A stretch of DNA of 64,000 bases, from assembly GCA_012515235.1 (NCBI GenBank), contig JAAYYU010000188.1:21232-85231 (forward strand), read 5' to 3'. Position 1 is the stretch's first letter. Each line of letters begins with the position of its first letter. Positions 1 to 64,000 of the stretch are shown here, in pieces. Source of the stretch: Candidatus Anammoximicrobium sp. (GTDB lineage: Bacteria > Planctomycetota > Planctomycetia > Pirellulales > Pirellulaceae). Below the pieces are notes generated by a model. The model saw nothing but the letters and a program-made list of their open reading frames with translations. It was not told where the DNA came from and did not search any database. Position numbers and translations under genes: made by a program.

Positions 1-34
1 GCTGTCTCAGACGCTCATTCCGCTGCCAGCCCTG

Positions 35-784
35 TCAGCGATTGGTGGGCGAACCGGCATTGACGGTGCGCGTGTCGCCGGCGGACAGCGAACCGGCGTA
101 TTGGCTGGCGATCGTCTGGTTGAGGGCGGCCATACGTTCCATGATCTCCGGCTGGAATTGGTTCAGGCTGTAGGAACGCTGGTAGTTGGCCAAGGCCTGG
201 CTGTACTCGCCGCTTTGCTCGCGCAATCGCCCCAACGCGTTCCAGGCACGCGAGTTGTACTGGTCCAGGTTCACCGCCTCGGTCAGATAGGTCTTGGCAG
301 CCTCTGGATCGCCAAATTCTTCATACAGCCGCGCCAGTTCAATCCGCGCGTCCGCCACGCCGGGACTGCGCACTGCCCAGTTCTTCAGCAGATTGAAGGC
401 CTTGTCGGATCGGCCAGTCTCCACGAGCAGGACGGCCAGAGCCCGATGGCAATCGGTGTGATTCTCGTCCAAATCCAGGCATTGGTTGTACAGCGTTTCC
501 GCCTGGTTCAGCACGTTCTGGTCGTTGCGGGCAAGGCCCATCCGGTGCATCGTACAGGCCATGTTGTAATAGCCGTCGGCGTTGGTCGGGTCCGTGGCCA
601 CCGCCTTTTGGAATTTCTGCATGGCGACGTCATATTGGCCGCTCTGATACAGCCTCGCCCCCTGCAGGTTCTGGCCGTCCGCCGCCACCTTACAGCCCGC
701 CAAAGCTAACGTGACGAGCGCCAAGGTGACGATCTGCCGATAACCAACCCTCGTCAAGCGATCTGATCCACTCACGGCAGCCAT
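35..784 (-). CDS. TPR-repeat lipoprotein
   Basis: A 249-aa exported protein. The N-terminus has a hydrophobic segment ending in a lipobox (LALAGC, about residue 31), so it is predicted to be lipid-anchored in the envelope. The rest is a run of tetratricopeptide repeats, for example 'GARLYQSGQYDVAMQKFQKA' near residue 42 and further helical pairs to about residue 220. TPR lipoproteins act as protein-interaction scaffolds, often for pilus or secretion assembly, and the partner is not visible here. ATG at 784 has a purine-rich AAGAAGG only one base upstream. GTG at 775 would be better spaced from that motif, so the true start may be nine bases later. The general class is safe; the specific role is unknown. 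Confidence 0.8.
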   Translation of the reverse strand: MAAVSGSDRLTRVGYRQIVTLALVTLALAGCKVAADGQNLQGARLYQSGQYDVAMQKFQKAVATDPTNADGYYNMACTMHRMGLARNDQNVLNQAETLYNQCLDLDENHTDCHRALAVLLVETGRSDKAFNLLKNWAVRSPGVADARIELARLYEEFGDPEAAKTYLTEAVNLDQYNSRAWNALGRLREQSGEYSQALANYQRSYSLNQFQPEIMERMAALNQTIASQYAGSLSAGDTRTVNAGSPTNR

Positions 785-864
785 GCCTTCTTGCTAGCAG
801 TCCTGAAAAAGACCCGTGACACCCCGCACCTTGGGCGGCAGAGACAAGCGGGGGGAGGTTAATC

Positions 865-881
865 CCAAGCCGCCGGCTTGG
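865..881. repeat. Small palindrome in intergenic gap
   Basis: CCAAGCCG and CGGCTTGG form a 17-base palindrome with a one-base centre, in the gap between the TPR lipoprotein and the small conserved gene. It has no following T-tract, so it is not an obvious terminator. The rest of the 785-931 gap shows no gene. Confidence 0.5.
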
Positions 882-931
882 CAAGACCAGTTTCTGGTTG
901 CCAGGTTTCGCCATGCCGAGGTGCATTTACG

Positions 932-964
932 AAAAAAGCCCGGCTTTTTGCGGAAAAGCCGGGC
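932..964 (-). terminator. Rho-independent terminator
   Basis: Read on the minus strand this is a perfect 11-bp stem (GCCCGGCTTTT / AAAAGCCGGGC) with a five-base loop, followed directly by six T residues. It lies 33 bases past the stop of the minus-strand gene ending at 997, which is where its terminator should be. It is the clearest intrinsic terminator in the window. Confidence 0.85.
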
Positions 965-996
965 CCGTTGCCCCCGGATGCTTTTTAGGGCAGCAA

Positions 997-1350
997 CTAA
1001 GCTTTTAAGGCCACCGACGGTTCCAACATCTGGGTGGCGGGCTGTTTGGCATAACCGAGATTGCGAATGACTTCCAGGATCTCGCTGCACGTGGGAAACA
1101 TCCGGCCGCTGGCTCGCTTGTAGGTGTCCAGGGCTCGCATGACTTCGATTTCGTCTTCGGTATAGTCGCGCTCGCATGTGGTGGGGTCGATTTGACGCCG
1201 CCGCTGAGCACTCCGCCGTTCCGCACTTCGCCGCTCCTCTACCACGGGGACATCCGCCTTGCGACGTTCGCCATCCGCTTGACGGCGGGAATTCAAGGCG
1301 CGACGTTCCATTTGCACTTCAACTTGGCTCGCAGTCTTGTCAACGGTCAC
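997..1350 (-). CDS. Small conserved charged protein
   Basis: A 117-aa cytoplasmic protein if started at the GTG at 1350, which has GGAGGA about seven bases upstream. The longer 162-aa frame in the ORF track has no comparable ribosome site, and its first 45 residues look like translated leader. The N-terminal half is very Arg/Glu-rich (repeated ERRSAERR-like segments). The C-terminal half (from '[18 protein letters not shown]') looks like a compact helical domain that could be helix-turn-helix-like. No enzyme motif is visible. It is monocistronic, with its own terminator downstream. I do not recognise a named family; a DNA- or RNA-associated role would be a guess from charge alone. Confidence 0.65.
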
Positions 1351-1558
1351 AGGACGATCCTCCGGGCTTTGGCGAAAACGACAACAAACTTGAAAGGGTT
1401 GATAAGATGCGGCGAGAATTACGGCTAAAGATAAGTTAGCACGTAAAAGTGCATAGTCCAGGAAAGCGGCGAAAGATGCGGCCACTTTTTCGGTGATTCC
1501 GAAAGGCGGGACTATGCCAGTTATTCCGATTGGTGCTCAACGGGCCACCAGAACGGAA

Positions 1559-2248
1559 TCAGACCACAGGAGTGACCTGTTGGCGGGAGCTTTGTCGGAC
1601 GGAGTCGCCCGAGGGCGCCGATGAACGCTCGTTGCGGCCCAGCGGGATCGTGCGACGAATCTCCTGGACCGCCACCCCCAACGGTGCCGTGATGGGAGTC
1701 AATCCGCCTGCCAGCGTGTCGAGGGGGTCCCAGGTCTGAAGAGACCACGCGGCCGGCCAAGCTGTCCAGGGAAGGAGAAAGACCTGCCCGTCGGCGATCT
1801 GGCTTGCTGGAACTGCCAACGCTGGGCCGGCGGCCATGCCGCGCCGAAGAGCCCGTGTCCGGGTGCCTGCAAGCACCTCGGTTTGGTGGGCCGAGGGGCG
1901 TCCGGAGACCGGCGGCAGCGGCTCGCGCCGGGTCATGATCTGCGGCAACCAGGCCAGCACCAGGCTGGCGGCAACGGCCAGGATCGCTCCCGCCAGACGC
2001 CGCTTCGCCACAGGCGAACGGCGACGGAGTTGAAGTCCGGCGCGTCCCACGACGCGTTGCGCAAAGCCCTCGTCCGGCACAGGGAGTTCCAACAAGTCCA
2101 GACCATCGCCCAAGCGGGTACACGCGGCCAGCGTGCCTCGGCAACGCGAACAGACGCTGGCGTGGGCGCGGAGCGCAGGATCTCCGGAGGGCGGTTGCCG
2201 CCGATCCAAGCATCGCTGCAGTCGCTGTTCAAATTGCTCGCACCGCAT
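1559..2248 (-). CDS. Zinc-finger anti-sigma factor (membrane-anchored)
   Basis: A 229-aa protein starting at ATG 2248, with GGGAGG eight bases upstream. The start lies inside the end of the sigma-factor gene (20-bp overlap), which implies translational coupling. The N-terminus carries the HxxxCxxC zinc-binding pattern of ZAS anti-sigma domains (HASVCSRC, about residues 29-36). A single hydrophobic segment follows at about residues 83-103 (AGAILAVAASLVLAWLPQI), so the C-terminal region would be periplasmic. The sensor region is low-complexity and unrecognised. Function as the cognate regulator of the adjacent ECF sigma factor follows from family knowledge and gene order. The longer ORF-track start at 2398 is rejected because it runs through the sigma gene in another frame. 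Confidence 0.8.
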   Translation of the reverse strand: MRCEQFEQRLQRCLDRRQPPSGDPALRAHASVCSRCRGTLAACTRLGDGLDLLELPVPDEGFAQRVVGRAGLQLRRRSPVAKRRLAGAILAVAASLVLAWLPQIMTRREPLPPVSGRPSAHQTEVLAGTRTRALRRGMAAGPALAVPASQIADGQVFLLPWTAWPAAWSLQTWDPLDTLAGGLTPITAPLGVAVQEIRRTIPLGRNERSSAPSGDSVRQSSRQQVTPVV

Positions 2249-2798
2249 GACGGCGACCTCCCACCACCTCGCGTTGCCGCAGTTGCGCGAGCAACTGCTG
2301 CCGGGCTTGATGAATCCACGTCTTGACCGTTCCCAAGGGCCTCTGGATGGCGACGGCGATCTGATCGTAAGTGAGGTTGTTCTCGTGGAACAAGACAAAC
2401 GTTTCGCGGTGTTCGGGCCGCAGCCGCAACAGCGCCAACTGGACTTCCTCGGCCAACGAGTGCAGCGCGCGCCAATCGGGCGTGCGATCTACCACTTGAT
2501 CCTCGTCCAACGGCCCGGTGGCCGGCCTCCGCTTGCGCGCCGCCAAAAGGGTCCGGCAGCGGTTTCCCGCAATAGCCAGCAACCAGGGCTCAAAATCGCG
2601 GCGCCGATCCCAGGCCGCCAGACCGCGGAGCACCCGCACGAACGTTTCCTGGGCGGCGTCTTCGGCATCTTGACGCTGGCCCAACATGCGATAGCAGAAG
2701 CGGAAAACCCGGTCGCGGTAGAATTCGACCAGGTCGACCATCGCCGCTTCGTCGCCCGCCAGACAGCGGTCAATGAGCTCCGGCAAGTGGCTGGTCAA
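2229..2798 (-). CDS. ECF-family RNA polymerase sigma factor
   Basis: A 189-aa sigma-70 family protein of ECF size. Region 2 is visible around residues 27-65 ('RVFRFCYRMLGQRQDAEDAA'). Region 4, with its helix-turn-helix, is at about residues 143-172 ('LTYDQIAVAIQRPLGTVKTW'). It would direct RNA polymerase to a dedicated promoter set. It starts 12 bases after the FHA-protein stop and overlaps the anti-sigma gene by 20 bases, so the three form an operon. Activity is probably held in check by the downstream zinc-finger anti-sigma protein. The sigma subgroup and regulon cannot be read from the sequence. Confidence 0.93.
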   Translation of the reverse strand: MTSHLPELIDRCLAGDEAAMVDLVEFYRDRVFRFCYRMLGQRQDAEDAAQETFVRVLRGLAAWDRRRDFEPWLLAIAGNRCRTLLAARKRRPATGPLDEDQVVDRTPDWRALHSLAEEVQLALLRLRPEHRETFVLFHENNLTYDQIAVAIQRPLGTVKTWIHQARQQLLAQLRQREVVGGRRHAVRAI

Positions 2799-2810
2799 AG
2801 CAGGCTCCCG

Positions 2811-3524
2811 TCAACGCTTATTGAAGAACTTCTTCAACATTTCGGCGGCTGCATCGCGGGAGTTTTTCGGAGTTTCCTCCGGCCGCTGCGGCAATTTGCC
2901 GAACGTCTTCTTGCCCTTGGTCTTGCCGAAGGGCACCGGCGGTGTCTGCTCTGTCTCGCCCGTCGGCGTCTCCTCCGCGTCTTCGTCGGCTTGCGTTTCA
3001 GACCGCTTTTCGAGCCGCTTCTGCACGGAGAGCTGGTCGGTTTCGTCGAGTTTCAATTGGCGTGTTTCGGGAGCGACTCGGCGGCGAGCCCGCTCTTCCT
3101 CGTCGGCTTCCGCCAGCCAATCGCTGATATCCCCGTCGTTCAACTGCACGGTGTCTTTGCCGCTGGAGGTCGTGCGAGCCGCCGCTTCCTTGACGCTCGA
3201 GACTTTGGGCTTCTTTTCACCGCCCAAGCTGTGGTCGACCACAACTTCGAAGGCCAAGGGGCCGACTTGAAGGGTGTCGCCGCTTTTCAGCACGCGATCT
3301 TCGGTCAGCCGTTCGCCGTTGACCAGCGTCCCGTTCCTGCTCTTCAGGTCGCGGACGAGCAACTCGCCCTCTTTCAAGTAAATCACACAGTGCCGGCGGC
3401 TGATCGCGTCACTCTTGGGGCGCAGGTGGCAATCCTCGCCGCGCCCGATCAGGCACTTGGGCGTCGGGATCTTGATTTCTTTGCCTGCCTCGGAACCCTT
3501 GAGTAACTTCAGCTTGACCTTCAT
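2811..3524 (-). CDS. FHA-domain protein
   Basis: A 237-aa protein with an N-terminal forkhead-associated domain (residues about 1-100). The phosphothreonine-binding signature is intact: GRGEDCHLRPKSDAISRRHC (Gly-Arg, then Ser-x-x-His), followed by SRNGTLVNG. The remaining ~135 residues are charged and low-complexity, ending in a Lys/Phe-rich helix, and could be a disordered or protein-binding tail. FHA domains read Ser/Thr-kinase phosphorylation, so this may link kinase signalling to the ECF sigma factor encoded next. That link is inferred from operon order. The start is supported by GGAGGAAGGG just upstream of ATG 3524. Confidence 0.88.
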   Translation of the reverse strand: MKVKLKLLKGSEAGKEIKIPTPKCLIGRGEDCHLRPKSDAISRRHCVIYLKEGELLVRDLKSRNGTLVNGERLTEDRVLKSGDTLQVGPLAFEVVVDHSLGGEKKPKVSSVKEAAARTTSSGKDTVQLNDGDISDWLAEADEEERARRRVAPETRQLKLDETDQLSVQKRLEKRSETQADEDAEETPTGETEQTPPVPFGKTKGKKTFGKLPQRPEETPKNSRDAAAEMLKKFFNKR

Positions 3525-3706
3525 ACGTCGCCCTTCCTCCGCGCCGGCATCTTCGCATTCGTCGCGGACTGTGTGTCCACCCGAACGGCAACCGATCGTC
3601 CTCGTGGCGAGTCGCCTGCGGGACGGTTATCGACCGAATCCAAAACTTCCAAAAGCATACCAAACCGGGGTCTGCCCGTCAAAACGGGATTGCCCGCCAA
3701 CCCTGG

Positions 3707-4447
3707 TTATCTTCGATTTGTCCAGCCCGGTTGGGCGTATTGGCTGCGGCAAATCCGCGCCGCAGCCTCCTTTTCCCAAGGGGCGGGGGAGTCGGAGTGG
3801 AACGTCAAGCCGAGCTTCCCAGCCACCCGTTGGGCCCAGCGTTCCGCCAATTCCTTTGGATCGAGCAGGACGGACGCGAGTTCCCCAATTCCGGCCAACT
3901 CGGGGGCGACCGCCGACCGCCGCAAGAGCACGCTGCCATGCTGCAGCAATGCACCGTGCCGGCGACGCTGGGCGCTGCCGGCAATCTTGTGATCTCCCAT
4001 CAAGACATCCCCTTGCGCTCGCCGCAGGAAGCACAGGAACGGCTCTTCCGGCGGCTTCCTCGCGGGCGACGGGCACAGCCCGGCCACGATTCCGCGCTGG
4101 GCCAATTCCTCGACCAACGTCCCATGAAAGGCGTCGTAGTAATCCGCCAGACCGCCGCGGACGTGGGCCGGGACGCCCGTCGTAAAGCTGTACGTCAATT
4201 CCAGGTCATGGACAATCGCGCCGCCGCCCGTCGATCGCCGCACCAAGGGGCAGTGGCGGCTCGCGGCGTGCGTCTGGCGGTCTGCGGAACGCTGGAAGTA
4301 GCCCAGCGACAGCGTCGGCTCGCTCCAGAAGTAAAACCGCAAACACCCCCCCTGCCCTGCCCTGCCGGCGGACTCCAGGAGCGCCTCGTCCAGCGCCATG
4401 TTCCAAGCCCCGTCGGCGGGCTCGTCGATCATTAGTCGGCATTCCAT
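3707..4447 (-). CDS. Lipoate/octanoate protein ligase or transferase (LplA/LipM-like)
   Basis: A 246-aa member of the BPL/LplA/LipB fold. The family signatures are present: 'FWSEPTLSLGYFQ' near residue 40, the Gly-rich RRSTGGGAIVHD loop near residue 70, and GDHKIAGSAQRR around residue 150 with the conserved lysine. A cysteine in 'EEPFLCFLRRAQGD' sits where LipM-type octanoyltransferases carry their acyl-cysteine, so it may be LipM rather than ATP-dependent LplA. Its start overlaps the gcvPB stop by 16 bases, tying it to the glycine cleavage operon. The expected job is attaching the lipoyl group, or its octanoyl precursor, to GcvH. A G-rich tract encodes GRAGQGG near residue 29. Confidence 0.85.
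   Translation of the reverse strand: MECRLMIDEPADGAWNMALDEALLESAGRAGQGGCLRFYFWSEPTLSLGYFQRSADRQTHAASRHCPLVRRSTGGGAIVHDLELTYSFTTGVPAHVRGGLADYYDAFHGTLVEELAQRGIVAGLCPSPARKPPEEPFLCFLRRAQGDVLMGDHKIAGSAQRRRHGALLQHGSVLLRRSAVAPELAGIGELASVLLDPKELAERWAQRVAGKLGLTFHSDSPAPWEKEAAARICRSQYAQPGWTNRR
4345..4366. repeat. CCCCCTGCCCTGCC tract (copy 1)
   Basis: The C-rich run CCCCCCCTGCCCTGCCCTGCC lies inside the lipoyl-ligase gene. The G-rich strand is the coding strand, so the mRNA has four closely spaced G runs. It encodes AGQGG. Confidence 0.6.
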
Positions 4448-5886
4448 CGAAGCACCGGCTTGCGCGCCGCCTGGACCTCATCGGGACGACTTACGGGCGT
4501 GGTGTGCGGAGCGTCGTGCAACGCCTCCGGCTCTTCCTCGGTCAACCGCCACAGCGCCGCGGCGAACGCATCCAGCGTTTCCTTGCTCTCGGTTTCCGTG
4601 GGTTCAATCATCATCGCTTCCGGAACGGTCAGCGGGAAGTACACGGTCGGCGCGTGAAAGCCCTCGTCCAGCAACCGCTTGGCGAGGTCCATCGCCGTGA
4701 CGCCTTTCGCCTTCTTCAACGCCGCCGCCGAGGCGACGAATTCGTGCATGCAGCGGTCGCCTTGAGGTACGGGCAGAATGTGCTGGACGCGGCTGAGCAG
4801 ATAGTTGGCGTTCAGCACGGCGTTCTCCGCAACGGCCCGCAGCCCTTCCGGACCGTGGGTGCGGAGGTAACAGTACGCGCGAATCAGTACGCCCACGTTG
4901 CCAAAGAAACTGCGCACGCGGCCGATCGACTTGGGACGCTCGGCATCCAGCCGATACCGGCCCCCGTCGCAGGCGACCACGGGCGCCGGCAGATAGGCTC
5001 CCAACTTCTCCGTCACACAGATCGGCCCCGCGCCGGGACCGCCGCCCCCGTGCGGACCGCTGAACGTCTTGTGCGGATTGAAGTGCATCATGTCCGCCCC
5101 GAAATCGCCGGGACGCGTGACGCCCAAAATGGCGTTCATGTTCGCGCCGTCCAGGTAGATCAGTCCGCCGCGGGCGTGGACCCAGTCCGCGATCTGTCCC
5201 ACCTGACCGTCAAACAAACCCAGGGTGTTGGGATTCGTAATCATGAACACGGCGATGCGCTCGTCCAACTTGCCGCGGAGGTCGTCCAGATCCACGGCGC
5301 CGCCGGCCGTGCTGCGGACCGTGACCGTCTCGAATCCGGCCATCCGCGCGCTGGCCGGATTGGTCCCGTGGGCGCTGTCCGGCGCCAGCACCTTGGTGCG
5401 GCGCTGGCCGACGTCACGGAAATACGCGGCGGCCACCATCAGCGCGGTCAACTCGCCGTGCGCTCCCGCCGCCGGCTGCAGCGACACCGCCGGCAAACCT
5501 GCGATTTCGCCCAACATCTGCTGCAATTCGAACAGCAACTGCAGCAGGCCTTGCAGCGTGTCCTCCGGCTGGTAAGGGTGCAGGTCGGCAAAGCCGGGCA
5601 GGGCCGACAACCGCTCGTTCCGCTTGGGATTGTACTTCATGGTACACGAGCCCAGCGGATAGAAGTGCGTGTCGACGGACATGTTCAAGGTCGACAGGTT
5701 GGTGAAGTGCCGCACCAGATCCGGCTCGGCGATCTCGGGCAGCGGCGGCGGCGCGTCGGCCAGCCAGTCCGCGGGCACCGTCTCCGCAGACGGCTGCTGC
5801 GGCACGTCGCAAACCGGCAACCGCGCCGCACGCCGTCCGGATTTGGACAACTCAAACAAGGAATGCACCGCTTGTGTATTTCGCAT
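4432..5886 (-). CDS. gcvPB: Glycine dehydrogenase (decarboxylating) subunit 2
   Basis: A 484-aa PLP enzyme, the beta half of the split P-protein. With GcvPA it decarboxylates glycine and passes the aminomethyl group to lipoyl-GcvH. Visible signatures include 'HFYPLGSCTMKYNPK' near residue 95 and the PLP-lysine region HFNPHKTFSGPHGGGGPGAG near residue 270. Length fits the family. It lies 66 bases downstream of gcvPA in the same operon and overlaps the lipoyl-ligase start. ATG 5886 has GAGG seven bases upstream. No damage is seen. Confidence 0.96.
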   Translation of the reverse strand: MRNTQAVHSLFELSKSGRRAARLPVCDVPQQPSAETVPADWLADAPPPLPEIAEPDLVRHFTNLSTLNMSVDTHFYPLGSCTMKYNPKRNERLSALPGFADLHPYQPEDTLQGLLQLLFELQQMLGEIAGLPAVSLQPAAGAHGELTALMVAAAYFRDVGQRRTKVLAPDSAHGTNPASARMAGFETVTVRSTAGGAVDLDDLRGKLDERIAVFMITNPNTLGLFDGQVGQIADWVHARGGLIYLDGANMNAILGVTRPGDFGADMMHFNPHKTFSGPHGGGGPGAGPICVTEKLGAYLPAPVVACDGGRYRLDAERPKSIGRVRSFFGNVGVLIRAYCYLRTHGPEGLRAVAENAVLNANYLLSRVQHILPVPQGDRCMHEFVASAAALKKAKGVTAMDLAKRLLDEGFHAPTVYFPLTVPEAMMIEPTETESKETLDAFAAALWRLTEEEPEALHDAPHTTPVSRPDEVQAARKPVLRWNAD

Positions 5887-5952
5887 CGTTCGTCCTCGGC
5901 TCGTTGAACCGCACCCTCACGGGGAGCACGTGGCTGACGGCCCGCCCAAGCG

Positions 5953-7326
5953 TTACCCGTTGGGATGCGGCGAAACGACTCCTGTTGCCTCCCTCAGGCA
6001 CTGCGCCAGCGCGTCGATCTCCTCCCGCGTCCGTTTCTCCGTCACCGCCACCAGGAAGCAGTCGCTCAACTCCGGGTACCAGCGTCCCAACGGCACGCCG
6101 GCCAGAGAACCTGCCGCGGATGCTTGCGCCAGCAACCTTTCCACCCCCCCTGCCCTGCTCCGCACCACGAATTCCTTGAACGTGGGCCGGTCGAAAGCTA
6201 ACTCGAACCGCTCGCCAGCCGTGATCTGAGCCGCCGCATAACGCGCCTTCTGCAGGCACAATTCGGCCGTCTCCCGCAATCCCTGCGGCCCCAACGCCGA
6301 CAGGTAAATTGCCGCCCGCAGGGCGATCAAACCTTGATTCGTACAGATGTTGCTGGTCGCCTTGTCGCGGCGAATGTGCTGCTCGCGGGTCTGCAGCGTC
6401 AGTACCCAGCAGGGTTGGCCGCGCCGATCCGTCGTCTGGCCGGCGATGCGGCCCGGCAAGCGGCGAAGAAACTGCTCGCGGCAGGCCATGATGCCCAAGT
6501 AGGGACCGCCGAACAGCATCGGCGTGCCCAACGCTTGACCCTCCGCCACCGCGATGTCGGCGCCCAGTTCCGCCGGCCGCTTCAGCAGCCCCAGGCTGAT
6601 CGGATCGAACGCCTGGACCAACAACGCGCCGGCATCGTGCGCAATTCTTGCGGCGGCTGCCACGTCCTCCAGGCAACCGAAGAAGTTGGGATGCTGGATC
6701 AGAACGCACGCCGTGCGGTCGTCTACGGCGGCCGCCAACGTTTCCAGGTCGGTGCTCCCCTGCCCTGCCCCAACCGGGACGCATTCCGTCTCCAGACCAG
6801 CCAAGTACGTCCGCAAGACCTGACGATACTCCGGATGCACGCCGCCCGCCACGACGACCTTGCTTTCCCGCCGCGTGACGCTCATGGCCATCAGCACCGC
6901 TTCGACCGCCGCCGTGCCGCCGTCGTACAGGCTGGCGTTGGAGACGTCCATGCCCGTCAGCCGGCAGATCAGCGTCTGGTACTCGAACATCGCCTGTAAG
7001 GTGCCCTGGCTGACCTCCGGCTGATATGGCGTGTAGGACGTATAGAACTCGCCGCGCGAAGCGAGCGCGTCCACCACCGCGGGCACGAAATGGTCGTAGC
7101 TGCCGCCGCCCAGGAAACAAACCCGCTGATCAGCGTGGACGTTCCGTTCCGCCAGGGTCGCCATGTGCCGCGTCAATTCGAGTTCGGTCAGCGCCGGCGG
7201 CAAGGCCAACGGACGCGACAGGCGGAACTGGGCCGGAATCGCCGCAAACAACGCGTCGATCGATCCAACGCCGATCGCCTGCAGCATCGCACGCTGATCC
7301 TCAGCAGTGTTGAACAAGTAAGGCAT
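5953..7326 (-). CDS. gcvPA: Glycine dehydrogenase (decarboxylating) subunit 1
   Basis: A 457-aa alpha half of the split P-protein, starting with the typical MPYLFNT. The family features are clear: 'SYDHFVPAVVDALASRGEFY' around residue 76, 'TSYTPYQPEVSQGTLQ' and 'NVSNASLYDGGTAA'-type motifs, and the C-terminal 'GRWYPEL' region. It forms the P-protein heterotetramer with GcvPB, whose gene follows. The ribosome site upstream of ATG 7326 is weak. Two CCCTGCCC-type tracts lie inside the gene (6144-6160 and 6757-6771). The second encodes VGAGQGST, where related proteins usually have a shorter loop, so it may be a small insertion. Confidence 0.96.
   Translation of the reverse strand: MPYLFNTAEDQRAMLQAIGVGSIDALFAAIPAQFRLSRPLALPPALTELELTRHMATLAERNVHADQRVCFLGGGSYDHFVPAVVDALASRGEFYTSYTPYQPEVSQGTLQAMFEYQTLICRLTGMDVSNASLYDGGTAAVEAVLMAMSVTRRESKVVVAGGVHPEYRQVLRTYLAGLETECVPVGAGQGSTDLETLAAAVDDRTACVLIQHPNFFGCLEDVAAAARIAHDAGALLVQAFDPISLGLLKRPAELGADIAVAEGQALGTPMLFGGPYLGIMACREQFLRRLPGRIAGQTTDRRGQPCWVLTLQTREQHIRRDKATSNICTNQGLIALRAAIYLSALGPQGLRETAELCLQKARYAAAQITAGERFELAFDRPTFKEFVVRSRAGGVERLLAQASAAGSLAGVPLGRWYPELSDCFLVAVTEKRTREEIDALAQCLREATGVVSPHPNG
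6144..6160. repeat. CCCCCTGCCCTGC tract (copy 2)
   Basis: CCCCCCCTGCCCTGCTC inside gcvPA, in the same orientation as the other copies (G-rich on the coding strand). It encodes SRAGGV. Confidence 0.5.
6757..6771. repeat. CCCCTGCCCTGCCCC tract (copy 3)
   Basis: CCCCTGCCCTGCCCC inside gcvPA, encoding GAGQG at a surface loop between two conserved strands. Same strand bias as the other copies. Confidence 0.55.
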
Positions 7327-7398
7327 GGGTGTGTCGGTGATCGGTATCTGGTAATCGGCGGTCAGTAATCGGCGGTCCCGTCCTGCGTCCCTCAGCCT

Positions 7399-7815
7399 TC
7401 ATCCTTCCCCCGCCTCCGCACACTGCTTCTGGTACGCGGCGTAGTCCATCAGCTTGGACAGTGCCGTCTCGTCCGTCAGCCGCACTTTGACGATCCAGCC
7501 GGCGTTGTAAGGATCTTGGTTGAGCGTCTCCAGTCTGTCCGGCAAGTCGCGATTGACGTCGATGATCTCGCCATCCACGGGGCTGTACAGCGGGCTGACC
7601 GCCTTGACCGATTCCACCTCGCCCAGTTCCTGGCCCGCCGCCACGAACTTGCCGACCGGCGGCAATTCCATGAACACGAGGTCCGTGAGTTGTTCGACGG
7701 CGAACGCCGAGATGCCGATCGTGGCCACTTTGACACCGCCCTCGTCTTGGACGCGGACCCACTCGTGAGTTTCGCTGAACAGCAGTTCTTCTGGCTTCAC
7801 GGCTCCATTCCTCAT
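7399..7815 (-). CDS. gcvH: Glycine cleavage system H protein
   Basis: A 138-aa lipoyl carrier protein. The start chosen is ATG 7815 ('MRNGAVKPEELLFSETHEWV'), because the 346-aa ORF-track frame extends back through gcvT. The lipoylation site is visible in GEVESVKAVSPLYSPVDGE (Lys71). GcvH carries the aminomethyl group from P-protein to GcvT and the resulting dihydrolipoyl to dihydrolipoamide dehydrogenase, which is not in this window. It sits between gcvT and gcvPA, and the downstream lipoyl ligase is its likely modifying enzyme. Confidence 0.96.
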   Translation of the reverse strand: MRNGAVKPEELLFSETHEWVRVQDEGGVKVATIGISAFAVEQLTDLVFMELPPVGKFVAAGQELGEVESVKAVSPLYSPVDGEIIDVNRDLPDRLETLNQDPYNAGWIVKVRLTDETALSKLMDYAAYQKQCAEAGEG

Positions 7816-7850
7816 GTCCGTAGTTTTCGACGTTCTCACATCCTCAGTGG

Positions 7851-7950
7851 CACGGCCTACTTGTTGGCCGTGTCTGTCACTCCCCATCGCACGGCCTGCT
7901 CGTTGGCCGTGACCAGCCCTTTGCACAGCGCGGCCCAGTCGTCGGCCGTG
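7851..7950. repeat. Three palindromes at exact 39-bp spacing
   Basis: Three 22-bp imperfect palindromes of the form CACGGCCTRCTYGTTGGCCGTG begin at 7851, 7890 and 7929. Each could fold as a CACGGCC/GGCCGTG hairpin (the third has CGCGGCC in its left arm). The 17-base segments between them differ. They fill the 143-bp gap between gcvT and gcvH, so they would lie in the operon mRNA. Confidence 0.8.
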
Positions 7951-7958
7951 CCCGGCAT

Positions 7959-9086
7959 TCATGCTGTCTGTCGGCCCCGCCGGTAGAACGGCAACTCCAC
8001 CACGCGGGCGGACTCCCGTCGGCCGCGGATCTCCACGGCCAGTTCTGTGCCCGGCGCGGCGGCGTCCGCCCGCACGTAGGCCATCGCAATCGGCTTGTCC
8101 AAGGTGGGCGAAAACGTCCCGCTGGTGACCTCGCCTACCCCTTGCCCTTCGGCGAGCACCGCATAGTGTTCGCGGGGCACGCGCCGCCCGGCCACAGTCA
8201 GCCCGATGCGTTTCGGCTGCTGCGGATCGCCCTGCAGACGCCGCAAGGCTTCGGCGCCGACAAACGAACGGTCTGGCAGGTTGACAGCAAAGCCCAATCC
8301 GGCCTGGTACGGGTTGATGCTCTCCGACAGTTCGTGGCCGTACAGCGGCATGCCGGCCTCCAAGCGTAACGTGTCTCGAGCGCCCAGGCCAGCCGGCCTC
8401 AGTCCCGTGTCGCGGCCAGCCCGGAACAGGTTGGCACACAACTCGACGGCATCCTCGGCCCGCACGATCAATTCAAAGCCGTCTTCGCCCGTGTAGCCCG
8501 TGCGCGTCACCGTACACGGGCGGTCAAAGGACTCCGTCACGACGCCCGTATAGTAGCCCATTCGCTCCAGATCGGCCTTCACCAGGCGGCCGACGACCTG
8601 TAAGGCTTGGGGGCCTTGGACCGCGATCATCGCCGTCTCGGTCGTCCGGTCGGCCATCTCGACGTCGCCGTCCGCCGAGTTCAGTTGCGAGCGGAACCAG
8701 GCGACAAGTTTCTCCCGGTTGCAGGCGTTCACGACCAGCAGGTAATACCGCTGGCCGCTGGGCGTCTCCAACTGCGACGCGAGAATGTCGTCCAGGATGC
8801 CGCCCTGCTCGTTGGTCACCAGGGAGTACCGGATCTTGCCCGGCGGGAGATCGGCCACGCGCCGCGTCAGCACCCGGTCCAGGAACCGGCCGGCGTCCTG
8901 GCCGTCGAAACGCAACCGGCCCATGTGCGAGACGTCGAAGACCCCCGCCGCCCGCCGAATCGCGTGATGCTCCTCGACGATCGACGCGTACTGGACGGGC
9001 ATGGACCAGCCGGCAAAGTCCACCATGCGCCCCCCCTGCTCGACATGCCAATCGTACAACGGTGTTTTCGCTGGTTGTTGGTTCAT
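7959..9086 (-). CDS. gcvT: Glycine cleavage system T protein (aminomethyltransferase)
   Basis: A 375-aa tetrahydrofolate-dependent aminomethyltransferase. It releases ammonia and forms 5,10-methylene-THF from the aminomethyl group held on GcvH. Characteristic segments are 'GGRMVDFAGWSMPVQY' near the N-terminus, VFDVSHMGR, 'RTGYTGEDGFELIV' in mid-protein and GEVTSGTFSPTLDKPIAMAY near the C-terminus. Length is normal. It is the promoter-proximal gene of gcvT-gcvH-gcvPA-gcvPB-ligase. I looked for a glycine riboswitch in the 262-bp gap upstream and saw none. Confidence 0.97.
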   Translation of the reverse strand: MNQQPAKTPLYDWHVEQGGRMVDFAGWSMPVQYASIVEEHHAIRRAAGVFDVSHMGRLRFDGQDAGRFLDRVLTRRVADLPPGKIRYSLVTNEQGGILDDILASQLETPSGQRYYLLVVNACNREKLVAWFRSQLNSADGDVEMADRTTETAMIAVQGPQALQVVGRLVKADLERMGYYTGVVTESFDRPCTVTRTGYTGEDGFELIVRAEDAVELCANLFRAGRDTGLRPAGLGARDTLRLEAGMPLYGHELSESINPYQAGLGFAVNLPDRSFVGAEALRRLQGDPQQPKRIGLTVAGRRVPREHYAVLAEGQGVGEVTSGTFSPTLDKPIAMAYVRADAAAPGTELAVEIRGRRESARVVELPFYRRGRQTA

Positions 9087-9348
9087 GCGGGCATTGTAGC
9101 CATTTCAAAGTTCGTTGCCAGGGCCGGTGCGAGCCACGGCAAGAGGCGGGCGGGCCTGCCCGGCGGATCTGATCAGCCGCCGCTTGATTGGCTTCGGGAA
9201 GAGAAAGCGGCAGTGAAGACGGGGCTCTTGGCCTGCCTTCAAGCGTGGACAGCCGGACTGGGGCAAGGTATGCTGCGCGTGCCGTCCGTGGCCAGATCTT
9301 GGAATGTGACAGATATCGTCCGCCAAGTCAAAAAGGCAGGTGCCCCCA

Positions 9349-11436
9349 ATGATTCGCATGACGCTCGTGTGCATCCTGGTCGGGATGAGTACCCAGGCTT
9401 GGTCGGCCGGGGAGTCCTGCGTGTCGGCCATCAACAAGGACTTCACGGTCGTCGACTGCGGCACGCCGATCCGGGTGCTGAAGCTGTACGCCGGCACGCT
9501 GTACAAGCACCCGGAGACGGCGAAGTTGCACCTGCTGCTGGAGTTCGGCAACAACAACGGCTACCGCATCGGCGAGCAGGAGTGGGAGGACGTCTGGCAC
9601 CGCCTGGTGGACGTGGAGTTGGAAAGCGGCCAGACGCGGCAGACCAACGGCAGCGACGGGGTCACGTCGCTGCACTTCCTGCACCCCAACGGGCTGATCT
9701 ACCTGTTCGAGGGCAAGACCCGTCCGGCGAGCCTGGGCGAGTACGACCCGCGCACGGGCAAGTACCGCCGGGTCGGGGCCTTGGGCGACAGCCCGTACAA
9801 GGTCGTGCTCGCGCCCAGCGGCCGAGTGTACGTGGGCGAAGTGAACGGGGGCGTGTCCGTCTGGGACCCCGCCGGGCGGGCACTCATCCACTACGACAGG
9901 CCCGCCGGCCGCAAGATCCATTGGGGCGTGTACACGATGGAGGTCGAAGAGCCCTGGATCTACTGCGGCATGACGAACCAGGGCAAGTGGTTCCTGACAG
10001 CCATCGACACCCGGACCGGCAAAGCCACGAGCTACTTCGACGTCGAAAGCGGGCAGGAGCCGGCCAGGGCCGGGGGGAACAGCGTGACTCGGACGACGGC
10101 GGGCAATCTGTTCTTCGGCCCCTACCCGCTGAAGGACGGCCAGCCGCAGAGGGACGCCCAGGGCAACCCGCTGAAACGGAACCCGCCCGGCGAAAGCAAA
10201 CCCGACAAGAGCCCGCCGCTGGAAGGCAACCGCTCCTGGCCGAACATGTGGAAGGTCGCCGGCTACGCGGGCTCGCGCTCCAAGGAGGCCGAAGAACAAC
10301 TGGGCATCGAGTTCGATCTGACCGACGTCGAGCCGAACAACTGGAACGGCGCCGTCGCCACCGTGCGCTGGCGCAAGAAGGGCGAGGCCGCGTGGCGGAC
10401 GGTGCAGATCAAGGGCTTGGAGCCGGTCGGCATGTCGACCGAGTGCCTGGGCGTAACGCCCGACGGCAAGCTGATCGGCGTGGCCGCCTTCTATGGCTCC
10501 GTGTTCCGCTTCGATCCGCTGACCGGCACGAGCGAACGGCTCGGCCTGGCCCCGGGCAGCGTCTACCAGATCCTGCCCACCGCAGGCCACACGTACTTCT
10601 GCGGCTACGTCTCGTTTCTGGCCGACTACGACCACAGCCAGCCGTACCTGGTCCACAAAGACGGGACGCCGAGCACGAATCCAAAGAACTTCAGCACGGG
10701 CGTCAAGTGGACCCACTGCATGACCCAGGGTCCGGACGGACGGATCTACCTCGGCGGCTACGACGGTCGCCACCGGACCGGCGGCGGATTTTCCATCTTC
10801 GACCCCAAGACCCGGGAGATGAAAAACCTCCGCGAGCCCTGGTTCGTCCACCAAGGCGTGCGCTGCCTGTGCCTGATCCACGGCGGCAAGACGCTGGCCA
10901 TCGCCACGCGCCCCGTCGGCCAAAAGGTGCCGGACCCCAAGGGGCGCATTTTCTTGTTTGACCTGCAGACGCAAGAGATCGTCCGCGAGGTCGTCCTGGA
11001 CGAACTGCCCACGAACCCGGACCAGTTGTTCGTAGCCGGCGAGCGAGCCGTGATCGGCGTCTCCCGCGCCACGGAACCCGACTCGAACGGGCGCGAACAG
11101 GACGTGACGCTGGTCTACGGACTGGACGCGGACAGTGGCAAGGTGCTGTTCCAGAAACGGTATCCGGGCCGCGCCTTCACCGGCATCTGCCGTTACGACC
11201 ACACCGACGTGGTCCGCGGCCCCGACGGCTGCGGTTGGCTGTTCGTCGACGAGTCGTTGTGCCGCATCCACCCCGACGGGACCTTGGAGACGGTTCGCCC
11301 CCAGATCGACTACCGCGGCAAGATGCTCTGGCATGGCAAGACGCTGTACATCTGGAACGGCGGCCGAGTCTACTCCCGCCTGTTCGCCAACGTCGTGCGA
11401 ATCCCCGATTTGTTCGGGGCGTCCGGCGCGCCTTAG
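9349..11436 (+). CDS. Secreted beta-propeller-like protein
   Basis: A 695-aa exported protein with a short signal peptide (residues about 1-20, cleavage near AWSAGES). ATG 9349 is preferred over GTG 9340 because AGG lies eight bases upstream. The sequence is a series of repeating units with 'YDPRTGKYRRVG', FRFDPLTGTSERLG, IFDPKTREMKNL and IFLFDLQTQEIVREV. These are typical of NHL/PQQ-like or 'virginiamycin B lyase'-type propeller blades. No catalytic residues are recognisable. It stands alone, divergent from the gcv operon and convergent with the MFS gene. It probably works in the periplasm or outside; the substrate is unknown. Confidence 0.75.
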   Translation: MIRMTLVCILVGMSTQAWSAGESCVSAINKDFTVVDCGTPIRVLKLYAGTLYKHPETAKLHLLLEFGNNNGYRIGEQEWEDVWHRLVDVELESGQTRQTNGSDGVTSLHFLHPNGLIYLFEGKTRPASLGEYDPRTGKYRRVGALGDSPYKVVLAPSGRVYVGEVNGGVSVWDPAGRALIHYDRPAGRKIHWGVYTMEVEEPWIYCGMTNQGKWFLTAIDTRTGKATSYFDVESGQEPARAGGNSVTRTTAGNLFFGPYPLKDGQPQRDAQGNPLKRNPPGESKPDKSPPLEGNRSWPNMWKVAGYAGSRSKEAEEQLGIEFDLTDVEPNNWNGAVATVRWRKKGEAAWRTVQIKGLEPVGMSTECLGVTPDGKLIGVAAFYGSVFRFDPLTGTSERLGLAPGSVYQILPTAGHTYFCGYVSFLADYDHSQPYLVHKDGTPSTNPKNFSTGVKWTHCMTQGPDGRIYLGGYDGRHRTGGGFSIFDPKTREMKNLREPWFVHQGVRCLCLIHGGKTLAIATRPVGQKVPDPKGRIFLFDLQTQEIVREVVLDELPTNPDQLFVAGERAVIGVSRATEPDSNGREQDVTLVYGLDADSGKVLFQKRYPGRAFTGICRYDHTDVVRGPDGCGWLFVDESLCRIHPDGTLETVRPQIDYRGKMLWHGKTLYIWNGGRVYSRLFANVVRIPDLFGASGAP

Positions 11437-11476
11437 AGTCCCAATTCGTAGGACCCGCTCGCCGTGCGCGCATCCG

Positions 11477-13417
11477 TCACTTTTCCGGTTTGCGATGCAA
11501 CACAACCTGTTCGACCCACGTGGTCTTTCCCCCTCCCCCCTGCCCTGCCCCGGCGGCGAGGGGCTTGGTGGCGTCGATCGCCAGGCCCGTGAGCCCCGCC
11601 AGCAGAAAGGCAGCGGCGCAGGCCAGGAACGCCGCCATCCAGTTCTGGCTGGGGCCGATGATCCAGATCAGCAGCGGCGGCGTGACGGCCGCGCCGAAGT
11701 TGCCCCACATGTTGGTCCAGCCCAACACGGAGGCCGTCTGCCGTCCGCCGATGTCCTGGCAGAACGCCCACACCGTCCCCTGACTCCAATCGGTCAGGAA
11801 CGCCACCAGCGAGAACAGCACGACCGCGCCCCACGGCGAGGGCTCGAACAAGAAACCCAGATAGGCGCCGACCGCCAACAGCCGCGACAAGCCGATCGGC
11901 AGCGAGCGGCTCCACCGCAAGCCCATCGTCCGCAGCAGATAATCCGTCCACAGGCCGCCCAGCACGGTGCCGAACCAGCCGACCAGGGGCGGAATCGAAA
12001 CCAGCAGCGCCCGCTCCTCGACCGGCAACTGGTGAACGCTCTGAAAATAACGCGGGGCCCAAGTCACGATGAACACCCAGCCGACGTTGGTGAACAACTG
12101 CGAAGCGGAGAGCAACCACAGACTGAGACTGGCGGCCAGGCGGGCGAGGGCGGCGGCGGGCGCCCCCCTGCCCTGCCCTGGATCTGGGGTCAGACGCACA
12201 GAATTCAATTTTCGCGGCCCATCGTCCTGCCCGGTGGAAGATTCAGTCCCCGCGAAAATTGAATTCTGTACGTCTGACCCCAACGGCGGAGTCGCAGGAG
12301 CGCGGTTTTCGATCAGGGACCGTTCGGCGTCGTTCACGCCGGTGTGGTCCGCCGGGTGGTTGCGGCACGTCCACCACACCAGCGCAGCGACCGCCAGTCC
12401 CAGGCAACCGTAGACGAACATCATCGGACGCCAGCCTGCGCCGTAAAGTCTCCGCACGGTGTCGCGGTGGGCGGCTTCCAGGATCAGGCGGTTCAGCCGC
12501 TGGACCTGCCGCTCGTCCAACTCTTCCGGCCGCTGGGCCAGCAACCGCCTGGCTTCTCGCTCCAGCGGCAACGACGACGCGGCGGCGCGGCGGAAGAACC
12601 CGCGCCGCGAGATCATGCCGTTCAGGTCGGCGGTGAGTTGCCCGGCGTCGAGACCGGGCGGCGCGGCGAGGGGAACCACGTCGGCCCCCCCTGCCCTCCC
12701 CTGCCCCGGCGCCTTCCGGCGCTCTGTCTCGGCATTCCGCTCCGCTCGATATGCGGTCGCACAGTCCGAGACGGCAGACCGCGTAGTCGTCGGCAGAGCG
12801 TTCAAAATCTTGGCGTTGACGACCGCCGCCACGTCGGCGTCGCCGCCTGGAGCGGAAAGCTCGTAGCAGAACCGCGGCACGTCCAGCAAATCCCGCGGCC
12901 GGAGCGTGGCGGGCGTCGCAGCCGGCGTCAGCCACACGATCAGCGGTCCGCTGGCAAACAGCGCCAGCCAGCCGCCCACGCGCCCGCCGACCGACACGAG
13001 GCTGCTGGCCGTGGCCCGCGCCGACACGGGCATCCACCTGCCGATGAGGCTGGCGCCCGTCGGATACGCGCCGGCCTGCGCGATGCCGAATCCCAATCGC
13101 AGCAGGATCAGCATCCCGAAGCCCGCGGCCACACCGGTCAAGCCGGTCAGCAGCGACCAGCCCAGAACGTAACTGGTCAGCATGAGCCGCGGGCCGAAGC
13201 GGTCCGTCAGCCAGCCGGAAGGGACTTGGCTCAGCGCGTACGTCCAGAAAAAGGCGCTCAGCATCCAGCCCACCTGGCTGTCGGTCAGGCCCAAGTCCTC
13301 CTTGATAAAAACTTCGGCAAAGGAAATGCAGAAGCGATCCAGGTACAACAGCACCGCCATCAGGGCCGTGACGGCCACGACGAGATAGCGGACGCGTGTG
13401 GGGGACGAAGGCGGCAT
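11477..13417 (-). CDS. MFS transporter with large loop insertions
   Basis: A 646-aa inner-membrane transporter of the major facilitator superfamily, well above the usual ~430 residues. N-terminal helices are clear (YLVVAVTALMAVLLYLDRF; WLTDRFGPR is the loop 2-3 signature; 'GFGIAQAGAYPTGASLIGRW'). About 140 extra residues separate the 'LIVWL' helix from 'MFVYGCLGLAVAALVWW'. A further hydrophilic stretch near residues 370-425 contains a peptide encoded by a 96-bp palindromic repeat. C-terminal helices follow from about residue 430. Three CCCTGCCC tracts also lie in its loops. The reading frame is intact. The family resembles anion/hexuronate-type carriers, but substrate cannot be assigned. No Shine-Dalgarno sequence is seen upstream of ATG 13417. 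Confidence 0.85.
   Translation of the reverse strand: MPPSSPTRVRYLVVAVTALMAVLLYLDRFCISFAEVFIKEDLGLTDSQVGWMLSAFFWTYALSQVPSGWLTDRFGPRLMLTSYVLGWSLLTGLTGVAAGFGMLILLRLGFGIAQAGAYPTGASLIGRWMPVSARATASSLVSVGGRVGGWLALFASGPLIVWLTPAATPATLRPRDLLDVPRFCYELSAPGGDADVAAVVNAKILNALPTTTRSAVSDCATAYRAERNAETERRKAPGQGRAGGADVVPLAAPPGLDAGQLTADLNGMISRRGFFRRAAASSLPLEREARRLLAQRPEELDERQVQRLNRLILEAAHRDTVRRLYGAGWRPMMFVYGCLGLAVAALVWWTCRNHPADHTGVNDAERSLIENRAPATPPLGSDVQNSIFAGTESSTGQDDGPRKLNSVRLTPDPGQGRGAPAAALARLAASLSLWLLSASQLFTNVGWVFIVTWAPRYFQSVHQLPVEERALLVSIPPLVGWFGTVLGGLWTDYLLRTMGLRWSRSLPIGLSRLLAVGAYLGFLFEPSPWGAVVLFSLVAFLTDWSQGTVWAFCQDIGGRQTASVLGWTNMWGNFGAAVTPPLLIWIIGPSQNWMAAFLACAAAFLLAGLTGLAIDATKPLAAGAGQGGGGKTTWVEQVVLHRKPEK
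11535..11551. repeat. CCCCCCTGCCCTGCCCC tract (copy 4)
   Basis: C-rich tract near the 3' end of the MFS gene, encoding GAGQGGGG in the C-terminal tail. G-rich strand is the coding strand. Confidence 0.6.
12163..12180. repeat. CCCCCTGCCCTGCCCTG tract (copy 5)
   Basis: C-rich tract in the MFS gene just six bases from the 96-bp palindrome. It encodes PGQGRGA. Confidence 0.6.
12186..12281. mobile_element. 96-bp palindromic element inside the MFS gene
   Basis: An almost perfect inverted repeat. The left arm begins GGGGTCAGACGCACAGAATT and the right arm is its near mirror ending GTACGTCTGACCCC. Each arm carries an EcoRI-like GAATTC within CAGAATTCAATTTTCGCGG. The element is 96 bp, exactly 32 codons, and has no stop in the MFS reading frame, so the gene stays open and gains about 32 residues (roughly 379-411). 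Two related copies lie at 31194-31290 and 34271-34366. It looks like a non-autonomous, REP/BIME-like repeat; no transposase is in the window. Confidence 0.85.
12685..12708. repeat. CCCCCCTGCCCTCCCCTGCCCC tract (copy 6)
   Basis: The longest C-rich tract, inside the extra loop of the MFS gene, encoding PGQGRAGG. Same orientation as the other five. Confidence 0.6.
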
Positions 13418-13431
13418 GGGGGAGGAAGAAA

Positions 13432-13470
13432 GTCAAAAAGTCAAAAAGTGAAAAAGTGAAAAAGTGAAAC
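13432..13470. repeat. 8-bp tandem repeat upstream of MFS gene
   Basis: GTCAAAAA twice, then GTGAAAAA twice and a partial copy, 15 bases upstream of the MFS start codon. A related stretch with GTTTTCACT and CACTTTACACTTTC follows near 13490-13515. The remaining 13418-13655 gap shows no gene. Confidence 0.7.
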
Positions 13471-13655
13471 GGGGTCTGGTTGGTCAGTTTTCACTCTGCA
13501 CTTTACACTTTCTTCCAACAATTCCAACTGCCTCGTTTACTCTGGGAGACTCGGTCGGAACGTACGGCGGAGAACGTCTGCTGTCGCGATGACGGTCCTT
13601 GGGTAGAATTACGGCGGCGCAGACGTTTTCGAATTTCGTCCTCAGGGACACACCG

Positions 13656-14441
13656 ATGGAGATCCCAACTGCTGGCAAACTGTTTCTGGGGGGCTCGCTG
13701 GGGGCTTGCGGAGGCGCTGTCGGGTTGGTGCGTTTGGGCACTGCCCCGTTACTCGTTTTTCGCGACGTCTTTGCCGTGCGCGCCGGCGGGTCCTTGCCGG
13801 AGTCGCTGCAGTATTGCGGCGCGTTGGCCCTGTTCAGTCTGCTTTTTGGCGCGGCGAGCCTGGTGGCGCTGACCGGTCTGATCCAGTTGGCCCGTATGGC
13901 CACTTTCAGTTCGCTGGCGCTGATCCTGCTGATTGCCGCCGGCGCGGCAAGTGCCGCCGGCGGTGGCGGATTATGGCTGGGAGCCTCCCGCCAGTTGGCT
14001 TCGTTCCGCGTCGCCGCGCCGTCGGAAGCAGGGCCCAAGCCGCACGAAGTGGCCACGGCGGCTGAATACGCCTTGGCCCCAGCGCGCGTGGGATTCGCGG
14101 GCCTGCTGGCAAGTTCCGCGCTGCTGCTGGTGCTGTCCTGCGGCAGTCTGAAGGGCAGTCCGAACGGCGCGCGGCCGCGCGTTGCCGTAGGCGTTGTCGG
14201 CCGGTTCTCCGCCGCCAGTGTCACGGGCTTCGCCCTCGTGCTGGCGGCCACGTGGTTTCCGATGCACAAGCTGACGACTGCGCTGACGTCCGGCGGCACG
14301 GTGAAGCCGGACGAGATTGCGCTGTCGATCTCCCGCACGCTGCAGTTGAGCGTGCTGGCCGCCGCCCTGCTGCTGATGCACGGAGTCCTGCTGATTGGGT
14401 TCGGCATCCTGGTGCGGCGAGTGCCAGGCCCGACGAAGTAA
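13656..14441 (+). CDS. Multi-pass membrane protein of unknown function
   Basis: A 261-aa integral membrane protein. ATG 13656 (MEIPTAGKLF) is preferred to the earlier ORF-track start because AGGG lies about nine bases upstream and the preceding 19 residues look non-coding. Hydrophobic segments are visible near residues 5-27, 50-75, 80-105, 140-160, 185-205 and 225-250, giving about six helices. No conserved charged pair, metal site or transporter signature is seen. It stands alone and is convergent with the glycosidase-like gene, whose stop lies 12 bases away. Function unknown. Confidence 0.7.
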   Translation: MEIPTAGKLFLGGSLGACGGAVGLVRLGTAPLLVFRDVFAVRAGGSLPESLQYCGALALFSLLFGAASLVALTGLIQLARMATFSSLALILLIAAGAASAAGGGGLWLGASRQLASFRVAAPSEAGPKPHEVATAAEYALAPARVGFAGLLASSALLLVLSCGSLKGSPNGARPRVAVGVVGRFSAASVTGFALVLAATWFPMHKLTTALTSGGTVKPDEIALSISRTLQLSVLAAALLLMHGVLLIGFGILVRRVPGPTK

Positions 14442-14453
14442 GGACTTCGTGGT

Positions 14454-15908
14454 TCAGCTTCCTTCGCAAAACTGCAACGAATAGAGGTCGGCGTCCTGCA
14501 GTTCAAACCGCAGGCGGACCGTCTGGCCGGCGAGTTTGCTGACGTCCGCGCCGGACTTCCAGTTCACCGTGTGCTCGATGCGGTCGCCGATGATCTCCGG
14601 GCAGTCTGCCAAGGAAAAACCCTCGATCGGTTTCCCGTCAGCCGTCTGCAACTCGACGCGCAGCCCGCCGGCCGCCGATGTCGAGTAATTGATGTTCAGC
14701 CGATTGCCGGAAAAGACGAACGGCTTGGTGATCATCTGCCCGCCGCCATACGGGCCGGACACGGAAACAAAGCCGTCCGGCCGCAGCGAGTATCGCCGCA
14801 CGTGATTGCTGGGGTATCCGGAGTGGTGCTTCACGTACAGCGACAATTCCCGCTCGCCCGTCTGGACGATGCCGCGAGCCGCGTAGTTGGCGCGCGACGT
14901 CCAGTTCTCCAGGTCGAATCCCGGCCGGACGTAGGCTTCCAGGAACGTACGCTTGAAATCGACCCCGCCGCGGGCCGAAGCCAGCAGGATGTCGGTACAG
15001 TCGTTGGCGTAGTTCCACTCCTTCGGCGTGCCGATACGGAAAGCCTCCTCGTCGGTCACCACCCGCCGCCCCGGCAGGAATCGCGTGGGCAGCCCCAAGT
15101 ACAGATGGGGCGCACGCACGTACGGGTCGATTTGGTTCGTATACAGGTGCTGCCGCGGCTTGCCGTCCAGCTCCAAGTCAACCGGCTCGGTCCAGTGAAT
15201 GAAGTCCTGCGAAGTCGTGCGGGCGATCCACCGCACGCTATCGCGGAACACGCGGAAGTAGCACACGTACTGCTTTTCGCTCTCCGACCAGAACGCGTTG
15301 TTCTGCGAATCGAAGGCCCCCTTGGTGATCACCGGCTCCGGTTGCAGTTCCCGCCAGTGGATCCCGTCGGGTGAGGCAAAGGCGATCAGGCCAGGAGCGC
15401 CGGTTCCGCCGAGTGCTTTGTAACGCTGGTCGGCCGGGGCGTCTGGGTTCGCGTCGATGAAGGGCGCAAAGTTGTGACAGCCCCGATGCCGCGCCAGCAC
15501 GACGTTGTTGTCCTTCGTCCCCTGCACCTCGAACAAGCCCAGCTTGGGCCGCGTCCAGTTGACGCCGTCGCGACTCTCGGCGACGCAGGTGACCTCCACG
15601 TCCAGCGTATGCCGCGCGGCCGGCATGCCCCGGTAGTAAAACCGGAACAGGTCGCCGTCCTTCAGCACCGTCTCGTAGCCGCAGTACAGTCCTTCCCACG
15701 GCTGGTCGAACTTCAGCACAATCTCCCGCGGTTGCGGGGCATGCAATTCGAGCCGGGCTCCCTCCAGCCGGTCGATCAGCAGTTGATCGACAAACAACTC
15801 GCGCCGGGCCCCGATGTTGATTTCTCCCTCGGCCGCAGCGGCCGAAACCAGCCGCGCCACGCACCAGCCAGCCAGCAGACCCACCATCAACTTGTTTGCT
15901 CGCGACAT
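14454..15908 (-). CDS. Secreted glycosidase-like five-bladed propeller protein
   Basis: A 484-aa exported protein. ATG 15908 (MSRANKLMVGLLAGWCVARL) has AAAGGAG eight bases upstream. The 585-aa ORF-track version starts in unrelated upstream sequence. After the signal peptide comes 'GARRELFVDQLLIDRLEGAR' and a run of propeller-like strands typical of GH32/GH43-type or DUF-style planctomycete sugar hydrolases ('VAESRDGVNWTRPKLG', 'IAFASPDGIHWRELQPEP', 'IARTTSQDFIHWTEPVDLEL'). A beta-sandwich-like C-terminus follows ('IEHTVNWKSGADVSKLAG'). Catalytic acids cannot be assigned by eye. The expected role is periplasmic or extracellular polysaccharide handling. The next gene upstream belongs to the damaged island. 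Confidence 0.75.
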   Translation of the reverse strand: MSRANKLMVGLLAGWCVARLVSAAAAEGEINIGARRELFVDQLLIDRLEGARLELHAPQPREIVLKFDQPWEGLYCGYETVLKDGDLFRFYYRGMPAARHTLDVEVTCVAESRDGVNWTRPKLGLFEVQGTKDNNVVLARHRGCHNFAPFIDANPDAPADQRYKALGGTGAPGLIAFASPDGIHWRELQPEPVITKGAFDSQNNAFWSESEKQYVCYFRVFRDSVRWIARTTSQDFIHWTEPVDLELDGKPRQHLYTNQIDPYVRAPHLYLGLPTRFLPGRRVVTDEEAFRIGTPKEWNYANDCTDILLASARGGVDFKRTFLEAYVRPGFDLENWTSRANYAARGIVQTGERELSLYVKHHSGYPSNHVRRYSLRPDGFVSVSGPYGGGQMITKPFVFSGNRLNINYSTSAAGGLRVELQTADGKPIEGFSLADCPEIIGDRIEHTVNWKSGADVSKLAGQTVRLRFELQDADLYSLQFCEGS

Positions 15909-16005
15909 GAAAGGGACTCCTTTGTTTTCGGTGTTCTGCAAAGTCATCGTCTGGGTCTCCGGGACAGGCACAGTTCCCGGCTCAACCTTTACCCGCGAGC
16001 ATTTT

Positions 16006-16066
16006 GGAGTGCGGCGCCTTGTCGCCGCTTTGGCTCGATGCCGATGCGACGACCGGCCCTGTGTGT
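16006..16066. mobile_element. GGAGTGCGGCGCC repeat element, partial copy
   Basis: The 35 bases from 16006 (GGAGTGCGGCGCCTTGTCGC...) match the start of the element at 52389 with one difference in that stretch, then diverge. No closing inverted end is seen, so this copy is partial. Its far side abuts the truncated reading frame ending at 16067. Confidence 0.65.
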
Positions 16067-16138
16067 TCAGATGCGTAGCCCCTTGACGGTGTTGTCGAGT
16101 TCGCCGTCCACAACTAGGTCGGTAATGCGCCATGCCAT
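16067..16138 (-). pseudogene. Truncated N-terminal fragment of a conserved planctomycete-type protein
   Basis: An ATG at 16138 opens a 23-codon frame, MAWRITDLVVDGELDNTVKG followed by LRI and stop. The pattern 'WRITDLVVxGELDNxxKG' resembles, from memory, the N-terminus of a small hypothetical protein family common in planctomycetes, in which the chain continues well past this point. Here the frame runs into the GGAGTGCGGCGCC repeat element and stops, so the rest of the gene is missing. The identification is tentative because only about 20 residues remain. Confidence 0.4.
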
Positions 16139-16217
16139 ACGGGTATCGTACCCACAGACCACCACCAGCGAAAGAAGCCCGACGTCGTCCGACTCCGCAC
16201 AAGGGAGCCAAGCCCGC

Positions 16218-17339
16218 TCACGCCTTTGCGGTTTGGTAAGCCGTAAGGTGTTCCCTCTCGAACACGGCCGATGGCGGCCCGAACAAGAATCCCCCTTCGA
16301 CGCTCCATTCAAGTTCGATAGTGTTTTCTTCGAAGGTGGCCTTTGCAGCAGATCGAAGATGAAGTTCCCCCGGTCGGTTCACTGTTCGGCTTTTCCTGCA
16401 CGACGTCAACACGACGGTCCAACCCGCATCGAGAAAGTCGGCCAGAACTTCACGATCGGGTAATGCATCCCTCTCGCCTGCCGAAACCGCCGCTACCTTG
16501 GCCTCGGCGTCGTCGCCGCCAAGCCTGCACAAGTCCGTGAAATGGTTCTTGAGGGAACCGTGGTGCGGAACCTTGATCGATTGGAAGTGGGCTGCAGTGG
16601 ATCGTTCCTGAGCGTGGTCGCGCCAGACCTTCAGCGCCCGCGAGATACCCGCGGACGAGGCATCGGCCGCGAGTAGGACATTGAATTTCATGTTTCCATC
16701 GTTCACCGCAAGAACTACGACGAGCGACAACTCGTTTGCCTCCAATTTGGCATTCGGGTTCTTTGCGTAAGCCTCGATACTTGCCTCCGTTAGCCGACGT
16801 TTCGCCTTCGCGTCCGGTCCGATAGGCACGAAATCAATCCGTCCACTACTGCCCTTTGGCGAGACGGAAGGACGTTCGGCATCCAACTCACGCCAGTCAA
16901 GATCTCCCTGTTCGTCCCACGCTCGGAGTGCCTGCTGAAGCCGCCGGTACTCGCGTTGCCCCGGACGTTTCGGCTGCACTAGCAGTTCCCTGATCTGCTG
17001 CGCCGTCAAACCGCTGTCGAAGTAAAACCCCACAGACTTCCCATCGCTCTCGATGAAATGCCTGAGAACATCGTGCATTCCCAGAAAGTGATCGTAGTCA
17101 GGATGCGTTTGGAAGACGAGCGCCAGAGTTTGGATTTGTTTCTCCTGGACGAAATCGAAGAAGCGACTTCGCACTCCGCCGGTCTTAGGCAAGTAACAGT
17201 CGACGAGCACCCAACGTCCGTCGGGCAGGCGAACGAGGATCGTATCGCCGTGGCCACAGGCAAACAAGTAGACCTCGATACGGCTCCGGTCAGAACTCGA
17301 TCGGACCGGTGACTTTTTTTCTTTCGCAGGGTTCGTCAT
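16218..17339 (-). CDS. ComEC-type metallo-beta-lactamase-fold hydrolase (soluble)
   Basis: A 373-aa protein, third gene of a compact three-gene cassette. ATG 17339 (MTNPAKEKKSPVRSSSDRSR) has GGAAG about seven bases upstream and overlaps the preceding gene by 50 bases. The MBL metal-binding motif is THPDYDH, the HxDxDH-like form of ComEC/Rec2-related hydrolases, preceded by 'VLVDCYLPKTGG' and followed by 'VLLAADASS' and SIKVPHHGSLKNHF. The last is the typical 'LKVPHHGS' of this family. There is no signal peptide or membrane segment, so it should be cytoplasmic, unlike true ComEC. The substrate is probably a nucleic acid or phosphoester, by analogy. Base composition looks visibly less GC-rich than the neighbours. 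Confidence 0.85.
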   Translation of the reverse strand: MTNPAKEKKSPVRSSSDRSRIEVYLFACGHGDTILVRLPDGRWVLVDCYLPKTGGVRSRFFDFVQEKQIQTLALVFQTHPDYDHFLGMHDVLRHFIESDGKSVGFYFDSGLTAQQIRELLVQPKRPGQREYRRLQQALRAWDEQGDLDWRELDAERPSVSPKGSSGRIDFVPIGPDAKAKRRLTEASIEAYAKNPNAKLEANELSLVVVLAVNDGNMKFNVLLAADASSAGISRALKVWRDHAQERSTAAHFQSIKVPHHGSLKNHFTDLCRLGGDDAEAKVAAVSAGERDALPDREVLADFLDAGWTVVLTSCRKSRTVNRPGELHLRSAAKATFEENTIELEWSVEGGFLFGPPSAVFEREHLTAYQTAKA

Positions 17340-18018
17340 CGAGTTCTTCCAATGGCTCCGAATCATCTCGTCCATCGACGGAACCGTGCACAACGTGAAC
17401 GTACACGGCAAGGCAGTCACCCTTGTTGGGGAGTTTTCCGTCGGTGAACTGGCTTCGGGTGTACGTGTGCTCGACAACGTCGTCGTCCGTGTCGAATACG
17501 ACGGTGGCGGTGTCGCCGTGGATATGTTCGACGACGCCTTCGTAGGACTCGATCATTTTCAGATGGCCGTGCTTTCGGTCCAGCAACAGAGCGAGGGTCG
17601 CGTCGATGGCCTCGTTTCGCCCCTTCAAGATGTCCAACAAACTGTCATTCTGAGCACGCAACTTGTCCAGTTCGGAGAGCAGTTGGTCGTATCGTTGCGT
17701 CTCTCGTGCGGCATTTCTCCGCGCTTCCGCAACTCGCGACTGCAACAACTGGTTCTCCAAGCGAAGTTGGCTGCACCGCTGCTCCAACTCCAACAACGTG
17801 TTCTTCTCGTCTCGGACAGTCAGCCCTTTTTCACGTCGGGCGGGAGACGTCTCCCCTTCGGCCCGGCGCATGGACTCTACGGCCGTCCTAAACTCGGCAA
17901 GTCGTTTGAACAGGTCGGTCTTCCCAGAACCGCCGTGACTCAAGAACAGCAAAGGACGGCCCGGTGCCTGCAGGAACGCGGCCTGCGCTTCGTCCAGAAG
18001 TTCCGATAGCTCAGCCAT
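17290..18018 (-). CDS. Coiled-coil protein with small beta domain (cassette gene 2)
   Basis: A 242-aa protein I do not recognise. The N-terminus contains LFLSHGGSGKTDLF, which looks like a Walker A loop except that the first Gly/Ala is Ser. No Walker B follows, so ATP binding is doubtful. Residues about 75-130 are a strong coiled coil ('LELEQRCSQLRLENQLLQSR'). The C-terminal ~90 residues contain 'YEGVVEHIHGDTATVVFD' and KGDCLAVYV, the pattern of a small beta-barrel. DUF3006-type small proteins with a similar feel are known beside ComEC-like MBL hydrolases; that resemblance is only an impression. It overlaps the upstream gene by 8 bases and the MBL gene by 50, so the three are co-translated. 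Confidence 0.7.
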   Translation of the reverse strand: MAELSELLDEAQAAFLQAPGRPLLFLSHGGSGKTDLFKRLAEFRTAVESMRRAEGETSPARREKGLTVRDEKNTLLELEQRCSQLRLENQLLQSRVAEARRNAARETQRYDQLLSELDKLRAQNDSLLDILKGRNEAIDATLALLLDRKHGHLKMIESYEGVVEHIHGDTATVVFDTDDDVVEHTYTRSQFTDGKLPNKGDCLAVYVHVVHGSVDGRDDSEPLEELDDEPCERKKVTGPIEF

Positions 18019-18778
18019 TTTCCACCTCGGACTCGTTGTCGTGTGTCGTCAAGAGCCGCTTCTTTGCAGCGTCAAGCCGGAGCATCAGCAAGTCAATGTC
18101 GGATTCATCGCACTCCAATTCAAAACTCTCCAGCCCGGATTGCGGAAAGGGGAGCGGGATGTCCTCCCCGAAGAAGATCCGCAGGAAGGCAGTCTGAGCT
18201 TCCGTTCCTTTGGAGTAGCGTATCTTGAGCCGCACGAACGGGGTATCCACCCGCTCATTGCGGGAAGAGGCAAGCCGCTCTTCCACAATCTCAAAATCCA
18301 ATTCTTCCAAGCAAGCTGCCGTAGCGGAATTGAGCCGCAGCGACCGAGTTCTCAGCGCTTCGGTAAACAATTGTTCCGCAACAAGGGCAGCCTTTTTCTC
18401 AACCTGTTCCCGGAATTGCTCTTTGGCAGCCCCTTTCAGATCCTTCAACCGGTCGCCGGAAATCATTCTCGTGAACATTGTAACGACAGCTTCACTGCTT
18501 CCCATGTTCACACGCGCCGAAAGGTGGCGGCGTATCTCGTCGAGGACTTCCTTCGTCTCTTCTGGGGACAACTCTTGGCCCTGCTGCCTGGATGACAACT
18601 CAGCACGAAATACCTCTACGTCGCCGACAAACTGCGCTGACCGCTTGCGTCCCAGGAAAATGAGAAACTTGCCGCGATCTCGCAGTTCCGCCAGCGCGCG
18701 TACCCCTGCCTCAAATTGTTCAAGCGGAACTTCAGGAAGTTCCACTTTATCCGCCTTCTTGTCCGAAGTCTTTGCCAC
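18011..18778 (-). CDS. Unknown 255-aa protein (cassette gene 1)
   Basis: First gene of the three-gene cassette, with a GTG start at 18778 and GGAAA about nine bases upstream. The N-terminal ~100 residues are charged and helical. A segment 'VVTMFTRMISGDRLKDLKGA' lies in mid-protein. A mixed region with 'FVRLKIRYSKGTEAQTAFLR' and a C-terminal acidic/helical segment ('DESDIDLLMLRLDAAKKRL') complete it. No signal peptide or membrane helix is present, so it is probably cytoplasmic. I recognise no family. The overlapping, same-strand arrangement with the coiled-coil and MBL genes implies a shared function. A predicted promoter lies 50-80 bases upstream. Confidence 0.7.
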   Translation of the reverse strand: MAKTSDKKADKVELPEVPLEQFEAGVRALAELRDRGKFLIFLGRKRSAQFVGDVEVFRAELSSRQQGQELSPEETKEVLDEIRRHLSARVNMGSSEAVVTMFTRMISGDRLKDLKGAAKEQFREQVEKKAALVAEQLFTEALRTRSLRLNSATAACLEELDFEIVEERLASSRNERVDTPFVRLKIRYSKGTEAQTAFLRIFFGEDIPLPFPQSGLESFELECDESDIDLLMLRLDAAKKRLLTTHDNESEVENG

Positions 18779-18828
18779 GACGATGTTTCCGTAATATCAA
18801 CGTGTGAATTCCGACCGTCCAAACCGAC

Positions 18829-18857
18829 AGTATATTTTAACCATCGGCCGAAGACAA
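18829..18857 (-). promoter_or_regulatory. Predicted sigma-70-type promoter of the MBL cassette
   Basis: On the minus strand TTGTCT and TATACT are separated by exactly 17 bases, in an AT-rich stretch unusual for this window. The -10 matches consensus at 5 of 6 positions and the -35 at 4 of 6. It lies about 50 bases upstream of the GTG start at 18778. Confidence 0.6.
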
Positions 18858-18894
18858 TCGAGTACTGCTGCCGTATTCATCGGGATAATCTAGC

Positions 18895-19062
18895 CGAAGG
18901 CCATTTGTGGTCCGAGCCGCCCGTTTGGCGTCCCAGATCGCTTCCGGACCGGGCGGAAGATAGGATCGTGCGGCACAGGCCGCGCAAGCCTCGCAACGAA
19001 CGTACAGCGGTGAGGAACCACGTCTCGCGATACGCCAGCGCGACGATCACGACGCCCGTTGC
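18895..19062 (-). pseudogene. DUF4276-like remnant
   Basis: Directly after the end of the ATPase remnant, the minus strand encodes ATGVVIVALAYRETWFLTAV followed by RSLRGLRG. This matches my memory of the mid-region of DUF4276 proteins ('VVLAxREFExWFLAAxESLRGxRG'). A second frame then reads 'LPPGPEAIWDAKRAA', like the next conserved piece ('xPEAIRDAKGWL'). So the gene is frameshifted, and its first ~100 residues are missing. DUF4276 genes usually follow an AAA ATPase of the type found just upstream, which supports the call. Confidence 0.55.
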
Positions 19063-19960
19063 ACTCGAAGAGGTTGAGCTGCCGTTCGTGGCTCACGTCG
19101 CTGAGGGTGCTGCTGTCCGGCGCCAAGTGGTTCTGACGCAACAGTTGTCCGGGCGTGAACAGCTTGTCGCGCAACATACTTCGGCCAGCCTCGTCGAGGT
19201 GGCCGATCCGCGTCAATCCATCCTGGTTGTCGACTGCAAGGATGGATTCGGTCGGGATATCCGAATTGTCCAGCAGGTCGGGGCTGTGGCTGGTGACCAG
19301 GATCTGACAGTGTTGGGAACGTTCGCGGAGGGAGGACAGCAGCACGCCTGCGGCTGCGGGATGCAGGGCATCTCCGGCTCCTCCAGGCCGATCAGGCTCG
19401 GTGGCAGGCGGCCCTCGCGAGCGGCCTTGGCCTGAAAGACGGCCAGCAAGATGCCGAAGGCGCGGAGGGCGCCATCCGACATGTCGCCGGCGAGGAAACG
19501 CCAGGGATGCTCCTGGCCCTTGACCGACTGCCGGAATTCGATGGTCTCCTGGGAACCCAGCGTCTTGGTCTCTGCGTCCGACACGCCCGGTACGATGCGC
19601 GACAGGTTAACCGTCACGCGTTGGCGGATGTCGGCCGAGAATTGCTGCAGCACGCTGGCAGCGTTGCTGCCGTCTCGGCGGAGTCGGTCGCCGGGATCGG
19701 ACTTCTGCATCGCGCCGATCTCGCGTGGATTCAGATTGTAGACTTTGATCCGTGACAACGCGTCCAACACGGGCCGCAATTCGGGGACGCTCGATGCGGC
19801 CACCAGGAACAGACGGTCGGGAAGCGTTGCGGGCAGGCGGCGGCCCGCTGCGGCACCGGCGCTTGTGCGGTTCGGCACCGCAAACGGGCGAGGACTCGAC
19901 GGGACCAGCGTCAGTTGCGATAATGATTGTGAAGTGCGTAGTTTGCCTCGTTCGAGGGAG
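19063..19960 (-). pseudogene. AAA-family ATPase remnant (5' truncated and frameshifted)
   Basis: The minus strand encodes the C-terminal half of a RecF/AAA_21-type ATPase. Pieces include 'DRLFLVAASSVPELRPVLDA', 'QHPWRFLAGDMSDGALRAFG'-like text, the Walker B region SLIGLEEPE, then in another frame HPAAAGVLLSSLRER and ILVTSHSPDLLDN. The frame changes at about 19370: restoring one A (EEPEN-ALHP) rejoins the two frames, so a single-base deletion broke it. The N-terminal half with Walker A is absent. The remnant ends where the plus-strand Rpn-like gene begins (19970). The intact protein would have been a DNA-associated ATPase partnered with DUF4276. Confidence 0.75.
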
Positions 19961-19969
19961 CGGACCACG

Positions 19970-20938
19970 ATGAGCGAATTCGATAGCCCGTGGAAGGAAG
20001 CGCTGGAGGTTTTCTTGGAGCCGTTTGTCCAGTTCTTCTACCCCGACGTGCATGCCGACGTGGATTGGAGCCGGGGGTACGAGAGTCTGGACAAGGAGTT
20101 GCAGCAGATCGTGCGCGAGGGCGAGTTGGGGCCGCGGTTGGCGGACAAGTTGTTCAAAGTTTTCCCGAAGGACGGCGGGGAGTTGTGGCTGCTGGTCCAC
20201 GTCGAGGTCCAGCATCAGCGGGACGACCAGTTTGGCGAGCGGATGTACATCTACAATTACCGCATCTACGACCGGTTTCGCCGGGGCGTTGTCAGTCTGG
20301 CAGTGCTGGGAGACGAACACCGCCGCTGGCGGCCACGGCAATTCGAGTTTCGCCGTTGGGGATTCTCGTTGCGAATGCGGTTCCCCATGGTCAAACTGTT
20401 GGACTACCGCTCGCGGATGAGCGAGTTGGAGGCGAACCGGAACCCGTTTGCCGCCGTTGTGCTGGCGCACTTGAAGACCCTGGAAACCCGACGCCTGCCG
20501 GCGGAGCGTTGCCGGTGGAAGTTGCGGCTGGTCAAAGGGTTGTTTGAGCGCGGGTTGACCGCCGAGGAAATTCGACAACTGTTTCGGCTGATCGACTGGC
20601 TCATGGACCTGCCGCCGGAATTGGAACAGGAGTTTGAGGAACAACTGTACGCTTTCGAGGAGGAACGGAAAATGCCGTACATCACAAGCGTCGAACGACG
20701 GGCCCGCGAAAAGGGACGTCAGGAGGGACGCCAGGAGGGACGTCAGGAGGGCGAGATTAGTGGCCTGCAGGAGGGAATCGAATTGGCGCTGGAGCTGAAG
20801 TTCGGATCCGACGGCTTGGCGTTGATGCCGCTGGTGCGGCAAGTTCAGCAGCCGGACGTCTTGCGCAGCGTTCGGCAAGCGCTGCGAACCGCGGACACGC
20901 CGGAACCGATTCGGGCGCTGCTGTCGCAACCAGAATGA
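19970..20938 (+). CDS. Rpn-family PD-(D/E)XK nuclease / putative transposase
   Basis: A 322-aa protein starting at ATG 19970 with GAGGGAG about ten bases upstream. The ORF-track start at 19745 lies in the ATPase remnant. The sequence has the Rpn/PDDEXK_2 pattern: 'YESLDKELQQIVREGELG' near residue 33, a 'LADKLFKVFPKDGGELWLLV' strand, HVEVQHQRDDQFGERMYIYN (ExQ metal-site motif), and YNYRIYDRF. The C-terminus has three RQEG repeats from 12-bp tandem DNA units. Rpn proteins are linked to RecA-independent recombination and, for some, to phage defence. Its start abuts the 5'-truncated ATPase, so its arrival may have caused that truncation. Mobility is not proven: no terminal repeats are seen. Confidence 0.85.
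   Translation: MSEFDSPWKEALEVFLEPFVQFFYPDVHADVDWSRGYESLDKELQQIVREGELGPRLADKLFKVFPKDGGELWLLVHVEVQHQRDDQFGERMYIYNYRIYDRFRRGVVSLAVLGDEHRRWRPRQFEFRRWGFSLRMRFPMVKLLDYRSRMSELEANRNPFAAVVLAHLKTLETRRLPAERCRWKLRLVKGLFERGLTAEEIRQLFRLIDWLMDLPPELEQEFEEQLYAFEEERKMPYITSVERRAREKGRQEGRQEGRQEGEISGLQEGIELALELKFGSDGLALMPLVRQVQQPDVLRSVRQALRTADTPEPIRALLSQPE
20714..20749 (+). repeat. 12-bp tandem repeat within the Rpn gene
   Basis: GGACGTCAGGAG, GGACGCCAGGAG and GGACGTCAGGAG in tandem encode RQEG units. Similar Arg/Glu/Gly-rich tails are common in this protein family. Copy number changes would keep the reading frame. Confidence 0.8.
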
Positions 20939-21189
20939 TGAGGTCCGGATTGCCAAGCTCGACGGCCGCGGCGAGACATGCCGGCTCGGTCAGCGGGCGG
21001 GCGCGGCGTAGGCGCTGAAATCGCAAGCCGAGAGCTTGACCGTTCCCTGGTCCGCTGTGATCCAGGACATTTACCGTTTGCTGCTCTTGCGTTTGACCGC
21101 GAGTCAGACGCCCGACCCGCCGGCCGCGGACACGGCGCCGGGCCATCGGGCGGGTACTAGCCAGCACACGCTCTGAGGGGAATACGACG

Positions 21190-24100
21190 ATGGACTCGAT
21201 GATACGGTTTTTGATTTCCTGCAGCTTTCTTGGGGCGGGCACCCTCGCCGCGGCCGCACCGGTCGCGCTGTACGTGTCCCCGGATGGCGCGGACACCAAT
21301 CCCGGTACGGCGGAGAAACCGTATCGAACGCTCCACTGCGCCCAGGAAGCTGCGCGGCAGGCAGTCCCGTCGATGGACGGCGAACTGATCGTGAATCTCC
21401 TGCCCGGCGAATATCGGCTGGACAAAACACTGGAATTCACCCAGGCGGATTCCGGGCGAAACGGGTTCCGCGTGATCTATCGCAGCGTCGGGGGGCCAGG
21501 CCAGGCTCGGATTCTCGGCAGCCGTCCCCTGGTCGGCTGGCAGCCGCATCGCGACGGGATCTGGAAGATTGCGGTGCCGGAAGGGGGGCGGTTCCAGACG
21601 CTGTACGAGAACGGCCGGCGCGCGTGGAAGGCAAGGTTCCCCAATTACGAGCATCACCCAAACATGCCGACGGCGCGCGGGCGGTACCTGGTGAGCGTCG
21701 AGGGCAGCCCCCAGCCGGCCGCCGACAAACGTGAACCGACGGGCTGGCTCGTCTATCGGCCCGAAGACGCTCCTCCCGTGACGGCGCCGGCCACGATGGA
21801 CATCCTGCTGTTTGCCGAAGGCAAGTGCGACTGGATGCGCACGCTGCGCAAGGTCGTGGCGATCGACCCCCAACAGCGCCGGATCACCATCGCCGGAAGC
21901 TTCTGGATGGGCGTGAAAGCGCAGGCCCGCTTCTTTCTCGAAAACGAGTTGGGCTTCCTCGATGCGCCCGGCGAGTTTTGCCTCGATGCGGTTGAGCACA
22001 CGCTGTATTACAGACCGTTGGGCGAGGGGCATCCGGACTCGCTGGGTATCGCCGCGCCCGTCTTGGGACGGCTGATCCAATTCCAGGGCGTCTCCCCCGA
22101 ACAGTGCGTCGAAAACGTCTCGCTGGTGGGCCTGATGCTGGCCGAGACGGATGACGCGCCGCAGGCCGGCTGGTGGGCGACCCAGTACGGGCGACGGGAC
22201 GGCGCGCTGGTCTGGATGAGCAACACGCGAAACGTCGAGATCCGCGATTGCCACCTGAAGAACAGCGGGCGCAGCGGCATCATGATGATTGGGCAGAACG
22301 CCGACAATCTCGTCACGGGATGCTGGATCGAGCACCTGGGCGTCAACGGCGTGACGCTCTGCAACCGCTTTTCCGGCCCGGACAAGGCGAAAGCGACCGA
22401 AGACCGCTGCGAGCGCAACCGGGTTTTGAACTGCCGCATCCACCACGTGGGCGAAATCCACTGCTACGCCGCCTGTGTGAATGCGTTCAACGTGAGCGAC
22501 AACGAAGTAGGATACTGCGAGCTGTCCGATTCCGTCCGCTACGCCGTCACGGTCCGCGGCAACAGCGGAGAGCAATACGGCCCGTTGGTTTTCGAAGCGA
22601 ATCTCCCATTTTGCCGGGGCAACCGGTTTCACCATCTGTGCATCTACCGCTGCGGCCAGGACAGCGGCGACATGGGCGCGCTGCACGCCGCGAACTTGAA
22701 CATCCCCGGCGGCGACGCGGTGAACACCTTCGAGCAGATCACCGTGGCCGACTGCCGGGCAATCCCCTCCATGCAAGACATCGCTCCCGATGGCATCTTC
22801 CTGGACTGGCCCCAGATGGCCATGCACCAGGTCTTCCGCCACGTGCAGATCGTCCGCATGCAAGGCCGGCAGCTGCGCAGCCACGGGCCGGAGAACGGCG
22901 CGTCGGCCGCGACGGAGAATGTGAGCTGGGAAGCGGACTTCGACGCGAGCCGGATGGAGTACGACGCGATCGGTCTGCGTCCCGATTTTCCGCAGGAATA
23001 CGGCGGTGCGTCCCCCGCGCCGCTTCCGCCTCCTGGGGATTTCCAGGCAAAGCCCCTGGGGCCGGACTGCGTTCAAGTGAGTTGGCAATCCGCGGTGGCG
23101 GCGGGCCAGCCAGCGGCGCTGTACGTGGTGTATCGCGACGGCGTTCCGGTGGCGACCACGACGTCCACGTCGCTGGAGGATCACGGCTTGACCGAACGCA
23201 CGGTCTATCGCTACAGCGTCGCGGCGCGGGTCCGGGAGTTCGCTCCGGTTGGACCGCGCAGCCCGGAATGTGAAGTGGTTACGCCGGCCGACACGACGCC
23301 GTTACTGCTGCGCGGCGTGCTGGCGGGCGATGATGCGGAGCAGGTCTGGGTGCGGTTCAGCAAACCCGTTGATCCCGCCACCGCCGGCTTGGCCGCCAAC
23401 TATCAGATCGACCAGGGCGTGCAGATACGGGAGGCCCAGCCGCAGGCCGTCCCCGCGCTTGTGCGGCTTCGTACGACACCGTTGACGCCGGGCACGACGT
23501 ATCGCTTGACCGTCCACGGCGTCACGGATACGGCGGCGGCCCGTAATCTTGCGGCGCCGGACGCGCAGGTCACCTTCGGCGCGGACCGGATGGTGCTGCA
23601 CTACACGATGGACACAAGCGACGGAGACACGGTGGTAGACGCCAGCGGCAGCGGTCGGCACGGCCGGCTGAAGGGCCACGCGGCCTGGGCGCCGGACGGC
23701 GGCCGGATTGGCGGCGCGTTGCTGCTGGACGGCAAAGACGCCTCTGCCGAGGGGCCCGCCGATTTCGAACTCGGCCAAGCCGATTTCACCTTGGCGGCGT
23801 GGATTTGGAAGGAACATGACGGGAACATGATCATTTTCGCCAAGGCCGACGGCTTCAAGAAACATGAATGGTCCTGGGGCTGGACTCCCTGCTGCTTTCG
23901 CGCAGAGAATCATCTGACGTTCCATCCCGACCCGGCGGATCTGGTCGCTCAGCGGTGGATGCACTTGGCGTTCGTGCGCCGCGGCAACCAGGGCCAGGCG
24001 TACGTCGACGGCCGGCCGAGCGGCGGCCAACACGATCTGTCCGTCCTGGGCGACTTGACCAGCGGCCAGCCCTTGCTGATCGGCCGGCGCCGCCACGAGG

Positions 24101-24198
24101 AGACACCCATCTGGTTCCAGGGCCGGATCGACGACGTACGGATCTACGACCGAGCGCTGACGGCGGACGAAATGGCCGTCCTGGCGGCGCTCCGATGA
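21190..24198 (+). CDS. Secreted beta-helix, FnIII and LamG multidomain protein
   Basis: A 1002-aa exported protein with a signal peptide (residues about 1-22, ending TLAAAAP) and GAGGGG before ATG 21190. Domains in order: a right-handed parallel beta-helix (about 25-610; 'LYVSPDGADTNPGTAEKPYR' opening, typical of pectate-lyase-like or GH120-type chains); a fibronectin type III-like domain (about 615-700; VYRDGVPVATTTSTSLEDHG); an Ig-like/SbsA-type domain (about 700-795); and a LamG/concanavalin-like domain (about 800-1000; 'LHYTMDTSDGDTVVDASGSG', IDDVRIYDRALTADEM). It probably binds and cleaves a polysaccharide outside the cell. No neighbour clarifies the substrate. The 251-bp gap upstream shows no gene. 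Confidence 0.85.
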   Translation: MDSMIRFLISCSFLGAGTLAAAAPVALYVSPDGADTNPGTAEKPYRTLHCAQEAARQAVPSMDGELIVNLLPGEYRLDKTLEFTQADSGRNGFRVIYRSVGGPGQARILGSRPLVGWQPHRDGIWKIAVPEGGRFQTLYENGRRAWKARFPNYEHHPNMPTARGRYLVSVEGSPQPAADKREPTGWLVYRPEDAPPVTAPATMDILLFAEGKCDWMRTLRKVVAIDPQQRRITIAGSFWMGVKAQARFFLENELGFLDAPGEFCLDAVEHTLYYRPLGEGHPDSLGIAAPVLGRLIQFQGVSPEQCVENVSLVGLMLAETDDAPQAGWWATQYGRRDGALVWMSNTRNVEIRDCHLKNSGRSGIMMIGQNADNLVTGCWIEHLGVNGVTLCNRFSGPDKAKATEDRCERNRVLNCRIHHVGEIHCYAACVNAFNVSDNEVGYCELSDSVRYAVTVRGNSGEQYGPLVFEANLPFCRGNRFHHLCIYRCGQDSGDMGALHAANLNIPGGDAVNTFEQITVADCRAIPSMQDIAPDGIFLDWPQMAMHQVFRHVQIVRMQGRQLRSHGPENGASAATENVSWEADFDASRMEYDAIGLRPDFPQEYGGASPAPLPPPGDFQAKPLGPDCVQVSWQSAVAAGQPAALYVVYRDGVPVATTTSTSLEDHGLTERTVYRYSVAARVREFAPVGPRSPECEVVTPADTTPLLLRGVLAGDDAEQVWVRFSKPVDPATAGLAANYQIDQGVQIREAQPQAVPALVRLRTTPLTPGTTYRLTVHGVTDTAAARNLAAPDAQVTFGADRMVLHYTMDTSDGDTVVDASGSGRHGRLKGHAAWAPDGGRIGGALLLDGKDASAEGPADFELGQADFTLAAWIWKEHDGNMIIFAKADGFKKHEWSWGWTPCCFRAENHLTFHPDPADLVAQRWMHLAFVRRGNQGQAYVDGRPSGGQHDLSVLGDLTSGQPLLIGRRRHEETPIWFQGRIDDVRIYDRALTADEMAVLAALR

Positions 24199-24255
24199 CG
24201 AGTGGTTTTGACGTGCAGAATTCCAGACTGGCGGTTGGCATCGTTCGAGGAATGA

Positions 24256-24838
24256 GTGGCGCAAGCTCCCAGTTTGCGCCGCGGCGTCGTGAAAGGATGC
24301 CGGGTCTTTTGGTCGGGGTATGTCGCCCTGGCCGAGTCCGATCCGCGAGCGGTCGTGATGCACGCGTTGATGGAGATCGAGCATCAGGAGGTCTTCCTGG
24401 AGATCCGGGAACTTGATCCGCTGCGGCGGCTGGTAACCTGCATCGAGGTGCTATCGCCGTTCAACCAGCGGGCTGGTTCGGCGGGTTAGCTGGAGTAGCA
24501 ACGGCGGCCGAAATAACTTTCCGAATTTTCGCCACCACGCTGGCAAGCAGCGTGGTGGCGCAGAGGAGGCTCCCCGCGCAAAGTCGCTGCGGATTCCACC
24601 GTGCGAGTCAGCGCGTGCCTTGGCTTGCCGCCAGTTCTCGCCGAAACGGGGAGGTTGTTTCGGCCTCCGTTGCTACGACCGCAAGCGTCAGGTGTTTCAG
24701 GAGCGCCATGTCAACCTGGTCGAGATCGACCTGTTGCGCAGCGGCCGCCGGCGGAGCATGGAAAAGCCTCGGCCGGACAGCCCGTACTACGTGCTGGCGA
24801 TACGCAAGAGTGCTGCTCCGTCTGGCCGTCGGTTTTGA
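24256..24838 (+). pseudogene. DUF4058-family remnant split by an insertion
   Basis: Two pieces of one DUF4058-type protein are visible in different frames. The first (frame of the 77-aa ORF) reads 'HQEVFLEIRELDPLRRLVTC' and IEVLSPFNQRAGSAG, then stops at 24489. The second (frame of 24620-24838) resumes with LRCYDRKRQVFQERHVNLVE, IDLLRSG and RPDSPYYVLAIRKS. In intact family members the sequence 'IEVLSPxNKxxGS-GRxxYxRKRQxxLxxxVNLVEIDLLR' is continuous. The break is therefore between GSAG and LRCYD and holds about 165 extra bases, bounded by an inverted repeat. The N-terminal third of the protein is also not found. Confidence 0.65.
24495..24676. mobile_element. 182-bp MITE-like element with 23-bp inverted ends
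   Basis: GTAGCAACGGCGGCCGAAATAAC (split here as left end, 24495-24517) and its mirror at 24654-24676 match at 21 of 23 positions. Inside lies a second, perfect hairpin at 24530-24560 (13-bp CGCCACCACGCTG arms, GCAAG loop). The element interrupts the DUF4058 remnant. No transposase is encoded. A few bases of the right end double as DUF4058 codons, so the exact boundary is uncertain. Confidence 0.6.
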
Positions 24839-24959
24839 TGCCGCTGTTGCAGAGGAAGCCGGGTTACAGGAAGTCGTGGGTTGTGTCGTCGAGGGGGCTG
24901 CTGCTTCGTCCCTCCGGCGCATTCTGAAATTGGTCGCGGACCTTCATCGTGGCTCCGTT

Positions 24960-26939
24960 TCAGAAGCGGTCCAAGGTGTCGATCCAGCGGACCAGTTCGG
25001 CTCGCTCTTGGTCGTCCAGCGGGCGCGGCTCGCCGGGGCGTTTCCGCAGGATGATCGGGTACTTCATGTCCTGCAGCCGCTTGACCTGCTCCTCGATGCG
25101 TTGGCCGCCAACGGGTTGTTTTTCGGCCACCGTCAGCATCAGCGCCAGGCGTTCAATCGGATCGTTGGCGGGGACTTGGATCCGGCCGGGCAGGACGGTG
25201 TCGGTGGCCGCGGCCGCGCGGATCAGGCTGCGATGCGAAAAAGCTGTCAGCAATGCCATGGCGCCGCCCGTTTGACGGCCGCAAGCCACAATCCGTGTGC
25301 GGTCGATGTGGTACTTGGCGATCACCTCGTCCAGCGTCTTGCGGAGGTAGTCGCTTTCGGTGGGCAGCCAGCGTTGCGGGTCGGCCGACTGCGGGACGAG
25401 AAGGATCAAGTCGTTTGCCTGGCAGACGCCTTTCCAGGTTTCGATCAGCTGCGCACGGTCGACGTCGCCCGGTTCGTGCAGCCACATCAGCAGCCCGTAG
25501 GCGACCTCCGGGTGATAGTTGTCGGGCACGTAGGCAAAGCACTCGTTCGTTTCTTCAGGCAGTTTGACGTTCACTGCGCCGACGGGCGGCCGCTGGGCGG
25601 CCGACGCCTGGACGGGCCTGCGGGCGGCCGGCAGGTGTTGCGGGATCGCCGTCGGCAGGCTTGCCAATTCCAGCTCGAATTCCCGTGTCTCGGCTGCGCG
25701 TTGGACGGCCGCCTTGATTCGTTGTTTGGGTTCGTAGTTGCCCAGGATTTCCCAGGCCGAAGCCACGTCCGCGACCGGTTTGTCCGACAATCGGACCAAG
25801 CGGTCTTCGGCCCGAAGGCCGGCTTTCGCCGCGGGGCTGCCGGGGTAGACGTAGCGAACCACCACGCCGGGCTTGGCGGCGGGCGAGCGATCGGGGAGCA
25901 AGCCGAGGAACGGGGTTTCGTACGGTTCCAGCCGGCCAGCCAACTCGACCACGATTTCCACGCGCCGCGCGCCGCGCAGAACGACCATGTTCAGTTGCTC
26001 GCCGGCATATCGCGGTCCCAGGGCGTGCCGCAACTGGGTTTGCCGCGCGATCTTGATTCCGGCGACCTCGACGATGCGATCACCGGCCTGCAGGCCCGCT
26101 TTCCTGGCAGGCGACTTGGGCTGGACCGCAGCGATCTCCGGCGGATCGGCGTAGATGTCGTTGCCCTGGAGCGTGATTCCCAGCAGGCCGGGATACAGCT
26201 CTTCGCCGCGTTTCAACTTGTCCAGATGCCGCAAGACATCGACCAGCGGAATCGCGAAACCGATCCCCGAATCGTACCATTCGGCGCCGGCGACTTCGTC
26301 CTGCTGCTGCGGGGACAGCGGCGCGAGCACGCCCAGCACGCGGCCGCGGATGTCGATCAGCGGGCCGCCATAGTTGTTCGGCGAGACCTTGGCGTCCGTC
26401 TGGATCGCCTTGCCCCAGATGCGGCTGGTGGCGCTGAGGATGCCCACGGAAACATTCGGCAACGGCTGGTCGAACGTGCGCCCGACGGCGATGGTCCATT
26501 GGCCGACGGCCATCTCTTCGCGGGGCACGACCTGGGGAACGGTCAGCAGTTCGTCGCTGGCGACCTTCAACAGCACGAGCATGCGACTGCGGTCGCGAGC
26601 CACGATCTGGGCCGTCGCCCGCCGGCCGCTGGGCAACGTGACCAGGATCGATGACGGCTGTTGAATGAAGTTGAACGCGCTGGAGATGATGTAGCCGTCG
26701 GGCGACACGGCCAGGCCGGTGGTCGCGCCGGTGCCGACCAGCACCCGTTCGACGCGTTCCAAGCCGCCGATGGTCTCGATCCGCAACACGGACGGCGCGA
26801 TCTTGGCGACCGCGGCTTTGATGGCTTGCTCTTCCAAGGCGACCAGGTCGTCTTGGACCGCGGGCGCGGACGGAGGCCAGAGCAGGGAGATGAGCCAGAG
26901 GGCGGGGGCGAAACGAAGGCTGCATCGCGTGTGGATCAT
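24960..26939 (-). CDS. HtrA-like pseudoprotease fused to a pseudo-hydrolase domain
   Basis: A 659-aa exported protein: signal peptide (about 1-28), trypsin-like domain (about 30-235), two PDZ domains (about 240-400) and an alpha/beta-hydrolase-like C-terminus (about 440-659). The protease triad looks lost. The His position reads SPDGYIISSAFNF with no histidine, the Asp position reads DRSRMLVLLKV, and the Ser position reads SPNNYGGPL (Tyr for Ser). The hydrolase nucleophile elbow, normally GxSxG, reads ACGRQTGGAMA with Gln. It may act as a binding or scaffolding protein for denatured envelope proteins or for the active HtrA. It is the last gene of the long operon. Confidence 0.85.
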   Translation of the reverse strand: MIHTRCSLRFAPALWLISLLWPPSAPAVQDDLVALEEQAIKAAVAKIAPSVLRIETIGGLERVERVLVGTGATTGLAVSPDGYIISSAFNFIQQPSSILVTLPSGRRATAQIVARDRSRMLVLLKVASDELLTVPQVVPREEMAVGQWTIAVGRTFDQPLPNVSVGILSATSRIWGKAIQTDAKVSPNNYGGPLIDIRGRVLGVLAPLSPQQQDEVAGAEWYDSGIGFAIPLVDVLRHLDKLKRGEELYPGLLGITLQGNDIYADPPEIAAVQPKSPARKAGLQAGDRIVEVAGIKIARQTQLRHALGPRYAGEQLNMVVLRGARRVEIVVELAGRLEPYETPFLGLLPDRSPAAKPGVVVRYVYPGSPAAKAGLRAEDRLVRLSDKPVADVASAWEILGNYEPKQRIKAAVQRAAETREFELELASLPTAIPQHLPAARRPVQASAAQRPPVGAVNVKLPEETNECFAYVPDNYHPEVAYGLLMWLHEPGDVDRAQLIETWKGVCQANDLILLVPQSADPQRWLPTESDYLRKTLDEVIAKYHIDRTRIVACGRQTGGAMALLTAFSHRSLIRAAAATDTVLPGRIQVPANDPIERLALMLTVAEKQPVGGQRIEEQVKRLQDMKYPIILRKRPGEPRPLDDQERAELVRWIDTLDRF

Positions 26940-26957
26940 AGCTGGCCAGTCATGCTT

Positions 26958-26978
26958 CCACCGACGCGAGGTCGGTGG
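26958..26978. repeat. Small hairpin in operon gap
   Basis: CCACCGAC-GCGAG-GTCGGTGG, a perfect 8-bp stem, lies in the 48-bp gap between the two pseudoprotease genes. No T-tract follows. Confidence 0.6.
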
Positions 26979-26987
26979 GCAGCGGGG

Positions 26988-28055
26988 TTACTGCTTGGTT
27001 TCCAGAACCACGTCGGCCAGTTGCTGGCCGCGTTGGACGGTCAAGCGCACGGGGTCGATGTGGTCGATCAGCGACAGGGTCTCCACGACGCTGGCGCAGG
27101 AAGTGACGACGCTGTTGTTGACGAATAAGATCAGATCATCGGGCTGCAGCCTGGCCCGCGCGGCCGGGGAATCGGGCGTCACGGCGTCGATGAACGGAGG
27201 GGTGCGGGACAGCACGTCGGGCACCAGTCGCACGCCGACCCGCGCCAGCGTCCAAGGCTCCGCCGGTTTCTTAATCGAATCGTCGATCTTCCGGGGCAAC
27301 GTCTTGCCTGCCAGAATATCGTCCACGGGCGTCACCAATTCGCCCGCGGGAATGGCGTAGTTCAGCCACGTGTTGTTCAGGGCGTTGCGAAGTTCCTTGC
27401 CCAGGATGCCGACCAGGTTGCCCCGGCGGTCCGTCAAGGCGCCGCCGGCCGAGCCGGGGTTGTTGGTCATGGCATCGACCACGTACACGGGTCCGTCGTA
27501 CGGCGTCTCGAAGGCGCCGCGGCGAGCCGCCAGCTGCGTCTGGGCCGAGACAACGCCGTGCAAGACGCTGGCGTCCTCGTCGCCGGCGGCCACGCCGAAC
27601 AGATTGCTGAACGCCAGGACGCGATCCCCCACGGCCGGCTCGACCCCGTCGCTCAAGCGGAAGTGCGGCAGGCTGTCCGCGTCGATCTTGAGCACGGCGA
27701 TCTCGCGGCGCGGATCCGCTCCGACCAACGAGGCCTGGTATTTCCGGCCGTCGTCCAGCGTGACGACGACGTTGTCGGTGTCCAGCACGTAGCTCCAAAC
27801 CGTCAACACGTGCCCCGTGGGCGAGATCAGAAATCCGCTCTGATAGGCCTCCAATCCCTGCAGACCGCCAGCCCCGTAGATCTTGACCATCTTGGGCTGG
27901 ACGGACGCGGCGATGTCGATGAAGGCGCCGTCGGCGGCTCGGCAGACGCGAGACGCGGCGGGCAACAGCAGCGCGGCCGCGCACGCCAGCCACGCTGCGG
28001 CCGGCGGCCGAGGCCGGAGTGAACGGAACGCATTGCGTGTCAGGGTAGATGTCAT
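26988..28055 (-). CDS. HtrA-like pseudoprotease with PDZ domain
   Basis: A 355-aa exported protein. The start chosen is ATG 28055 (MTSTLTRNAFRSLRPRPPAA), which gives a clean signal peptide; the 538-aa ORF-track frame runs back into the active HtrA gene. The trypsin-like fold is recognisable, but the three catalytic positions read Ser (GHVLTVWSYVLD), Glu (DPRREIAVLKI) and Ala (NNPGSAGGAL) in place of His, Asp and Ser. A PDZ-like domain follows ('FIDAVTPDSPAARARLQPDD'). It cannot be a serine protease by this alignment, so a substrate-binding or regulatory role is inferred. It sits between an active HtrA gene and another dead one. Confidence 0.85.
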   Translation of the reverse strand: MTSTLTRNAFRSLRPRPPAAAWLACAAALLLPAASRVCRAADGAFIDIAASVQPKMVKIYGAGGLQGLEAYQSGFLISPTGHVLTVWSYVLDTDNVVVTLDDGRKYQASLVGADPRREIAVLKIDADSLPHFRLSDGVEPAVGDRVLAFSNLFGVAAGDEDASVLHGVVSAQTQLAARRGAFETPYDGPVYVVDAMTNNPGSAGGALTDRRGNLVGILGKELRNALNNTWLNYAIPAGELVTPVDDILAGKTLPRKIDDSIKKPAEPWTLARVGVRLVPDVLSRTPPFIDAVTPDSPAARARLQPDDLILFVNNSVVTSCASVVETLSLIDHIDPVRLTVQRGQQLADVVLETKQ

Positions 28056-28064
28056 GTGCGGTTC

Positions 28065-28084
28065 ATGACAGGCTGGCAAGCCTG
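28065..28084. repeat. Small hairpin GACAGGCT/AGCCTGTC
   Basis: GACAGGCT-GGCA-AGCCTGTC, a perfect 8-bp stem in the 31-bp gap between the active HtrA gene and the first pseudoprotease gene. No T-tract follows on the coding strand. Confidence 0.65.
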
Positions 28085-28086
28085 TC

Positions 28087-29934
28087 CTACTTGGCGGCCA
28101 AGGTGACGGACTCCAGTCTGATCCGGGCGAAGACCGTGTCGCCGTGACGGACCAGCAGGGCGTGTGGCACCTGGCGGCCGTCGACGGGGCGGTACTCGTC
28201 GAAATAAATCTCGCAAGGATCAACTTGAGCGTCGGGAAACAACTCCATCCCAGCCAACTGGCCGGTGGCGGGGTCGAACAGGAAGCGGGCTTCGACCACG
28301 TTGTGCGTCGCGACCAGCGCGTCGTGCAACCCCGCCCGATCCGGCACGGGCACGGTGCCCAGATAGTACACGTCGCCAAACTGTTGGGGGCCCAGCCGGA
28401 GCAGGCGTTGCCACAGGTGCAGGGCGACCAGCAGTCCGCCGCTGCCTTCCGGCGCCAGTTGCGAGTCCAAGTCCCGCGCGGGATCGACGTCCACCTGCTT
28501 GGCTGCAAAGCGGCCAGTGACTTTGTCGCCCGCCAGAACGATCTCGATCCGGCTGCCGGCCGAGTCGGTGCCCGCCAGCGTCCACGTTCCGGCCAGCGGC
28601 GCAAAGTCGCCGTGGGCCAGCAGCGTGCGCCAGACGCGGTTGCGGTTCAGCTCGTTGAAGTAGTAGTTGGCATAGCCCGGCCGCTTGACGATCAGTTTTT
28701 CCAGGTGCCGAGGCGCAGGCTCCTGGCGGCGCACCTTTTCCCGCGGCACGATGCGCGGCGGTTGAGGCTGCCCGCCCGGCACGGACTTGCCCTGTTCTCC
28801 GTGCGCTTTCGGCTTGGGTTTGTCGGCGTCGCCGGGTTGCTCGTCTTGGGGCAGCGGCTTGGGCAGAGGCGGCTCTTCGACGGGCAGGGCCCCTTCGGCC
28901 TTGCGCAGCAGTTCCTCCGTCCCGTGGACGCCCATCAGCCGCACAAAGACGTCGCGGCGTTCGCCGTCACGGCGGTAGCGGAGCGGCACGCGCCAACCCT
29001 TGGGGAAGATGCCGAGGACGTTCTTGAAGCCGTTCACCGACGTGACCGCCCGGCCGCCAAACGCCAGGAGTTCGTCGCCGTACCGCAAACCTCGGCGGAA
29101 AGCGTCGCTGGTTTCCAGGATGTCCGTCACGAGAATCCGGCCGTCCTCGTCACGGGACACGGTGGCGCCCAGCGTGGCGTGATCCACGACGCGACCGCTG
29201 CGAAGACAGCCCAGGAAGTTCTTGATCTGGTTGATCGAGATCGCGTAACCGACGCCTACGTTGACGCGGCCCCGCTTTTCAAACGAGCCGCGGCCGTTGA
29301 TGCCGATCAGTTGCCCGGCGGCGTTGAACAGGGGCCCGCCCGAGTTGCCCGGATTGATCGACGCGTCGGTCTGAATGCAGTCGGCGTACTCCAGCAGCGT
29401 GCCGGCGGGGTATTGGTAACGGTGGACGCCCGAAACGAGTCCATAGGTCACGGTGGGCTGAAAGTCGGTGGCCAGCAGGAACGGATTGCCGACGGCGAAA
29501 CACCAGTCGCCGACGCGCACGGCGTCGCTGTCGCCCAGTTCCGCAGAGGGGAAATCCTCGCGGCCCTGCAGCTTGATCAGCGCGACGTCGCCTGTCGGAT
29601 CGAGACCGACGAGCACGGCGTCATACAACTGGCCGTCGGCCATGCCGCACTGCATCCAATCGCCGGCGGGCTTGGTGACGTGAAAATTGGACAACGCATA
29701 GCCATCGGGCGTGATCACGACGCCCGATCCGCCGCCCTGGCCGTCGTTGGCAAACACGGCGACCGCGGTCTGGACCGCTCTGGCTACCGCGGCGATCCGC
29801 TGCTGTTCGGCCTGCAGGACCGCAGCGGACACCGGCTCGGCCTGGCCGACGCGGGCTGCGCCGACTGCCAGGCCAACCAGACCGAGGAAGAGAACGCCGA
29901 CTTGCGGCGCAGCACGGCACCCGAAGAGCCTCAT
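28087..29934 (-). CDS. HtrA/DegP-type serine protease with PDZ and extra C-terminal domain
   Basis: A 615-aa exported protein. ATG 29934 overlaps the previous stop as ATGA, so it is translationally coupled; the ORF-track start 21 bases earlier lacks this. After the signal segment (about 10-33) comes a trypsin-like protease with a complete triad: His85 in LSNFHVT, Asp116 in DPTGDVALIKL, Ser198 in NPGNSGGPL. A PDZ domain follows (about 255-345), then a proline-rich linker (about 365-410). The C-terminal ~200 residues ('RPGYANYYFNELNRNRVWRT' onward) are beta-rich and resemble a lipoprotein-carrier-like sheet. It should degrade or hold misfolded periplasmic proteins. It is the only one of the three adjacent HtrA paralogues with a full triad. 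Confidence 0.9.
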   Translation of the reverse strand: MRLFGCRAAPQVGVLFLGLVGLAVGAARVGQAEPVSAAVLQAEQQRIAAVARAVQTAVAVFANDGQGGGSGVVITPDGYALSNFHVTKPAGDWMQCGMADGQLYDAVLVGLDPTGDVALIKLQGREDFPSAELGDSDAVRVGDWCFAVGNPFLLATDFQPTVTYGLVSGVHRYQYPAGTLLEYADCIQTDASINPGNSGGPLFNAAGQLIGINGRGSFEKRGRVNVGVGYAISINQIKNFLGCLRSGRVVDHATLGATVSRDEDGRILVTDILETSDAFRRGLRYGDELLAFGGRAVTSVNGFKNVLGIFPKGWRVPLRYRRDGERRDVFVRLMGVHGTEELLRKAEGALPVEEPPLPKPLPQDEQPGDADKPKPKAHGEQGKSVPGGQPQPPRIVPREKVRRQEPAPRHLEKLIVKRPGYANYYFNELNRNRVWRTLLAHGDFAPLAGTWTLAGTDSAGSRIEIVLAGDKVTGRFAAKQVDVDPARDLDSQLAPEGSGGLLVALHLWQRLLRLGPQQFGDVYYLGTVPVPDRAGLHDALVATHNVVEARFLFDPATGQLAGMELFPDAQVDPCEIYFDEYRPVDGRQVPHALLVRHGDTVFARIRLESVTLAAK

Positions 29935-31127
29935 TTCGTGATCCTCGCGTCGCACAAGTCCAGACAGTCGGCGATATCCAGTTGCTCGCCGAAATCCACC
30001 AGGATCTTCAGCCGCTTGACGCCGGTGATGTCGACGTCGATCGCCAGCGGCTCGTCGCTGCCCGTCATCGTTTGGGCGAACAGCTCGCGGTCATCGCCGC
30101 TGATCACCAGACGCACGTGACCGGCCGGACGGACGCGGTCGTCGATGCCCGCCACGGCCAGGAATCGGCGGAAGTCGCCGGCCAGCCGGTAGACCAATTC
30201 AGTGCGGCTGCGAACGGCCAGGCCGCGCTCGTACTCTTGGCCGGCCAGCACCAGGGGATGGCCACCCGGCGCCGCCGATCCGCGCGGCGCAAACAGGCGC
30301 GCGACCATTTCCTTGGGCAGCTTGGTCGGGATGAAGGGACGCCAGGAAACCGTCTGCGGTTCCAAGGCGTCCAGCCACTCGCTGTTTCCACTGGAAAAAT
30401 CGATCCGCTTGAGCTGCGCCAGGGGCAGCGAGACGGACACGCCTGCGACCGTCACGAGGTCCAACTGCCCGCCCGTCTGGCTCCACGATCTCACGCTCCA
30501 TTGCGATCCGCAAGCGTCCGTGACTTGGGCCGATCGCCGCGGCAACTCGCCGGCGGCAGGGTGATAGTACAGCAGCCCCTCCAATTTCGTCCGTTTGGCC
30601 TGGACGACGTCGCCGTCCGACTCAAACTGCACGGCCTCGTTGCTGACGTCGCGGATCGCACCGGTCAGCTGGTCCAGGCTGTCGCCGCGGCGGATCACGA
30701 GCGAATCGCCGGCGGCCTTGGCCTCCAGCAGTTCCTGCCAACGCTGGGCCAACTGAGGCGCGGAGGCGAAGTCGCGGAACCGCACTGCGCGGATCGCGGC
30801 GGTGCGAATCGGCAGTGACTGGCCGGCAAGCGTGCGGACGGTCGCGGTGCCCGCGGCAACCGCGTACCCGTCGCCGCGAATCAGCGAACCGTCCATCAGT
30901 TCGACCCACACGGTGACGGGGCGATCGGCCGCAGCCGGCGTCGGCGCGGCCGTCAGCTCCCACAGACTGGCAAGCGCCAGTCGCTGCGGGCCGGCTTCCG
31001 TTTGGACAACGACGGCCTCCGCGGAAAGTTCGACCAGTTGACCGCGGATGGACGGCCCGGCCAAGGGGCGTACCTCCACAGGCAGCGTGCTCAGGACGAT
31101 CAGAGAAATCAGGGTCAAAACGTGCAT
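29931..31127 (-). CDS. NPCBM-domain exported protein
   Basis: A 398-aa protein with a short signal peptide. Its N-terminal ~250 residues contain beta-rich repeats of the form 'IRGQLVELSAEAVVVQTEAG' and 'TGAIRDVSNEAVQFESDGD', which recall small SH3- or Sm-like units. The C-terminal ~150 residues match the NPCBM fold by pattern: 'HPLVLAGQEYERGLAVRSRT', 'LVYRLAGDFRRFLAVAGIDD', then 'LKILVDFGEQLDIADCLDLCDARI'. NPCBM modules are putative sugar-binding domains. The stop overlaps the HtrA start, so the two are made together. The partner or ligand is unknown. Confidence 0.8.
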   Translation of the reverse strand: MHVLTLISLIVLSTLPVEVRPLAGPSIRGQLVELSAEAVVVQTEAGPQRLALASLWELTAAPTPAAADRPVTVWVELMDGSLIRGDGYAVAAGTATVRTLAGQSLPIRTAAIRAVRFRDFASAPQLAQRWQELLEAKAAGDSLVIRRGDSLDQLTGAIRDVSNEAVQFESDGDVVQAKRTKLEGLLYYHPAAGELPRRSAQVTDACGSQWSVRSWSQTGGQLDLVTVAGVSVSLPLAQLKRIDFSSGNSEWLDALEPQTVSWRPFIPTKLPKEMVARLFAPRGSAAPGGHPLVLAGQEYERGLAVRSRTELVYRLAGDFRRFLAVAGIDDRVRPAGHVRLVISGDDRELFAQTMTGSDEPLAIDVDITGVKRLKILVDFGEQLDIADCLDLCDARITK

Positions 31128-31193
31128 TCGCGTCTTTCGTGGTCAAGGTCGCAAGGCGCTCGTGAGCCGTGCGGTGGTGCTGGGAGCGGGGCT

Positions 31194-31290
31194 GGGTTCA
31201 GGCTTACAGAATTCAATTTTGGCCGAGCAGGGTCGTACCATCTGGCTGACGCCACGATCGGCCAAAATTGAATTCTGTAAGCCTGAACCC
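31194..31290. mobile_element. 97-bp palindromic element (second copy)
   Basis: GGGTTCAGGCTTACAGAATT... with a mirror-image end TGTAAGCCTGAACCC. The arms are perfect for at least 33 bp, including CAGAATTCAATTTTGGCCGA. It lies in the gap between the 343-aa protein gene and the NPCBM gene. Same family as 12186-12281 and 34271-34366, with a different centre. Confidence 0.88.
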
Positions 31291-31331
31291 ATGCTGGACA
31301 GCGTCTCTCCGTGTCAGTTTCCCGTTTGGCG

Positions 31332-32363
31332 CTAGCTGCCCTCGCGGGCCAGTTTGCGGAAGTATTCTTCGATCACCTCGCGGTAGTGGGAAGGGAGGCC
31401 TTTGCTGATTTGCTGCAGAGCCTCTTCCCGCTGCTTGGGAGGCAGGTTGCCCCAGCCGGACTGGATGCCCGTGCGGCGCTGGTCCACGTCGCCCGGCCCC
31501 GAGCCGCCGCCCGGCATGCTGTCCGGCATCGGCTGTGCGGACTGCTTGCCGCCCTGGCTGCTGGAGGCCGACTGCTGCTGGGCCTGTTTTTCCAGTTCCT
31601 CGATCATCTTGTCCAGCTTGGCGATCACGTCGTCTTCTTGCTTGCGCACCCGCTTGCCGGCGCGGCCGAAACCCAGCCGCCGCTCGATGTCGTCCATCAT
31701 CCGGGAGACTTCATCCAGCGAATCGGCCTTCAGCGGCTTGAGGTCGGCTTCCATCAAGGCCGACAGCACCTCGAACCGCTTCGGGATGTTGCCCTTGTTT
31801 TCCTGCAAGCGGGACAGCGCCGCCAGGCAGGGTTCCTTCTGCAGCAGCCGATGGTGACAAGCGGCCTGGTAGAACAGGAGCGTCGCAGGATCGACGACGT
31901 CTGCCGGCTGGAGACCGTCGAGTTGCTCCAGAGCCTCGTCGTACAAAGCGTGCTGGGCCAGCCAGCGCCCGTACAGCAGCCGCAGGTTGTTCCTGACCAA
32001 CGGCGGCTGGTCCGTGTCCCGCAGCGCGGCAAGGCTGGACAGGACCAGGGGCGGTTGGCCGCCGCGGCACAAGGCCACGAAATCGCGCGTGGCGGGGACG
32101 GCCAGGGCGATGGTCTCGGCCAACCGGTCGAGGATGTCGGCGCTGACGGCCGGCAATTGATCCTCGGCCCACAGCGCAGCGAGTTTGGCCTGGGTTGCGT
32201 CCTCGTGGCTTTGGGCGGCCAGCCACTGTTCGACCGCGGCTTTGACCTCCGCTACCGGCGGCGGCTGCCACGTGGCGCGTTTCTGCAGCTCCTCGTCGGC
32301 CCGCAACGGCGCGACGACGGCAGCCAAACTCACCATCCAGAGGAGAAAGCGATTTGCTGTCAT
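31332..32363 (-). CDS. Exported helical-repeat protein of the MoxR/VWA operon
   Basis: A 343-aa protein with a signal peptide (about 1-22, ending APLRADEE) and AGGAGC about nine bases before ATG 32363. The middle (about 60-200) is helical and resembles TPR-type repeats ('YGRWLAQHALYDEALEQLDG', 'LFYQAACHHRLLQKEPCLAA'). The C-terminal region has a coiled coil ('AKLDKMIEELEKQAQQQ'), then a Gly/Gln/Ser-rich linker and a short conserved tail ending 'SHYREVIEEYFRKLAREG'. No enzymatic motif is seen. Its conserved place behind VWA genes suggests a periplasmic partner of that complex. The role is unknown. Confidence 0.75.
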   Translation of the reverse strand: MTANRFLLWMVSLAAVVAPLRADEELQKRATWQPPPVAEVKAAVEQWLAAQSHEDATQAKLAALWAEDQLPAVSADILDRLAETIALAVPATRDFVALCRGGQPPLVLSSLAALRDTDQPPLVRNNLRLLYGRWLAQHALYDEALEQLDGLQPADVVDPATLLFYQAACHHRLLQKEPCLAALSRLQENKGNIPKRFEVLSALMEADLKPLKADSLDEVSRMMDDIERRLGFGRAGKRVRKQEDDVIAKLDKMIEELEKQAQQQSASSSQGGKQSAQPMPDSMPGGGSGPGDVDQRRTGIQSGWGNLPPKQREEALQQISKGLPSHYREVIEEYFRKLAREGS

Positions 32364-32474
32364 CCACGTCTGCTCCTATCCTGGCCTGCGGCCGGAATCC
32401 AGCCAGGTTGGGACTCTGTTCCGACTCGGTCGGGCCGGAGTCCCCGCCTGCGAAGATGCGCACCGCAACCAACC

Positions 32475-34253
32475 TCACTTGTTCTTTCCCAACACGATGT
32501 CGCGTGTCAGGCGGTAGATCGTCTCCTGGCGTTCGGCCAACTTGATCAGCGCCTCGCGCAAGTCCTGATCGGTCGCCTGGCCGACCGGGTCCTCCACGTC
32601 CTTCAGCAGCCGAGCGTAGCGTTGGGTGCGGGTGTTGACCCGCAGCTGCAGTGCCCGGATCATTTTCAACTCGGCGATGGCATCGACCAGCGGCATGTCC
32701 TGGGGTTGGCCCGGCCGTGCCAGTTGTTGCTGCCGCTGTTTTTCCATGTCTTTTTGCGCCTTCTGCAGGGCTTCGATCATCTCCTGCAGCGCCGCGATGA
32801 CGTCCTGTTCGATGCCCTGCGTGATGTCCTCCACTTTGGCGGCGTCCAGCCGGTCGGCGACCTGCTGCATATCATCCCGCATCTGGCTGACCGTTTCGGG
32901 GAAAGCGACCGAGGAGCCTTCCTCCAGGAGCAGGTTCAGCGCCTTGTCGGCTTCGACGACCAGCTTGCGTTCATCCACCGCCAGCTTGCCGGCGGGAATC
33001 GGGATCTTCAAATCGCGTTCCGGCTCGTCAATCTCGTCGAGTCGCACGGTGTCTTCGTAGATCCGGACTTGGATTTCCAGCATCTTGCGAAAGCGGCTTT
33101 CGAGCAGCGCCAGCACGCGTTCGACTTCCTCCTCGCGCATCTGCCTCAGGATCCGCTCCAACTCGGCCTTGGCTTTCTCGAGTTCTTCCTTGGCTTTTTC
33201 TTGTTCGGCGACGGCGTCGTTGCGTTGTGCTTCCTCGAGCCGTTTCCGGGCTTCTCGCATCCGCTCCTGGGCGGCTTCGACGCGTTTGCGGGCCGGGTTG
33301 CCTTCGTCGGCTGGCGGTTGGTCTTGCGGCTGGTCCGGCTGGCCTTGTGCTTCCCCCTGGCTTTGGCCCTGTTGGCCGTGGCCCTGGCCCGGACTGGGCG
33401 GTTTCTTCGGCTGGTTCTGCCCGTCTCCCGGTTGGTCCGAGTCCCGTTTCTGGCCGGCCTCTTTCGCTTGGCCTTGAGCGGGGCTCTTTCCCTGTCCGGC
33501 TGCTTTGCCCTGCGGGGACTCCTTGTTCTGCCCCGGCTCTTTGCCTTCCGCCGCCTTACGGTCTTCGTGTTCGGCCTGCGGCTGTTCGCCGGGCTTGGCC
33601 TGGTCGCCGGAGTTGGCGTCGGTCTGCCGCGCAGCGCCGCCCTCCTCGTTTTCTCGGATCTGTTTTGCGAGTTCGCCGGTGCGGTCGGCGACTTTGGCTT
33701 GATCCTTGGCGAGTTCGCCTGGTTCGGCGCCGCCTTCCGTGCGGCCCTGGACGCTTTTCTGGAGTCGCAGGATGCGTTCCACTTCTTTGATGTATTCGCG
33801 GATCCGGTCCTGCTCGCGTTTCAAACGGTCGGAGCGGTTTTCGCTCAGCAGCAACTCGAGCAAGGCCTTGATCTCCTGATGGGCCTCGCGCTGCAGTCCC
33901 AGCACGCCCTCGCGTTCCGCCTTGTTCCTGGCCTCGAACTGTTCGAGCGACGTGGCGCACCTGTTCAGCTTGACGCCGGTCAGGTTCTGTTTGGACCGTT
34001 CCAGGGCTTTCATCAGCAGCGCCGCGCGGCGCGGGTCGTTGACAGCCTCGATGCGGGCCATGTCCTCGAACAGTTTCTCCAGCTTGGAGTACTTGTCCGC
34101 GATCGCCCCTTGATGGACCACCAATTGCTTGACGTCGGCGGCGACCGACGGCTTGATCTCCGGCCCCGGTGGCCCATCGGCGGCCGGCGCCGGCGGTCCC
34201 CAGATCAGGCAGACCAGGACGGCGAACCACATTCGCTTTCGTGAAGTTTTCAT
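32475..34253 (-). CDS. Exported coiled-coil, Gln/Lys-rich protein
   Basis: A 592-aa exported protein with a signal peptide (about 1-25, ending PAPAADG) and GGAG eight bases before ATG 34253. It consists of helical segments (about 40-180) and a long low-complexity linker rich in Gln, Gly, Lys and Pro (about 180-330; 'GQGKSPAQGQAKEAGQKRDS'). A strong coiled coil follows (about 330-400; 'EKAKEELEKAKAELERILRQ'), then further helices to the end. No enzyme motif. It would be a structural or tethering component in the periplasm. Its start lies 17 bases from a 96-bp palindrome. Confidence 0.72.
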   Translation of the reverse strand: MKTSRKRMWFAVLVCLIWGPPAPAADGPPGPEIKPSVAADVKQLVVHQGAIADKYSKLEKLFEDMARIEAVNDPRRAALLMKALERSKQNLTGVKLNRCATSLEQFEARNKAEREGVLGLQREAHQEIKALLELLLSENRSDRLKREQDRIREYIKEVERILRLQKSVQGRTEGGAEPGELAKDQAKVADRTGELAKQIRENEEGGAARQTDANSGDQAKPGEQPQAEHEDRKAAEGKEPGQNKESPQGKAAGQGKSPAQGQAKEAGQKRDSDQPGDGQNQPKKPPSPGQGHGQQGQSQGEAQGQPDQPQDQPPADEGNPARKRVEAAQERMREARKRLEEAQRNDAVAEQEKAKEELEKAKAELERILRQMREEEVERVLALLESRFRKMLEIQVRIYEDTVRLDEIDEPERDLKIPIPAGKLAVDERKLVVEADKALNLLLEEGSSVAFPETVSQMRDDMQQVADRLDAAKVEDITQGIEQDVIAALQEMIEALQKAQKDMEKQRQQQLARPGQPQDMPLVDAIAELKMIRALQLRVNTRTQRYARLLKDVEDPVGQATDQDLREALIKLAERQETIYRLTRDIVLGKNK

Positions 34254-34270
34254 TCCGCCGTCTCCGGGCT

Positions 34271-34366
34271 GGGGTCAGGCTTCCAGAATTCGGTTTTCGC
34301 GGCCGATCGTCCAGCCCAAGGGAACGACTGGTCCCCGCGAAAACTGAATTCTGTCAGCCTGACCCC
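34271..34366. mobile_element. 96-bp palindromic element (third copy)
   Basis: GGGGTCAGGCTTCCAGAATT... with mirror end TGTCAGCCTGACCCC and GAATTC in both arms. It lies in the 124-bp gap between two operon genes and ends 17 bases before the start codon of the 592-aa protein, next to its GGAG ribosome site. Any hairpin would form in the leader of that cistron. Confidence 0.88.
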
Positions 34367-34377
34367 TTGTGCCGCTG

Positions 34378-36777
34378 TTACTCCAAATCGCGCAACAAGT
34401 TCTTCTGCAGTTCGGTATGGGTCTTCTGTGTCTCCCCGATCATCCGCTGCTGGTCATCCATCAATTGGCGGACGATGTCCAGCAGTTCGTTGAAGGTCTC
34501 CAGGTCCAGCATCTGCTGCAGGATTCGCTCCATTTCCGCCAGCACGTCGTTCGCCTGGCTCACCGCCGCGGCAGCTTCCTGCCGGCCGCTGTCCAAATCG
34601 TACTTCTTTGCGGCCAAATCGTCCAACAGGCGTTGTTCCAGCACCTCCTCGCGACGTTCCAGTTCCGGGAACATGGTTTCGCCGATCCACTGCATCGGAT
34701 CGGCGATCTGCTCTTTCAGACGCTTCTTGCGATCTTCCGTATCGACCCGGTTATTGATCAACTCTTCGCGGATGTCATGGAACCCGGCCGCCGCGCCCAG
34801 CAGCTCTTGAGCGCTTTTGCGCGTCTGTTGCAGCGCCTGTTGGACGCGGAGCAGGCGCAGGGATTGGGCCCGCTCGGCGGCCGTCGGTGCGTCCCCGGCC
34901 TTGTCGCCCGGTTCGCGGCCCGGACGCTCGGCGTCGCCCGGTTCCCGGCCTTCGGTTTGCGGCGGAGCTTGGACGCGGTTCAGGAAGTCGCGGGCCTGGG
35001 TCATTTCCTGGATGATCTGTTCGAAGCGGCGGCGGAGCCCGATTTCGCGGGCTTCCAGCATCGCCAGCAGGGTCTCCGGCGCCACGACGTCCAGCTGGTA
35101 CCGGTCGCCGCTGCCCACGTTGGGCCCTGCGTCCAAACCGCACTTGTCGGCAGCGCGAAGGGCCAACGACAACTTGTCCTTGGGCTTCAGTTCCACCTTG
35201 TCGGCCTGGGACCTCAGCTCGCGGAAGTCGACCGCGGCCTCGACTTGGCCGCCCTGGGCCAGGGGAAATTCGCGCGCCAACGGCTCGTCCTTCTGTTCGT
35301 TCTCGGCCACGGTTGCCCGCGTGAGGATCATGTCAAACCAGGCCTTGTCAACGCCGTAGTCGTCGGAGATCGTTCCCCAGGCGGGGATCATCACGTCCGG
35401 CGTCACCGCGGTGCCGATGCCCTTCAGCCGCACCTCGACCCGCGGAGCTTCGTCCGGAATCGCCGCCAGGAAGATCCGATACGGCCGCTCCGTCACGACG
35501 TCGTCCGCGTCGAACAGCGTCACGTCCAGCGTCAGGTTCGCCTCCAAGCGGCCCACGGGAACCACGAATTGCTGCAGGGCCGCAGGGTCGAATTCGCCGA
35601 GCGTGCGGATGTCCTGCGTCTGGACGTTGTACACGTCAACGCGTTTCAACGGCTTGTTGGTGTGCGCGCGGATGGTCACTTCCGTGCCCTGGGGCAACTG
35701 CGTCGAATTGGTCCAGGCGACGGTCCGCGGCAGCCACGAGCCCGCCTTCTGGTCGACCATGTACGCGGGGAATTTGCAGTCCAAATCGACGCCCACGACC
35801 GCCGGGCTGTCCACCACCTGGATCGTATAGTCGCGGACGCGGCAGTCGTAGCCCACGACGTCGAAGTGGATGTCCGTCAGGATGCCTTGCAGCGGCTGGC
35901 CCGAAAACGTGTACTGTTGGTACTCGTCCCGGCTCCGCTTCATGCGGTTCATGGTCACCCGTCCCCGCTGGCCGTCCGCCGCGTGGTAGTGAATCGTGCA
36001 GGTTTCGGGAACGACTTTGGCTTTGAGAGCGGCCCGCACTTTGAGCCGCAGGTTGGAGCCCTTGGCGACCTTCAGGCTGCCGTCGCGGAAGGGAATCAGC
36101 GGCACGTCGGCCGCGGCCTGCGGAGCGTCCTCCGGCCCCAGCAACTCGACGCCGACCACCTCGATCGACGCGCTCCGCGGCCAGGCCTCGTCGCGCAAGA
36201 GATACCCGCGCCGCGCCCAGACGGCCAGCGCCTGCCGGTTCTGCGCGTAGAACCCGACGATCGTTCCCAGCAGGACGAGGGCGCCAAGCAGGCTCCGGAC
36301 CAAGGGCCGGTAATTGAAGACGGCCCCCAACCGCACGCGGCCGGCATCCTCCAACGCCTCCCGGCCGGTGTGAGCCAGCATCGACGCATCGAACGTCTGA
36401 GCGTGGTCGGGTTGCTCGCTCAACTCGACCGACGTCACCAGGCTGTCGCGAAACATGCCGAACCGCCGCTCCAGCAGCACCGCCATGCTGCGGTTGGCCA
36501 GAGGCACGAAAGCGCGACGGAACACCCAGTGAAACAGAATGTAGGCCAAGCCCGCGGCGACAATCGCCAGCACCACCGCCCGCGCCGCGCGAGGCATCTC
36601 GCTGGCCCCCGCCAGCACCGGCAGATAGTCCAGGGCCAGCGCCGCCCAAAATGTGAAGCCCAGCCAGATCACGGCCAACGCCAGTCCCTCCAGCCAAACG
36701 TAAACACGAATCCGCCACCGCAGCCCCAGGAGCAGGCCACTCAGTCGCGGATCAAGTTGTCGGCTGGAGGTGGTCAT
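34378..36777 (-). CDS. Large membrane protein with coiled-coil C-terminus
   Basis: A 799-aa protein. Two or three membrane helices lie near the N-terminus (about 30-85; VYVWLEGLALAVIWLGF and AVVLAIVAAGLAYILFHW), with another near 160 ('SLLGALVLLGTIVGFYA'). A large beta-rich periplasmic part follows (about 180-560; 'MVDQKAGSWLPRTVAWTNST'), then a helical, Arg/Glu-rich C-terminus (about 590-799). This resembles, from memory, DUF4175-like proteins of planctomycete MoxR/VWA operons. No catalytic motif is seen. ATG 36777 has no Shine-Dalgarno sequence; instead a 5-codon mini-ORF and a 7-bp tandem repeat precede it. Confidence 0.75.
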   Translation of the reverse strand: MTTSSRQLDPRLSGLLLGLRWRIRVYVWLEGLALAVIWLGFTFWAALALDYLPVLAGASEMPRAARAVVLAIVAAGLAYILFHWVFRRAFVPLANRSMAVLLERRFGMFRDSLVTSVELSEQPDHAQTFDASMLAHTGREALEDAGRVRLGAVFNYRPLVRSLLGALVLLGTIVGFYAQNRQALAVWARRGYLLRDEAWPRSASIEVVGVELLGPEDAPQAAADVPLIPFRDGSLKVAKGSNLRLKVRAALKAKVVPETCTIHYHAADGQRGRVTMNRMKRSRDEYQQYTFSGQPLQGILTDIHFDVVGYDCRVRDYTIQVVDSPAVVGVDLDCKFPAYMVDQKAGSWLPRTVAWTNSTQLPQGTEVTIRAHTNKPLKRVDVYNVQTQDIRTLGEFDPAALQQFVVPVGRLEANLTLDVTLFDADDVVTERPYRIFLAAIPDEAPRVEVRLKGIGTAVTPDVMIPAWGTISDDYGVDKAWFDMILTRATVAENEQKDEPLAREFPLAQGGQVEAAVDFRELRSQADKVELKPKDKLSLALRAADKCGLDAGPNVGSGDRYQLDVVAPETLLAMLEAREIGLRRRFEQIIQEMTQARDFLNRVQAPPQTEGREPGDAERPGREPGDKAGDAPTAAERAQSLRLLRVQQALQQTRKSAQELLGAAAGFHDIREELINNRVDTEDRKKRLKEQIADPMQWIGETMFPELERREEVLEQRLLDDLAAKKYDLDSGRQEAAAAVSQANDVLAEMERILQQMLDLETFNELLDIVRQLMDDQQRMIGETQKTHTELQKNLLRDLE

Positions 36778-36791
36778 TCGTCAGTGGTCAT
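36774..36791 (-). other. Five-codon leader ORF with ATGA overlap
   Basis: ATG at 36791 opens a reading frame MTTDE whose TGA stop overlaps the ATG of the 799-aa protein gene (ATGA). It sits between the start and the tandem repeat. It could allow translation re-initiation in the absence of a ribosome site; this is inference. Confidence 0.35.
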
Positions 36792-36793
36792 TC

Positions 36794-36863
36794 GTCAGTG
36801 GTCAGTGGTCAGTGGTCAGTGGTCAGTGGTCAGTGGTCAGTGGTCAGTGGTCAGTGGTCAGTG
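36794..36863. repeat. Ten-copy 7-bp tandem repeat (GTCAGTG/CACTGAC)
   Basis: Ten perfect copies of GTCAGTG (70 bp) fill most of the 103-bp gap between the 905-aa VWA gene and the 799-aa protein gene, directly upstream of the latter's start. Diverged units continue to 36773. The plus-strand ORF reading SVVSGQW repeats here is an artefact of the repeat. Confidence 0.95.
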
Positions 36864-36880
36864 GTGCCTTCATCCTTCCC

Positions 36881-39598
36881 TCACGCCAGCCGGCTCAGGC
36901 GGCGCAACAGCCATTCCAGGCTCAGGGCGCCGCAAATCAGGGCCATCAGCCATCCCATCAGCCGCCGTTCGAAATCGGGGTCGGGCAGGCCGGGGAGATA
37001 GGTTACCTGGTCCTGCGGCTGCAAGACGTTCACCAGCGGCGGCTGGCTGCCGCTGCGGCCCATCGCCGGGTCGATACCCACATAATACGCACCGCCCGTT
37101 GTTTGGGCCATGTCCAGCAGCAGCGGGTCGTTCCGTTCCGGCTGTTTGATTTCGAGTTCCTCCGCCAGCACGCGGGTTTCACGGACCAGCAACTCGTCCA
37201 ATTCCCCGTGGGGCGGCCGCAGTTCGACGCGATAGTCGCCTTCCAGCACGGCCGTGAACTGGCCGGCGAAGGTTCCTTCGCGAACGCCGCCCTGGACGGC
37301 CCTCAGCGTCAGTTTCACCCGGCTGCCATCCGGCTGGATCAACGTCGCCACTTGCTCTGCCGAGGCGAGTGGCTGGCCCTGGGCGTCGGTCAGCATGGCT
37401 TGGACGGCGACGGTGTCGCCCAGCAGGCAGCGGTCCTTGTCGACCAGCAGCACGCCGTGCCGCGAATCCTGCAGCAGCCGGCCCTGGGCGACCCAGCGGA
37501 TGAGCTTGGTGTAGTAGCGTTCGAAGTAGGCTTCGTCCACCGTGCGCAGCCGCCACATTTCGCCGCTGGCCTGGAAGAACACGCGGCCGGCTCCGTAGAA
37601 ATGCGACGCCAGATAGATCGGCAACTGGCCGTCGATGGCCGTGTTGGGGTCGGAGAAACGGGCGTAAACGCGGGCCGCCGGCTTGGGATCCTTGACCGCG
37701 TAATACCCGAACACGCCCTCGAAGGACGCCCACGCCGCTTCGCTGGTCACGGCCGAGTCCTCCAGCCAGAGGAACTCGGACTCCAGCCCCTCGCGGGCGA
37801 ACTGCAGCGGCCACGGCTCCTCGCCGCCGAACCGGCCTACACCCAGCGTGGCCAGCCCGCTGCTGTAGAAGACGACCGGATACAACGCGCGGATCGTGTC
37901 CAGCCGCGAATCGCCCTGGCGGACGTTCGCCCATTGCGGCGTGTGGACCGGCCCGGCGACGACGATCAGGCCGCCCGCCTTGTCCGCCACCCATTGCTCC
38001 AGACTCTTGATCTGCAGCAGATCCAACCGCGTCCAATCGGGATCGAAGGCCACGATACAGTCGTACTCAAACAACTCTGCGGTGGTTTCGGGGAATTGGA
38101 GCAGCAGTTCGTCCGCTTCCTGCGAGATGCCCTGGACGCCCGTCTGCAGCCAGACGTCCGAGGCGATGTCCTTGTCGCGGTACAGCATGTTCCGCAAGAA
38201 CTGGTACTCGCGGGACGGGCCGCCCGCGATCAGCAGCACGCGCGTCTTGCGGTCCACGACCTCGACGTTGGCTGTCTTGAAATCGTCCCGAGGGTTGCTG
38301 TCGGGCGCCGTGTTCCGGATGGCCAGTTGAAAGGTGCGGCGGCCGGCTTCGTCCGGCGTGACCTCGAACTTGACGGCCACGATTTCGCCTGCGCCGCCCA
38401 GTTCGACGCGGTCCTCCTGCTCGACTGTCTCCGACCTCTCGCGATCCGGCGCGCCGGTGGGCGCGGAAGTGAGACGCACCTCGACCGAACGGCCTGCCAT
38501 GCCGGTGGCCTGGACGTAGCCGGTCAGCGTGAACCGGTCGCCGGGGTAGACCCGCTCCGGAGCCTCCAAGTCCACGACGCGGATGTTCGTCGGCTGGCGG
38601 TCGCTGCCCAGCCCCACCGGGTAGATGGCGATTTCGGCTTGCCGAGCCAGCGCCGCCGCAGCCGTATGCTCGACGCCTTCATTTCGCCGTCCGTCGGTGA
38701 ACACCACCAATCCCGCGATCGGGCCGCCGCGTTCCTTGTTGACCAGATACCGGACGGCGTCGCCCAACCGCGTTTGCAGTCCGCGGGCGGCCAGTTCGTG
38801 TTCCCAGTCGACGTCCTGCGGCTGACGCGATTGGTCCGCGGCCGGCCGCGCGTCGGTGGCTCGGTCCGTCGGCGAACCGGGGGCCAGCGGCGCTTTCCAG
38901 CCGATCATGACCAGGAACCTGACGTCCGGATTGCGGAGGCTGCCCACCGCCAACACGACCAATCCGAGAATCAGCAGGAAAACTCCCGCCGGCAAGGTCC
39001 AGGAGCCTCGCTCCGGGTCGGCGGACCGGCGGACCACGAACAGGAAGACGAGCACGAAGAACAGGCCCGAAAACAGCGCCAATCCGGCCACCGCCGCCGC
39101 TTGGCGCGCCTCGCGCAGCGAGCGCCGGAAGGCCTCTTCGGCCGAAACCTCAGCAGCGTCCGCCTGCTCCGCAACGCGCTGGGCAAACGAAGCTACTTCA
39201 ACCGGCCGGGACGCCTGGTCGAAACGATACACCGCCACGTCGTGCTGTCGGCGAAGCTGTTCCAGCAACGGACCTGCGGCCAATTCGCCCACCACTTGCT
39301 GGATGCGGGTCTTGCCCGCCGGCCCGCTGGACGGCGCACTGTCCTGCAGGCCCATGCTTTGACTGGTATCGACCAGCAGCACGACGCGGCTGTTCTTGAC
39401 CAACTGCCGCTCGGTGCGCTTCTCCAGTCCCAGGAAGTAAAACAGGACGCCTGCCAAAGCCGCCAGCCGCAGGGCAATCAGAGCCCAGGCCAGACCCCGC
39501 GACAGTTCGGCGCTGTCCTTGCGGTACATCCCGATCACGCATGCCAGCACCGCCGCGCAGAAAGCCACCAGCACCAGCCAATGCCACCACTGTGACAT
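36881..39598 (-). CDS. VWA-domain membrane protein (glutamine-amidotransferase-like)
   Basis: A 905-aa protein starting at ATG 39598 (MSQWWHWLVLVAFCAAVLAC); the ORF-track start 120 bases earlier lies in a palindromic gap. It has N-terminal membrane helices (about 5-55), then a von Willebrand A domain whose MIDAS begins DTSQSMG. Two more helices interrupt that domain near residue 160-205 ('LALFSGLFFVLVFLFVV'), and a FTDGRRNEG strand completes it. The middle has Ig-like strands and a region resembling class I glutamine amidotransferase folds ('VLLIAGGPSREYQFLRNMLY', 'GGLIVVAGPVHTP'). A final helix lies at the C-terminus. It probably binds metal and protein partners as part of the MoxR/VWA complex. 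Confidence 0.85.
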   Translation of the reverse strand: MSQWWHWLVLVAFCAAVLACVIGMYRKDSAELSRGLAWALIALRLAALAGVLFYFLGLEKRTERQLVKNSRVVLLVDTSQSMGLQDSAPSSGPAGKTRIQQVVGELAAGPLLEQLRRQHDVAVYRFDQASRPVEVASFAQRVAEQADAAEVSAEEAFRRSLREARQAAAVAGLALFSGLFFVLVFLFVVRRSADPERGSWTLPAGVFLLILGLVVLAVGSLRNPDVRFLVMIGWKAPLAPGSPTDRATDARPAADQSRQPQDVDWEHELAARGLQTRLGDAVRYLVNKERGGPIAGLVVFTDGRRNEGVEHTAAAALARQAEIAIYPVGLGSDRQPTNIRVVDLEAPERVYPGDRFTLTGYVQATGMAGRSVEVRLTSAPTGAPDRERSETVEQEDRVELGGAGEIVAVKFEVTPDEAGRRTFQLAIRNTAPDSNPRDDFKTANVEVVDRKTRVLLIAGGPSREYQFLRNMLYRDKDIASDVWLQTGVQGISQEADELLLQFPETTAELFEYDCIVAFDPDWTRLDLLQIKSLEQWVADKAGGLIVVAGPVHTPQWANVRQGDSRLDTIRALYPVVFYSSGLATLGVGRFGGEEPWPLQFAREGLESEFLWLEDSAVTSEAAWASFEGVFGYYAVKDPKPAARVYARFSDPNTAIDGQLPIYLASHFYGAGRVFFQASGEMWRLRTVDEAYFERYYTKLIRWVAQGRLLQDSRHGVLLVDKDRCLLGDTVAVQAMLTDAQGQPLASAEQVATLIQPDGSRVKLTLRAVQGGVREGTFAGQFTAVLEGDYRVELRPPHGELDELLVRETRVLAEELEIKQPERNDPLLLDMAQTTGGAYYVGIDPAMGRSGSQPPLVNVLQPQDQVTYLPGLPDPDFERRLMGWLMALICGALSLEWLLRRLSRLA

Positions 39599-39692
39599 GG
39601 CTTGCAAGCGAGCGAACTGGTGAAACGTGCTGGCCGTTTCAGCGGCCAGCAGCCAACACGGCGTCGTCAATGCGTTGATCCTTAACCAGGTA

Positions 39693-39767
39693 GGGCGGGC
39701 CAGGTCTTCGCGGCCCACCGGTTCACGTCAAACCCTTGTCGGTGGGCCGCGAGGACTTGGCCCACCC
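39693..39767. repeat. 75-bp inverted repeat in operon gap
   Basis: Arms of 28 bases (GGGCGGGCCAGGTCTTCGCG... and mirror) match at about 25 positions around a 19-base centre. It lies between the two VWA genes (39599-39805). No gene is seen in that gap. Confidence 0.7.
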
Positions 39768-39805
39768 GACGAATGCCGTTTCCTGCGGCGGACTTCCCTC
39801 GCTCA

Positions 39806-42145
39806 TCATCCTGCCTTTCCCACCGCCGCCCGCGGCGGATGGTAGCTGGCCGAGTAGGCCATGACCTGTTCCAACAACAACAAGCCGATCAAGGCTGCCA
39901 TCAAAAGCAGGCTGCGGTTGTTGCCTTCCGTTCTGGTCCCATCGTACTCGTATTCCTCCGCATGCTTGTAATCAGCCTGGACCGGATCCAGCTTGTCCAG
40001 CAACGGTTTGCCGGCCAGCAGCGCCAAGTCGCCTTCGCTCGGTTCGACGTTCAAGGCGTGCCGCCGCACGTCCGCTTCTCCGGCCAGCGTCACGGGCCAG
40101 ACTTCGTAGACACCGCTGCGGTCCGTCTCGCCGGGACCGTTGGCTCCGCCGTTGCCGATGCGGGCCGTCAGGACCGTCGAATTCGGCCCGGTTTTGGCTG
40201 CGATCCGCTCGATCGCGTTCCGGGTTTCCGACGTGTCGCCCGGCGTCACGAACGTGACCTCCTGGCGGTATTGGTCGGCCTGGATGGCGACCGACACGGG
40301 GCTGCCCACCAGATCCTGCCGGACGGCCCGTTGTGCAAACGCCAAGTACGACTGGAGCTTGAGCACGACGACGACAAAACTGGGATCGTTGCCCCAGTTG
40401 TTCCACACGGGCGCGGCCGTGCTCAGAAACGCCATCACGCGGCCTTCGCCAAACTTCCGTTCCACGGCCAGCGGCAGGCGGTTGCGGAGCGCGGCGGCGA
40501 TCTGGACGGACAAATCCGGGGCCGGCTTCCAATCGTCCGGCGGGCGCAGGAAGCGTTCGACGGTGATCTGGCGAAGAAACGTATTCCGCTCGCCCAGAAA
40601 CACGCTGAACACCGGGTGCTCCGCGGGCTCGATGTCCGGCACTTTCTGCTCGTCATCCATCAGCAAGTCGGCCTCGCGGGCCAGCGGCAGCGGCATCAGC
40701 CCCCGCCCTTCTTTGTACAGTTGATTGGCATAGAAATTGAGGTTCACTTCCGGACCCACGAAGATCGCCAAGCCGCCGCCGCTGCGGACGTACGCTTCCA
40801 GGTTTTCGATCGCCCGATCGTCCAGGCGTGGCACGTCCAGCAGGTAGATCGCCCGGTACTTCTGCAGCATTTCCGGCAGCGTGTCGCGCAGGAAGGCAGG
40901 CGGATTGATCTCCGGCCGCACGCCGGTGTTGGCCCGACCTCCCGGCTCGAAAACCGACTGCAGGAAATAGGCGTGCCGCTGCTGTGGCGACCCGTCCACC
41001 AGCAACACCGGTTCGCCCTCCGGGAAGTCCATCACGCACCAGCGGCGGTTGTCCACGGCGACGGGGTCGTCTTGCAAGGCGGCTTCCACGACGTGCCGGC
41101 CCGGCTTGGGAAACAGCACCTGCACGCTGCGCGTCACGGTCTGGCCCGGCTCGATCTCGTTGATCAAGACCGTCGGCAACTCGTCCACTTTGGGTCGCAA
41201 CTGTTCCGGGGAAGCCGTCTGCTCCAGTTCCGGATCGTAGAAGTTCGTGCGGACTTTCAACTGGACGTTCCGCGCCGTGTCCGGGCCGAAGTTTTTGACC
41301 ATCGCGTTGACCATCAGCGGCACGCCCGCCGCCCGCGTTTCGTTCGCTGGACTCAGCGCGACCACCGCCAGGTTCTGGCGTGCTTCGCGCGCGCAGCCCA
41401 CCAGGTGGATTTCGGCCGGCGACTGCCGGACTTCCCGCAACAACTCCCGCGCCTCGGCGGGACTGTCCCACTGGCCCGTGCGAAAGTCGGACACGACGTA
41501 GACTCGCCGGTTCTCGTTGCGGGCCAGCGAAATCAATTCCTTCAACAGCCGCAGCGCCGGCGCGGGCCCCGAAGCCGCTTCCGTCACGGTCCAGGCGGTT
41601 CGAGTCGCCTCCAGCGCCACGTCGAATCCGGTGTCGACAATCCGGGCGTTGAAGTCCAGGACCTGGTCAAAATCGACGCCGGCTTCCAAGTCCGGAGCGG
41701 CTCGCGCGGCCTGCGAGAAGCGGATCAGCGTGAATTCCTGCGCGCCGCTCTGCGCCGCGGCCGTGATTCGCGCCCCGATCCGCTGGACGGCCGCCGACCC
41801 GATCTCGAAGGCGCTGGCCCCGCCCAACCGGTCGGACATCGAATAACTGTCGTCCAGCAAGACGTAGTGATGCGTCGGCTTGCCGCCCAACAAGTCCAGC
41901 CATTGGCCTCGCGAAATCCACTGGGCCAGCATGGCGACCGCCAACGCCACCGCGGCCATCCGCATCAACAGTAGGATCAGCTGCTTGAGCCAAATCCATT
42001 TGCGGTGCTTCTTGTAGCTCTGCAGCAAGAAATCCATCGCCGCCCATTTCACCCGACGATGCCGCATCATGTTGATCAGATGGATCAACAGCGGCACGAG
42101 CACCAGGAGGAAGCCCCAAGTCAGGGGCTGATGGACGAATTGCAT
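39806..42145 (-). CDS. BatA-like VWA-domain membrane protein
   Basis: A 779-aa protein. Residues 1-75 match the BatA N-terminal pattern ('LLIHLINMMRHRRVKWAAMD', then LKQLILLLMRMAAVALAVAM), giving two membrane helices. The VWA domain follows with MIDAS DDSYSMSDR (about residue 97). The centre has Ig-like strands and a glutamine-amidotransferase-like segment ('AIYLLDVPRLDDRAIENLEA', SGGGLAIFVGPEVN). A last helix lies near residue 750 ('SLLLMAALIGLLLLEQVM'). It probably sits in the membrane with its VWA domain exposed to the periplasm, as in aerotolerance (Bat) operons. No ribosome site is seen at ATG 42145, and the start segment is duplicated upstream. Confidence 0.87.
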   Translation of the reverse strand: MQFVHQPLTWGFLLVLVPLLIHLINMMRHRRVKWAAMDFLLQSYKKHRKWIWLKQLILLLMRMAAVALAVAMLAQWISRGQWLDLLGGKPTHHYVLLDDSYSMSDRLGGASAFEIGSAAVQRIGARITAAAQSGAQEFTLIRFSQAARAAPDLEAGVDFDQVLDFNARIVDTGFDVALEATRTAWTVTEAASGPAPALRLLKELISLARNENRRVYVVSDFRTGQWDSPAEARELLREVRQSPAEIHLVGCAREARQNLAVVALSPANETRAAGVPLMVNAMVKNFGPDTARNVQLKVRTNFYDPELEQTASPEQLRPKVDELPTVLINEIEPGQTVTRSVQVLFPKPGRHVVEAALQDDPVAVDNRRWCVMDFPEGEPVLLVDGSPQQRHAYFLQSVFEPGGRANTGVRPEINPPAFLRDTLPEMLQKYRAIYLLDVPRLDDRAIENLEAYVRSGGGLAIFVGPEVNLNFYANQLYKEGRGLMPLPLAREADLLMDDEQKVPDIEPAEHPVFSVFLGERNTFLRQITVERFLRPPDDWKPAPDLSVQIAAALRNRLPLAVERKFGEGRVMAFLSTAAPVWNNWGNDPSFVVVVLKLQSYLAFAQRAVRQDLVGSPVSVAIQADQYRQEVTFVTPGDTSETRNAIERIAAKTGPNSTVLTARIGNGGANGPGETDRSGVYEVWPVTLAGEADVRRHALNVEPSEGDLALLAGKPLLDKLDPVQADYKHAEEYEYDGTRTEGNNRSLLLMAALIGLLLLEQVMAYSASYHPPRAAVGKAG

Positions 42146-42247
42146 GGGGGTTCGTAGTCAGTTACCGTAGGCCGCTCGCTCCGCGAGCGGGAAGCCGGAT
42201 GTTGATGGACGAATCGCATGGCGGTCAGTCGTGAAACGTCAGTTGCC
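42130..42247. repeat. Palindrome bracketed by duplicated gene-start sequence
   Basis: GATGGACGAATTGCATGG (42130) recurs as GATGGACGAATCGCATGG (42204), and similarity continues through a ...GTCAGTTRCCG stretch to 42167 and 42247. Between the copies is a 36-base segment with the perfect hairpin CCGCTCGC-TCC-GCGAGCGG (42172-42190). The first copy includes the start codon and first six codons of the BatA-like gene. Confidence 0.75.
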
Positions 42248-43124
42248 GTTCGCTCAGTTCTTGTGGTGCATCCCCAGCCGGTTGCTCAGAAACGTGGCCA
42301 GGGCCGCGTCCAGCGGCTGGCTGGTGCGTATCAGGGCGTAATCGACGGTGTGCCCGGCACAGCCGCGGCGGATCCGGGCCAGGAACTCGTTCAGCGCTTC
42401 CAGATAGCCCTCCCGCAACGCCCGCGGGTTGCAGTTCAGGTAGTCCGCCGATTCCAGCCCCTCGAAGCGCGTCGGGCCGGCAAACGGGAAGTCCAGTTCA
42501 TCGTCGTCCAACAAATGAAGCACCAACACGTCGTGCCCCCGCTGCCGCAGCATCTTGAGGCCCCTCAGCGTACCTTCCACGTCGGCCAACAGGTCCGACA
42601 CCAGCACCATCATGCCCCGCCGCGGCAGGCTTTCGGCCGCCGCCCGCAAGATCGAGTACAAGTCCGTCTTGTCACGGGGCTCCGAGACGTTCAAGGATTC
42701 GACGATCGACAGGATGTGATTCTGCTTGCTGCGGCTGGGCACTCGCGTGCGGACCTGGTCGTCAAAAGCCAGGCAACCCACCGCGTCGTGCTGCCGCAGA
42801 ATCAAGTACGCCAGGCTGCCGGCCACCGTACAGGCGTATTCGTACTTGTTCAACGGCCCGCGGCCGTACGCCATGCTGTGGGAGACGTCCACCAGCATGG
42901 TGCAGCGCAAGTTGGTCTCTTCCTCGAACTGCTTGACGTACAGTCGGTCCTGCCGCGCCCAGACTTTCCAGTCCACATAGCGCAGATCGTCTCCGACCGT
43001 GTACTCGCGGTGCTGCAGGAACTCGACCGACTGGCCGAAGTACGGACTGCGATGCATGCCCGACAGGAAGCCCTCGACGACGTGCCGCGCCCGCAGTTCC
43101 AGCCGCGAGATCCGCTGGATCGCC

Positions 43125-44195
<1,071 letters not shown>

Positions 44196-44535
44196 AGTCT
44201 GAATGCCTTTCGTTGGGATAAGTCGCCCTGAATATGCAATGTTGCGTAATTATACCGATGACGGCTGACAAGTGCAGAGCCGCCCTTGCTCCCCGCCCGG
44301 TTCGCGAGCGGGGTCAGCCAGTATTGCTAAAGATACTCCAAACCGCCCAGACTTCCAGTGCGCGGCGGGTCAGGCGACGGGCAAAACGCGCTGACCAGCT
44401 GGGATAAACCCAAGCGTTCGGTTTTGCGAGGGGCATTGAAGTCGCCTTTCCTGGTCGCATATTGTGACACTCCGCTGATCGAACGAGCACAGCAGCAGGG
44501 AATACCAGGCCTACCGAACAAAGGAGACCAGATTC
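44196..44535. other. Divergent intergenic region
   Basis: 340 bases between the start of the MoxR operon and the start of the 1186-aa secreted-protein gene. It should carry both promoters. An AT-richer stretch (ATATGCAATGTTGCGTAATT) lies near 44231-44255 on the MoxR side, and AAAGGAG precedes the ATG at 44536. I see no gene or RNA in it. Confidence 0.6.
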
Positions 44536-47500
44536 ATGCCTACGCGACAGAGAATCACCAGCATCCCCAGCATTCTCCGTTTGCTGGGCGCCGGCCTCGC
44601 AGTCCTGTCCCTGTGCCTCGCGCCGGCTGGAGCGGAAGACGCAAAACGGATCGTTCTGGGGCTGACCGCCGTAGATGCCGACAAACACAACGTCGAATTC
44701 CAGACCTACGACCGGATGATCCCCGTGTACCGGGAGAACGGCATCCGAGCAGCGCTGTTGGAGTCGTCGTTCTTCTACCGCCGCGATGGTTCGGAAGACC
44801 AACTGCTGGAATTGTTGAAGCGGTTTCACGTCGTCCATCTGGTTACGACCGAGGAGGGCGTCACGCGTTTCGACGAAAAACACCGCCGCCGCGCGGATGT
44901 CGTCGGACAGGCGCTGGCGCGGTATGTCGAGCAGGGAGGCGGTCTGTTTGTGCAGCCCCAGCCGGTCCGCTATCCCGGCGACGAAGACGAGTTGTATTGG
45001 AACGCGGTGCTGGCGCCGCTGGGCGCAAAGATCCTGCACGAAGGCGTGTTCGACAAGACGCGGGCCTTCGAGGGCCAGACGCTCGGCCAGGCGACCTTCT
45101 GGAAGACGAGCAACCTCCAGACGCATCCGGTCACCAGGGACGTGTCGTGCCTGGCGCTGCCGCTGCACAGCTACGGCCATTTTCCGGGGCTGGTCGCGAT
45201 GGACTACGCCGCCGAGTGGCAGGTTCTGGCGCGTGGTGAGACCGAAGCGCAAAGCTATCGGTCCAAGGCCGACAACGAGATCGACCTGGACGCGGCCGGG
45301 ACGTACTCGCAAGCGCCCCCGGTGCTGGCCGTGCGCAGGGTGGGCAAGGGACGCATCGTCTGCTACCCGCTCTCGCCGCTGTTCACCGGCTCCAACCATC
45401 GCAACCCGCTCTGGGCCGACATCGTGGAAACGCACGGCGATCGGGCGGCCGGCCAGCCGAGCCAGAGCATGAAGATGCAGATGAACGCGTACCGCTGGCT
45501 GGCCGAGCCGTCCGCCGACTTGAGCGATTTCGGGACCCACGTGGCGGAGCCCTATCAGCCTGTCGAGTTCCCGGCGGCGGTGGAGTGGGACAAGCACCGG
45601 TTTGGTCCGCCGGCCGCGGCGGACGCCGGCGCGACCGGCATACGAGGCATCTTTGGCATGCATTCCTCGTACAGCGACGGCAACGGATCCGTGGTCGAGT
45701 ATGTCTCGGCGGCTAAGGCGGCGGGGCTGTCCTTCATCGTGTTCGCCGACCCTCTGGAACAACTCACCCCGGAAAAACTCGAGCGTCTGAAGGCCGACTG
45801 CGCCGGGGCCTCGCAGGACGGCACCTTTTACGCCTGTCCCGGCCTCGAGTTCACCGACGGCATCGGCAACCGCTGGGCGTTTTGGGGCGAGACGCTCGTC
45901 TGGCCCGAAGCGTCGTTTGCCAGCGGCCGGTTCACCCACGCCCAGTGGGATGGCGAGCGTGTCCGCCATTACGGCAAGTTCGCCGTGGCCTGCCAGTTTC
46001 CCGGCAGCGCGCTGTTGGACTACCGGCAGTTGCGCCAAAACGGCGCGCACCCGGAAAACCTGTGGTGGTTCTTCCACTACCTGCCGCTGGTTTACGAGAA
46101 GGACCGGCTGATTGCGGACAATCAAGCCGACTATCTGTTCGGACTGCACGATTTGCGTTGGGCGGCGGTGGCCTCGTTTACGCGCATCCGGACTCCCGCC
46201 GACGTGGCGGCCGCGGCCGGCGCGTGCTTCACCGGCATGAAAGACCTGGCCAGCGCCAAGGCCGCGCTGAACACCCGCTGCACCGCCCACTGGGCCGGAA
46301 CCCAGGCCGGTCAATACGTGAGTCAAGGCCCGGTCATCGCGGTCTGGCAGGCGACGAATTCGCAGCTGGAGAGCAATTGGCGATATACCCGCGGCGCGCA
46401 GCGCGTTCGGCTGCACTTCGTCGTCCGCTCCGACGCAGGCGTCGCTGAGGTCAGCGTCCTGGACGCCGACCGCGGCCCCCTCCGGCGTTTTCTGGGCCAC
46501 GGCGAAAAAGAACTGTCGCGCGAGTTCGAACTGGTCCACGACCAGCAGCACTGCCTCACGCTGGAGGCCCTGGACACGGCCGGCAAGAAAGCCATCTCGC
46601 AGAACATCCTGATCTACTGCTACAAGGGCGGGCTCTTCCGCTGCGGCGACAATCTGAACATCCTCGGCCCCACGGCCATGTGCTGGCACCCGGACCGCAA
46701 CGAGTTCTTCAACGCGGCCAAGGACTTCCGCAACGGCTCCGATTACTGCCTGCGCGGCTGGGATACTTCGAGCGCCACGCTGGGCGTGCCCACGCCCCAG
46801 GCCCAACTGTGGGACATGGTCCAACTGAAGGAAGTCGAGGGCGGACGTTATCCCGACCGGTATCGCCTGGGAGCGATCGTCGGACGCCGGATGGACGTGG
46901 GCGTCAACAGCTACAACCTGCAGATTGCCACGATGCGCATGACCCGGCTTTCGGAAGCGTTTGACAACCAGCAGCGGCCGACGCCTGCCTTCGCGACGAT
47001 CGCCCGCGACGTGGGCGACCTAGAGTACTTCGACCGCACGCATACGCTGTACGCGCCGATGGAGCGAGTGGACATGTACGTCACCTGGAATCATCGCCGG
47101 GACCGCGAAGGGCGCAAGGACTACCGGGGCGCGATCCTCTGGCACGAAGGCGAGTTCCGTTTCAAGCAGGACGTGACGCTCCAGGGCCCGGTGCCGATTC
47201 CTCTGCTCTGGGACCGTTGCCCGACGGACGTGGCCAAGAACCTGGGCACCACGTTCGTCGTCACCGATGCCGACGGTTCCCTCCGGACCGGGACGGTGCG
47301 CGACGAGAAGCAGCCGGTGCGGAGCCAGGGGCGGATCCGGCCCGGCGGCTACGCGGCGCTGCTGACCACGCCGGTCGGCTATCACGGTTTGCTGGTGCCG
47401 GCGGACATGGATTTCGCCTATCAGGCCGCACTCCCCTCCTATTGGCCCGGACTCGCCGCCGGGCTGGGGCGGGACGGCCAGACGGTGAAGGCCGGTTCGG

Positions 47501-48096
47501 TGCTCAAGTACCGGTTTGGCGTCGCGACGTTTGCGGACGAACAAGCGGGTCCCACGGTTTTGGCGCACACGGCCAAGGCAATGAATCTGGGCGGCGGGCA
47601 CGCGGGCTATCCTGTGGAAATGCAGACAGGCACATTGGAGGATGCGGTTTTCTTCTTCACCGCTCGCGCCAAGGAACATGAAGCGGCGTTTGTCCTGGGC
47701 CCGCAGGCGTTGATGATCGAGCTGCCCGTGCGCGTGCGCGGCCTGGAAAACAACGGCTGCGCCGCCGTGTACAGCGCGCGGCGGCCGTGGTTCCGCTTCA
47801 TCCCGGTCGACGCCGAAGGCACGGCCTGGTTCCAGGAGCCGATCGACGAGAAAAATGAGCTGTGGGTCGGGAATGTGCTGGTGTGCGACAACAAAAACGT
47901 GAGCATCACACTGGTGGTGGACGGCCAGACGCCAGGCCAGCCGCCGTTTGCCGAAGTTCACAACCCGACGGACAAGGACATCGCCGCAACGCTGCGTTCG
48001 CCCGCCCACGCGCCTCTGTTCGGCGGCCTGACCGCCACGGTCAAGGTTCCCGCGGGCGAAAGCGTTCGATTCCCGATCGACGGCAGACAGGAGTGA
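44536..48096 (+). CDS. Large secreted protein with ThuA-like and PHP-like regions
   Basis: A 1186-aa exported protein with a signal peptide (about 15-33, ending APAGAED) and AAGGAG nine bases before ATG 44536. The N-terminal ~300 residues look like a ThuA/glutamine-amidotransferase-like fold ('ARYVEQGGGLFVQPQPVRYP', 'SYGHFPGLVAMDYAAEWQVL', GRIVCYPLSPLF). A central segment GIFGMHSSYSDGNGSVVEYV resembles the opening of PHP-type phosphoesterases or DUF-style relatives, with 'AAKAAGLSFIVFADP' following. The rest is beta-rich and unrecognised. A role in carbohydrate metabolism is plausible, but the enzymatic activity cannot be stated. Monocistronic by spacing. Confidence 0.7.
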   Translation: MPTRQRITSIPSILRLLGAGLAVLSLCLAPAGAEDAKRIVLGLTAVDADKHNVEFQTYDRMIPVYRENGIRAALLESSFFYRRDGSEDQLLELLKRFHVVHLVTTEEGVTRFDEKHRRRADVVGQALARYVEQGGGLFVQPQPVRYPGDEDELYWNAVLAPLGAKILHEGVFDKTRAFEGQTLGQATFWKTSNLQTHPVTRDVSCLALPLHSYGHFPGLVAMDYAAEWQVLARGETEAQSYRSKADNEIDLDAAGTYSQAPPVLAVRRVGKGRIVCYPLSPLFTGSNHRNPLWADIVETHGDRAAGQPSQSMKMQMNAYRWLAEPSADLSDFGTHVAEPYQPVEFPAAVEWDKHRFGPPAAADAGATGIRGIFGMHSSYSDGNGSVVEYVSAAKAAGLSFIVFADPLEQLTPEKLERLKADCAGASQDGTFYACPGLEFTDGIGNRWAFWGETLVWPEASFASGRFTHAQWDGERVRHYGKFAVACQFPGSALLDYRQLRQNGAHPENLWWFFHYLPLVYEKDRLIADNQADYLFGLHDLRWAAVASFTRIRTPADVAAAAGACFTGMKDLASAKAALNTRCTAHWAGTQAGQYVSQGPVIAVWQATNSQLESNWRYTRGAQRVRLHFVVRSDAGVAEVSVLDADRGPLRRFLGHGEKELSREFELVHDQQHCLTLEALDTAGKKAISQNILIYCYKGGLFRCGDNLNILGPTAMCWHPDRNEFFNAAKDFRNGSDYCLRGWDTSSATLGVPTPQAQLWDMVQLKEVEGGRYPDRYRLGAIVGRRMDVGVNSYNLQIATMRMTRLSEAFDNQQRPTPAFATIARDVGDLEYFDRTHTLYAPMERVDMYVTWNHRRDREGRKDYRGAILWHEGEFRFKQDVTLQGPVPIPLLWDRCPTDVAKNLGTTFVVTDADGSLRTGTVRDEKQPVRSQGRIRPGGYAALLTTPVGYHGLLVPADMDFAYQAALPSYWPGLAAGLGRDGQTVKAGSVLKYRFGVATFADEQAGPTVLAHTAKAMNLGGGHAGYPVEMQTGTLEDAVFFFTARAKEHEAAFVLGPQALMIELPVRVRGLENNGCAAVYSARRPWFRFIPVDAEGTAWFQEPIDEKNELWVGNVLVCDNKNVSITLVVDGQTPGQPPFAEVHNPTDKDIAATLRSPAHAPLFGGLTATVKVPAGESVRFPIDGRQE

Positions 48097-48103
48097 CGCA
48101 ACA

Positions 48104-48240
48104 ACGGAAACCTCGCTGGGTCGTCCAACGGCCGACGCCATGCGCGATGCGACCGGCGCGGACATCGTCGTCAGCCCCCGCTCGCGGCGTCCGACGCGTT
48201 GGCCAACCGGCGAAGACGCGTTCGGTGATCGAGTGTCGCG
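48104..48240 (+). pseudogene. Possible 5'-nucleotidase C-terminal remnant
   Basis: In the gap between two convergent genes, one frame reads TETSLGRPTADAMRDATGAD followed by IVVS. The 5'-nucleotidase C-terminal domain has the very similar 'xETxLGNLVADAMRxATGADIAL'. After this the expected GGIRAD is missing, although a short 'PTGEDAFGD' recalls the following 'PAGEVTYGDVF'. The piece is about 45 codons, with no start codon or rest of gene. It looks like a leftover fragment; the short length limits certainty. Confidence 0.45.
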
Positions 48241-48294
48241 TCGTGGTGAAACGCCGTTGGCGACGACGAGGGCATCGAATGGATTTACAACGGT

Positions 48295-50226
48295 TTAGGG
48301 GCGAGGACCGCCCGTGCCGGAGCGTTGGGTTGCGAGGAGCCACGAGGGAATCGCCGGTTCGCGGAAGGGGCCGGTCCGCAGGGCTTCGATTTGGGCGTCG
48401 TCGAGGGAGCCGTACCAGTAGAGGGCTACGCCGTTGCCGAGGAATTTCCGCTGGCAAAAACCGATCAGGTCGGCCACGAGCTGCGCGTCGCGGCTGACCA
48501 CTTGGCCCGCGTCCGTCTTCTCGTAGTTGCCCACGATGATCGCGGCGGCTTCCGGACGCTTGAGCTGGCTGCGGATGGCTTCGGTCTTCTGCCAGGACAG
48601 GCGGCGGGCGTAATCCATGCTGTAGATGACATCGACCCAGCCCTCCTGCGCCCACCAGAAGTCGTTGCGGCCTTGCGTGCCCGGCGTGTCGGTCGGGAGA
48701 TAGGGATGGCCGTCGACGCTGATCACCAGACCCGGCCGGGCCGTCCGGGCTTGGGCAGAGAACGAACGGACGATGTCGGCAATCGCGTCGTCTTGCCAGC
48801 GGACGAGGTTCGGATGCGGCCAGCCGTTGGGGCCGGTCTTCTTGATATCCTCCAGCAGTTCCGCACCGAATTGCCGGCGGTACGAGGCGCGGGCTGTGGC
48901 GCTGGTCGAGATGCCCTTGGTGCGGATATAGTCGAGGTTGATCCCGTCGACGTCGTACCGCCGCACGACTTTCATCATCAAATCGACGGCGAATCTGCGG
49001 AACGCCGGATTGTGGGCCTCGCACGCGCCGGCCGGCGTTCCTTCCTCGATAAACGGCGTCAACGGTTCCCATCGGGCGTCGGCATAGCAGACGCAGAACC
49101 ACGGATGCACCTCGATCCCGCGGGCATGCGCTACTCGAATCAAGTGCGCCAGCGGGTCGAAGCCCGGCGGCCCCTCGCCCACGGTCTTTTCGACGTCCGC
49201 CGCCATCGGCGTCAGCTGGCTGGGCCAGGACGCGCCGCGGCCGTGCCACACGCAGGGGATGTAGACATTGAAGCCGGCGCGGGCGATCCGCTCGATCACT
49301 TTCTCGGCCGCACTCGGCGCCGCCCAACGGTGCGACTCATCCAACAGGGCGCGGCTCTCCTGAATCCGCCCGGCGGCGTCGCGCTGCGGCGCATAAGGCT
49401 GCTCCAACACGTCGTGCAGCCACGCCTCTTGCCTGCGCTCGATTGCCCGCCAGTCCGGTTCCTGAGCGCGGAACAGCTCGCGGACCTCCTCCTTGCTCAA
49501 CGTGCGGTCAAGGATGCACAGGTGGTCAAACACGCCATCGGCCGAACGGCCCTTGGCCGAGGGCGTGCCCCGGTCGCTGCCGAGATACAGCACCGTGCGC
49601 GGCGCGGGCGCGGCCTCGCCGGGACCAACCGCGGCGGCGGCCAGCGTCCCGTCGACGTACAGCCGGGCCGACGCCTGTTTGCCGAATTGCCAAGTGACCG
49701 TGATCTGCCGCCACTGGTCCTTGACGAACGTCAGCGGGCAATGGCAGTGCAGGTAGCGCTGATTTTCGAAGACGAGGTAGGTATAGGGCGCGCCAGCCGG
49801 TTCCCACCAGCCGTCGCTGAGCACGCAGTAGCCCTGCTTGCCGTCGTCCCAGCCCCAGGAAAACAAGGTGTGCGAAGGTCCGCTTCCCGTGGTCGACCAG
49901 TTCGGCTTGAACCAGAACATGAGGGTGCCTTGCGGCGGCAGCAGATTGCCCGCGGTCGGAATGGCCAGGAAGCCGCCCGGCTTGATCTGCACGCCCTGGC
50001 CCCATTTGCCTGGGACGAGCGAAGCGCCTTCCGCCTGGATTTCCGGAGACCCGGCGGCCGCTGCGGCCTTATCGAGCGAGTCGAACTGCGTCAGAAACAG
50101 CGTGCCCTCGATCCGGTCCGGTTCGCCGCCGGACGCCGCCGCGGCGAGAAGGCTCGTCGCAATCGCTACGAGGACCAACCGTGAGACGAACCGCAAACTT
50201 GTTGATGGTGAACGTCTTTCAGGCAT
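48295..50226 (-). CDS. Secreted LamG plus GHL10-type glycosyl hydrolase
   Basis: A 643-aa exported protein with a signal peptide (about 15-33, ending AAAASGG) and GGAG six bases before ATG 50226. Residues about 40-245 form a LamG-like sandwich ('QGTLMFWFKPNWSTTGSGPS', RLYVDGTLAAAAVG). Residues about 290-620 match the GHL10-type hydrolase barrel: 'IARAGFNVYIPCVWHGRGAS', 'HARGIEVHPWFCVCYADARW', 'YDVDGINLDYIRTKG', and 'WVDVIYSMDYARRLSWQKTE'. The Asp/Glu positions in 'GINLDYIR' and 'DVIYSMDY' are the likely active-site area. It probably acts on extracellular polysaccharide. Convergent with the preceding giant secreted protein. Confidence 0.85.
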   Translation of the reverse strand: MPERRSPSTSLRFVSRLVLVAIATSLLAAAASGGEPDRIEGTLFLTQFDSLDKAAAAAGSPEIQAEGASLVPGKWGQGVQIKPGGFLAIPTAGNLLPPQGTLMFWFKPNWSTTGSGPSHTLFSWGWDDGKQGYCVLSDGWWEPAGAPYTYLVFENQRYLHCHCPLTFVKDQWRQITVTWQFGKQASARLYVDGTLAAAAVGPGEAAPAPRTVLYLGSDRGTPSAKGRSADGVFDHLCILDRTLSKEEVRELFRAQEPDWRAIERRQEAWLHDVLEQPYAPQRDAAGRIQESRALLDESHRWAAPSAAEKVIERIARAGFNVYIPCVWHGRGASWPSQLTPMAADVEKTVGEGPPGFDPLAHLIRVAHARGIEVHPWFCVCYADARWEPLTPFIEEGTPAGACEAHNPAFRRFAVDLMMKVVRRYDVDGINLDYIRTKGISTSATARASYRRQFGAELLEDIKKTGPNGWPHPNLVRWQDDAIADIVRSFSAQARTARPGLVISVDGHPYLPTDTPGTQGRNDFWWAQEGWVDVIYSMDYARRLSWQKTEAIRSQLKRPEAAAIIVGNYEKTDAGQVVSRDAQLVADLIGFCQRKFLGNGVALYWYGSLDDAQIEALRTGPFREPAIPSWLLATQRSGTGGPRP

Positions 50227-50307
50227 GGGTTGCTCCAGGATGGACTATGGCGATAACGACCGGCAGATGGCCCTTTTCTGGGATCTGCTTTTTCTGCGCC
50301 CGATTCT

Positions 50308-50766
50308 TCATCGCCCGTGCCCCGTGTCGGCAACGGTGTCCGACCGCACGACGCGTCCAGAAACGGCAAAGACCGACAGCGAGACGTCGAGAACTCCGTC
50401 GTGTTCTGCGACGACACGCACGATCTCCTCGTCAGGCTTGGGGTTCACCCATTCCCATTGGAACAAGTGCACCGGTGCGCCGTTGGCATCGTCGATGGTC
50501 CAGGCATAGCGGTTGTCCAGGGTCGCACGGCTGGCGCTGGCCGTGTCGAAGCGCTTGATGTTGTTCGTCAAACGCACGGGAAGGATCGCACGTGAACCAT
50601 CGGCATACTGTACCACGTAGTTCCCGCAGGGCCAGCCATAGATCCACTCCCGGATCCGCACGCCTGCGACGGTCTTGTCGTCGGGATCATGGACGAAGGC
50701 TGTGTGCAAGAAGACCAACTGGTCAGCAAGCTGGAGGAGCTGATCGCAGCCATCGCGGAGGCGCAA
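50308..50766 (-). pseudogene. C-terminal fragment of a secreted beta-sandwich protein
   Basis: A 152-codon open frame that looks like the C-terminal domain of a larger secreted protein. It carries 'WIYGWPCGNYVVQYADGSRA', ILPVRLTNNI and VHLFQWEWVNPKPDEEIVRV. The pattern '-YxVxYADGxxxxIPxxxxxNI ... WxNPxPDxEI' recurs in planctomycete secreted enzymes as a galactose-binding-like module, normally following a catalytic domain. Here no signal peptide or catalytic part exists upstream, because the next gene begins within 40 bases. It is best read as a remnant, though an expressed small protein cannot be excluded. Confidence 0.5.
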
Positions 50767-50802
50767 CGCGACGAGGGGGGCCTTGAATCGGGGCGTCTGG
50801 GC

Positions 50803-52350
50803 TCACGGCGCGACGGTGATTTCGGCCGGGGGTTCTGAGACGCGCCGGATGCGGACGGCGGCGGGATTTTTGGCAACGGCGGCGAAGAATTCGTCGGGGG
50901 TGACTACGGGCTGGCCGTCGACGTGCGAGAAGAGGGTTCCGGGTCGGAGTCCGGCTTTCCAGCAAGGGGAATCCCGTGCGACGTCCAACGCGGCCAGGCT
51001 GCCGGCAGGGAACTGCGGCCAGACTTGGCGCAGAAGTGTCTGCGGCAGCGCGGTGGCGTAGTCGACCCGCAGGCCGCGCCAAGCGGGATCGGGGCTCAGG
51101 GAGTAGGGCGGCCGCGCGCCGGACACGTGGCGCTTGGTGAGCTTGGCGCCGGCCTCCAGCAGGCGTCCGCGGCGGCCGACTTCGGCTCCCCGCTGGACCG
51201 TCAACCGGATCTCGGCCGCCACGGGCTGTTGGCCCAATTCGTGCAGCAGCGTATTGCGGTCGTACACGGGTTGGTCGTTGACGCGGGTCACGATGTCGCC
51301 CTTCTTCAGGCGCGCGGCAGCGGCCGGCGTGCCGGGAACGACGTGGGTGAGCAACGCACCGTGCTGGCCCGCGCGGCGCATCGCCTCGGGCAGGTCTTCG
51401 GGCGAGACGCCCAGAAAGCCGAATTCCGCTTTGTGACCCTTCTTCAGGGTCTCGACCGTCCGCAGGAAAACGTCGTTCACCGGAATGGCGAAGCCCAGCG
51501 ATCGCTCGTAGCCTTCGGAAGCGGCCAACGCGGTGATCAGGCCGATCATCTCGCCTTTCAGGTTCACCAAGGCGCCGCCGCTGGTGCCCAGGTTCAACCG
51601 CGCGTCGGTTTGGATCAAGCCGCCGTACTGATACAGCGAGTCTTTCGCCGGGTCGGGCCGGGACTCGTCGGTCGCCGACGGCAACGGCCGGCCCAAATTC
51701 GAGATGATGCCCCAACTGGCGCTGACCTGACCGTCCTTGGCAATGCCGTAGGGATTCCCCAGTGCGATGGCGAATTGGCCTTTGCGCAAGGCCTTTGTGT
51801 CGCCCCAGGAAATGGGCTCCAGGTCCGTGGCCTCGACCTTCAGGACAGCCAGGTCCGTCCAGGGGTCGCCGGCCGTGACGTGTTCGGCCTTCTGCACGCC
51901 GACGGCGGTGAACGGACGGCGCTGGACCCAGATCCGGTAATCGTTCTCGGCCGGGTCTCCCAGCACGTGGTAGTTGGTCAGGATGTAACCGCGGCGGTCG
52001 ATCACTACGCCGGTCGCGTATTCGTTCGGCGCGGTCTCTTCCAGCCCGCCGGCCCGGCCGGGTGCAAAGGGCGCGGGCTGCGCTCCGCCCTGGGCCGGCG
52101 GCAGGCGGCCCTTGCGATAGCGGGCGATCGCCACCACAGATCGTTCCGCGCGGGCGATCGCCTCGGCGACCGTCTTCTCCAGCGCCAGGGCCGACTCCAA
52201 AACCGTAGGCTCCTGGGCCTCGACGCGCAGCAGCGGTCCGGCCAACAGCGTCACCAGCGCTGCGACGGCAAGACGCCGCCCCAGGCACTGCAAGCCCGCC
52301 CCGTAACTTCTTGCCTCGACTACGAACTCCCACCCCGCGACCTGCGTCAT
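50803..52350 (-). CDS. HtrA/DegQ-type serine protease with two PDZ domains
   Basis: A 515-aa exported protein. ATG 52350 (MTQVAGWEFVVEARSYGAGL) is used because the longer ORF-track start lies in a repeat element. After the signal segment (about 25-45) comes a protease domain with a full triad: His128 (LTNYHVL), Asp166 (DPWTDLAVLKV), Ser257 (LGTSGGAL). PDZ1 is at about 310-390 ('HGALLTHVVPGTPAAAARLK') and a PDZ2-like domain at about 430-510 ('ALDVARDSPCWKAGLRPGTL'). It should act as a periplasmic quality-control protease. It is separate from the HtrA trio at 25-30 kb and is probably monocistronic. Confidence 0.9.
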   Translation of the reverse strand: MTQVAGWEFVVEARSYGAGLQCLGRRLAVAALVTLLAGPLLRVEAQEPTVLESALALEKTVAEAIARAERSVVAIARYRKGRLPPAQGGAQPAPFAPGRAGGLEETAPNEYATGVVIDRRGYILTNYHVLGDPAENDYRIWVQRRPFTAVGVQKAEHVTAGDPWTDLAVLKVEATDLEPISWGDTKALRKGQFAIALGNPYGIAKDGQVSASWGIISNLGRPLPSATDESRPDPAKDSLYQYGGLIQTDARLNLGTSGGALVNLKGEMIGLITALAASEGYERSLGFAIPVNDVFLRTVETLKKGHKAEFGFLGVSPEDLPEAMRRAGQHGALLTHVVPGTPAAAARLKKGDIVTRVNDQPVYDRNTLLHELGQQPVAAEIRLTVQRGAEVGRRGRLLEAGAKLTKRHVSGARPPYSLSPDPAWRGLRVDYATALPQTLLRQVWPQFPAGSLAALDVARDSPCWKAGLRPGTLFSHVDGQPVVTPDEFFAAVAKNPAAVRIRRVSEPPAEITVAP

Positions 52351-52388
52351 AACTCTGGCCCGCTTGCTTGTTTTCCGGCTCGCATTCT

Positions 52389-52525
52389 GGAGTGCGGCGC
52401 CTTGTCGCCGCCTTGGCTCGATGGCGACGCCAGGACCGCCGCATCGTGTTCCGGTCCTTGCCGGACCCAATCCGCAACAACGCTCCAGGCCGCTGTCCAA
52501 AGCGGGTGACAAGGCACCGCACTCC
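52389..52525. mobile_element. 137-bp inverted-repeat element (GGAGTGCGGCGCC)
   Basis: GGAGTGCGGCGCCTTGTC at 52389 and its mirror GACAAGGCACCGCACTCC ending at 52525 match at 17 of 18 positions. The inside is non-coding. The left 35 bases recur at 16006. It lies in the gap between recA and the HtrA gene, just upstream of the HtrA start. Confidence 0.75.
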
Positions 52526-52552
52526 AAGACTCGGTGAGAAGCCCGGCTTTGC

Positions 52553-53650
52553 CTAACCTTCGCCTTCGCCCGCTGCGCCGACGGTGGCGGCAGGCGAGGT
52601 GGGGGCCCCGGCGGCGAGGACCTTTTCCCGCAGTTCGGCCGTCAGTTGGGGGTTTTCGATCAGGAAGGCGCGAGCCTTTTCCTTGCCCTGTCCCAGGTAG
52701 CTTTCGCCGTACTTGAACCACGCGCCGCTGCGGGCGACAAGCTTGTTGGCGACCGCCAGGTCCAGCACGTCGCCTTCGTAGCTGATGCCGCTGGTGGCCA
52801 TCATGTCGAACTCGGCAACGCGGAACGGCGGCGCGACTTTGTTCTTGACCACCTTGGCCCGCACGCGCTGGCCTACGACGTCTTCGCCTTCTTTCAAGCT
52901 CCCGATGCGGCGGACATCGATGCGGCAGGACGAGTAGAACTTCAGCGCCCGGCCGCCCGGCGTCGTTTCGGGGTTGCCGAACATGACGCCGATCTTTTCG
53001 CGGATCTGGTTGATGAAGATCACGGCCGTCTTGCTCTTGGCGATCGCGCCGGTCAGCTTGCGCATCGACTGGCTCATCAGTCGCGCCTGGAGGCCGACGT
53101 GCGTATCGCCGATCTCGCCTTCCAGTTCCTGCTTGGGCACCAGGGCGGCGACCGAATCGACGATGATCACGTCTACGGCGTTGGACTTGATCAACATCTC
53201 GGCGATCTGCATCGCTTCTTCACCGGAGTTCGGCTGGCTGACCAGCAGCGTGTCCAATTCGACGCCCAGTTTCTTGCCCCAAACGGGATCGAAGGCGTGT
53301 TCGGCGTCGATGATGGCCGCAATGCCGCCCGTCTTTTGGGCCTGGGCGGCGACATGCAGCGCGAGCGTCGTCTTGCCGCTGGACTCCGGACCGAAGATCT
53401 CGATAATGCGGCCACGGGGAATGCCCTGGCCGCCCAGGGCGATATCCAGCGACAGGCTGCCCGTGGGAATGCCGGGGATCGGCCCGCGCCGGTCGGCGCC
53501 CAGAGGCATGATGGCCCCCTCGCCGAACTGCTTTTCAATCTGCCGCAGCGCCGTGCGCAGATTGACGTTCTCGTCCAGGACCGACTTCATTTTGCCGACG
53601 GCCCCTGTCTGTTCCACCGCTTCGTCGTTCTTGGCTGTTTTCTTGGACAT
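52553..53650 (-). CDS. recA: Recombinase RecA
   Basis: A 365-aa RecA, the ATP-dependent strand-exchange protein of homologous recombination and SOS control. Motifs are intact: Walker [10 protein letters not shown], '[17 protein letters not shown]'-type core text near residue 235 (here [17 protein letters not shown]), L1 and L2 loop regions ('[17 protein letters not shown]'), and '[20 protein letters not shown]'. The N-terminus has a short extension before '[20 protein letters not shown]'. The C-terminal tail is Gly/Glu-rich. It stands alone. No recognisable LexA box was found in the 600-bp upstream region. Confidence 0.98.
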
Positions 53651-54251
53651 GGCACGATTCGCTTGGGCTTGAGTGACTATTCGGAATTTCTCCCTTTATG
53701 AGAAACAGTCCGCCATCCCGCAAGTGGCGGCAGCTCGGCTGTGGCCAGGTTTTTCCCTCCGCCGCCGCCACCAGACACACGATTTATCGCCGGCGTTGGG
53801 ACACGGTTGGTCACTGGAACGCTGTGGAATCGCGGATTTCCGCTTTCTGCGGTAGAATGAAAGACACGGCAGGACCGCTTCCCGATGCGTTTTCCTCAAG
53901 TTCGGCAGATTCGATCGCTGACCGCTGGCAGGCCTCGTGACCTATAGTTGAGCGATCGGATCGGAAAAAGACCGCTTCGCCGCAAGCCTGGATGTCGCTG
54001 GCGTGCGATTGCGTTGCCGGCCCAGGGCGGGCGAAAAAGCCAGTTCGTGAGTCGAAATTCTCCCTGAGCCGGGGACATGGAGTGAGTTTTCTACAGGTAA
54101 CGGAATGAGGATCTGCACCGATCGGTTGCTGGTCCGGGAATCGCGGTGTAACTCCGGTCCCTGCAAAGTATAGTGGAGAGTGGCTTGCTGACGGTCGAGA
54201 GACTGTCGGTCGACATTTTGGAGCATCGCTGACGACAGCGGAGGTAGTACT
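53651..54251. other. Divergent intergenic region upstream of recA
   Basis: 601 bases between recA and the secretin-like gene, with no convincing gene. It contains a short palindrome CCGCCA...TGGCGG (53710-53730) and GGAGG about eight bases before the GTG start at 54252. A 94-aa minus-strand ORF (53942-54226) has no ribosome site or recognisable domain and is not called. No SOS-type operator or structured RNA was recognised. Confidence 0.6.
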
Positions 54252-57200
54252 GTGGTCCGGTTTTGCAGTCCTGAGCGAACCTTGAGAATCCGGTTGGGCG
54301 TGGCGTGGCTGCTGATGGTATGGCTGGGGACTTACAGCGCCGTTTCGGCCGCGGACCCGTCGTTTGTGGGCGTGTTGGCGCTGGCCGTCGACAAGGACGT
54401 CGCGGAGCGACTGGGGTTGTCTGACGAAGTGCGCGGCAGGTTGCGGCAACTGGTCAACGAGCGCGAGGATGCGGCACTGGAAATCGTGCTGGCGATCAAG
54501 GATCTGCCGCCGATGGAGCAGACCGCGAAATTGGCGCCCTTTGTGGCCGAGTCCGAGCAACTGGGGTTCGCGCTGCTGTCTGTCGCCCAACGGGAGAAGC
54601 TGCAACAGATCCGGTTGGCTCGAGAGGGCATGAGCGGACTGGCCGAGCCGGGTCTGTCGGGAGCCTTGGGCTTGTCCAGCGAGCAACGAGCGACCGTGGA
54701 ACAACTGTTGACACAGCGCGCGGTGGACATGACCAAGGGCGGCGAACGCGAGCGGCAGATCACTCGCGCAGTCTACGAAAACAAATTGGCGGCGATTTTG
54801 AACGAGTCGCAGCGTGCCGCCTGGCAGAAGATGGCGGGGCTGTCGGATGCTCCGGCCATTCCGGTCGTCGGCGCAGCGAAACCTGCGTCGCCGGCGGCGG
54901 AGACGCCCGCTGCAGAACCGCCCGCGGAAGGGGTCACCAAGCCGGAACTGGAGCCGGCACCGGAAAACGCGGCGCCGGTCGCCGCGCCGGCCGGTGAATC
55001 TGCGTCCGCACCTGCAACGGCGCCCGCCGCGGAACCGGCTGCACAGATGCCCGGCCCGGCGGAAAGCACGGTTGCGTCGCCAGCTGCGCCAGCCGGCGTG
55101 CCTGCCGCCTCCGACGCGATCCCGCCGGCCAGTCCCGCTGCTGCGGCGTCCGAATCCACACCGCCGGCGACCGCCGAGGCTCCCGCCGCGGACGCGCCGC
55201 CCCCGCAGGAGGCCAAGGAGGCCCAGGAAGCCAGCGCCATGAGGCCCGTGCGCATCGAGTATGTCGAAGCCTTGGACGGGTTCGTAATCCGCGGCAGCGA
55301 ACGGGACGTCGAACGCGTCAGGAAGATGATCGCCGAGATGGAGAGTTCGGCCGCCCCGATGCAGCCGGAGGCCGAATCCGCCGCCCCAGTCCCAGCCCCG
55401 TCTCCGTCTGCTGTCGAGCCGCCGCCGGAATCGGCGGCCCATCCGCAGACGATGTCCACGCTGCAGGGCGCGGCGCCGGCGGCGAGTCCCGCGCCGGCCG
55501 CGGAGCCTGCCCCCCAGGTTGAGCCATCGCCCGCACCGGCCACGGCGGTGGAATCGGCCGCCCCGCCGGCGATGGATGCCGCTCCCCCGACGGCGGACCC
55601 GTTCGCGGATCCGGTGCAGCCCGTCCAGATGCCTCCCGCAGGCGTCGTCCCCGAACAGGCGTTTCCAGCCGCCGGGCCGGCCGCCGCGGATTGGGCCAAG
55701 CCCCCACTGCCGCCGCAAAGTGCCGTACCGGGGTTGCTGTCCTTCCAGTTCGATGCCACGCCCTGGAAAGACGTGTTGGAATGGCTCGCCCAGCAGGCGG
55801 GACTCTCGCTGGCCATCGAGACCTTGCCGGTCGGCAGCTTCACCTATCGCGACGACCGGATGTACACGCTCGACGAGGCGCTGGATCTGCTGAACAGCTA
55901 CCTGCTGACCAAGGGCTATACGCTGGTCCGGCGCGAACGCATCCTGCTGGTCTTGGACGTCGAGAATCCCATTCCCGACGAACTCGTGACGTTGGTCACG
56001 ACGGATGAATTGGACAAGCGGGGGCGATTCGAGTTGGTCAAGTGCTTGTTTCCGCTGGCCCGGATGAAGGCCGAGGAAGCGGCGGCCATGATCAAGGACT
56101 TCGTCGGGCCGCACGGCAAAGTGATCCCGTTCGCCAAGTCCCGGCAGATTCTGGTCACGGAGACCGCCGGCAAGCTGCGGACGATTCGCGACATGATCGC
56201 CCGCTATGAGGATCCCCAGTCGGGCGGCGCGGAGCCGGTCGTCGAGATCACGCTGAAGCACGCTTCGTCGGAAGAGGTCCTGTCGATCGCGCGGCCGCTG
56301 CTGGGGATTCCGGAAGGGCAGAACTCCGGCAGTGACATCAACTTGTCGGTCGATTTGCTGGGCACGCGAATCTTTGCTTCGGGCAGCCCGGACAAGCTGC
56401 AGTTGCTCCGCGAACTGATTCCCAAGATCGACAAGGAGCCGGCCAAGGCGGGCGAGGACGCCAAGGAGCCGGAGAAGTTGGAGTTGAAGTCGTATTTCAT
56501 CAAGGCGGCCGACGTGCAACTCGTGCTGCGAGTGGCGCAGACGCTGCTGGCCGACCTGCCCGGCGTGCGCCTGGAGGTCGACACGACGTCCGGCAAGCTG
56601 GTCGCGTGGGCGCGCCCCTCCGAGCATCGCATCATCGAAGAAACGCTCCAGCAGCTGGAAGGCCAGGATCTGCAGTTTGAAGTCATCCAGCTGAAGAAGA
56701 CCGACCCGCAACTGGCCGTCGCGGCGATCAACAAATTCTTCAATCTGGGCACGGCGGCCGCCTCGAGCTCGAAGGACGCGGCCAAGACCGCGCCGCACGG
56801 CCCGATCGTCGACGGCGACCCGGTGACCATGCAGCTGTGGGTCCGCGGCACGGTGCTGCAGATCGAACAAGTGAAGGACCTGATCGAGAAGCTCGACGGG
56901 GCGGAAACGGAGGAGTCTTCCGGAGAGATGATCCGCACCATCCCGCTGTCGGGGCCGGCGGCCAAGTCGGCGCTGGAGACCATCGAGCAGTTCTGGACGC
57001 GAAAGAACAAGATCCGATTCGTTACGCCGTCGGCGCTGACGCCGTCCGCGGACATCAAGCTCCGCGTGATTACGCCGCTCGAGCAAGAGCCGGACGACGC
57101 CGAGTCCGAAGGCGCGCGGCCCGCGTTGCCTTTCGACGGCTGGCCCAAAACCCTGGCTCCGCCCGCCCCGCCAAAGACCGAGCCGCCGGCCAAGCCGACT

Positions 57201-58493
57201 TCCGGGAATCCGTCGCAAGACGATTCGGCGTCCGACAAGTCGGTCCGCCGCGGGCCGCCGGATTCCGCCGGCGCGCTGGCGGTGGCGGGCGAGCCGCGTT
57301 TTTTCTTGGTCAGCGAGCCGAAGCCGGTGGAGCAGCCGGCCGGCGAGGAAGCGGCCGGTCCTGAAACCCCGGAGACGACCGACGACGCCTCCGCCGGCGA
57401 AGCCCCCGAGATCCGTATCGCGGTCACGCCCAGTGGCATCGTGATCGCCTCGGAGGACACCAAGGCTTTGGACGAGTTGGAGAAGTTGCTCCGCACGGTC
57501 ACCGGCCCCACGGCCTTGCAGGGCCAGCGGGAGATCTCGGTTTTCTACCTGAAATACGCCAAAGCGGACGTGGCGCACCAGTTGCTGCAGGAGGTCCTCG
57601 GCGGCCACGCTTCGGAGGTGGGCGGCTCGCTGCTGGGCGACATGGCTTCAAACCTGTTGGGCGGCGGGCTGATCGGCGGATTGGTCGGCGGACTGGCTGG
57701 CGGAACCAGCAGCGGCGGTTCCAACTCCGCCGCCGCGCTTCAAGCCAGCGGACCCGTGACCATGATTCCCGATCCGCGGCTGAATGCCTTGATCGTCGAA
57801 GCGAATCCCACCGATCTGGCCTTCATCGAACAGATGTTGCGCGTGATCGACAAAGAAGGCAGTGAAACAGAGATCGAGACGGCCGGCGTCACGCGACTGA
57901 TCCCGGTGGTTTACAGCACGGCCGACGAGGTGGCGAACGTCGTCCGGCAGGCCTTTGCGGATCGCATCGGAACCACGCAGGGCGGAGGTCAGGGCCAGCA
58001 GCCTTCGCCGGAGGACTTCCTGCGGGCTCTGCGGGGCCAACGCTCCCGGCGCGAAGACTCCCAGACGCGGGGCGAACAGCAAAAGATGACCATCGGCGTC
58101 GACTCCCGCAGTAATTCGTTGATTGTGACGGGCCCGGAGCCGTTGTACCGTCAGGTCGAAGCGCTGGTTCGGGAAATCGACCAGCCGGGCAGTTCCGACA
58201 CGGATGTCGTCAGCGTCGTCCCGATCAGGGTGTCGGATCCGGAACTGGTGCAGAAGACGCTGAATTCGATCCTGGGGACGTCGAGCCGATCGGGCGTGCG
58301 TTCGTACAGCGGTCCGTCCTCGTCGGGCGGCTCTAGCGGCAGCCCCAGCGCGGACGATATCCGGCGGCGGATGGAGTTCTTCCAGCAACTGCGCGGCGGT
58401 GGAGGACCTCCTGGCGGATTCCGGCCTCCGAGCGGTGGAACGGGAGGAAGCGGAGGAAGCCGCTCTTACGGCGGCCGCACGCGCGGGCGATGA
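54252..58493 (+). CDS. Secretin N-domain protein lacking a visible beta-barrel
   Basis: A 1413-aa exported protein with GTG start at 54252 (GGAGG eight bases upstream) and a signal peptide (about 13-36, ending AVSAADP). After a helical region (about 40-200) and long Ala/Pro-rich linkers (about 200-490) come repeated secretin-type N domains. An N0/STN-like unit is near 500 ('SFQFDATPWKDVLEWLAQQA'). Several N1-like repeats follow ('VEITLKHASSEEVLSIARPL', 'FVIQLKKTDPQLAVAAINKF'-like text, 'IPVVYSTADEVANVVRQAFA'). It ends in a Gly/Ser/Arg-rich tail without the conserved secretin barrel. It probably forms periplasmic rings with the adjacent GspE/GspF machinery. Confidence 0.8.
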   Translation: MVRFCSPERTLRIRLGVAWLLMVWLGTYSAVSAADPSFVGVLALAVDKDVAERLGLSDEVRGRLRQLVNEREDAALEIVLAIKDLPPMEQTAKLAPFVAESEQLGFALLSVAQREKLQQIRLAREGMSGLAEPGLSGALGLSSEQRATVEQLLTQRAVDMTKGGERERQITRAVYENKLAAILNESQRAAWQKMAGLSDAPAIPVVGAAKPASPAAETPAAEPPAEGVTKPELEPAPENAAPVAAPAGESASAPATAPAAEPAAQMPGPAESTVASPAAPAGVPAASDAIPPASPAAAASESTPPATAEAPAADAPPPQEAKEAQEASAMRPVRIEYVEALDGFVIRGSERDVERVRKMIAEMESSAAPMQPEAESAAPVPAPSPSAVEPPPESAAHPQTMSTLQGAAPAASPAPAAEPAPQVEPSPAPATAVESAAPPAMDAAPPTADPFADPVQPVQMPPAGVVPEQAFPAAGPAAADWAKPPLPPQSAVPGLLSFQFDATPWKDVLEWLAQQAGLSLAIETLPVGSFTYRDDRMYTLDEALDLLNSYLLTKGYTLVRRERILLVLDVENPIPDELVTLVTTDELDKRGRFELVKCLFPLARMKAEEAAAMIKDFVGPHGKVIPFAKSRQILVTETAGKLRTIRDMIARYEDPQSGGAEPVVEITLKHASSEEVLSIARPLLGIPEGQNSGSDINLSVDLLGTRIFASGSPDKLQLLRELIPKIDKEPAKAGEDAKEPEKLELKSYFIKAADVQLVLRVAQTLLADLPGVRLEVDTTSGKLVAWARPSEHRIIEETLQQLEGQDLQFEVIQLKKTDPQLAVAAINKFFNLGTAAASSSKDAAKTAPHGPIVDGDPVTMQLWVRGTVLQIEQVKDLIEKLDGAETEESSGEMIRTIPLSGPAAKSALETIEQFWTRKNKIRFVTPSALTPSADIKLRVITPLEQEPDDAESEGARPALPFDGWPKTLAPPAPPKTEPPAKPTSGNPSQDDSASDKSVRRGPPDSAGALAVAGEPRFFLVSEPKPVEQPAGEEAAGPETPETTDDASAGEAPEIRIAVTPSGIVIASEDTKALDELEKLLRTVTGPTALQGQREISVFYLKYAKADVAHQLLQEVLGGHASEVGGSLLGDMASNLLGGGLIGGLVGGLAGGTSSGGSNSAAALQASGPVTMIPDPRLNALIVEANPTDLAFIEQMLRVIDKEGSETEIETAGVTRLIPVVYSTADEVANVVRQAFADRIGTTQGGGQGQQPSPEDFLRALRGQRSRREDSQTRGEQQKMTIGVDSRSNSLIVTGPEPLYRQVEALVREIDQPGSSDTDVVSVVPIRVSDPELVQKTLNSILGTSSRSGVRSYSGPSSSGGSSGSPSADDIRRRMEFFQQLRGGGGPPGGFRPPSGGTGGSGGSRSYGGRTRGR

Positions 58494-58602
58494 CCAGTGC
58501 CCGCGTCTCCGGCCGGAGCCTTCGTCCCAGAAGCCCGGCTTTGGAACGGGCGGTCCGAGGCCCCGGACGTGGTCGAACGCAACGGCCTGATGAAGGACAG
58601 TC

Positions 58603-59451
58603 ATGGATTTCGTCAACCGATTGATCGCCTGGGCTGCGTACGTCACCGGAGCGGTGCTGATCGGTACCGGCGCGTTTTTTGCGTTTCACTACTACCGCCA
58701 GACCGAAACCGCCGACGGAATCGGCTCGTTTTCAGCAATCGTCGCCGAGGGGGCGAGTGCCGAGTCCCGCGCCGGCGCAAGCGCCGTCGAACCGGGTTTG
58801 CCCGTGGAACAGATGTATCTCCAACGGGCTCAGATCCGGCGGCTGCAGACCTTGTTGGACCAGAAGACGAAACTGCTGCAACAGAGAACCGAACTGCTGG
58901 ATCAGAAGAACGCGGAACATCAAGCGTTGCGCGCGGAATTGGATGATGCGATCAACTTGTTGGGAGTCCTGGCTGCGGAAGTCGGGGGCCGGAACGCTTC
59001 GTCCAACAACCGGACGACGGACGCGCAAGTGCAAACAGAGCTGGAGCGACTCCGCAGTGAATCGAAAAAGAGCCGGCTGCTGGCCGAGCAACAGCAGGCG
59101 GAACTCGATCGTTTGAAAGACGAACTGGGAGTGACCGATCAAGGCATTTCGGAACTGGAGCAACAGGCCGAGACGGAATTCGAAGCGCTGGTCGCGGACA
59201 GAGCGGCCTTCGAGGCGGTTGTCTCGGAGACGCTGGCTCGGATCGGCGCCGAAGCGGTGCCCTCCTTGGTCTACCAACTCGCCCATTCGCGGGCCGGCGT
59301 CCGACAGTGGGCGGCGACCATGCTCGGCGAGTTGGGGCCGGCGGCCAAGGAGGCTGTGCCGCCCTTGCAGGAGGCCTTGAAGGACGCTGACGCCGCCGTT
59401 CGCAGCGCTGCGCGCCAGGCGTTGGAAAAGGTGGATCCGGTCCAGCGTTAA
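58603..59451 (+). CDS. Membrane-anchored coiled-coil protein with HEAT repeat
   Basis: A 282-aa protein. One N-terminal membrane helix (about 8-30; WAAYVTGAVLIGTGAFFAF), then a long coiled coil (about 75-195; 'RRLQTLLDQKTKLLQQRTEL'), then a C-terminal HEAT-like repeat region (about 215-280; 'AVPSLVYQLAHSRAGVRQWA', AVPPLQEALKDADAAVRSA). Such proteins act as scaffolds. It lies between the secretin-like protein and the EF-hand lipoprotein in a secretion/pilus-type cluster, so a role in assembling that machinery is inferred. No enzymatic motif is present. Confidence 0.75.
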   Translation: MDFVNRLIAWAAYVTGAVLIGTGAFFAFHYYRQTETADGIGSFSAIVAEGASAESRAGASAVEPGLPVEQMYLQRAQIRRLQTLLDQKTKLLQQRTELLDQKNAEHQALRAELDDAINLLGVLAAEVGGRNASSNNRTTDAQVQTELERLRSESKKSRLLAEQQQAELDRLKDELGVTDQGISELEQQAETEFEALVADRAAFEAVVSETLARIGAEAVPSLVYQLAHSRAGVRQWAATMLGELGPAAKEAVPPLQEALKDADAAVRSAARQALEKVDPVQR

Positions 59452-59563
59452 TTGACGGAAGATACACTCTTGCATAGACTTGGGTTAAAGGTCCGGAGGG
59501 ACGATTAGGGTTAGTTCGGGGGTAGCCGGTCAAAATCCAGGCGGGTGCTCTGTCAGGCATCGC

Positions 59564-59627
59564 TGGACGGGTAGGGCGGAGTTCATTCCGCCCCCACGGC
59601 CGACCAAAGTTCGCCCTACGAGCCGTC
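59564..59627. repeat. 64-bp palindromic repeat
   Basis: GGACGGGTAGGGCG at the left and CGCCCTACGAGCCGTCC at the right form broken inverted arms, with an inner GGGCGGA/TCCGCCC hairpin. It lies about 50 bases upstream of the EF-hand lipoprotein start. The rest of 59452-59677 shows no gene. Confidence 0.6.
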
Positions 59628-59677
59628 CGTGCGTGGTGGCTAGAGCACTCGGTGCGAGCGATGCGAGGATGATTGCC

Positions 59678-61081
59678 ATGCAATCGGAAAAAAGAAAACT
59701 CGTCTTGGTAATTGTCCTGTTGGCGGCAGCCGGCTGCGCTCGCGGGGCCGCGGCCCAAGGTCCGATCGACTTTCTCCGCCGCGCGGATGACAACGGGAAC
59801 GGGATGCTCGACCCCAACGAGTTGGAGGGTCGAACGGGCTCCTTCATCCGGCGGATGGCCGAAAACAATCCTCGGATTGATCTGTCGCGGCCCATCCCGC
59901 TCGATCGGCTGGCCTCCGAATTTGAACGCGCGCGGGAGGAACGGATGCGGAGCGGCGGCTCGCCATTTGGCGGCGGACCTCCGTTTGGCGGCGGACCTCC
60001 GTTTGGCGGCGGACCTCCATTTGGCGGCGGACCTCCATTTGGCGGCGACTGGCGCGGCCGGGATTCCGGGCGCGGCGTTCCGGGCGGCAACGAATCGTCT
60101 CCGTACAGCCCGCGCGCCACCAAGGTCGAGCCGTTGGTTCCGGGTTTTGGCGAGCCCACCGTATCGACGCCGCCGCCGGGATTTGGCTCCGAAGGGCAAC
60201 TGTTCACCGTCACGATCACCGAAGAGGATCGGCGCGAGGCGGAGCGTTCGTTCCGCTACTATGACCGGAACCAGGACGGCAAAATCGATTCGGGGGAAAT
60301 GAGCCGCAGCCGTTACGGCTCGGACCTGCCGATGTACGATCGGAATCGCGACGGCGTCATCACGATGAACGAGATGGAGTATCGTTACGCCCGGCGGCGA
60401 ATGGACAATATGCAGGACAGCCGCGGCCGTTCCGGGGCCCCAGGCGGCGACCGGCGTGAGGGCGATCGCGGCCGGGACCGCTCTCGCGACGGCGGTGGCG
60501 CGGGGCCGGCGGCGACGGAGACGGATAGTGCGGAGCGGAAGTCGTATCGGCGCAAGCCGCCCGTCGAGCGTCTGCCGGAGGGAATTCCCGACTGGTTTGC
60601 GCGCGATGATGCGGACGGCGACGGCCAGATCGCCATGAATGAGTTCGCTGCCTCGTGGACGGACGGAGTGCTGGCCGAGTTCAGCCAGTTCGATTTGAAT
60701 CGTGACGGACTGATCACGCCGTCCGAATGCATGACGGCCAAGAACCAGGGCGCGGTTCGCGGCGGCAGCCTTGGTCCGCCGCCTTCCGCCCCGGGCGCCG
60801 CGGCCGCGGCGCCGGACGCGGGAGCTTCCGGCGGCACGCCCGCGTCCGACGCGGCGCCCGCGGCCGCGGGGCCCGTCGCCTCTTCGGACAGGCCGCCGGA
60901 CATCGACGCCCGAAGTTACGAGTTTTTCAAGCAGATCGTCATCAAACACGACACGAACAACGACGGCGAGTTGACGCCGAACGAGTGGGCGAATATGTCC
61001 AAGAACCCGGAGGCGGCCGACGCCGACCGGAACGGCCGCATCACGGTCGTGGAGTACGCGCGCTGGAAACTGCAGCGCTAA
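59678..61081 (+). CDS. EF-hand calcium-binding lipoprotein
   Basis: A 467-aa protein. ATG 59678 (MQSEKRKLVLVIVLLAAAGC) is chosen: GAGG lies nine bases upstream, and the lipobox LAAAGC then falls at about residue 20. The body carries several EF-hand loops of the DxDxDG type: DDNGNGMLDPNE, DRNQDGKIDSGE, DRNRDGVITMNE, DADGDGQIAMNE, DLNRDGLITPSE, DTNNDGELTPNE and DADRNGRITVVE. A PFGGGP hexapeptide repeat and Ala/Pro-rich linkers separate them. Predicted to be a lipid-anchored calcium-binding protein in the envelope. Its place between secretin-like and GspE genes suggests a calcium-dependent part of that system. Confidence 0.85.
   Translation: MQSEKRKLVLVIVLLAAAGCARGAAAQGPIDFLRRADDNGNGMLDPNELEGRTGSFIRRMAENNPRIDLSRPIPLDRLASEFERAREERMRSGGSPFGGGPPFGGGPPFGGGPPFGGGPPFGGDWRGRDSGRGVPGGNESSPYSPRATKVEPLVPGFGEPTVSTPPPGFGSEGQLFTVTITEEDRREAERSFRYYDRNQDGKIDSGEMSRSRYGSDLPMYDRNRDGVITMNEMEYRYARRRMDNMQDSRGRSGAPGGDRREGDRGRDRSRDGGGAGPAATETDSAERKSYRRKPPVERLPEGIPDWFARDDADGDGQIAMNEFAASWTDGVLAEFSQFDLNRDGLITPSECMTAKNQGAVRGGSLGPPPSAPGAAAAAPDAGASGGTPASDAAPAAAGPVASSDRPPDIDARSYEFFKQIVIKHDTNNDGELTPNEWANMSKNPEAADADRNGRITVVEYARWKLQR
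59963..60046 (+). repeat. 18-bp in-frame tandem repeat
   Basis: CCATTTGGCGGCGGACCT-type units repeat four times plus a partial fifth, encoding PFGGGP hexapeptides in the EF-hand lipoprotein. The period preserves the reading frame. Confidence 0.9.
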
Positions 61082-61123
61082 CGGCGTTTCCTTCCTGCCT
61101 TTTCAGAACGGTGACCGGAATTC

Positions 61124-62854
<1,731 letters not shown>

Positions 62855-62862
62855 CGCGGCCT

Positions 62863-62936
62863 GTTGGAGTCCTGGCTTTAGCCTGAATTATTGTAGCGTC
62901 CGGCCCGCGGCCGCAGCCTGAAGGCTGGACTCCAGC
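62863..62936. repeat. 74-bp inverted repeat between gspE and gspF
   Basis: GTTGGAGTCCTGGCTTTAGC and the mirror of GGCTGGACTCCAGC pair imperfectly (about 18 of 23 bases). It lies in the 130-bp gap between gspE and gspF. A six-codon frame (ATG 62961 to TGA 62981) follows it, and the gspF start has no clear ribosome site. Confidence 0.55.
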
Positions 62937-62984
62937 GGGCGGCACCACTGGGAAAGATGCATGCTCAGAAACGACGAGTGAACC

Positions 62985-64000
62985 ATGCCCGAGTACGCTT
63001 ACATTGCACGTGACGCCGCTGGCCAGCGGGTGACCGGTTCGGTCGCCGCCGGTTCGGAGCGCGAAGTGCTCTCGATCCTGTCGGGCAAGGCCTTGTTTCC
63101 GATCACCGTGACGGTGGAGAAGGCCCAGAGCAGCACCCACAGCCGCAAGCGGGTCAGCGGCCAGCTGATGGCCACCACGTACAGCCAGCTGGCGTCCTTG
63201 ATCCGCAGCGGCGTGCCGCTGCTGCGGGCGATTCACGTCCTGCGCCAGCAGAGTTCCAACGCCCGCTTGCGCGAAGTGCTGGACGACATCTACCGCCGCG
63301 TCGAGGACGGGGCGACGCTGGGCGACGCGATGAGCCGCTATCCCCGCGTGTTCAGCGAAATGGCCATCAACATGGTCCGCGCCGGCGGCGAAGGCGGGTT
63401 CTTGGAGGACGCCCTGGAACGGGTCGCGCAGTTCACCGAGCAGCAGGAAGACTTGAAGAGCCGGACGGCGGGCGCGCTGGCCTATCCGATCTTCCTGGCG
63501 ATCGTGGGCCTGCTGGTCGTGGGCGGCCTGGTGATCTTTTTCGTCCCCCGCTTCGCCGTCATGTTCGACACGTTGCGGCAGCGCGGCGAATTGCCGGTCC
63601 TGACCGAGTGGCTGCTGTGGCTGAGCACGGTGCTGCGGCGGTATGCGATCGTCGTAGTGGCGGCGGGCGTGGTGCTGTTTCTTCTGATCCGGCAGCAACT
63701 GGAGACGGAAAAAGGGAAGCGTTGGCGGGACTACTTCAAGCTCCGCGTGCCGATGCTGGGACCGGTGTTCACCAGCCTGGCCGTGGCCCGCTTTTGCCGC
63801 GTGCTGGGAACGCTGCTGAAAAACGGCGTCCCAATTCTGCGCTCGCTGCAGATCAGCCGCGAGGCGGCGGGCAACCGCATCCTCTCGGAGGCCGTGGCCA
63901 AAGCCTCGGAGAACATCTCGTCGGGCCAGTCGCTGGCCCAGCCCCTGGCCCGCTGCGAGCATTTTCCAATCACCGTGGTCGAAATGATCTCGGTGGCGGA
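62985..64000 (+). CDS. gspF: GspF/PilC-type inner-membrane platform protein (partial)
   Basis: The first 338 codons of a type II secretion/type IV pilus platform protein; the gene runs off the window end. It begins MPEYAYIARDAAGQRVTGSV, the typical GspF start. Two T2SSF domains are visible: 'QLASLIRSGVPLLRAIHVLR' (about 65) and 'FCRVLGTLLKNGVPILRSLQ' (about 270). Membrane helices lie near 165-190 ('FLAIVGLLVVGGLVIFFVP') and 215-235. It anchors GspE at the inner membrane. It is missing from the ORF track because it lacks a stop codon. Confidence 0.95.
   Translation, partial: MPEYAYIARDAAGQRVTGSVAAGSEREVLSILSGKALFPITVTVEKAQSSTHSRKRVSGQLMATTYSQLASLIRSGVPLLRAIHVLRQQSSNARLREVLDDIYRRVEDGATLGDAMSRYPRVFSEMAINMVRAGGEGGFLEDALERVAQFTEQQEDLKSRTAGALAYPIFLAIVGLLVVGGLVIFFVPRFAVMFDTLRQRGELPVLTEWLLWLSTVLRRYAIVVVAAGVVLFLLIRQQLETEKGKRWRDYFKLRVPMLGPVFTSLAVARFCRVLGTLLKNGVPILRSLQISREAAGNRILSEAVAKASENISSGQSLAQPLARCEHFPITVVEMISVA

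Follow-up and report, generated by a model that had tools for sequence, protein, structure and literature searches.

The locus described here raises the question of whether three small overlapping genes, the last of which resembles an immune nuclease, form a defence system of an undescribed kind, and if so how such an enzyme might be controlled.

Organisation of the cassette

The three genes lie head to tail on the minus strand at 16218-18778 of the window (the whole stretch of 64,000 nucleotides that was analysed), as determined from the ORF listing and translations, with overlaps of 8 bp between genes 1 and 2 and 50 bp between genes 2 and 3 (Table 1). This arrangement agrees with that given in an initial sequence-only reading of this DNA, and the overlaps recur in both of the orthologous cassettes described below. 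The frame of gene 3 stays open up to 17477, beyond the ATG from which we count the protein. The three genes are real: in each of them the differences from the two orthologous cassettes fall at codon position 3 > 1 > 2, indicating purifying selection at the codon level, and the overlaps are retained. The lower GC content noted in the sequence-only reading was confirmed (0.567 for the cassette against 0.648 for the window), placing the cassette in the lowest ~1% of same-size windows. The promoter that had been proposed upstream of gene 1 is present as a sequence, but it is no better than chance, with one site of the TTGTCT-17-TATACT type found and 0.8 ± 1.0 expected.

Table 1. Features of the cassette and its upstream flank (positions in the window)
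Feature	Position	Strand	Description
Gene 1	18011..18778	-	255 aa from a GTG start; N-terminal domain helical, C-terminal domain of three strands and a helix; predicted fold COMMD-like
C-terminal COMM-like domain of gene 1	18017..18310	-	Three strands, then a long helix (DSSP of the model)
Gene 2	17290..18018	-	242 aa; coiled coil and OB-like beta barrel between a variable N-terminus and a conserved C-terminal tail
Coiled-coil helix of gene 2	17572..17829	-	Residues about 64-149; AlphaFold2 pLDDT mostly above 90
Small beta barrel of gene 2	17398..17550	-	Residues about 157-207; AlphaFold2 model; strongest conserved block
Gene 3	16218..17339	-	373 aa from ATG at 17339; soluble MBL-fold hydrolase of ComEC type, predicted to be the nuclease effector
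THPDYDH	17088..17108	-	MBL metal-site motif, gene 3
AADAS	16656..16670	-	MBL aspartate motif, gene 3
VPHHGS	16554..16571	-	Motif of gene 3; block deleted in the L086 orthologue
TTGTCT-17-TATACT	18829..18857	-	Promoter-like site preceding gene 1; no more frequent than by chance
HEC-01A-type AAA/OLD-like ATPase remnant	18890..19968	-	N-terminus missing, frame broken; defence-type neighbour outside the cassette

Gene wreckage had been reported on both sides of the cassette, and this holds for the upstream side. The truncated ATPase gene directly upstream matches PDLC04178 (HEC-01A) with an E-value of 8.4e-44 over profile positions 141-298 of 399, and its TSHSPDLLD continuation sits in another frame. 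Downstream, the long ORF at 14454-16211 is intact, and nothing there is clearly wreckage. A plus-strand ORF at 19745-20938 appears by eye to be like Rpn/PD-(D/E)XK transposase-like proteins and has no Pfam match at 0.001. We also considered an HtrA-like trypsin/PDZ protein (24960-26939) as a protease missing from the cassette and rejected it as an ordinary separate gene that is not linked to it.

Orthologous cassettes and distribution

Metal-motif patterns searched across 85,462 species identified two complete orthologues of the cassette (L085 and L086), each with the label Planctomycetaceae, in which all three genes occur in the same order with similar overlaps. The successful pattern was derived from a motif-focused alignment in which non-motif positions were masked by X; 8-mer patterns from a single protein gave no match. 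Comparison of L085 with the window cassette by phmmer gave E-values of 1e-67, 1e-51 and 1e-140 for genes 1, 2 and 3, respectively, and gene 1 is 50% identical to its orthologue in L085 and 47% to that in L086. The MBL gene of L086 (L086:7800-8954) exhibits an in-frame loss of about 48 residues that includes the HHGS block, either a genuine deletion or an artefact of the assembly.

Of 297 sampled genomes of the order, one contained gene 1, and of 392 sampled from the phylum, one contained gene 3 (at E 1e-9), in both cases the window's own; in the 392 genomes gene 2 had, beyond itself, weak short local matches, mostly to its coiled coil or to a P-loop-like stretch. These screens were run gene by gene with few candidates scored per genome, so distant members may be missed, and a later profile search recovered some. 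Viral contigs contained ComEC-like relatives or none, and tblastn searches of plasmids gave no window-type relatives of gene 1 or gene 2. In the neighbourhoods of the window, L085 and L086 cassettes we found no intact known defence gene; that of L085 contains a weak NYN/HEC-09 match. The sequence-only reading had pointed to scattered homologues of genes 1 and 2 lacking the MBL gene, or a fixed housekeeping position, as observations that would speak against a defence-type cassette. No such homologue of this subfamily was found, and the position is not fixed: the flanks are unrelated in each of the three genomes, and beyond the cassette the sole similarity is a weak one (25%) between two large proteins of extracellular type. 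We conclude that the three genes form a genuine unit that is conserved, rare and mobile and, within the libraries searched, new.

Gene 3 is nearest to immune MBL nucleases

The THPDYDH and VPHHGS motifs of the last gene had been attributed to ComEC/Rec2-type MBL hydrolases, an assignment borne out by its profile matches, which are to ComEC and defence MBLs. With AADAS, these motifs supply all three elements of the MBL metal site (HxDxDH, D and HHG). The protein matches Pfam Lactamase_B at 3.4e-5, and its best specialised profiles in PADLOC and NCBIfam are LmuA (5.3e-14), Avs1a (2.3e-11), 6A-MBL (5.7e-11) and RTasMBL (2.5e-8), with scores that lie far under the curated cut-offs where such cut-offs exist (43.1 bits against 420 for the Avs1a equivalog and 42.1 bits against 220 for 6A-MBL, NCBIfam NF058524). 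By profile comparison, gene 3 is thus nearest to the immune MBL nucleases Lamassu LmuA, Avs1a and DRT-MBL, and is a predicted nuclease for which DNA is the presumed substrate. Aligned with one another, 11 distant MBLs proved too diverse to serve as a search query.

Predicted folds of genes 1 and 2

The sequence-only reading had assigned genes 1 and 2 to no known family, and we likewise found no convincing match for either in Pfam, NCBIfam, PADLOC or PHROGs, nor any peptidase match, caspase included, in Pfam, NCBIfam or PADLOC. An AlphaFold2 model of gene 1 built from three orthologues (pLDDT 66.8, pTM 0.63) predicts a helical domain followed by a strand-strand-strand-helix arrangement. This C-terminal COMM-like domain contains the ECDESDIDLLMLRL stretch, which is invariant in the orthologue alignment, and has low pLDDT (46-59) over much of its length. 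The COMM-domain topology was noted from the model before the Foldseek search, in which the top PDB match was 9q6a (prob 0.98, E 7.4e-3; next best prob 0.08), an octameric bacterial COMMD-like protein, MBK5214510, from a Flavobacteriaceae bacterium. The whole-chain superposition of this moderate-confidence model on 9q6a is poor (TM 0.31), and the best probability against a viral structure library was 0.33 among the matches listed.

The sequence of gene 1 from a sister locus, L159, matches that of 9q6a (E 2.5e-6), so that two different routes, the model of the window's gene 1 and the sequence of the L159 gene, start at the same operon position and end at a single PDB entry. Comparison by hhalign gave no profile-profile link (probability 0.1%) between the window's gene 1 and either 9q6a or the L159 counterpart, and the Pfam COMM_domain (PF07258) is absent from the gene 1 matches at E<=1 and has no match in the window's genome. 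Gene 1 also contains no Trp at all, and hence lacks the tryptophan that is strictly conserved in eukaryotic COMMDs (PMC10187114). Because a direct sequence link, a Pfam match and the invariant Trp are all missing, we describe gene 1 as COMMD-like at most: judging from the model, it probably resembles the human COMMD ring proteins in fold, and it probably forms a ring or other oligomer.

For the predicted barrel of gene 2, the nearest Foldseek matches were OB-type barrels of the Mop/S1/cold-shock kind, none of them significant. We also considered gene 2 as a P-loop ATPase or ClpB derivative, given that its LSHGGSGKTD stretch produces short local ClpB-like matches (E 0.02-0.15), and rejected this reading, the stretch being absent from both orthologues.

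Related loci with two small genes upstream of an MBL gene

About seven further loci (L087, L157, L158, L159, L164, L172 and L173) have two small genes directly upstream of a more distant MBL gene. L087 and L157 belong to Ignavibacteria and its order, and L158 and L159 to Planctomycetaceae. The L086 genome carries L159 as a second locus, with the order gene 1, gene 2, MBL. The same order is seen on an Adhaeribacter plasmid (L164:4727-7077), beside a recombinase and a DEAD-box helicase, where gene 1 (GDFNPIIFQPAWLA...) is 35% identical to gene 1 of L173. The second genes of these loci also appear by eye to end in small beta-rich domains, and hhalign comparisons of gene 2 across the wider group (E 0.002-0.01, probability 4-15%) are suggestive of homology; gene 1 showed no link across groups by hhalign. 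Since the profile comparison gives a hint, but no more, of homology of gene 2, we claim a shared architecture for the wider loci and homology for the MBL only.

A locus from a distant sister group (L182:4636-6707) contains a COMMD-like gene with 33% identity to gene 1 of L159 (E 1.1e-28) at the head of an overlapping three-gene run, the third gene of which is not an MBL but possibly, by eye, cysteine-peptidase-like. The triad is therefore modular rather than obligatory, and L182 hints that the effector slot may be exchangeable between loci.

Proposed function and alternative explanations

In our view the cassette most likely constitutes an antiviral defence system of a kind not yet described. 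The sequence-only reading had suggested a nucleic-acid-targeting defence or stress cassette not described before; the rarity and coherence of the unit, its unrelated flanks, the immune-like MBL and the broken defence-type ATPase adjoining it all favour this suggestion, but recurrence beside intact known defence genes was not seen. In the mechanism that we propose, gene 3 would be an MBL-fold nuclease effector that is harmless until triggered, and gene 1 a COMMD-like ring or oligomer acting as infection sensor or complex scaffold. Gene 2 would link the two, with the coiled coil attached to the gene 1 oligomer and the OB-like barrel to the nuclease or nucleic acid. Upon infection, this assembly would release or activate the nuclease, and the resulting degradation of DNA would stop the phage or kill the cell. 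As no protease is encoded in the cassette, the simplest reading is that, upon infection, the nuclease is held or activated by a gene 1 oligomer for which gene 2 forms the bridge. That the cassette is a horizontally moving defence-type operon employing this mechanism in full, complex and antiviral role included, we judge to be evenly balanced, and one of the points that weigh against it is that most MBL relatives with an immune role are paired with a protease, whereas this cassette encodes none.

The immune MBLs of HamMAB and canu are DNA-cutting pro-enzymes that are opened by a partner protease, and Avs1a is likewise cut by its protease (PMC12799240). The cassette could be a gated pro-nuclease system of this type (HamMAB, Avs1, MBL-Lamassu or canu) whose protease is supplied elsewhere or has been lost from the locus, the insertions in the MBL serving as cleavage gates. 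Gene 3 is indeed nearest to this enzyme group, its stretch between the THPDYDH and N-x-x-S motifs is longer than in ComEC-type MBLs, and it has extra sequence at plausible gating-insertion places, with Ile115 invariant in the four closest members. However, the second insertion (LTEASIEAY...) is conserved and helical-looking and has no invariant Ile, and a peptidase is lacking not only from genes 1 and 2, by profile match, but also from the three genes of both L085 and L086, so that we regard this explanation as unlikely. A toxin-antitoxin-like cassette for stress or element maintenance, in which the MBL is a toxin restrained by genes 1 and 2 and no phage is sensed, seems to us somewhat less unlikely than that. 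It is consistent with the overlapping genes, their sporadic distribution and the plasmid location of one related locus (L164), and the HHGS block might have been lost from the L086 MBL if the enzyme is costly; against this, the deletion may be an assembly error, and two conserved partners with scaffold-like folds exceed a simple antitoxin. MBL-fold hydrolases have many ordinary roles in the superfamily at large, and the genes might form a metabolic or nucleic-acid housekeeping operon of the lineage. We find this the least probable explanation, given the very few genomes with unrelated flanks and no fixed syntenic position, a GC content lower than that of the surroundings, and nearest profiles that are those of immune MBLs.

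Under defence with COMMD-like control, a broader proposition, doubtful at present, is that the cassette represents a prokaryotic counterpart in immunity of the COMMD/coiled-coil (CCC) arrangement, in which a ring and an adaptor sense infection and control the MBL nuclease without a protease, and the effector gene is exchanged between loci. Animal COMMD proteins are trafficking and immune-signalling scaffolds, and if the proposition is true they would join the eukaryotic immune-related parts that have bacterial defence relatives. So far, immune MBL nucleases have been associated with unlocking proteases, and the cassette suggests another route of control. It also gives a testable functional setting to the bacterial COMMD-like proteins, for which a structure deposition was all that we found.

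Comparison with known systems

A soluble ComEC-like MBL enzyme encoded in a multi-gene cassette is common to the window and to the MBL pro-nucleases of HamMAB, Avs1 and canu (PMC12799240), as well as to the LmuA- and DRT-associated MBLs, and in canu the nuclease gene is likewise the third of three. In contrast to these systems, the cassette encodes no trypsin-like protease, caspase, STAND NTPase, SMC protein, helicase or reverse transcriptase. It differs from AVAST type 1 (Avs1) in its sub-threshold Avs1a score and in having no STAND NTPase gene, and from canu (CanABC) in the absence of the caspase-family CanA, neither gene 1 nor gene 2 having a caspase match. MBL-type Lamassu has the SMC-type ATPase LmuB, which is absent here; gene 2 does contain a coiled coil but has no ATPase domain, and its P-loop-like stretch is not conserved. 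The resemblance of gene 3 to the MBL of the 6A-MBL anti-phage system stops well short of the family's cut-off. A related, 6A-MBL-like enzyme is found on a Burkholderia arboris plasmid (L033:4835-9388) beside what look by eye like a WYL-type regulator and an E2/E1/JAB fusion protein, and this last neighbour has no equivalent in the window cassette.

MBK5214510 (PDB 9q6a, 9q6c and 9q6d) shows no similarity to the window's gene 1 that sequence comparison could detect, but shares with the model of that gene the combination of a helical domain and a COMM-like domain and is the model's best Foldseek match. The eukaryotic COMMD/CCC assembly (Commander) differs from the cassette, in which gene 1 has neither a PF07258 match nor a Trp and a nuclease gene is attached. 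In concept the two are alike: the human CCC complex comprises a COMMD ring stabilised by two coiled-coil proteins (PMC10187114), and the pairing of gene 1 with gene 2 offers a parallel to it that is suggestive only.
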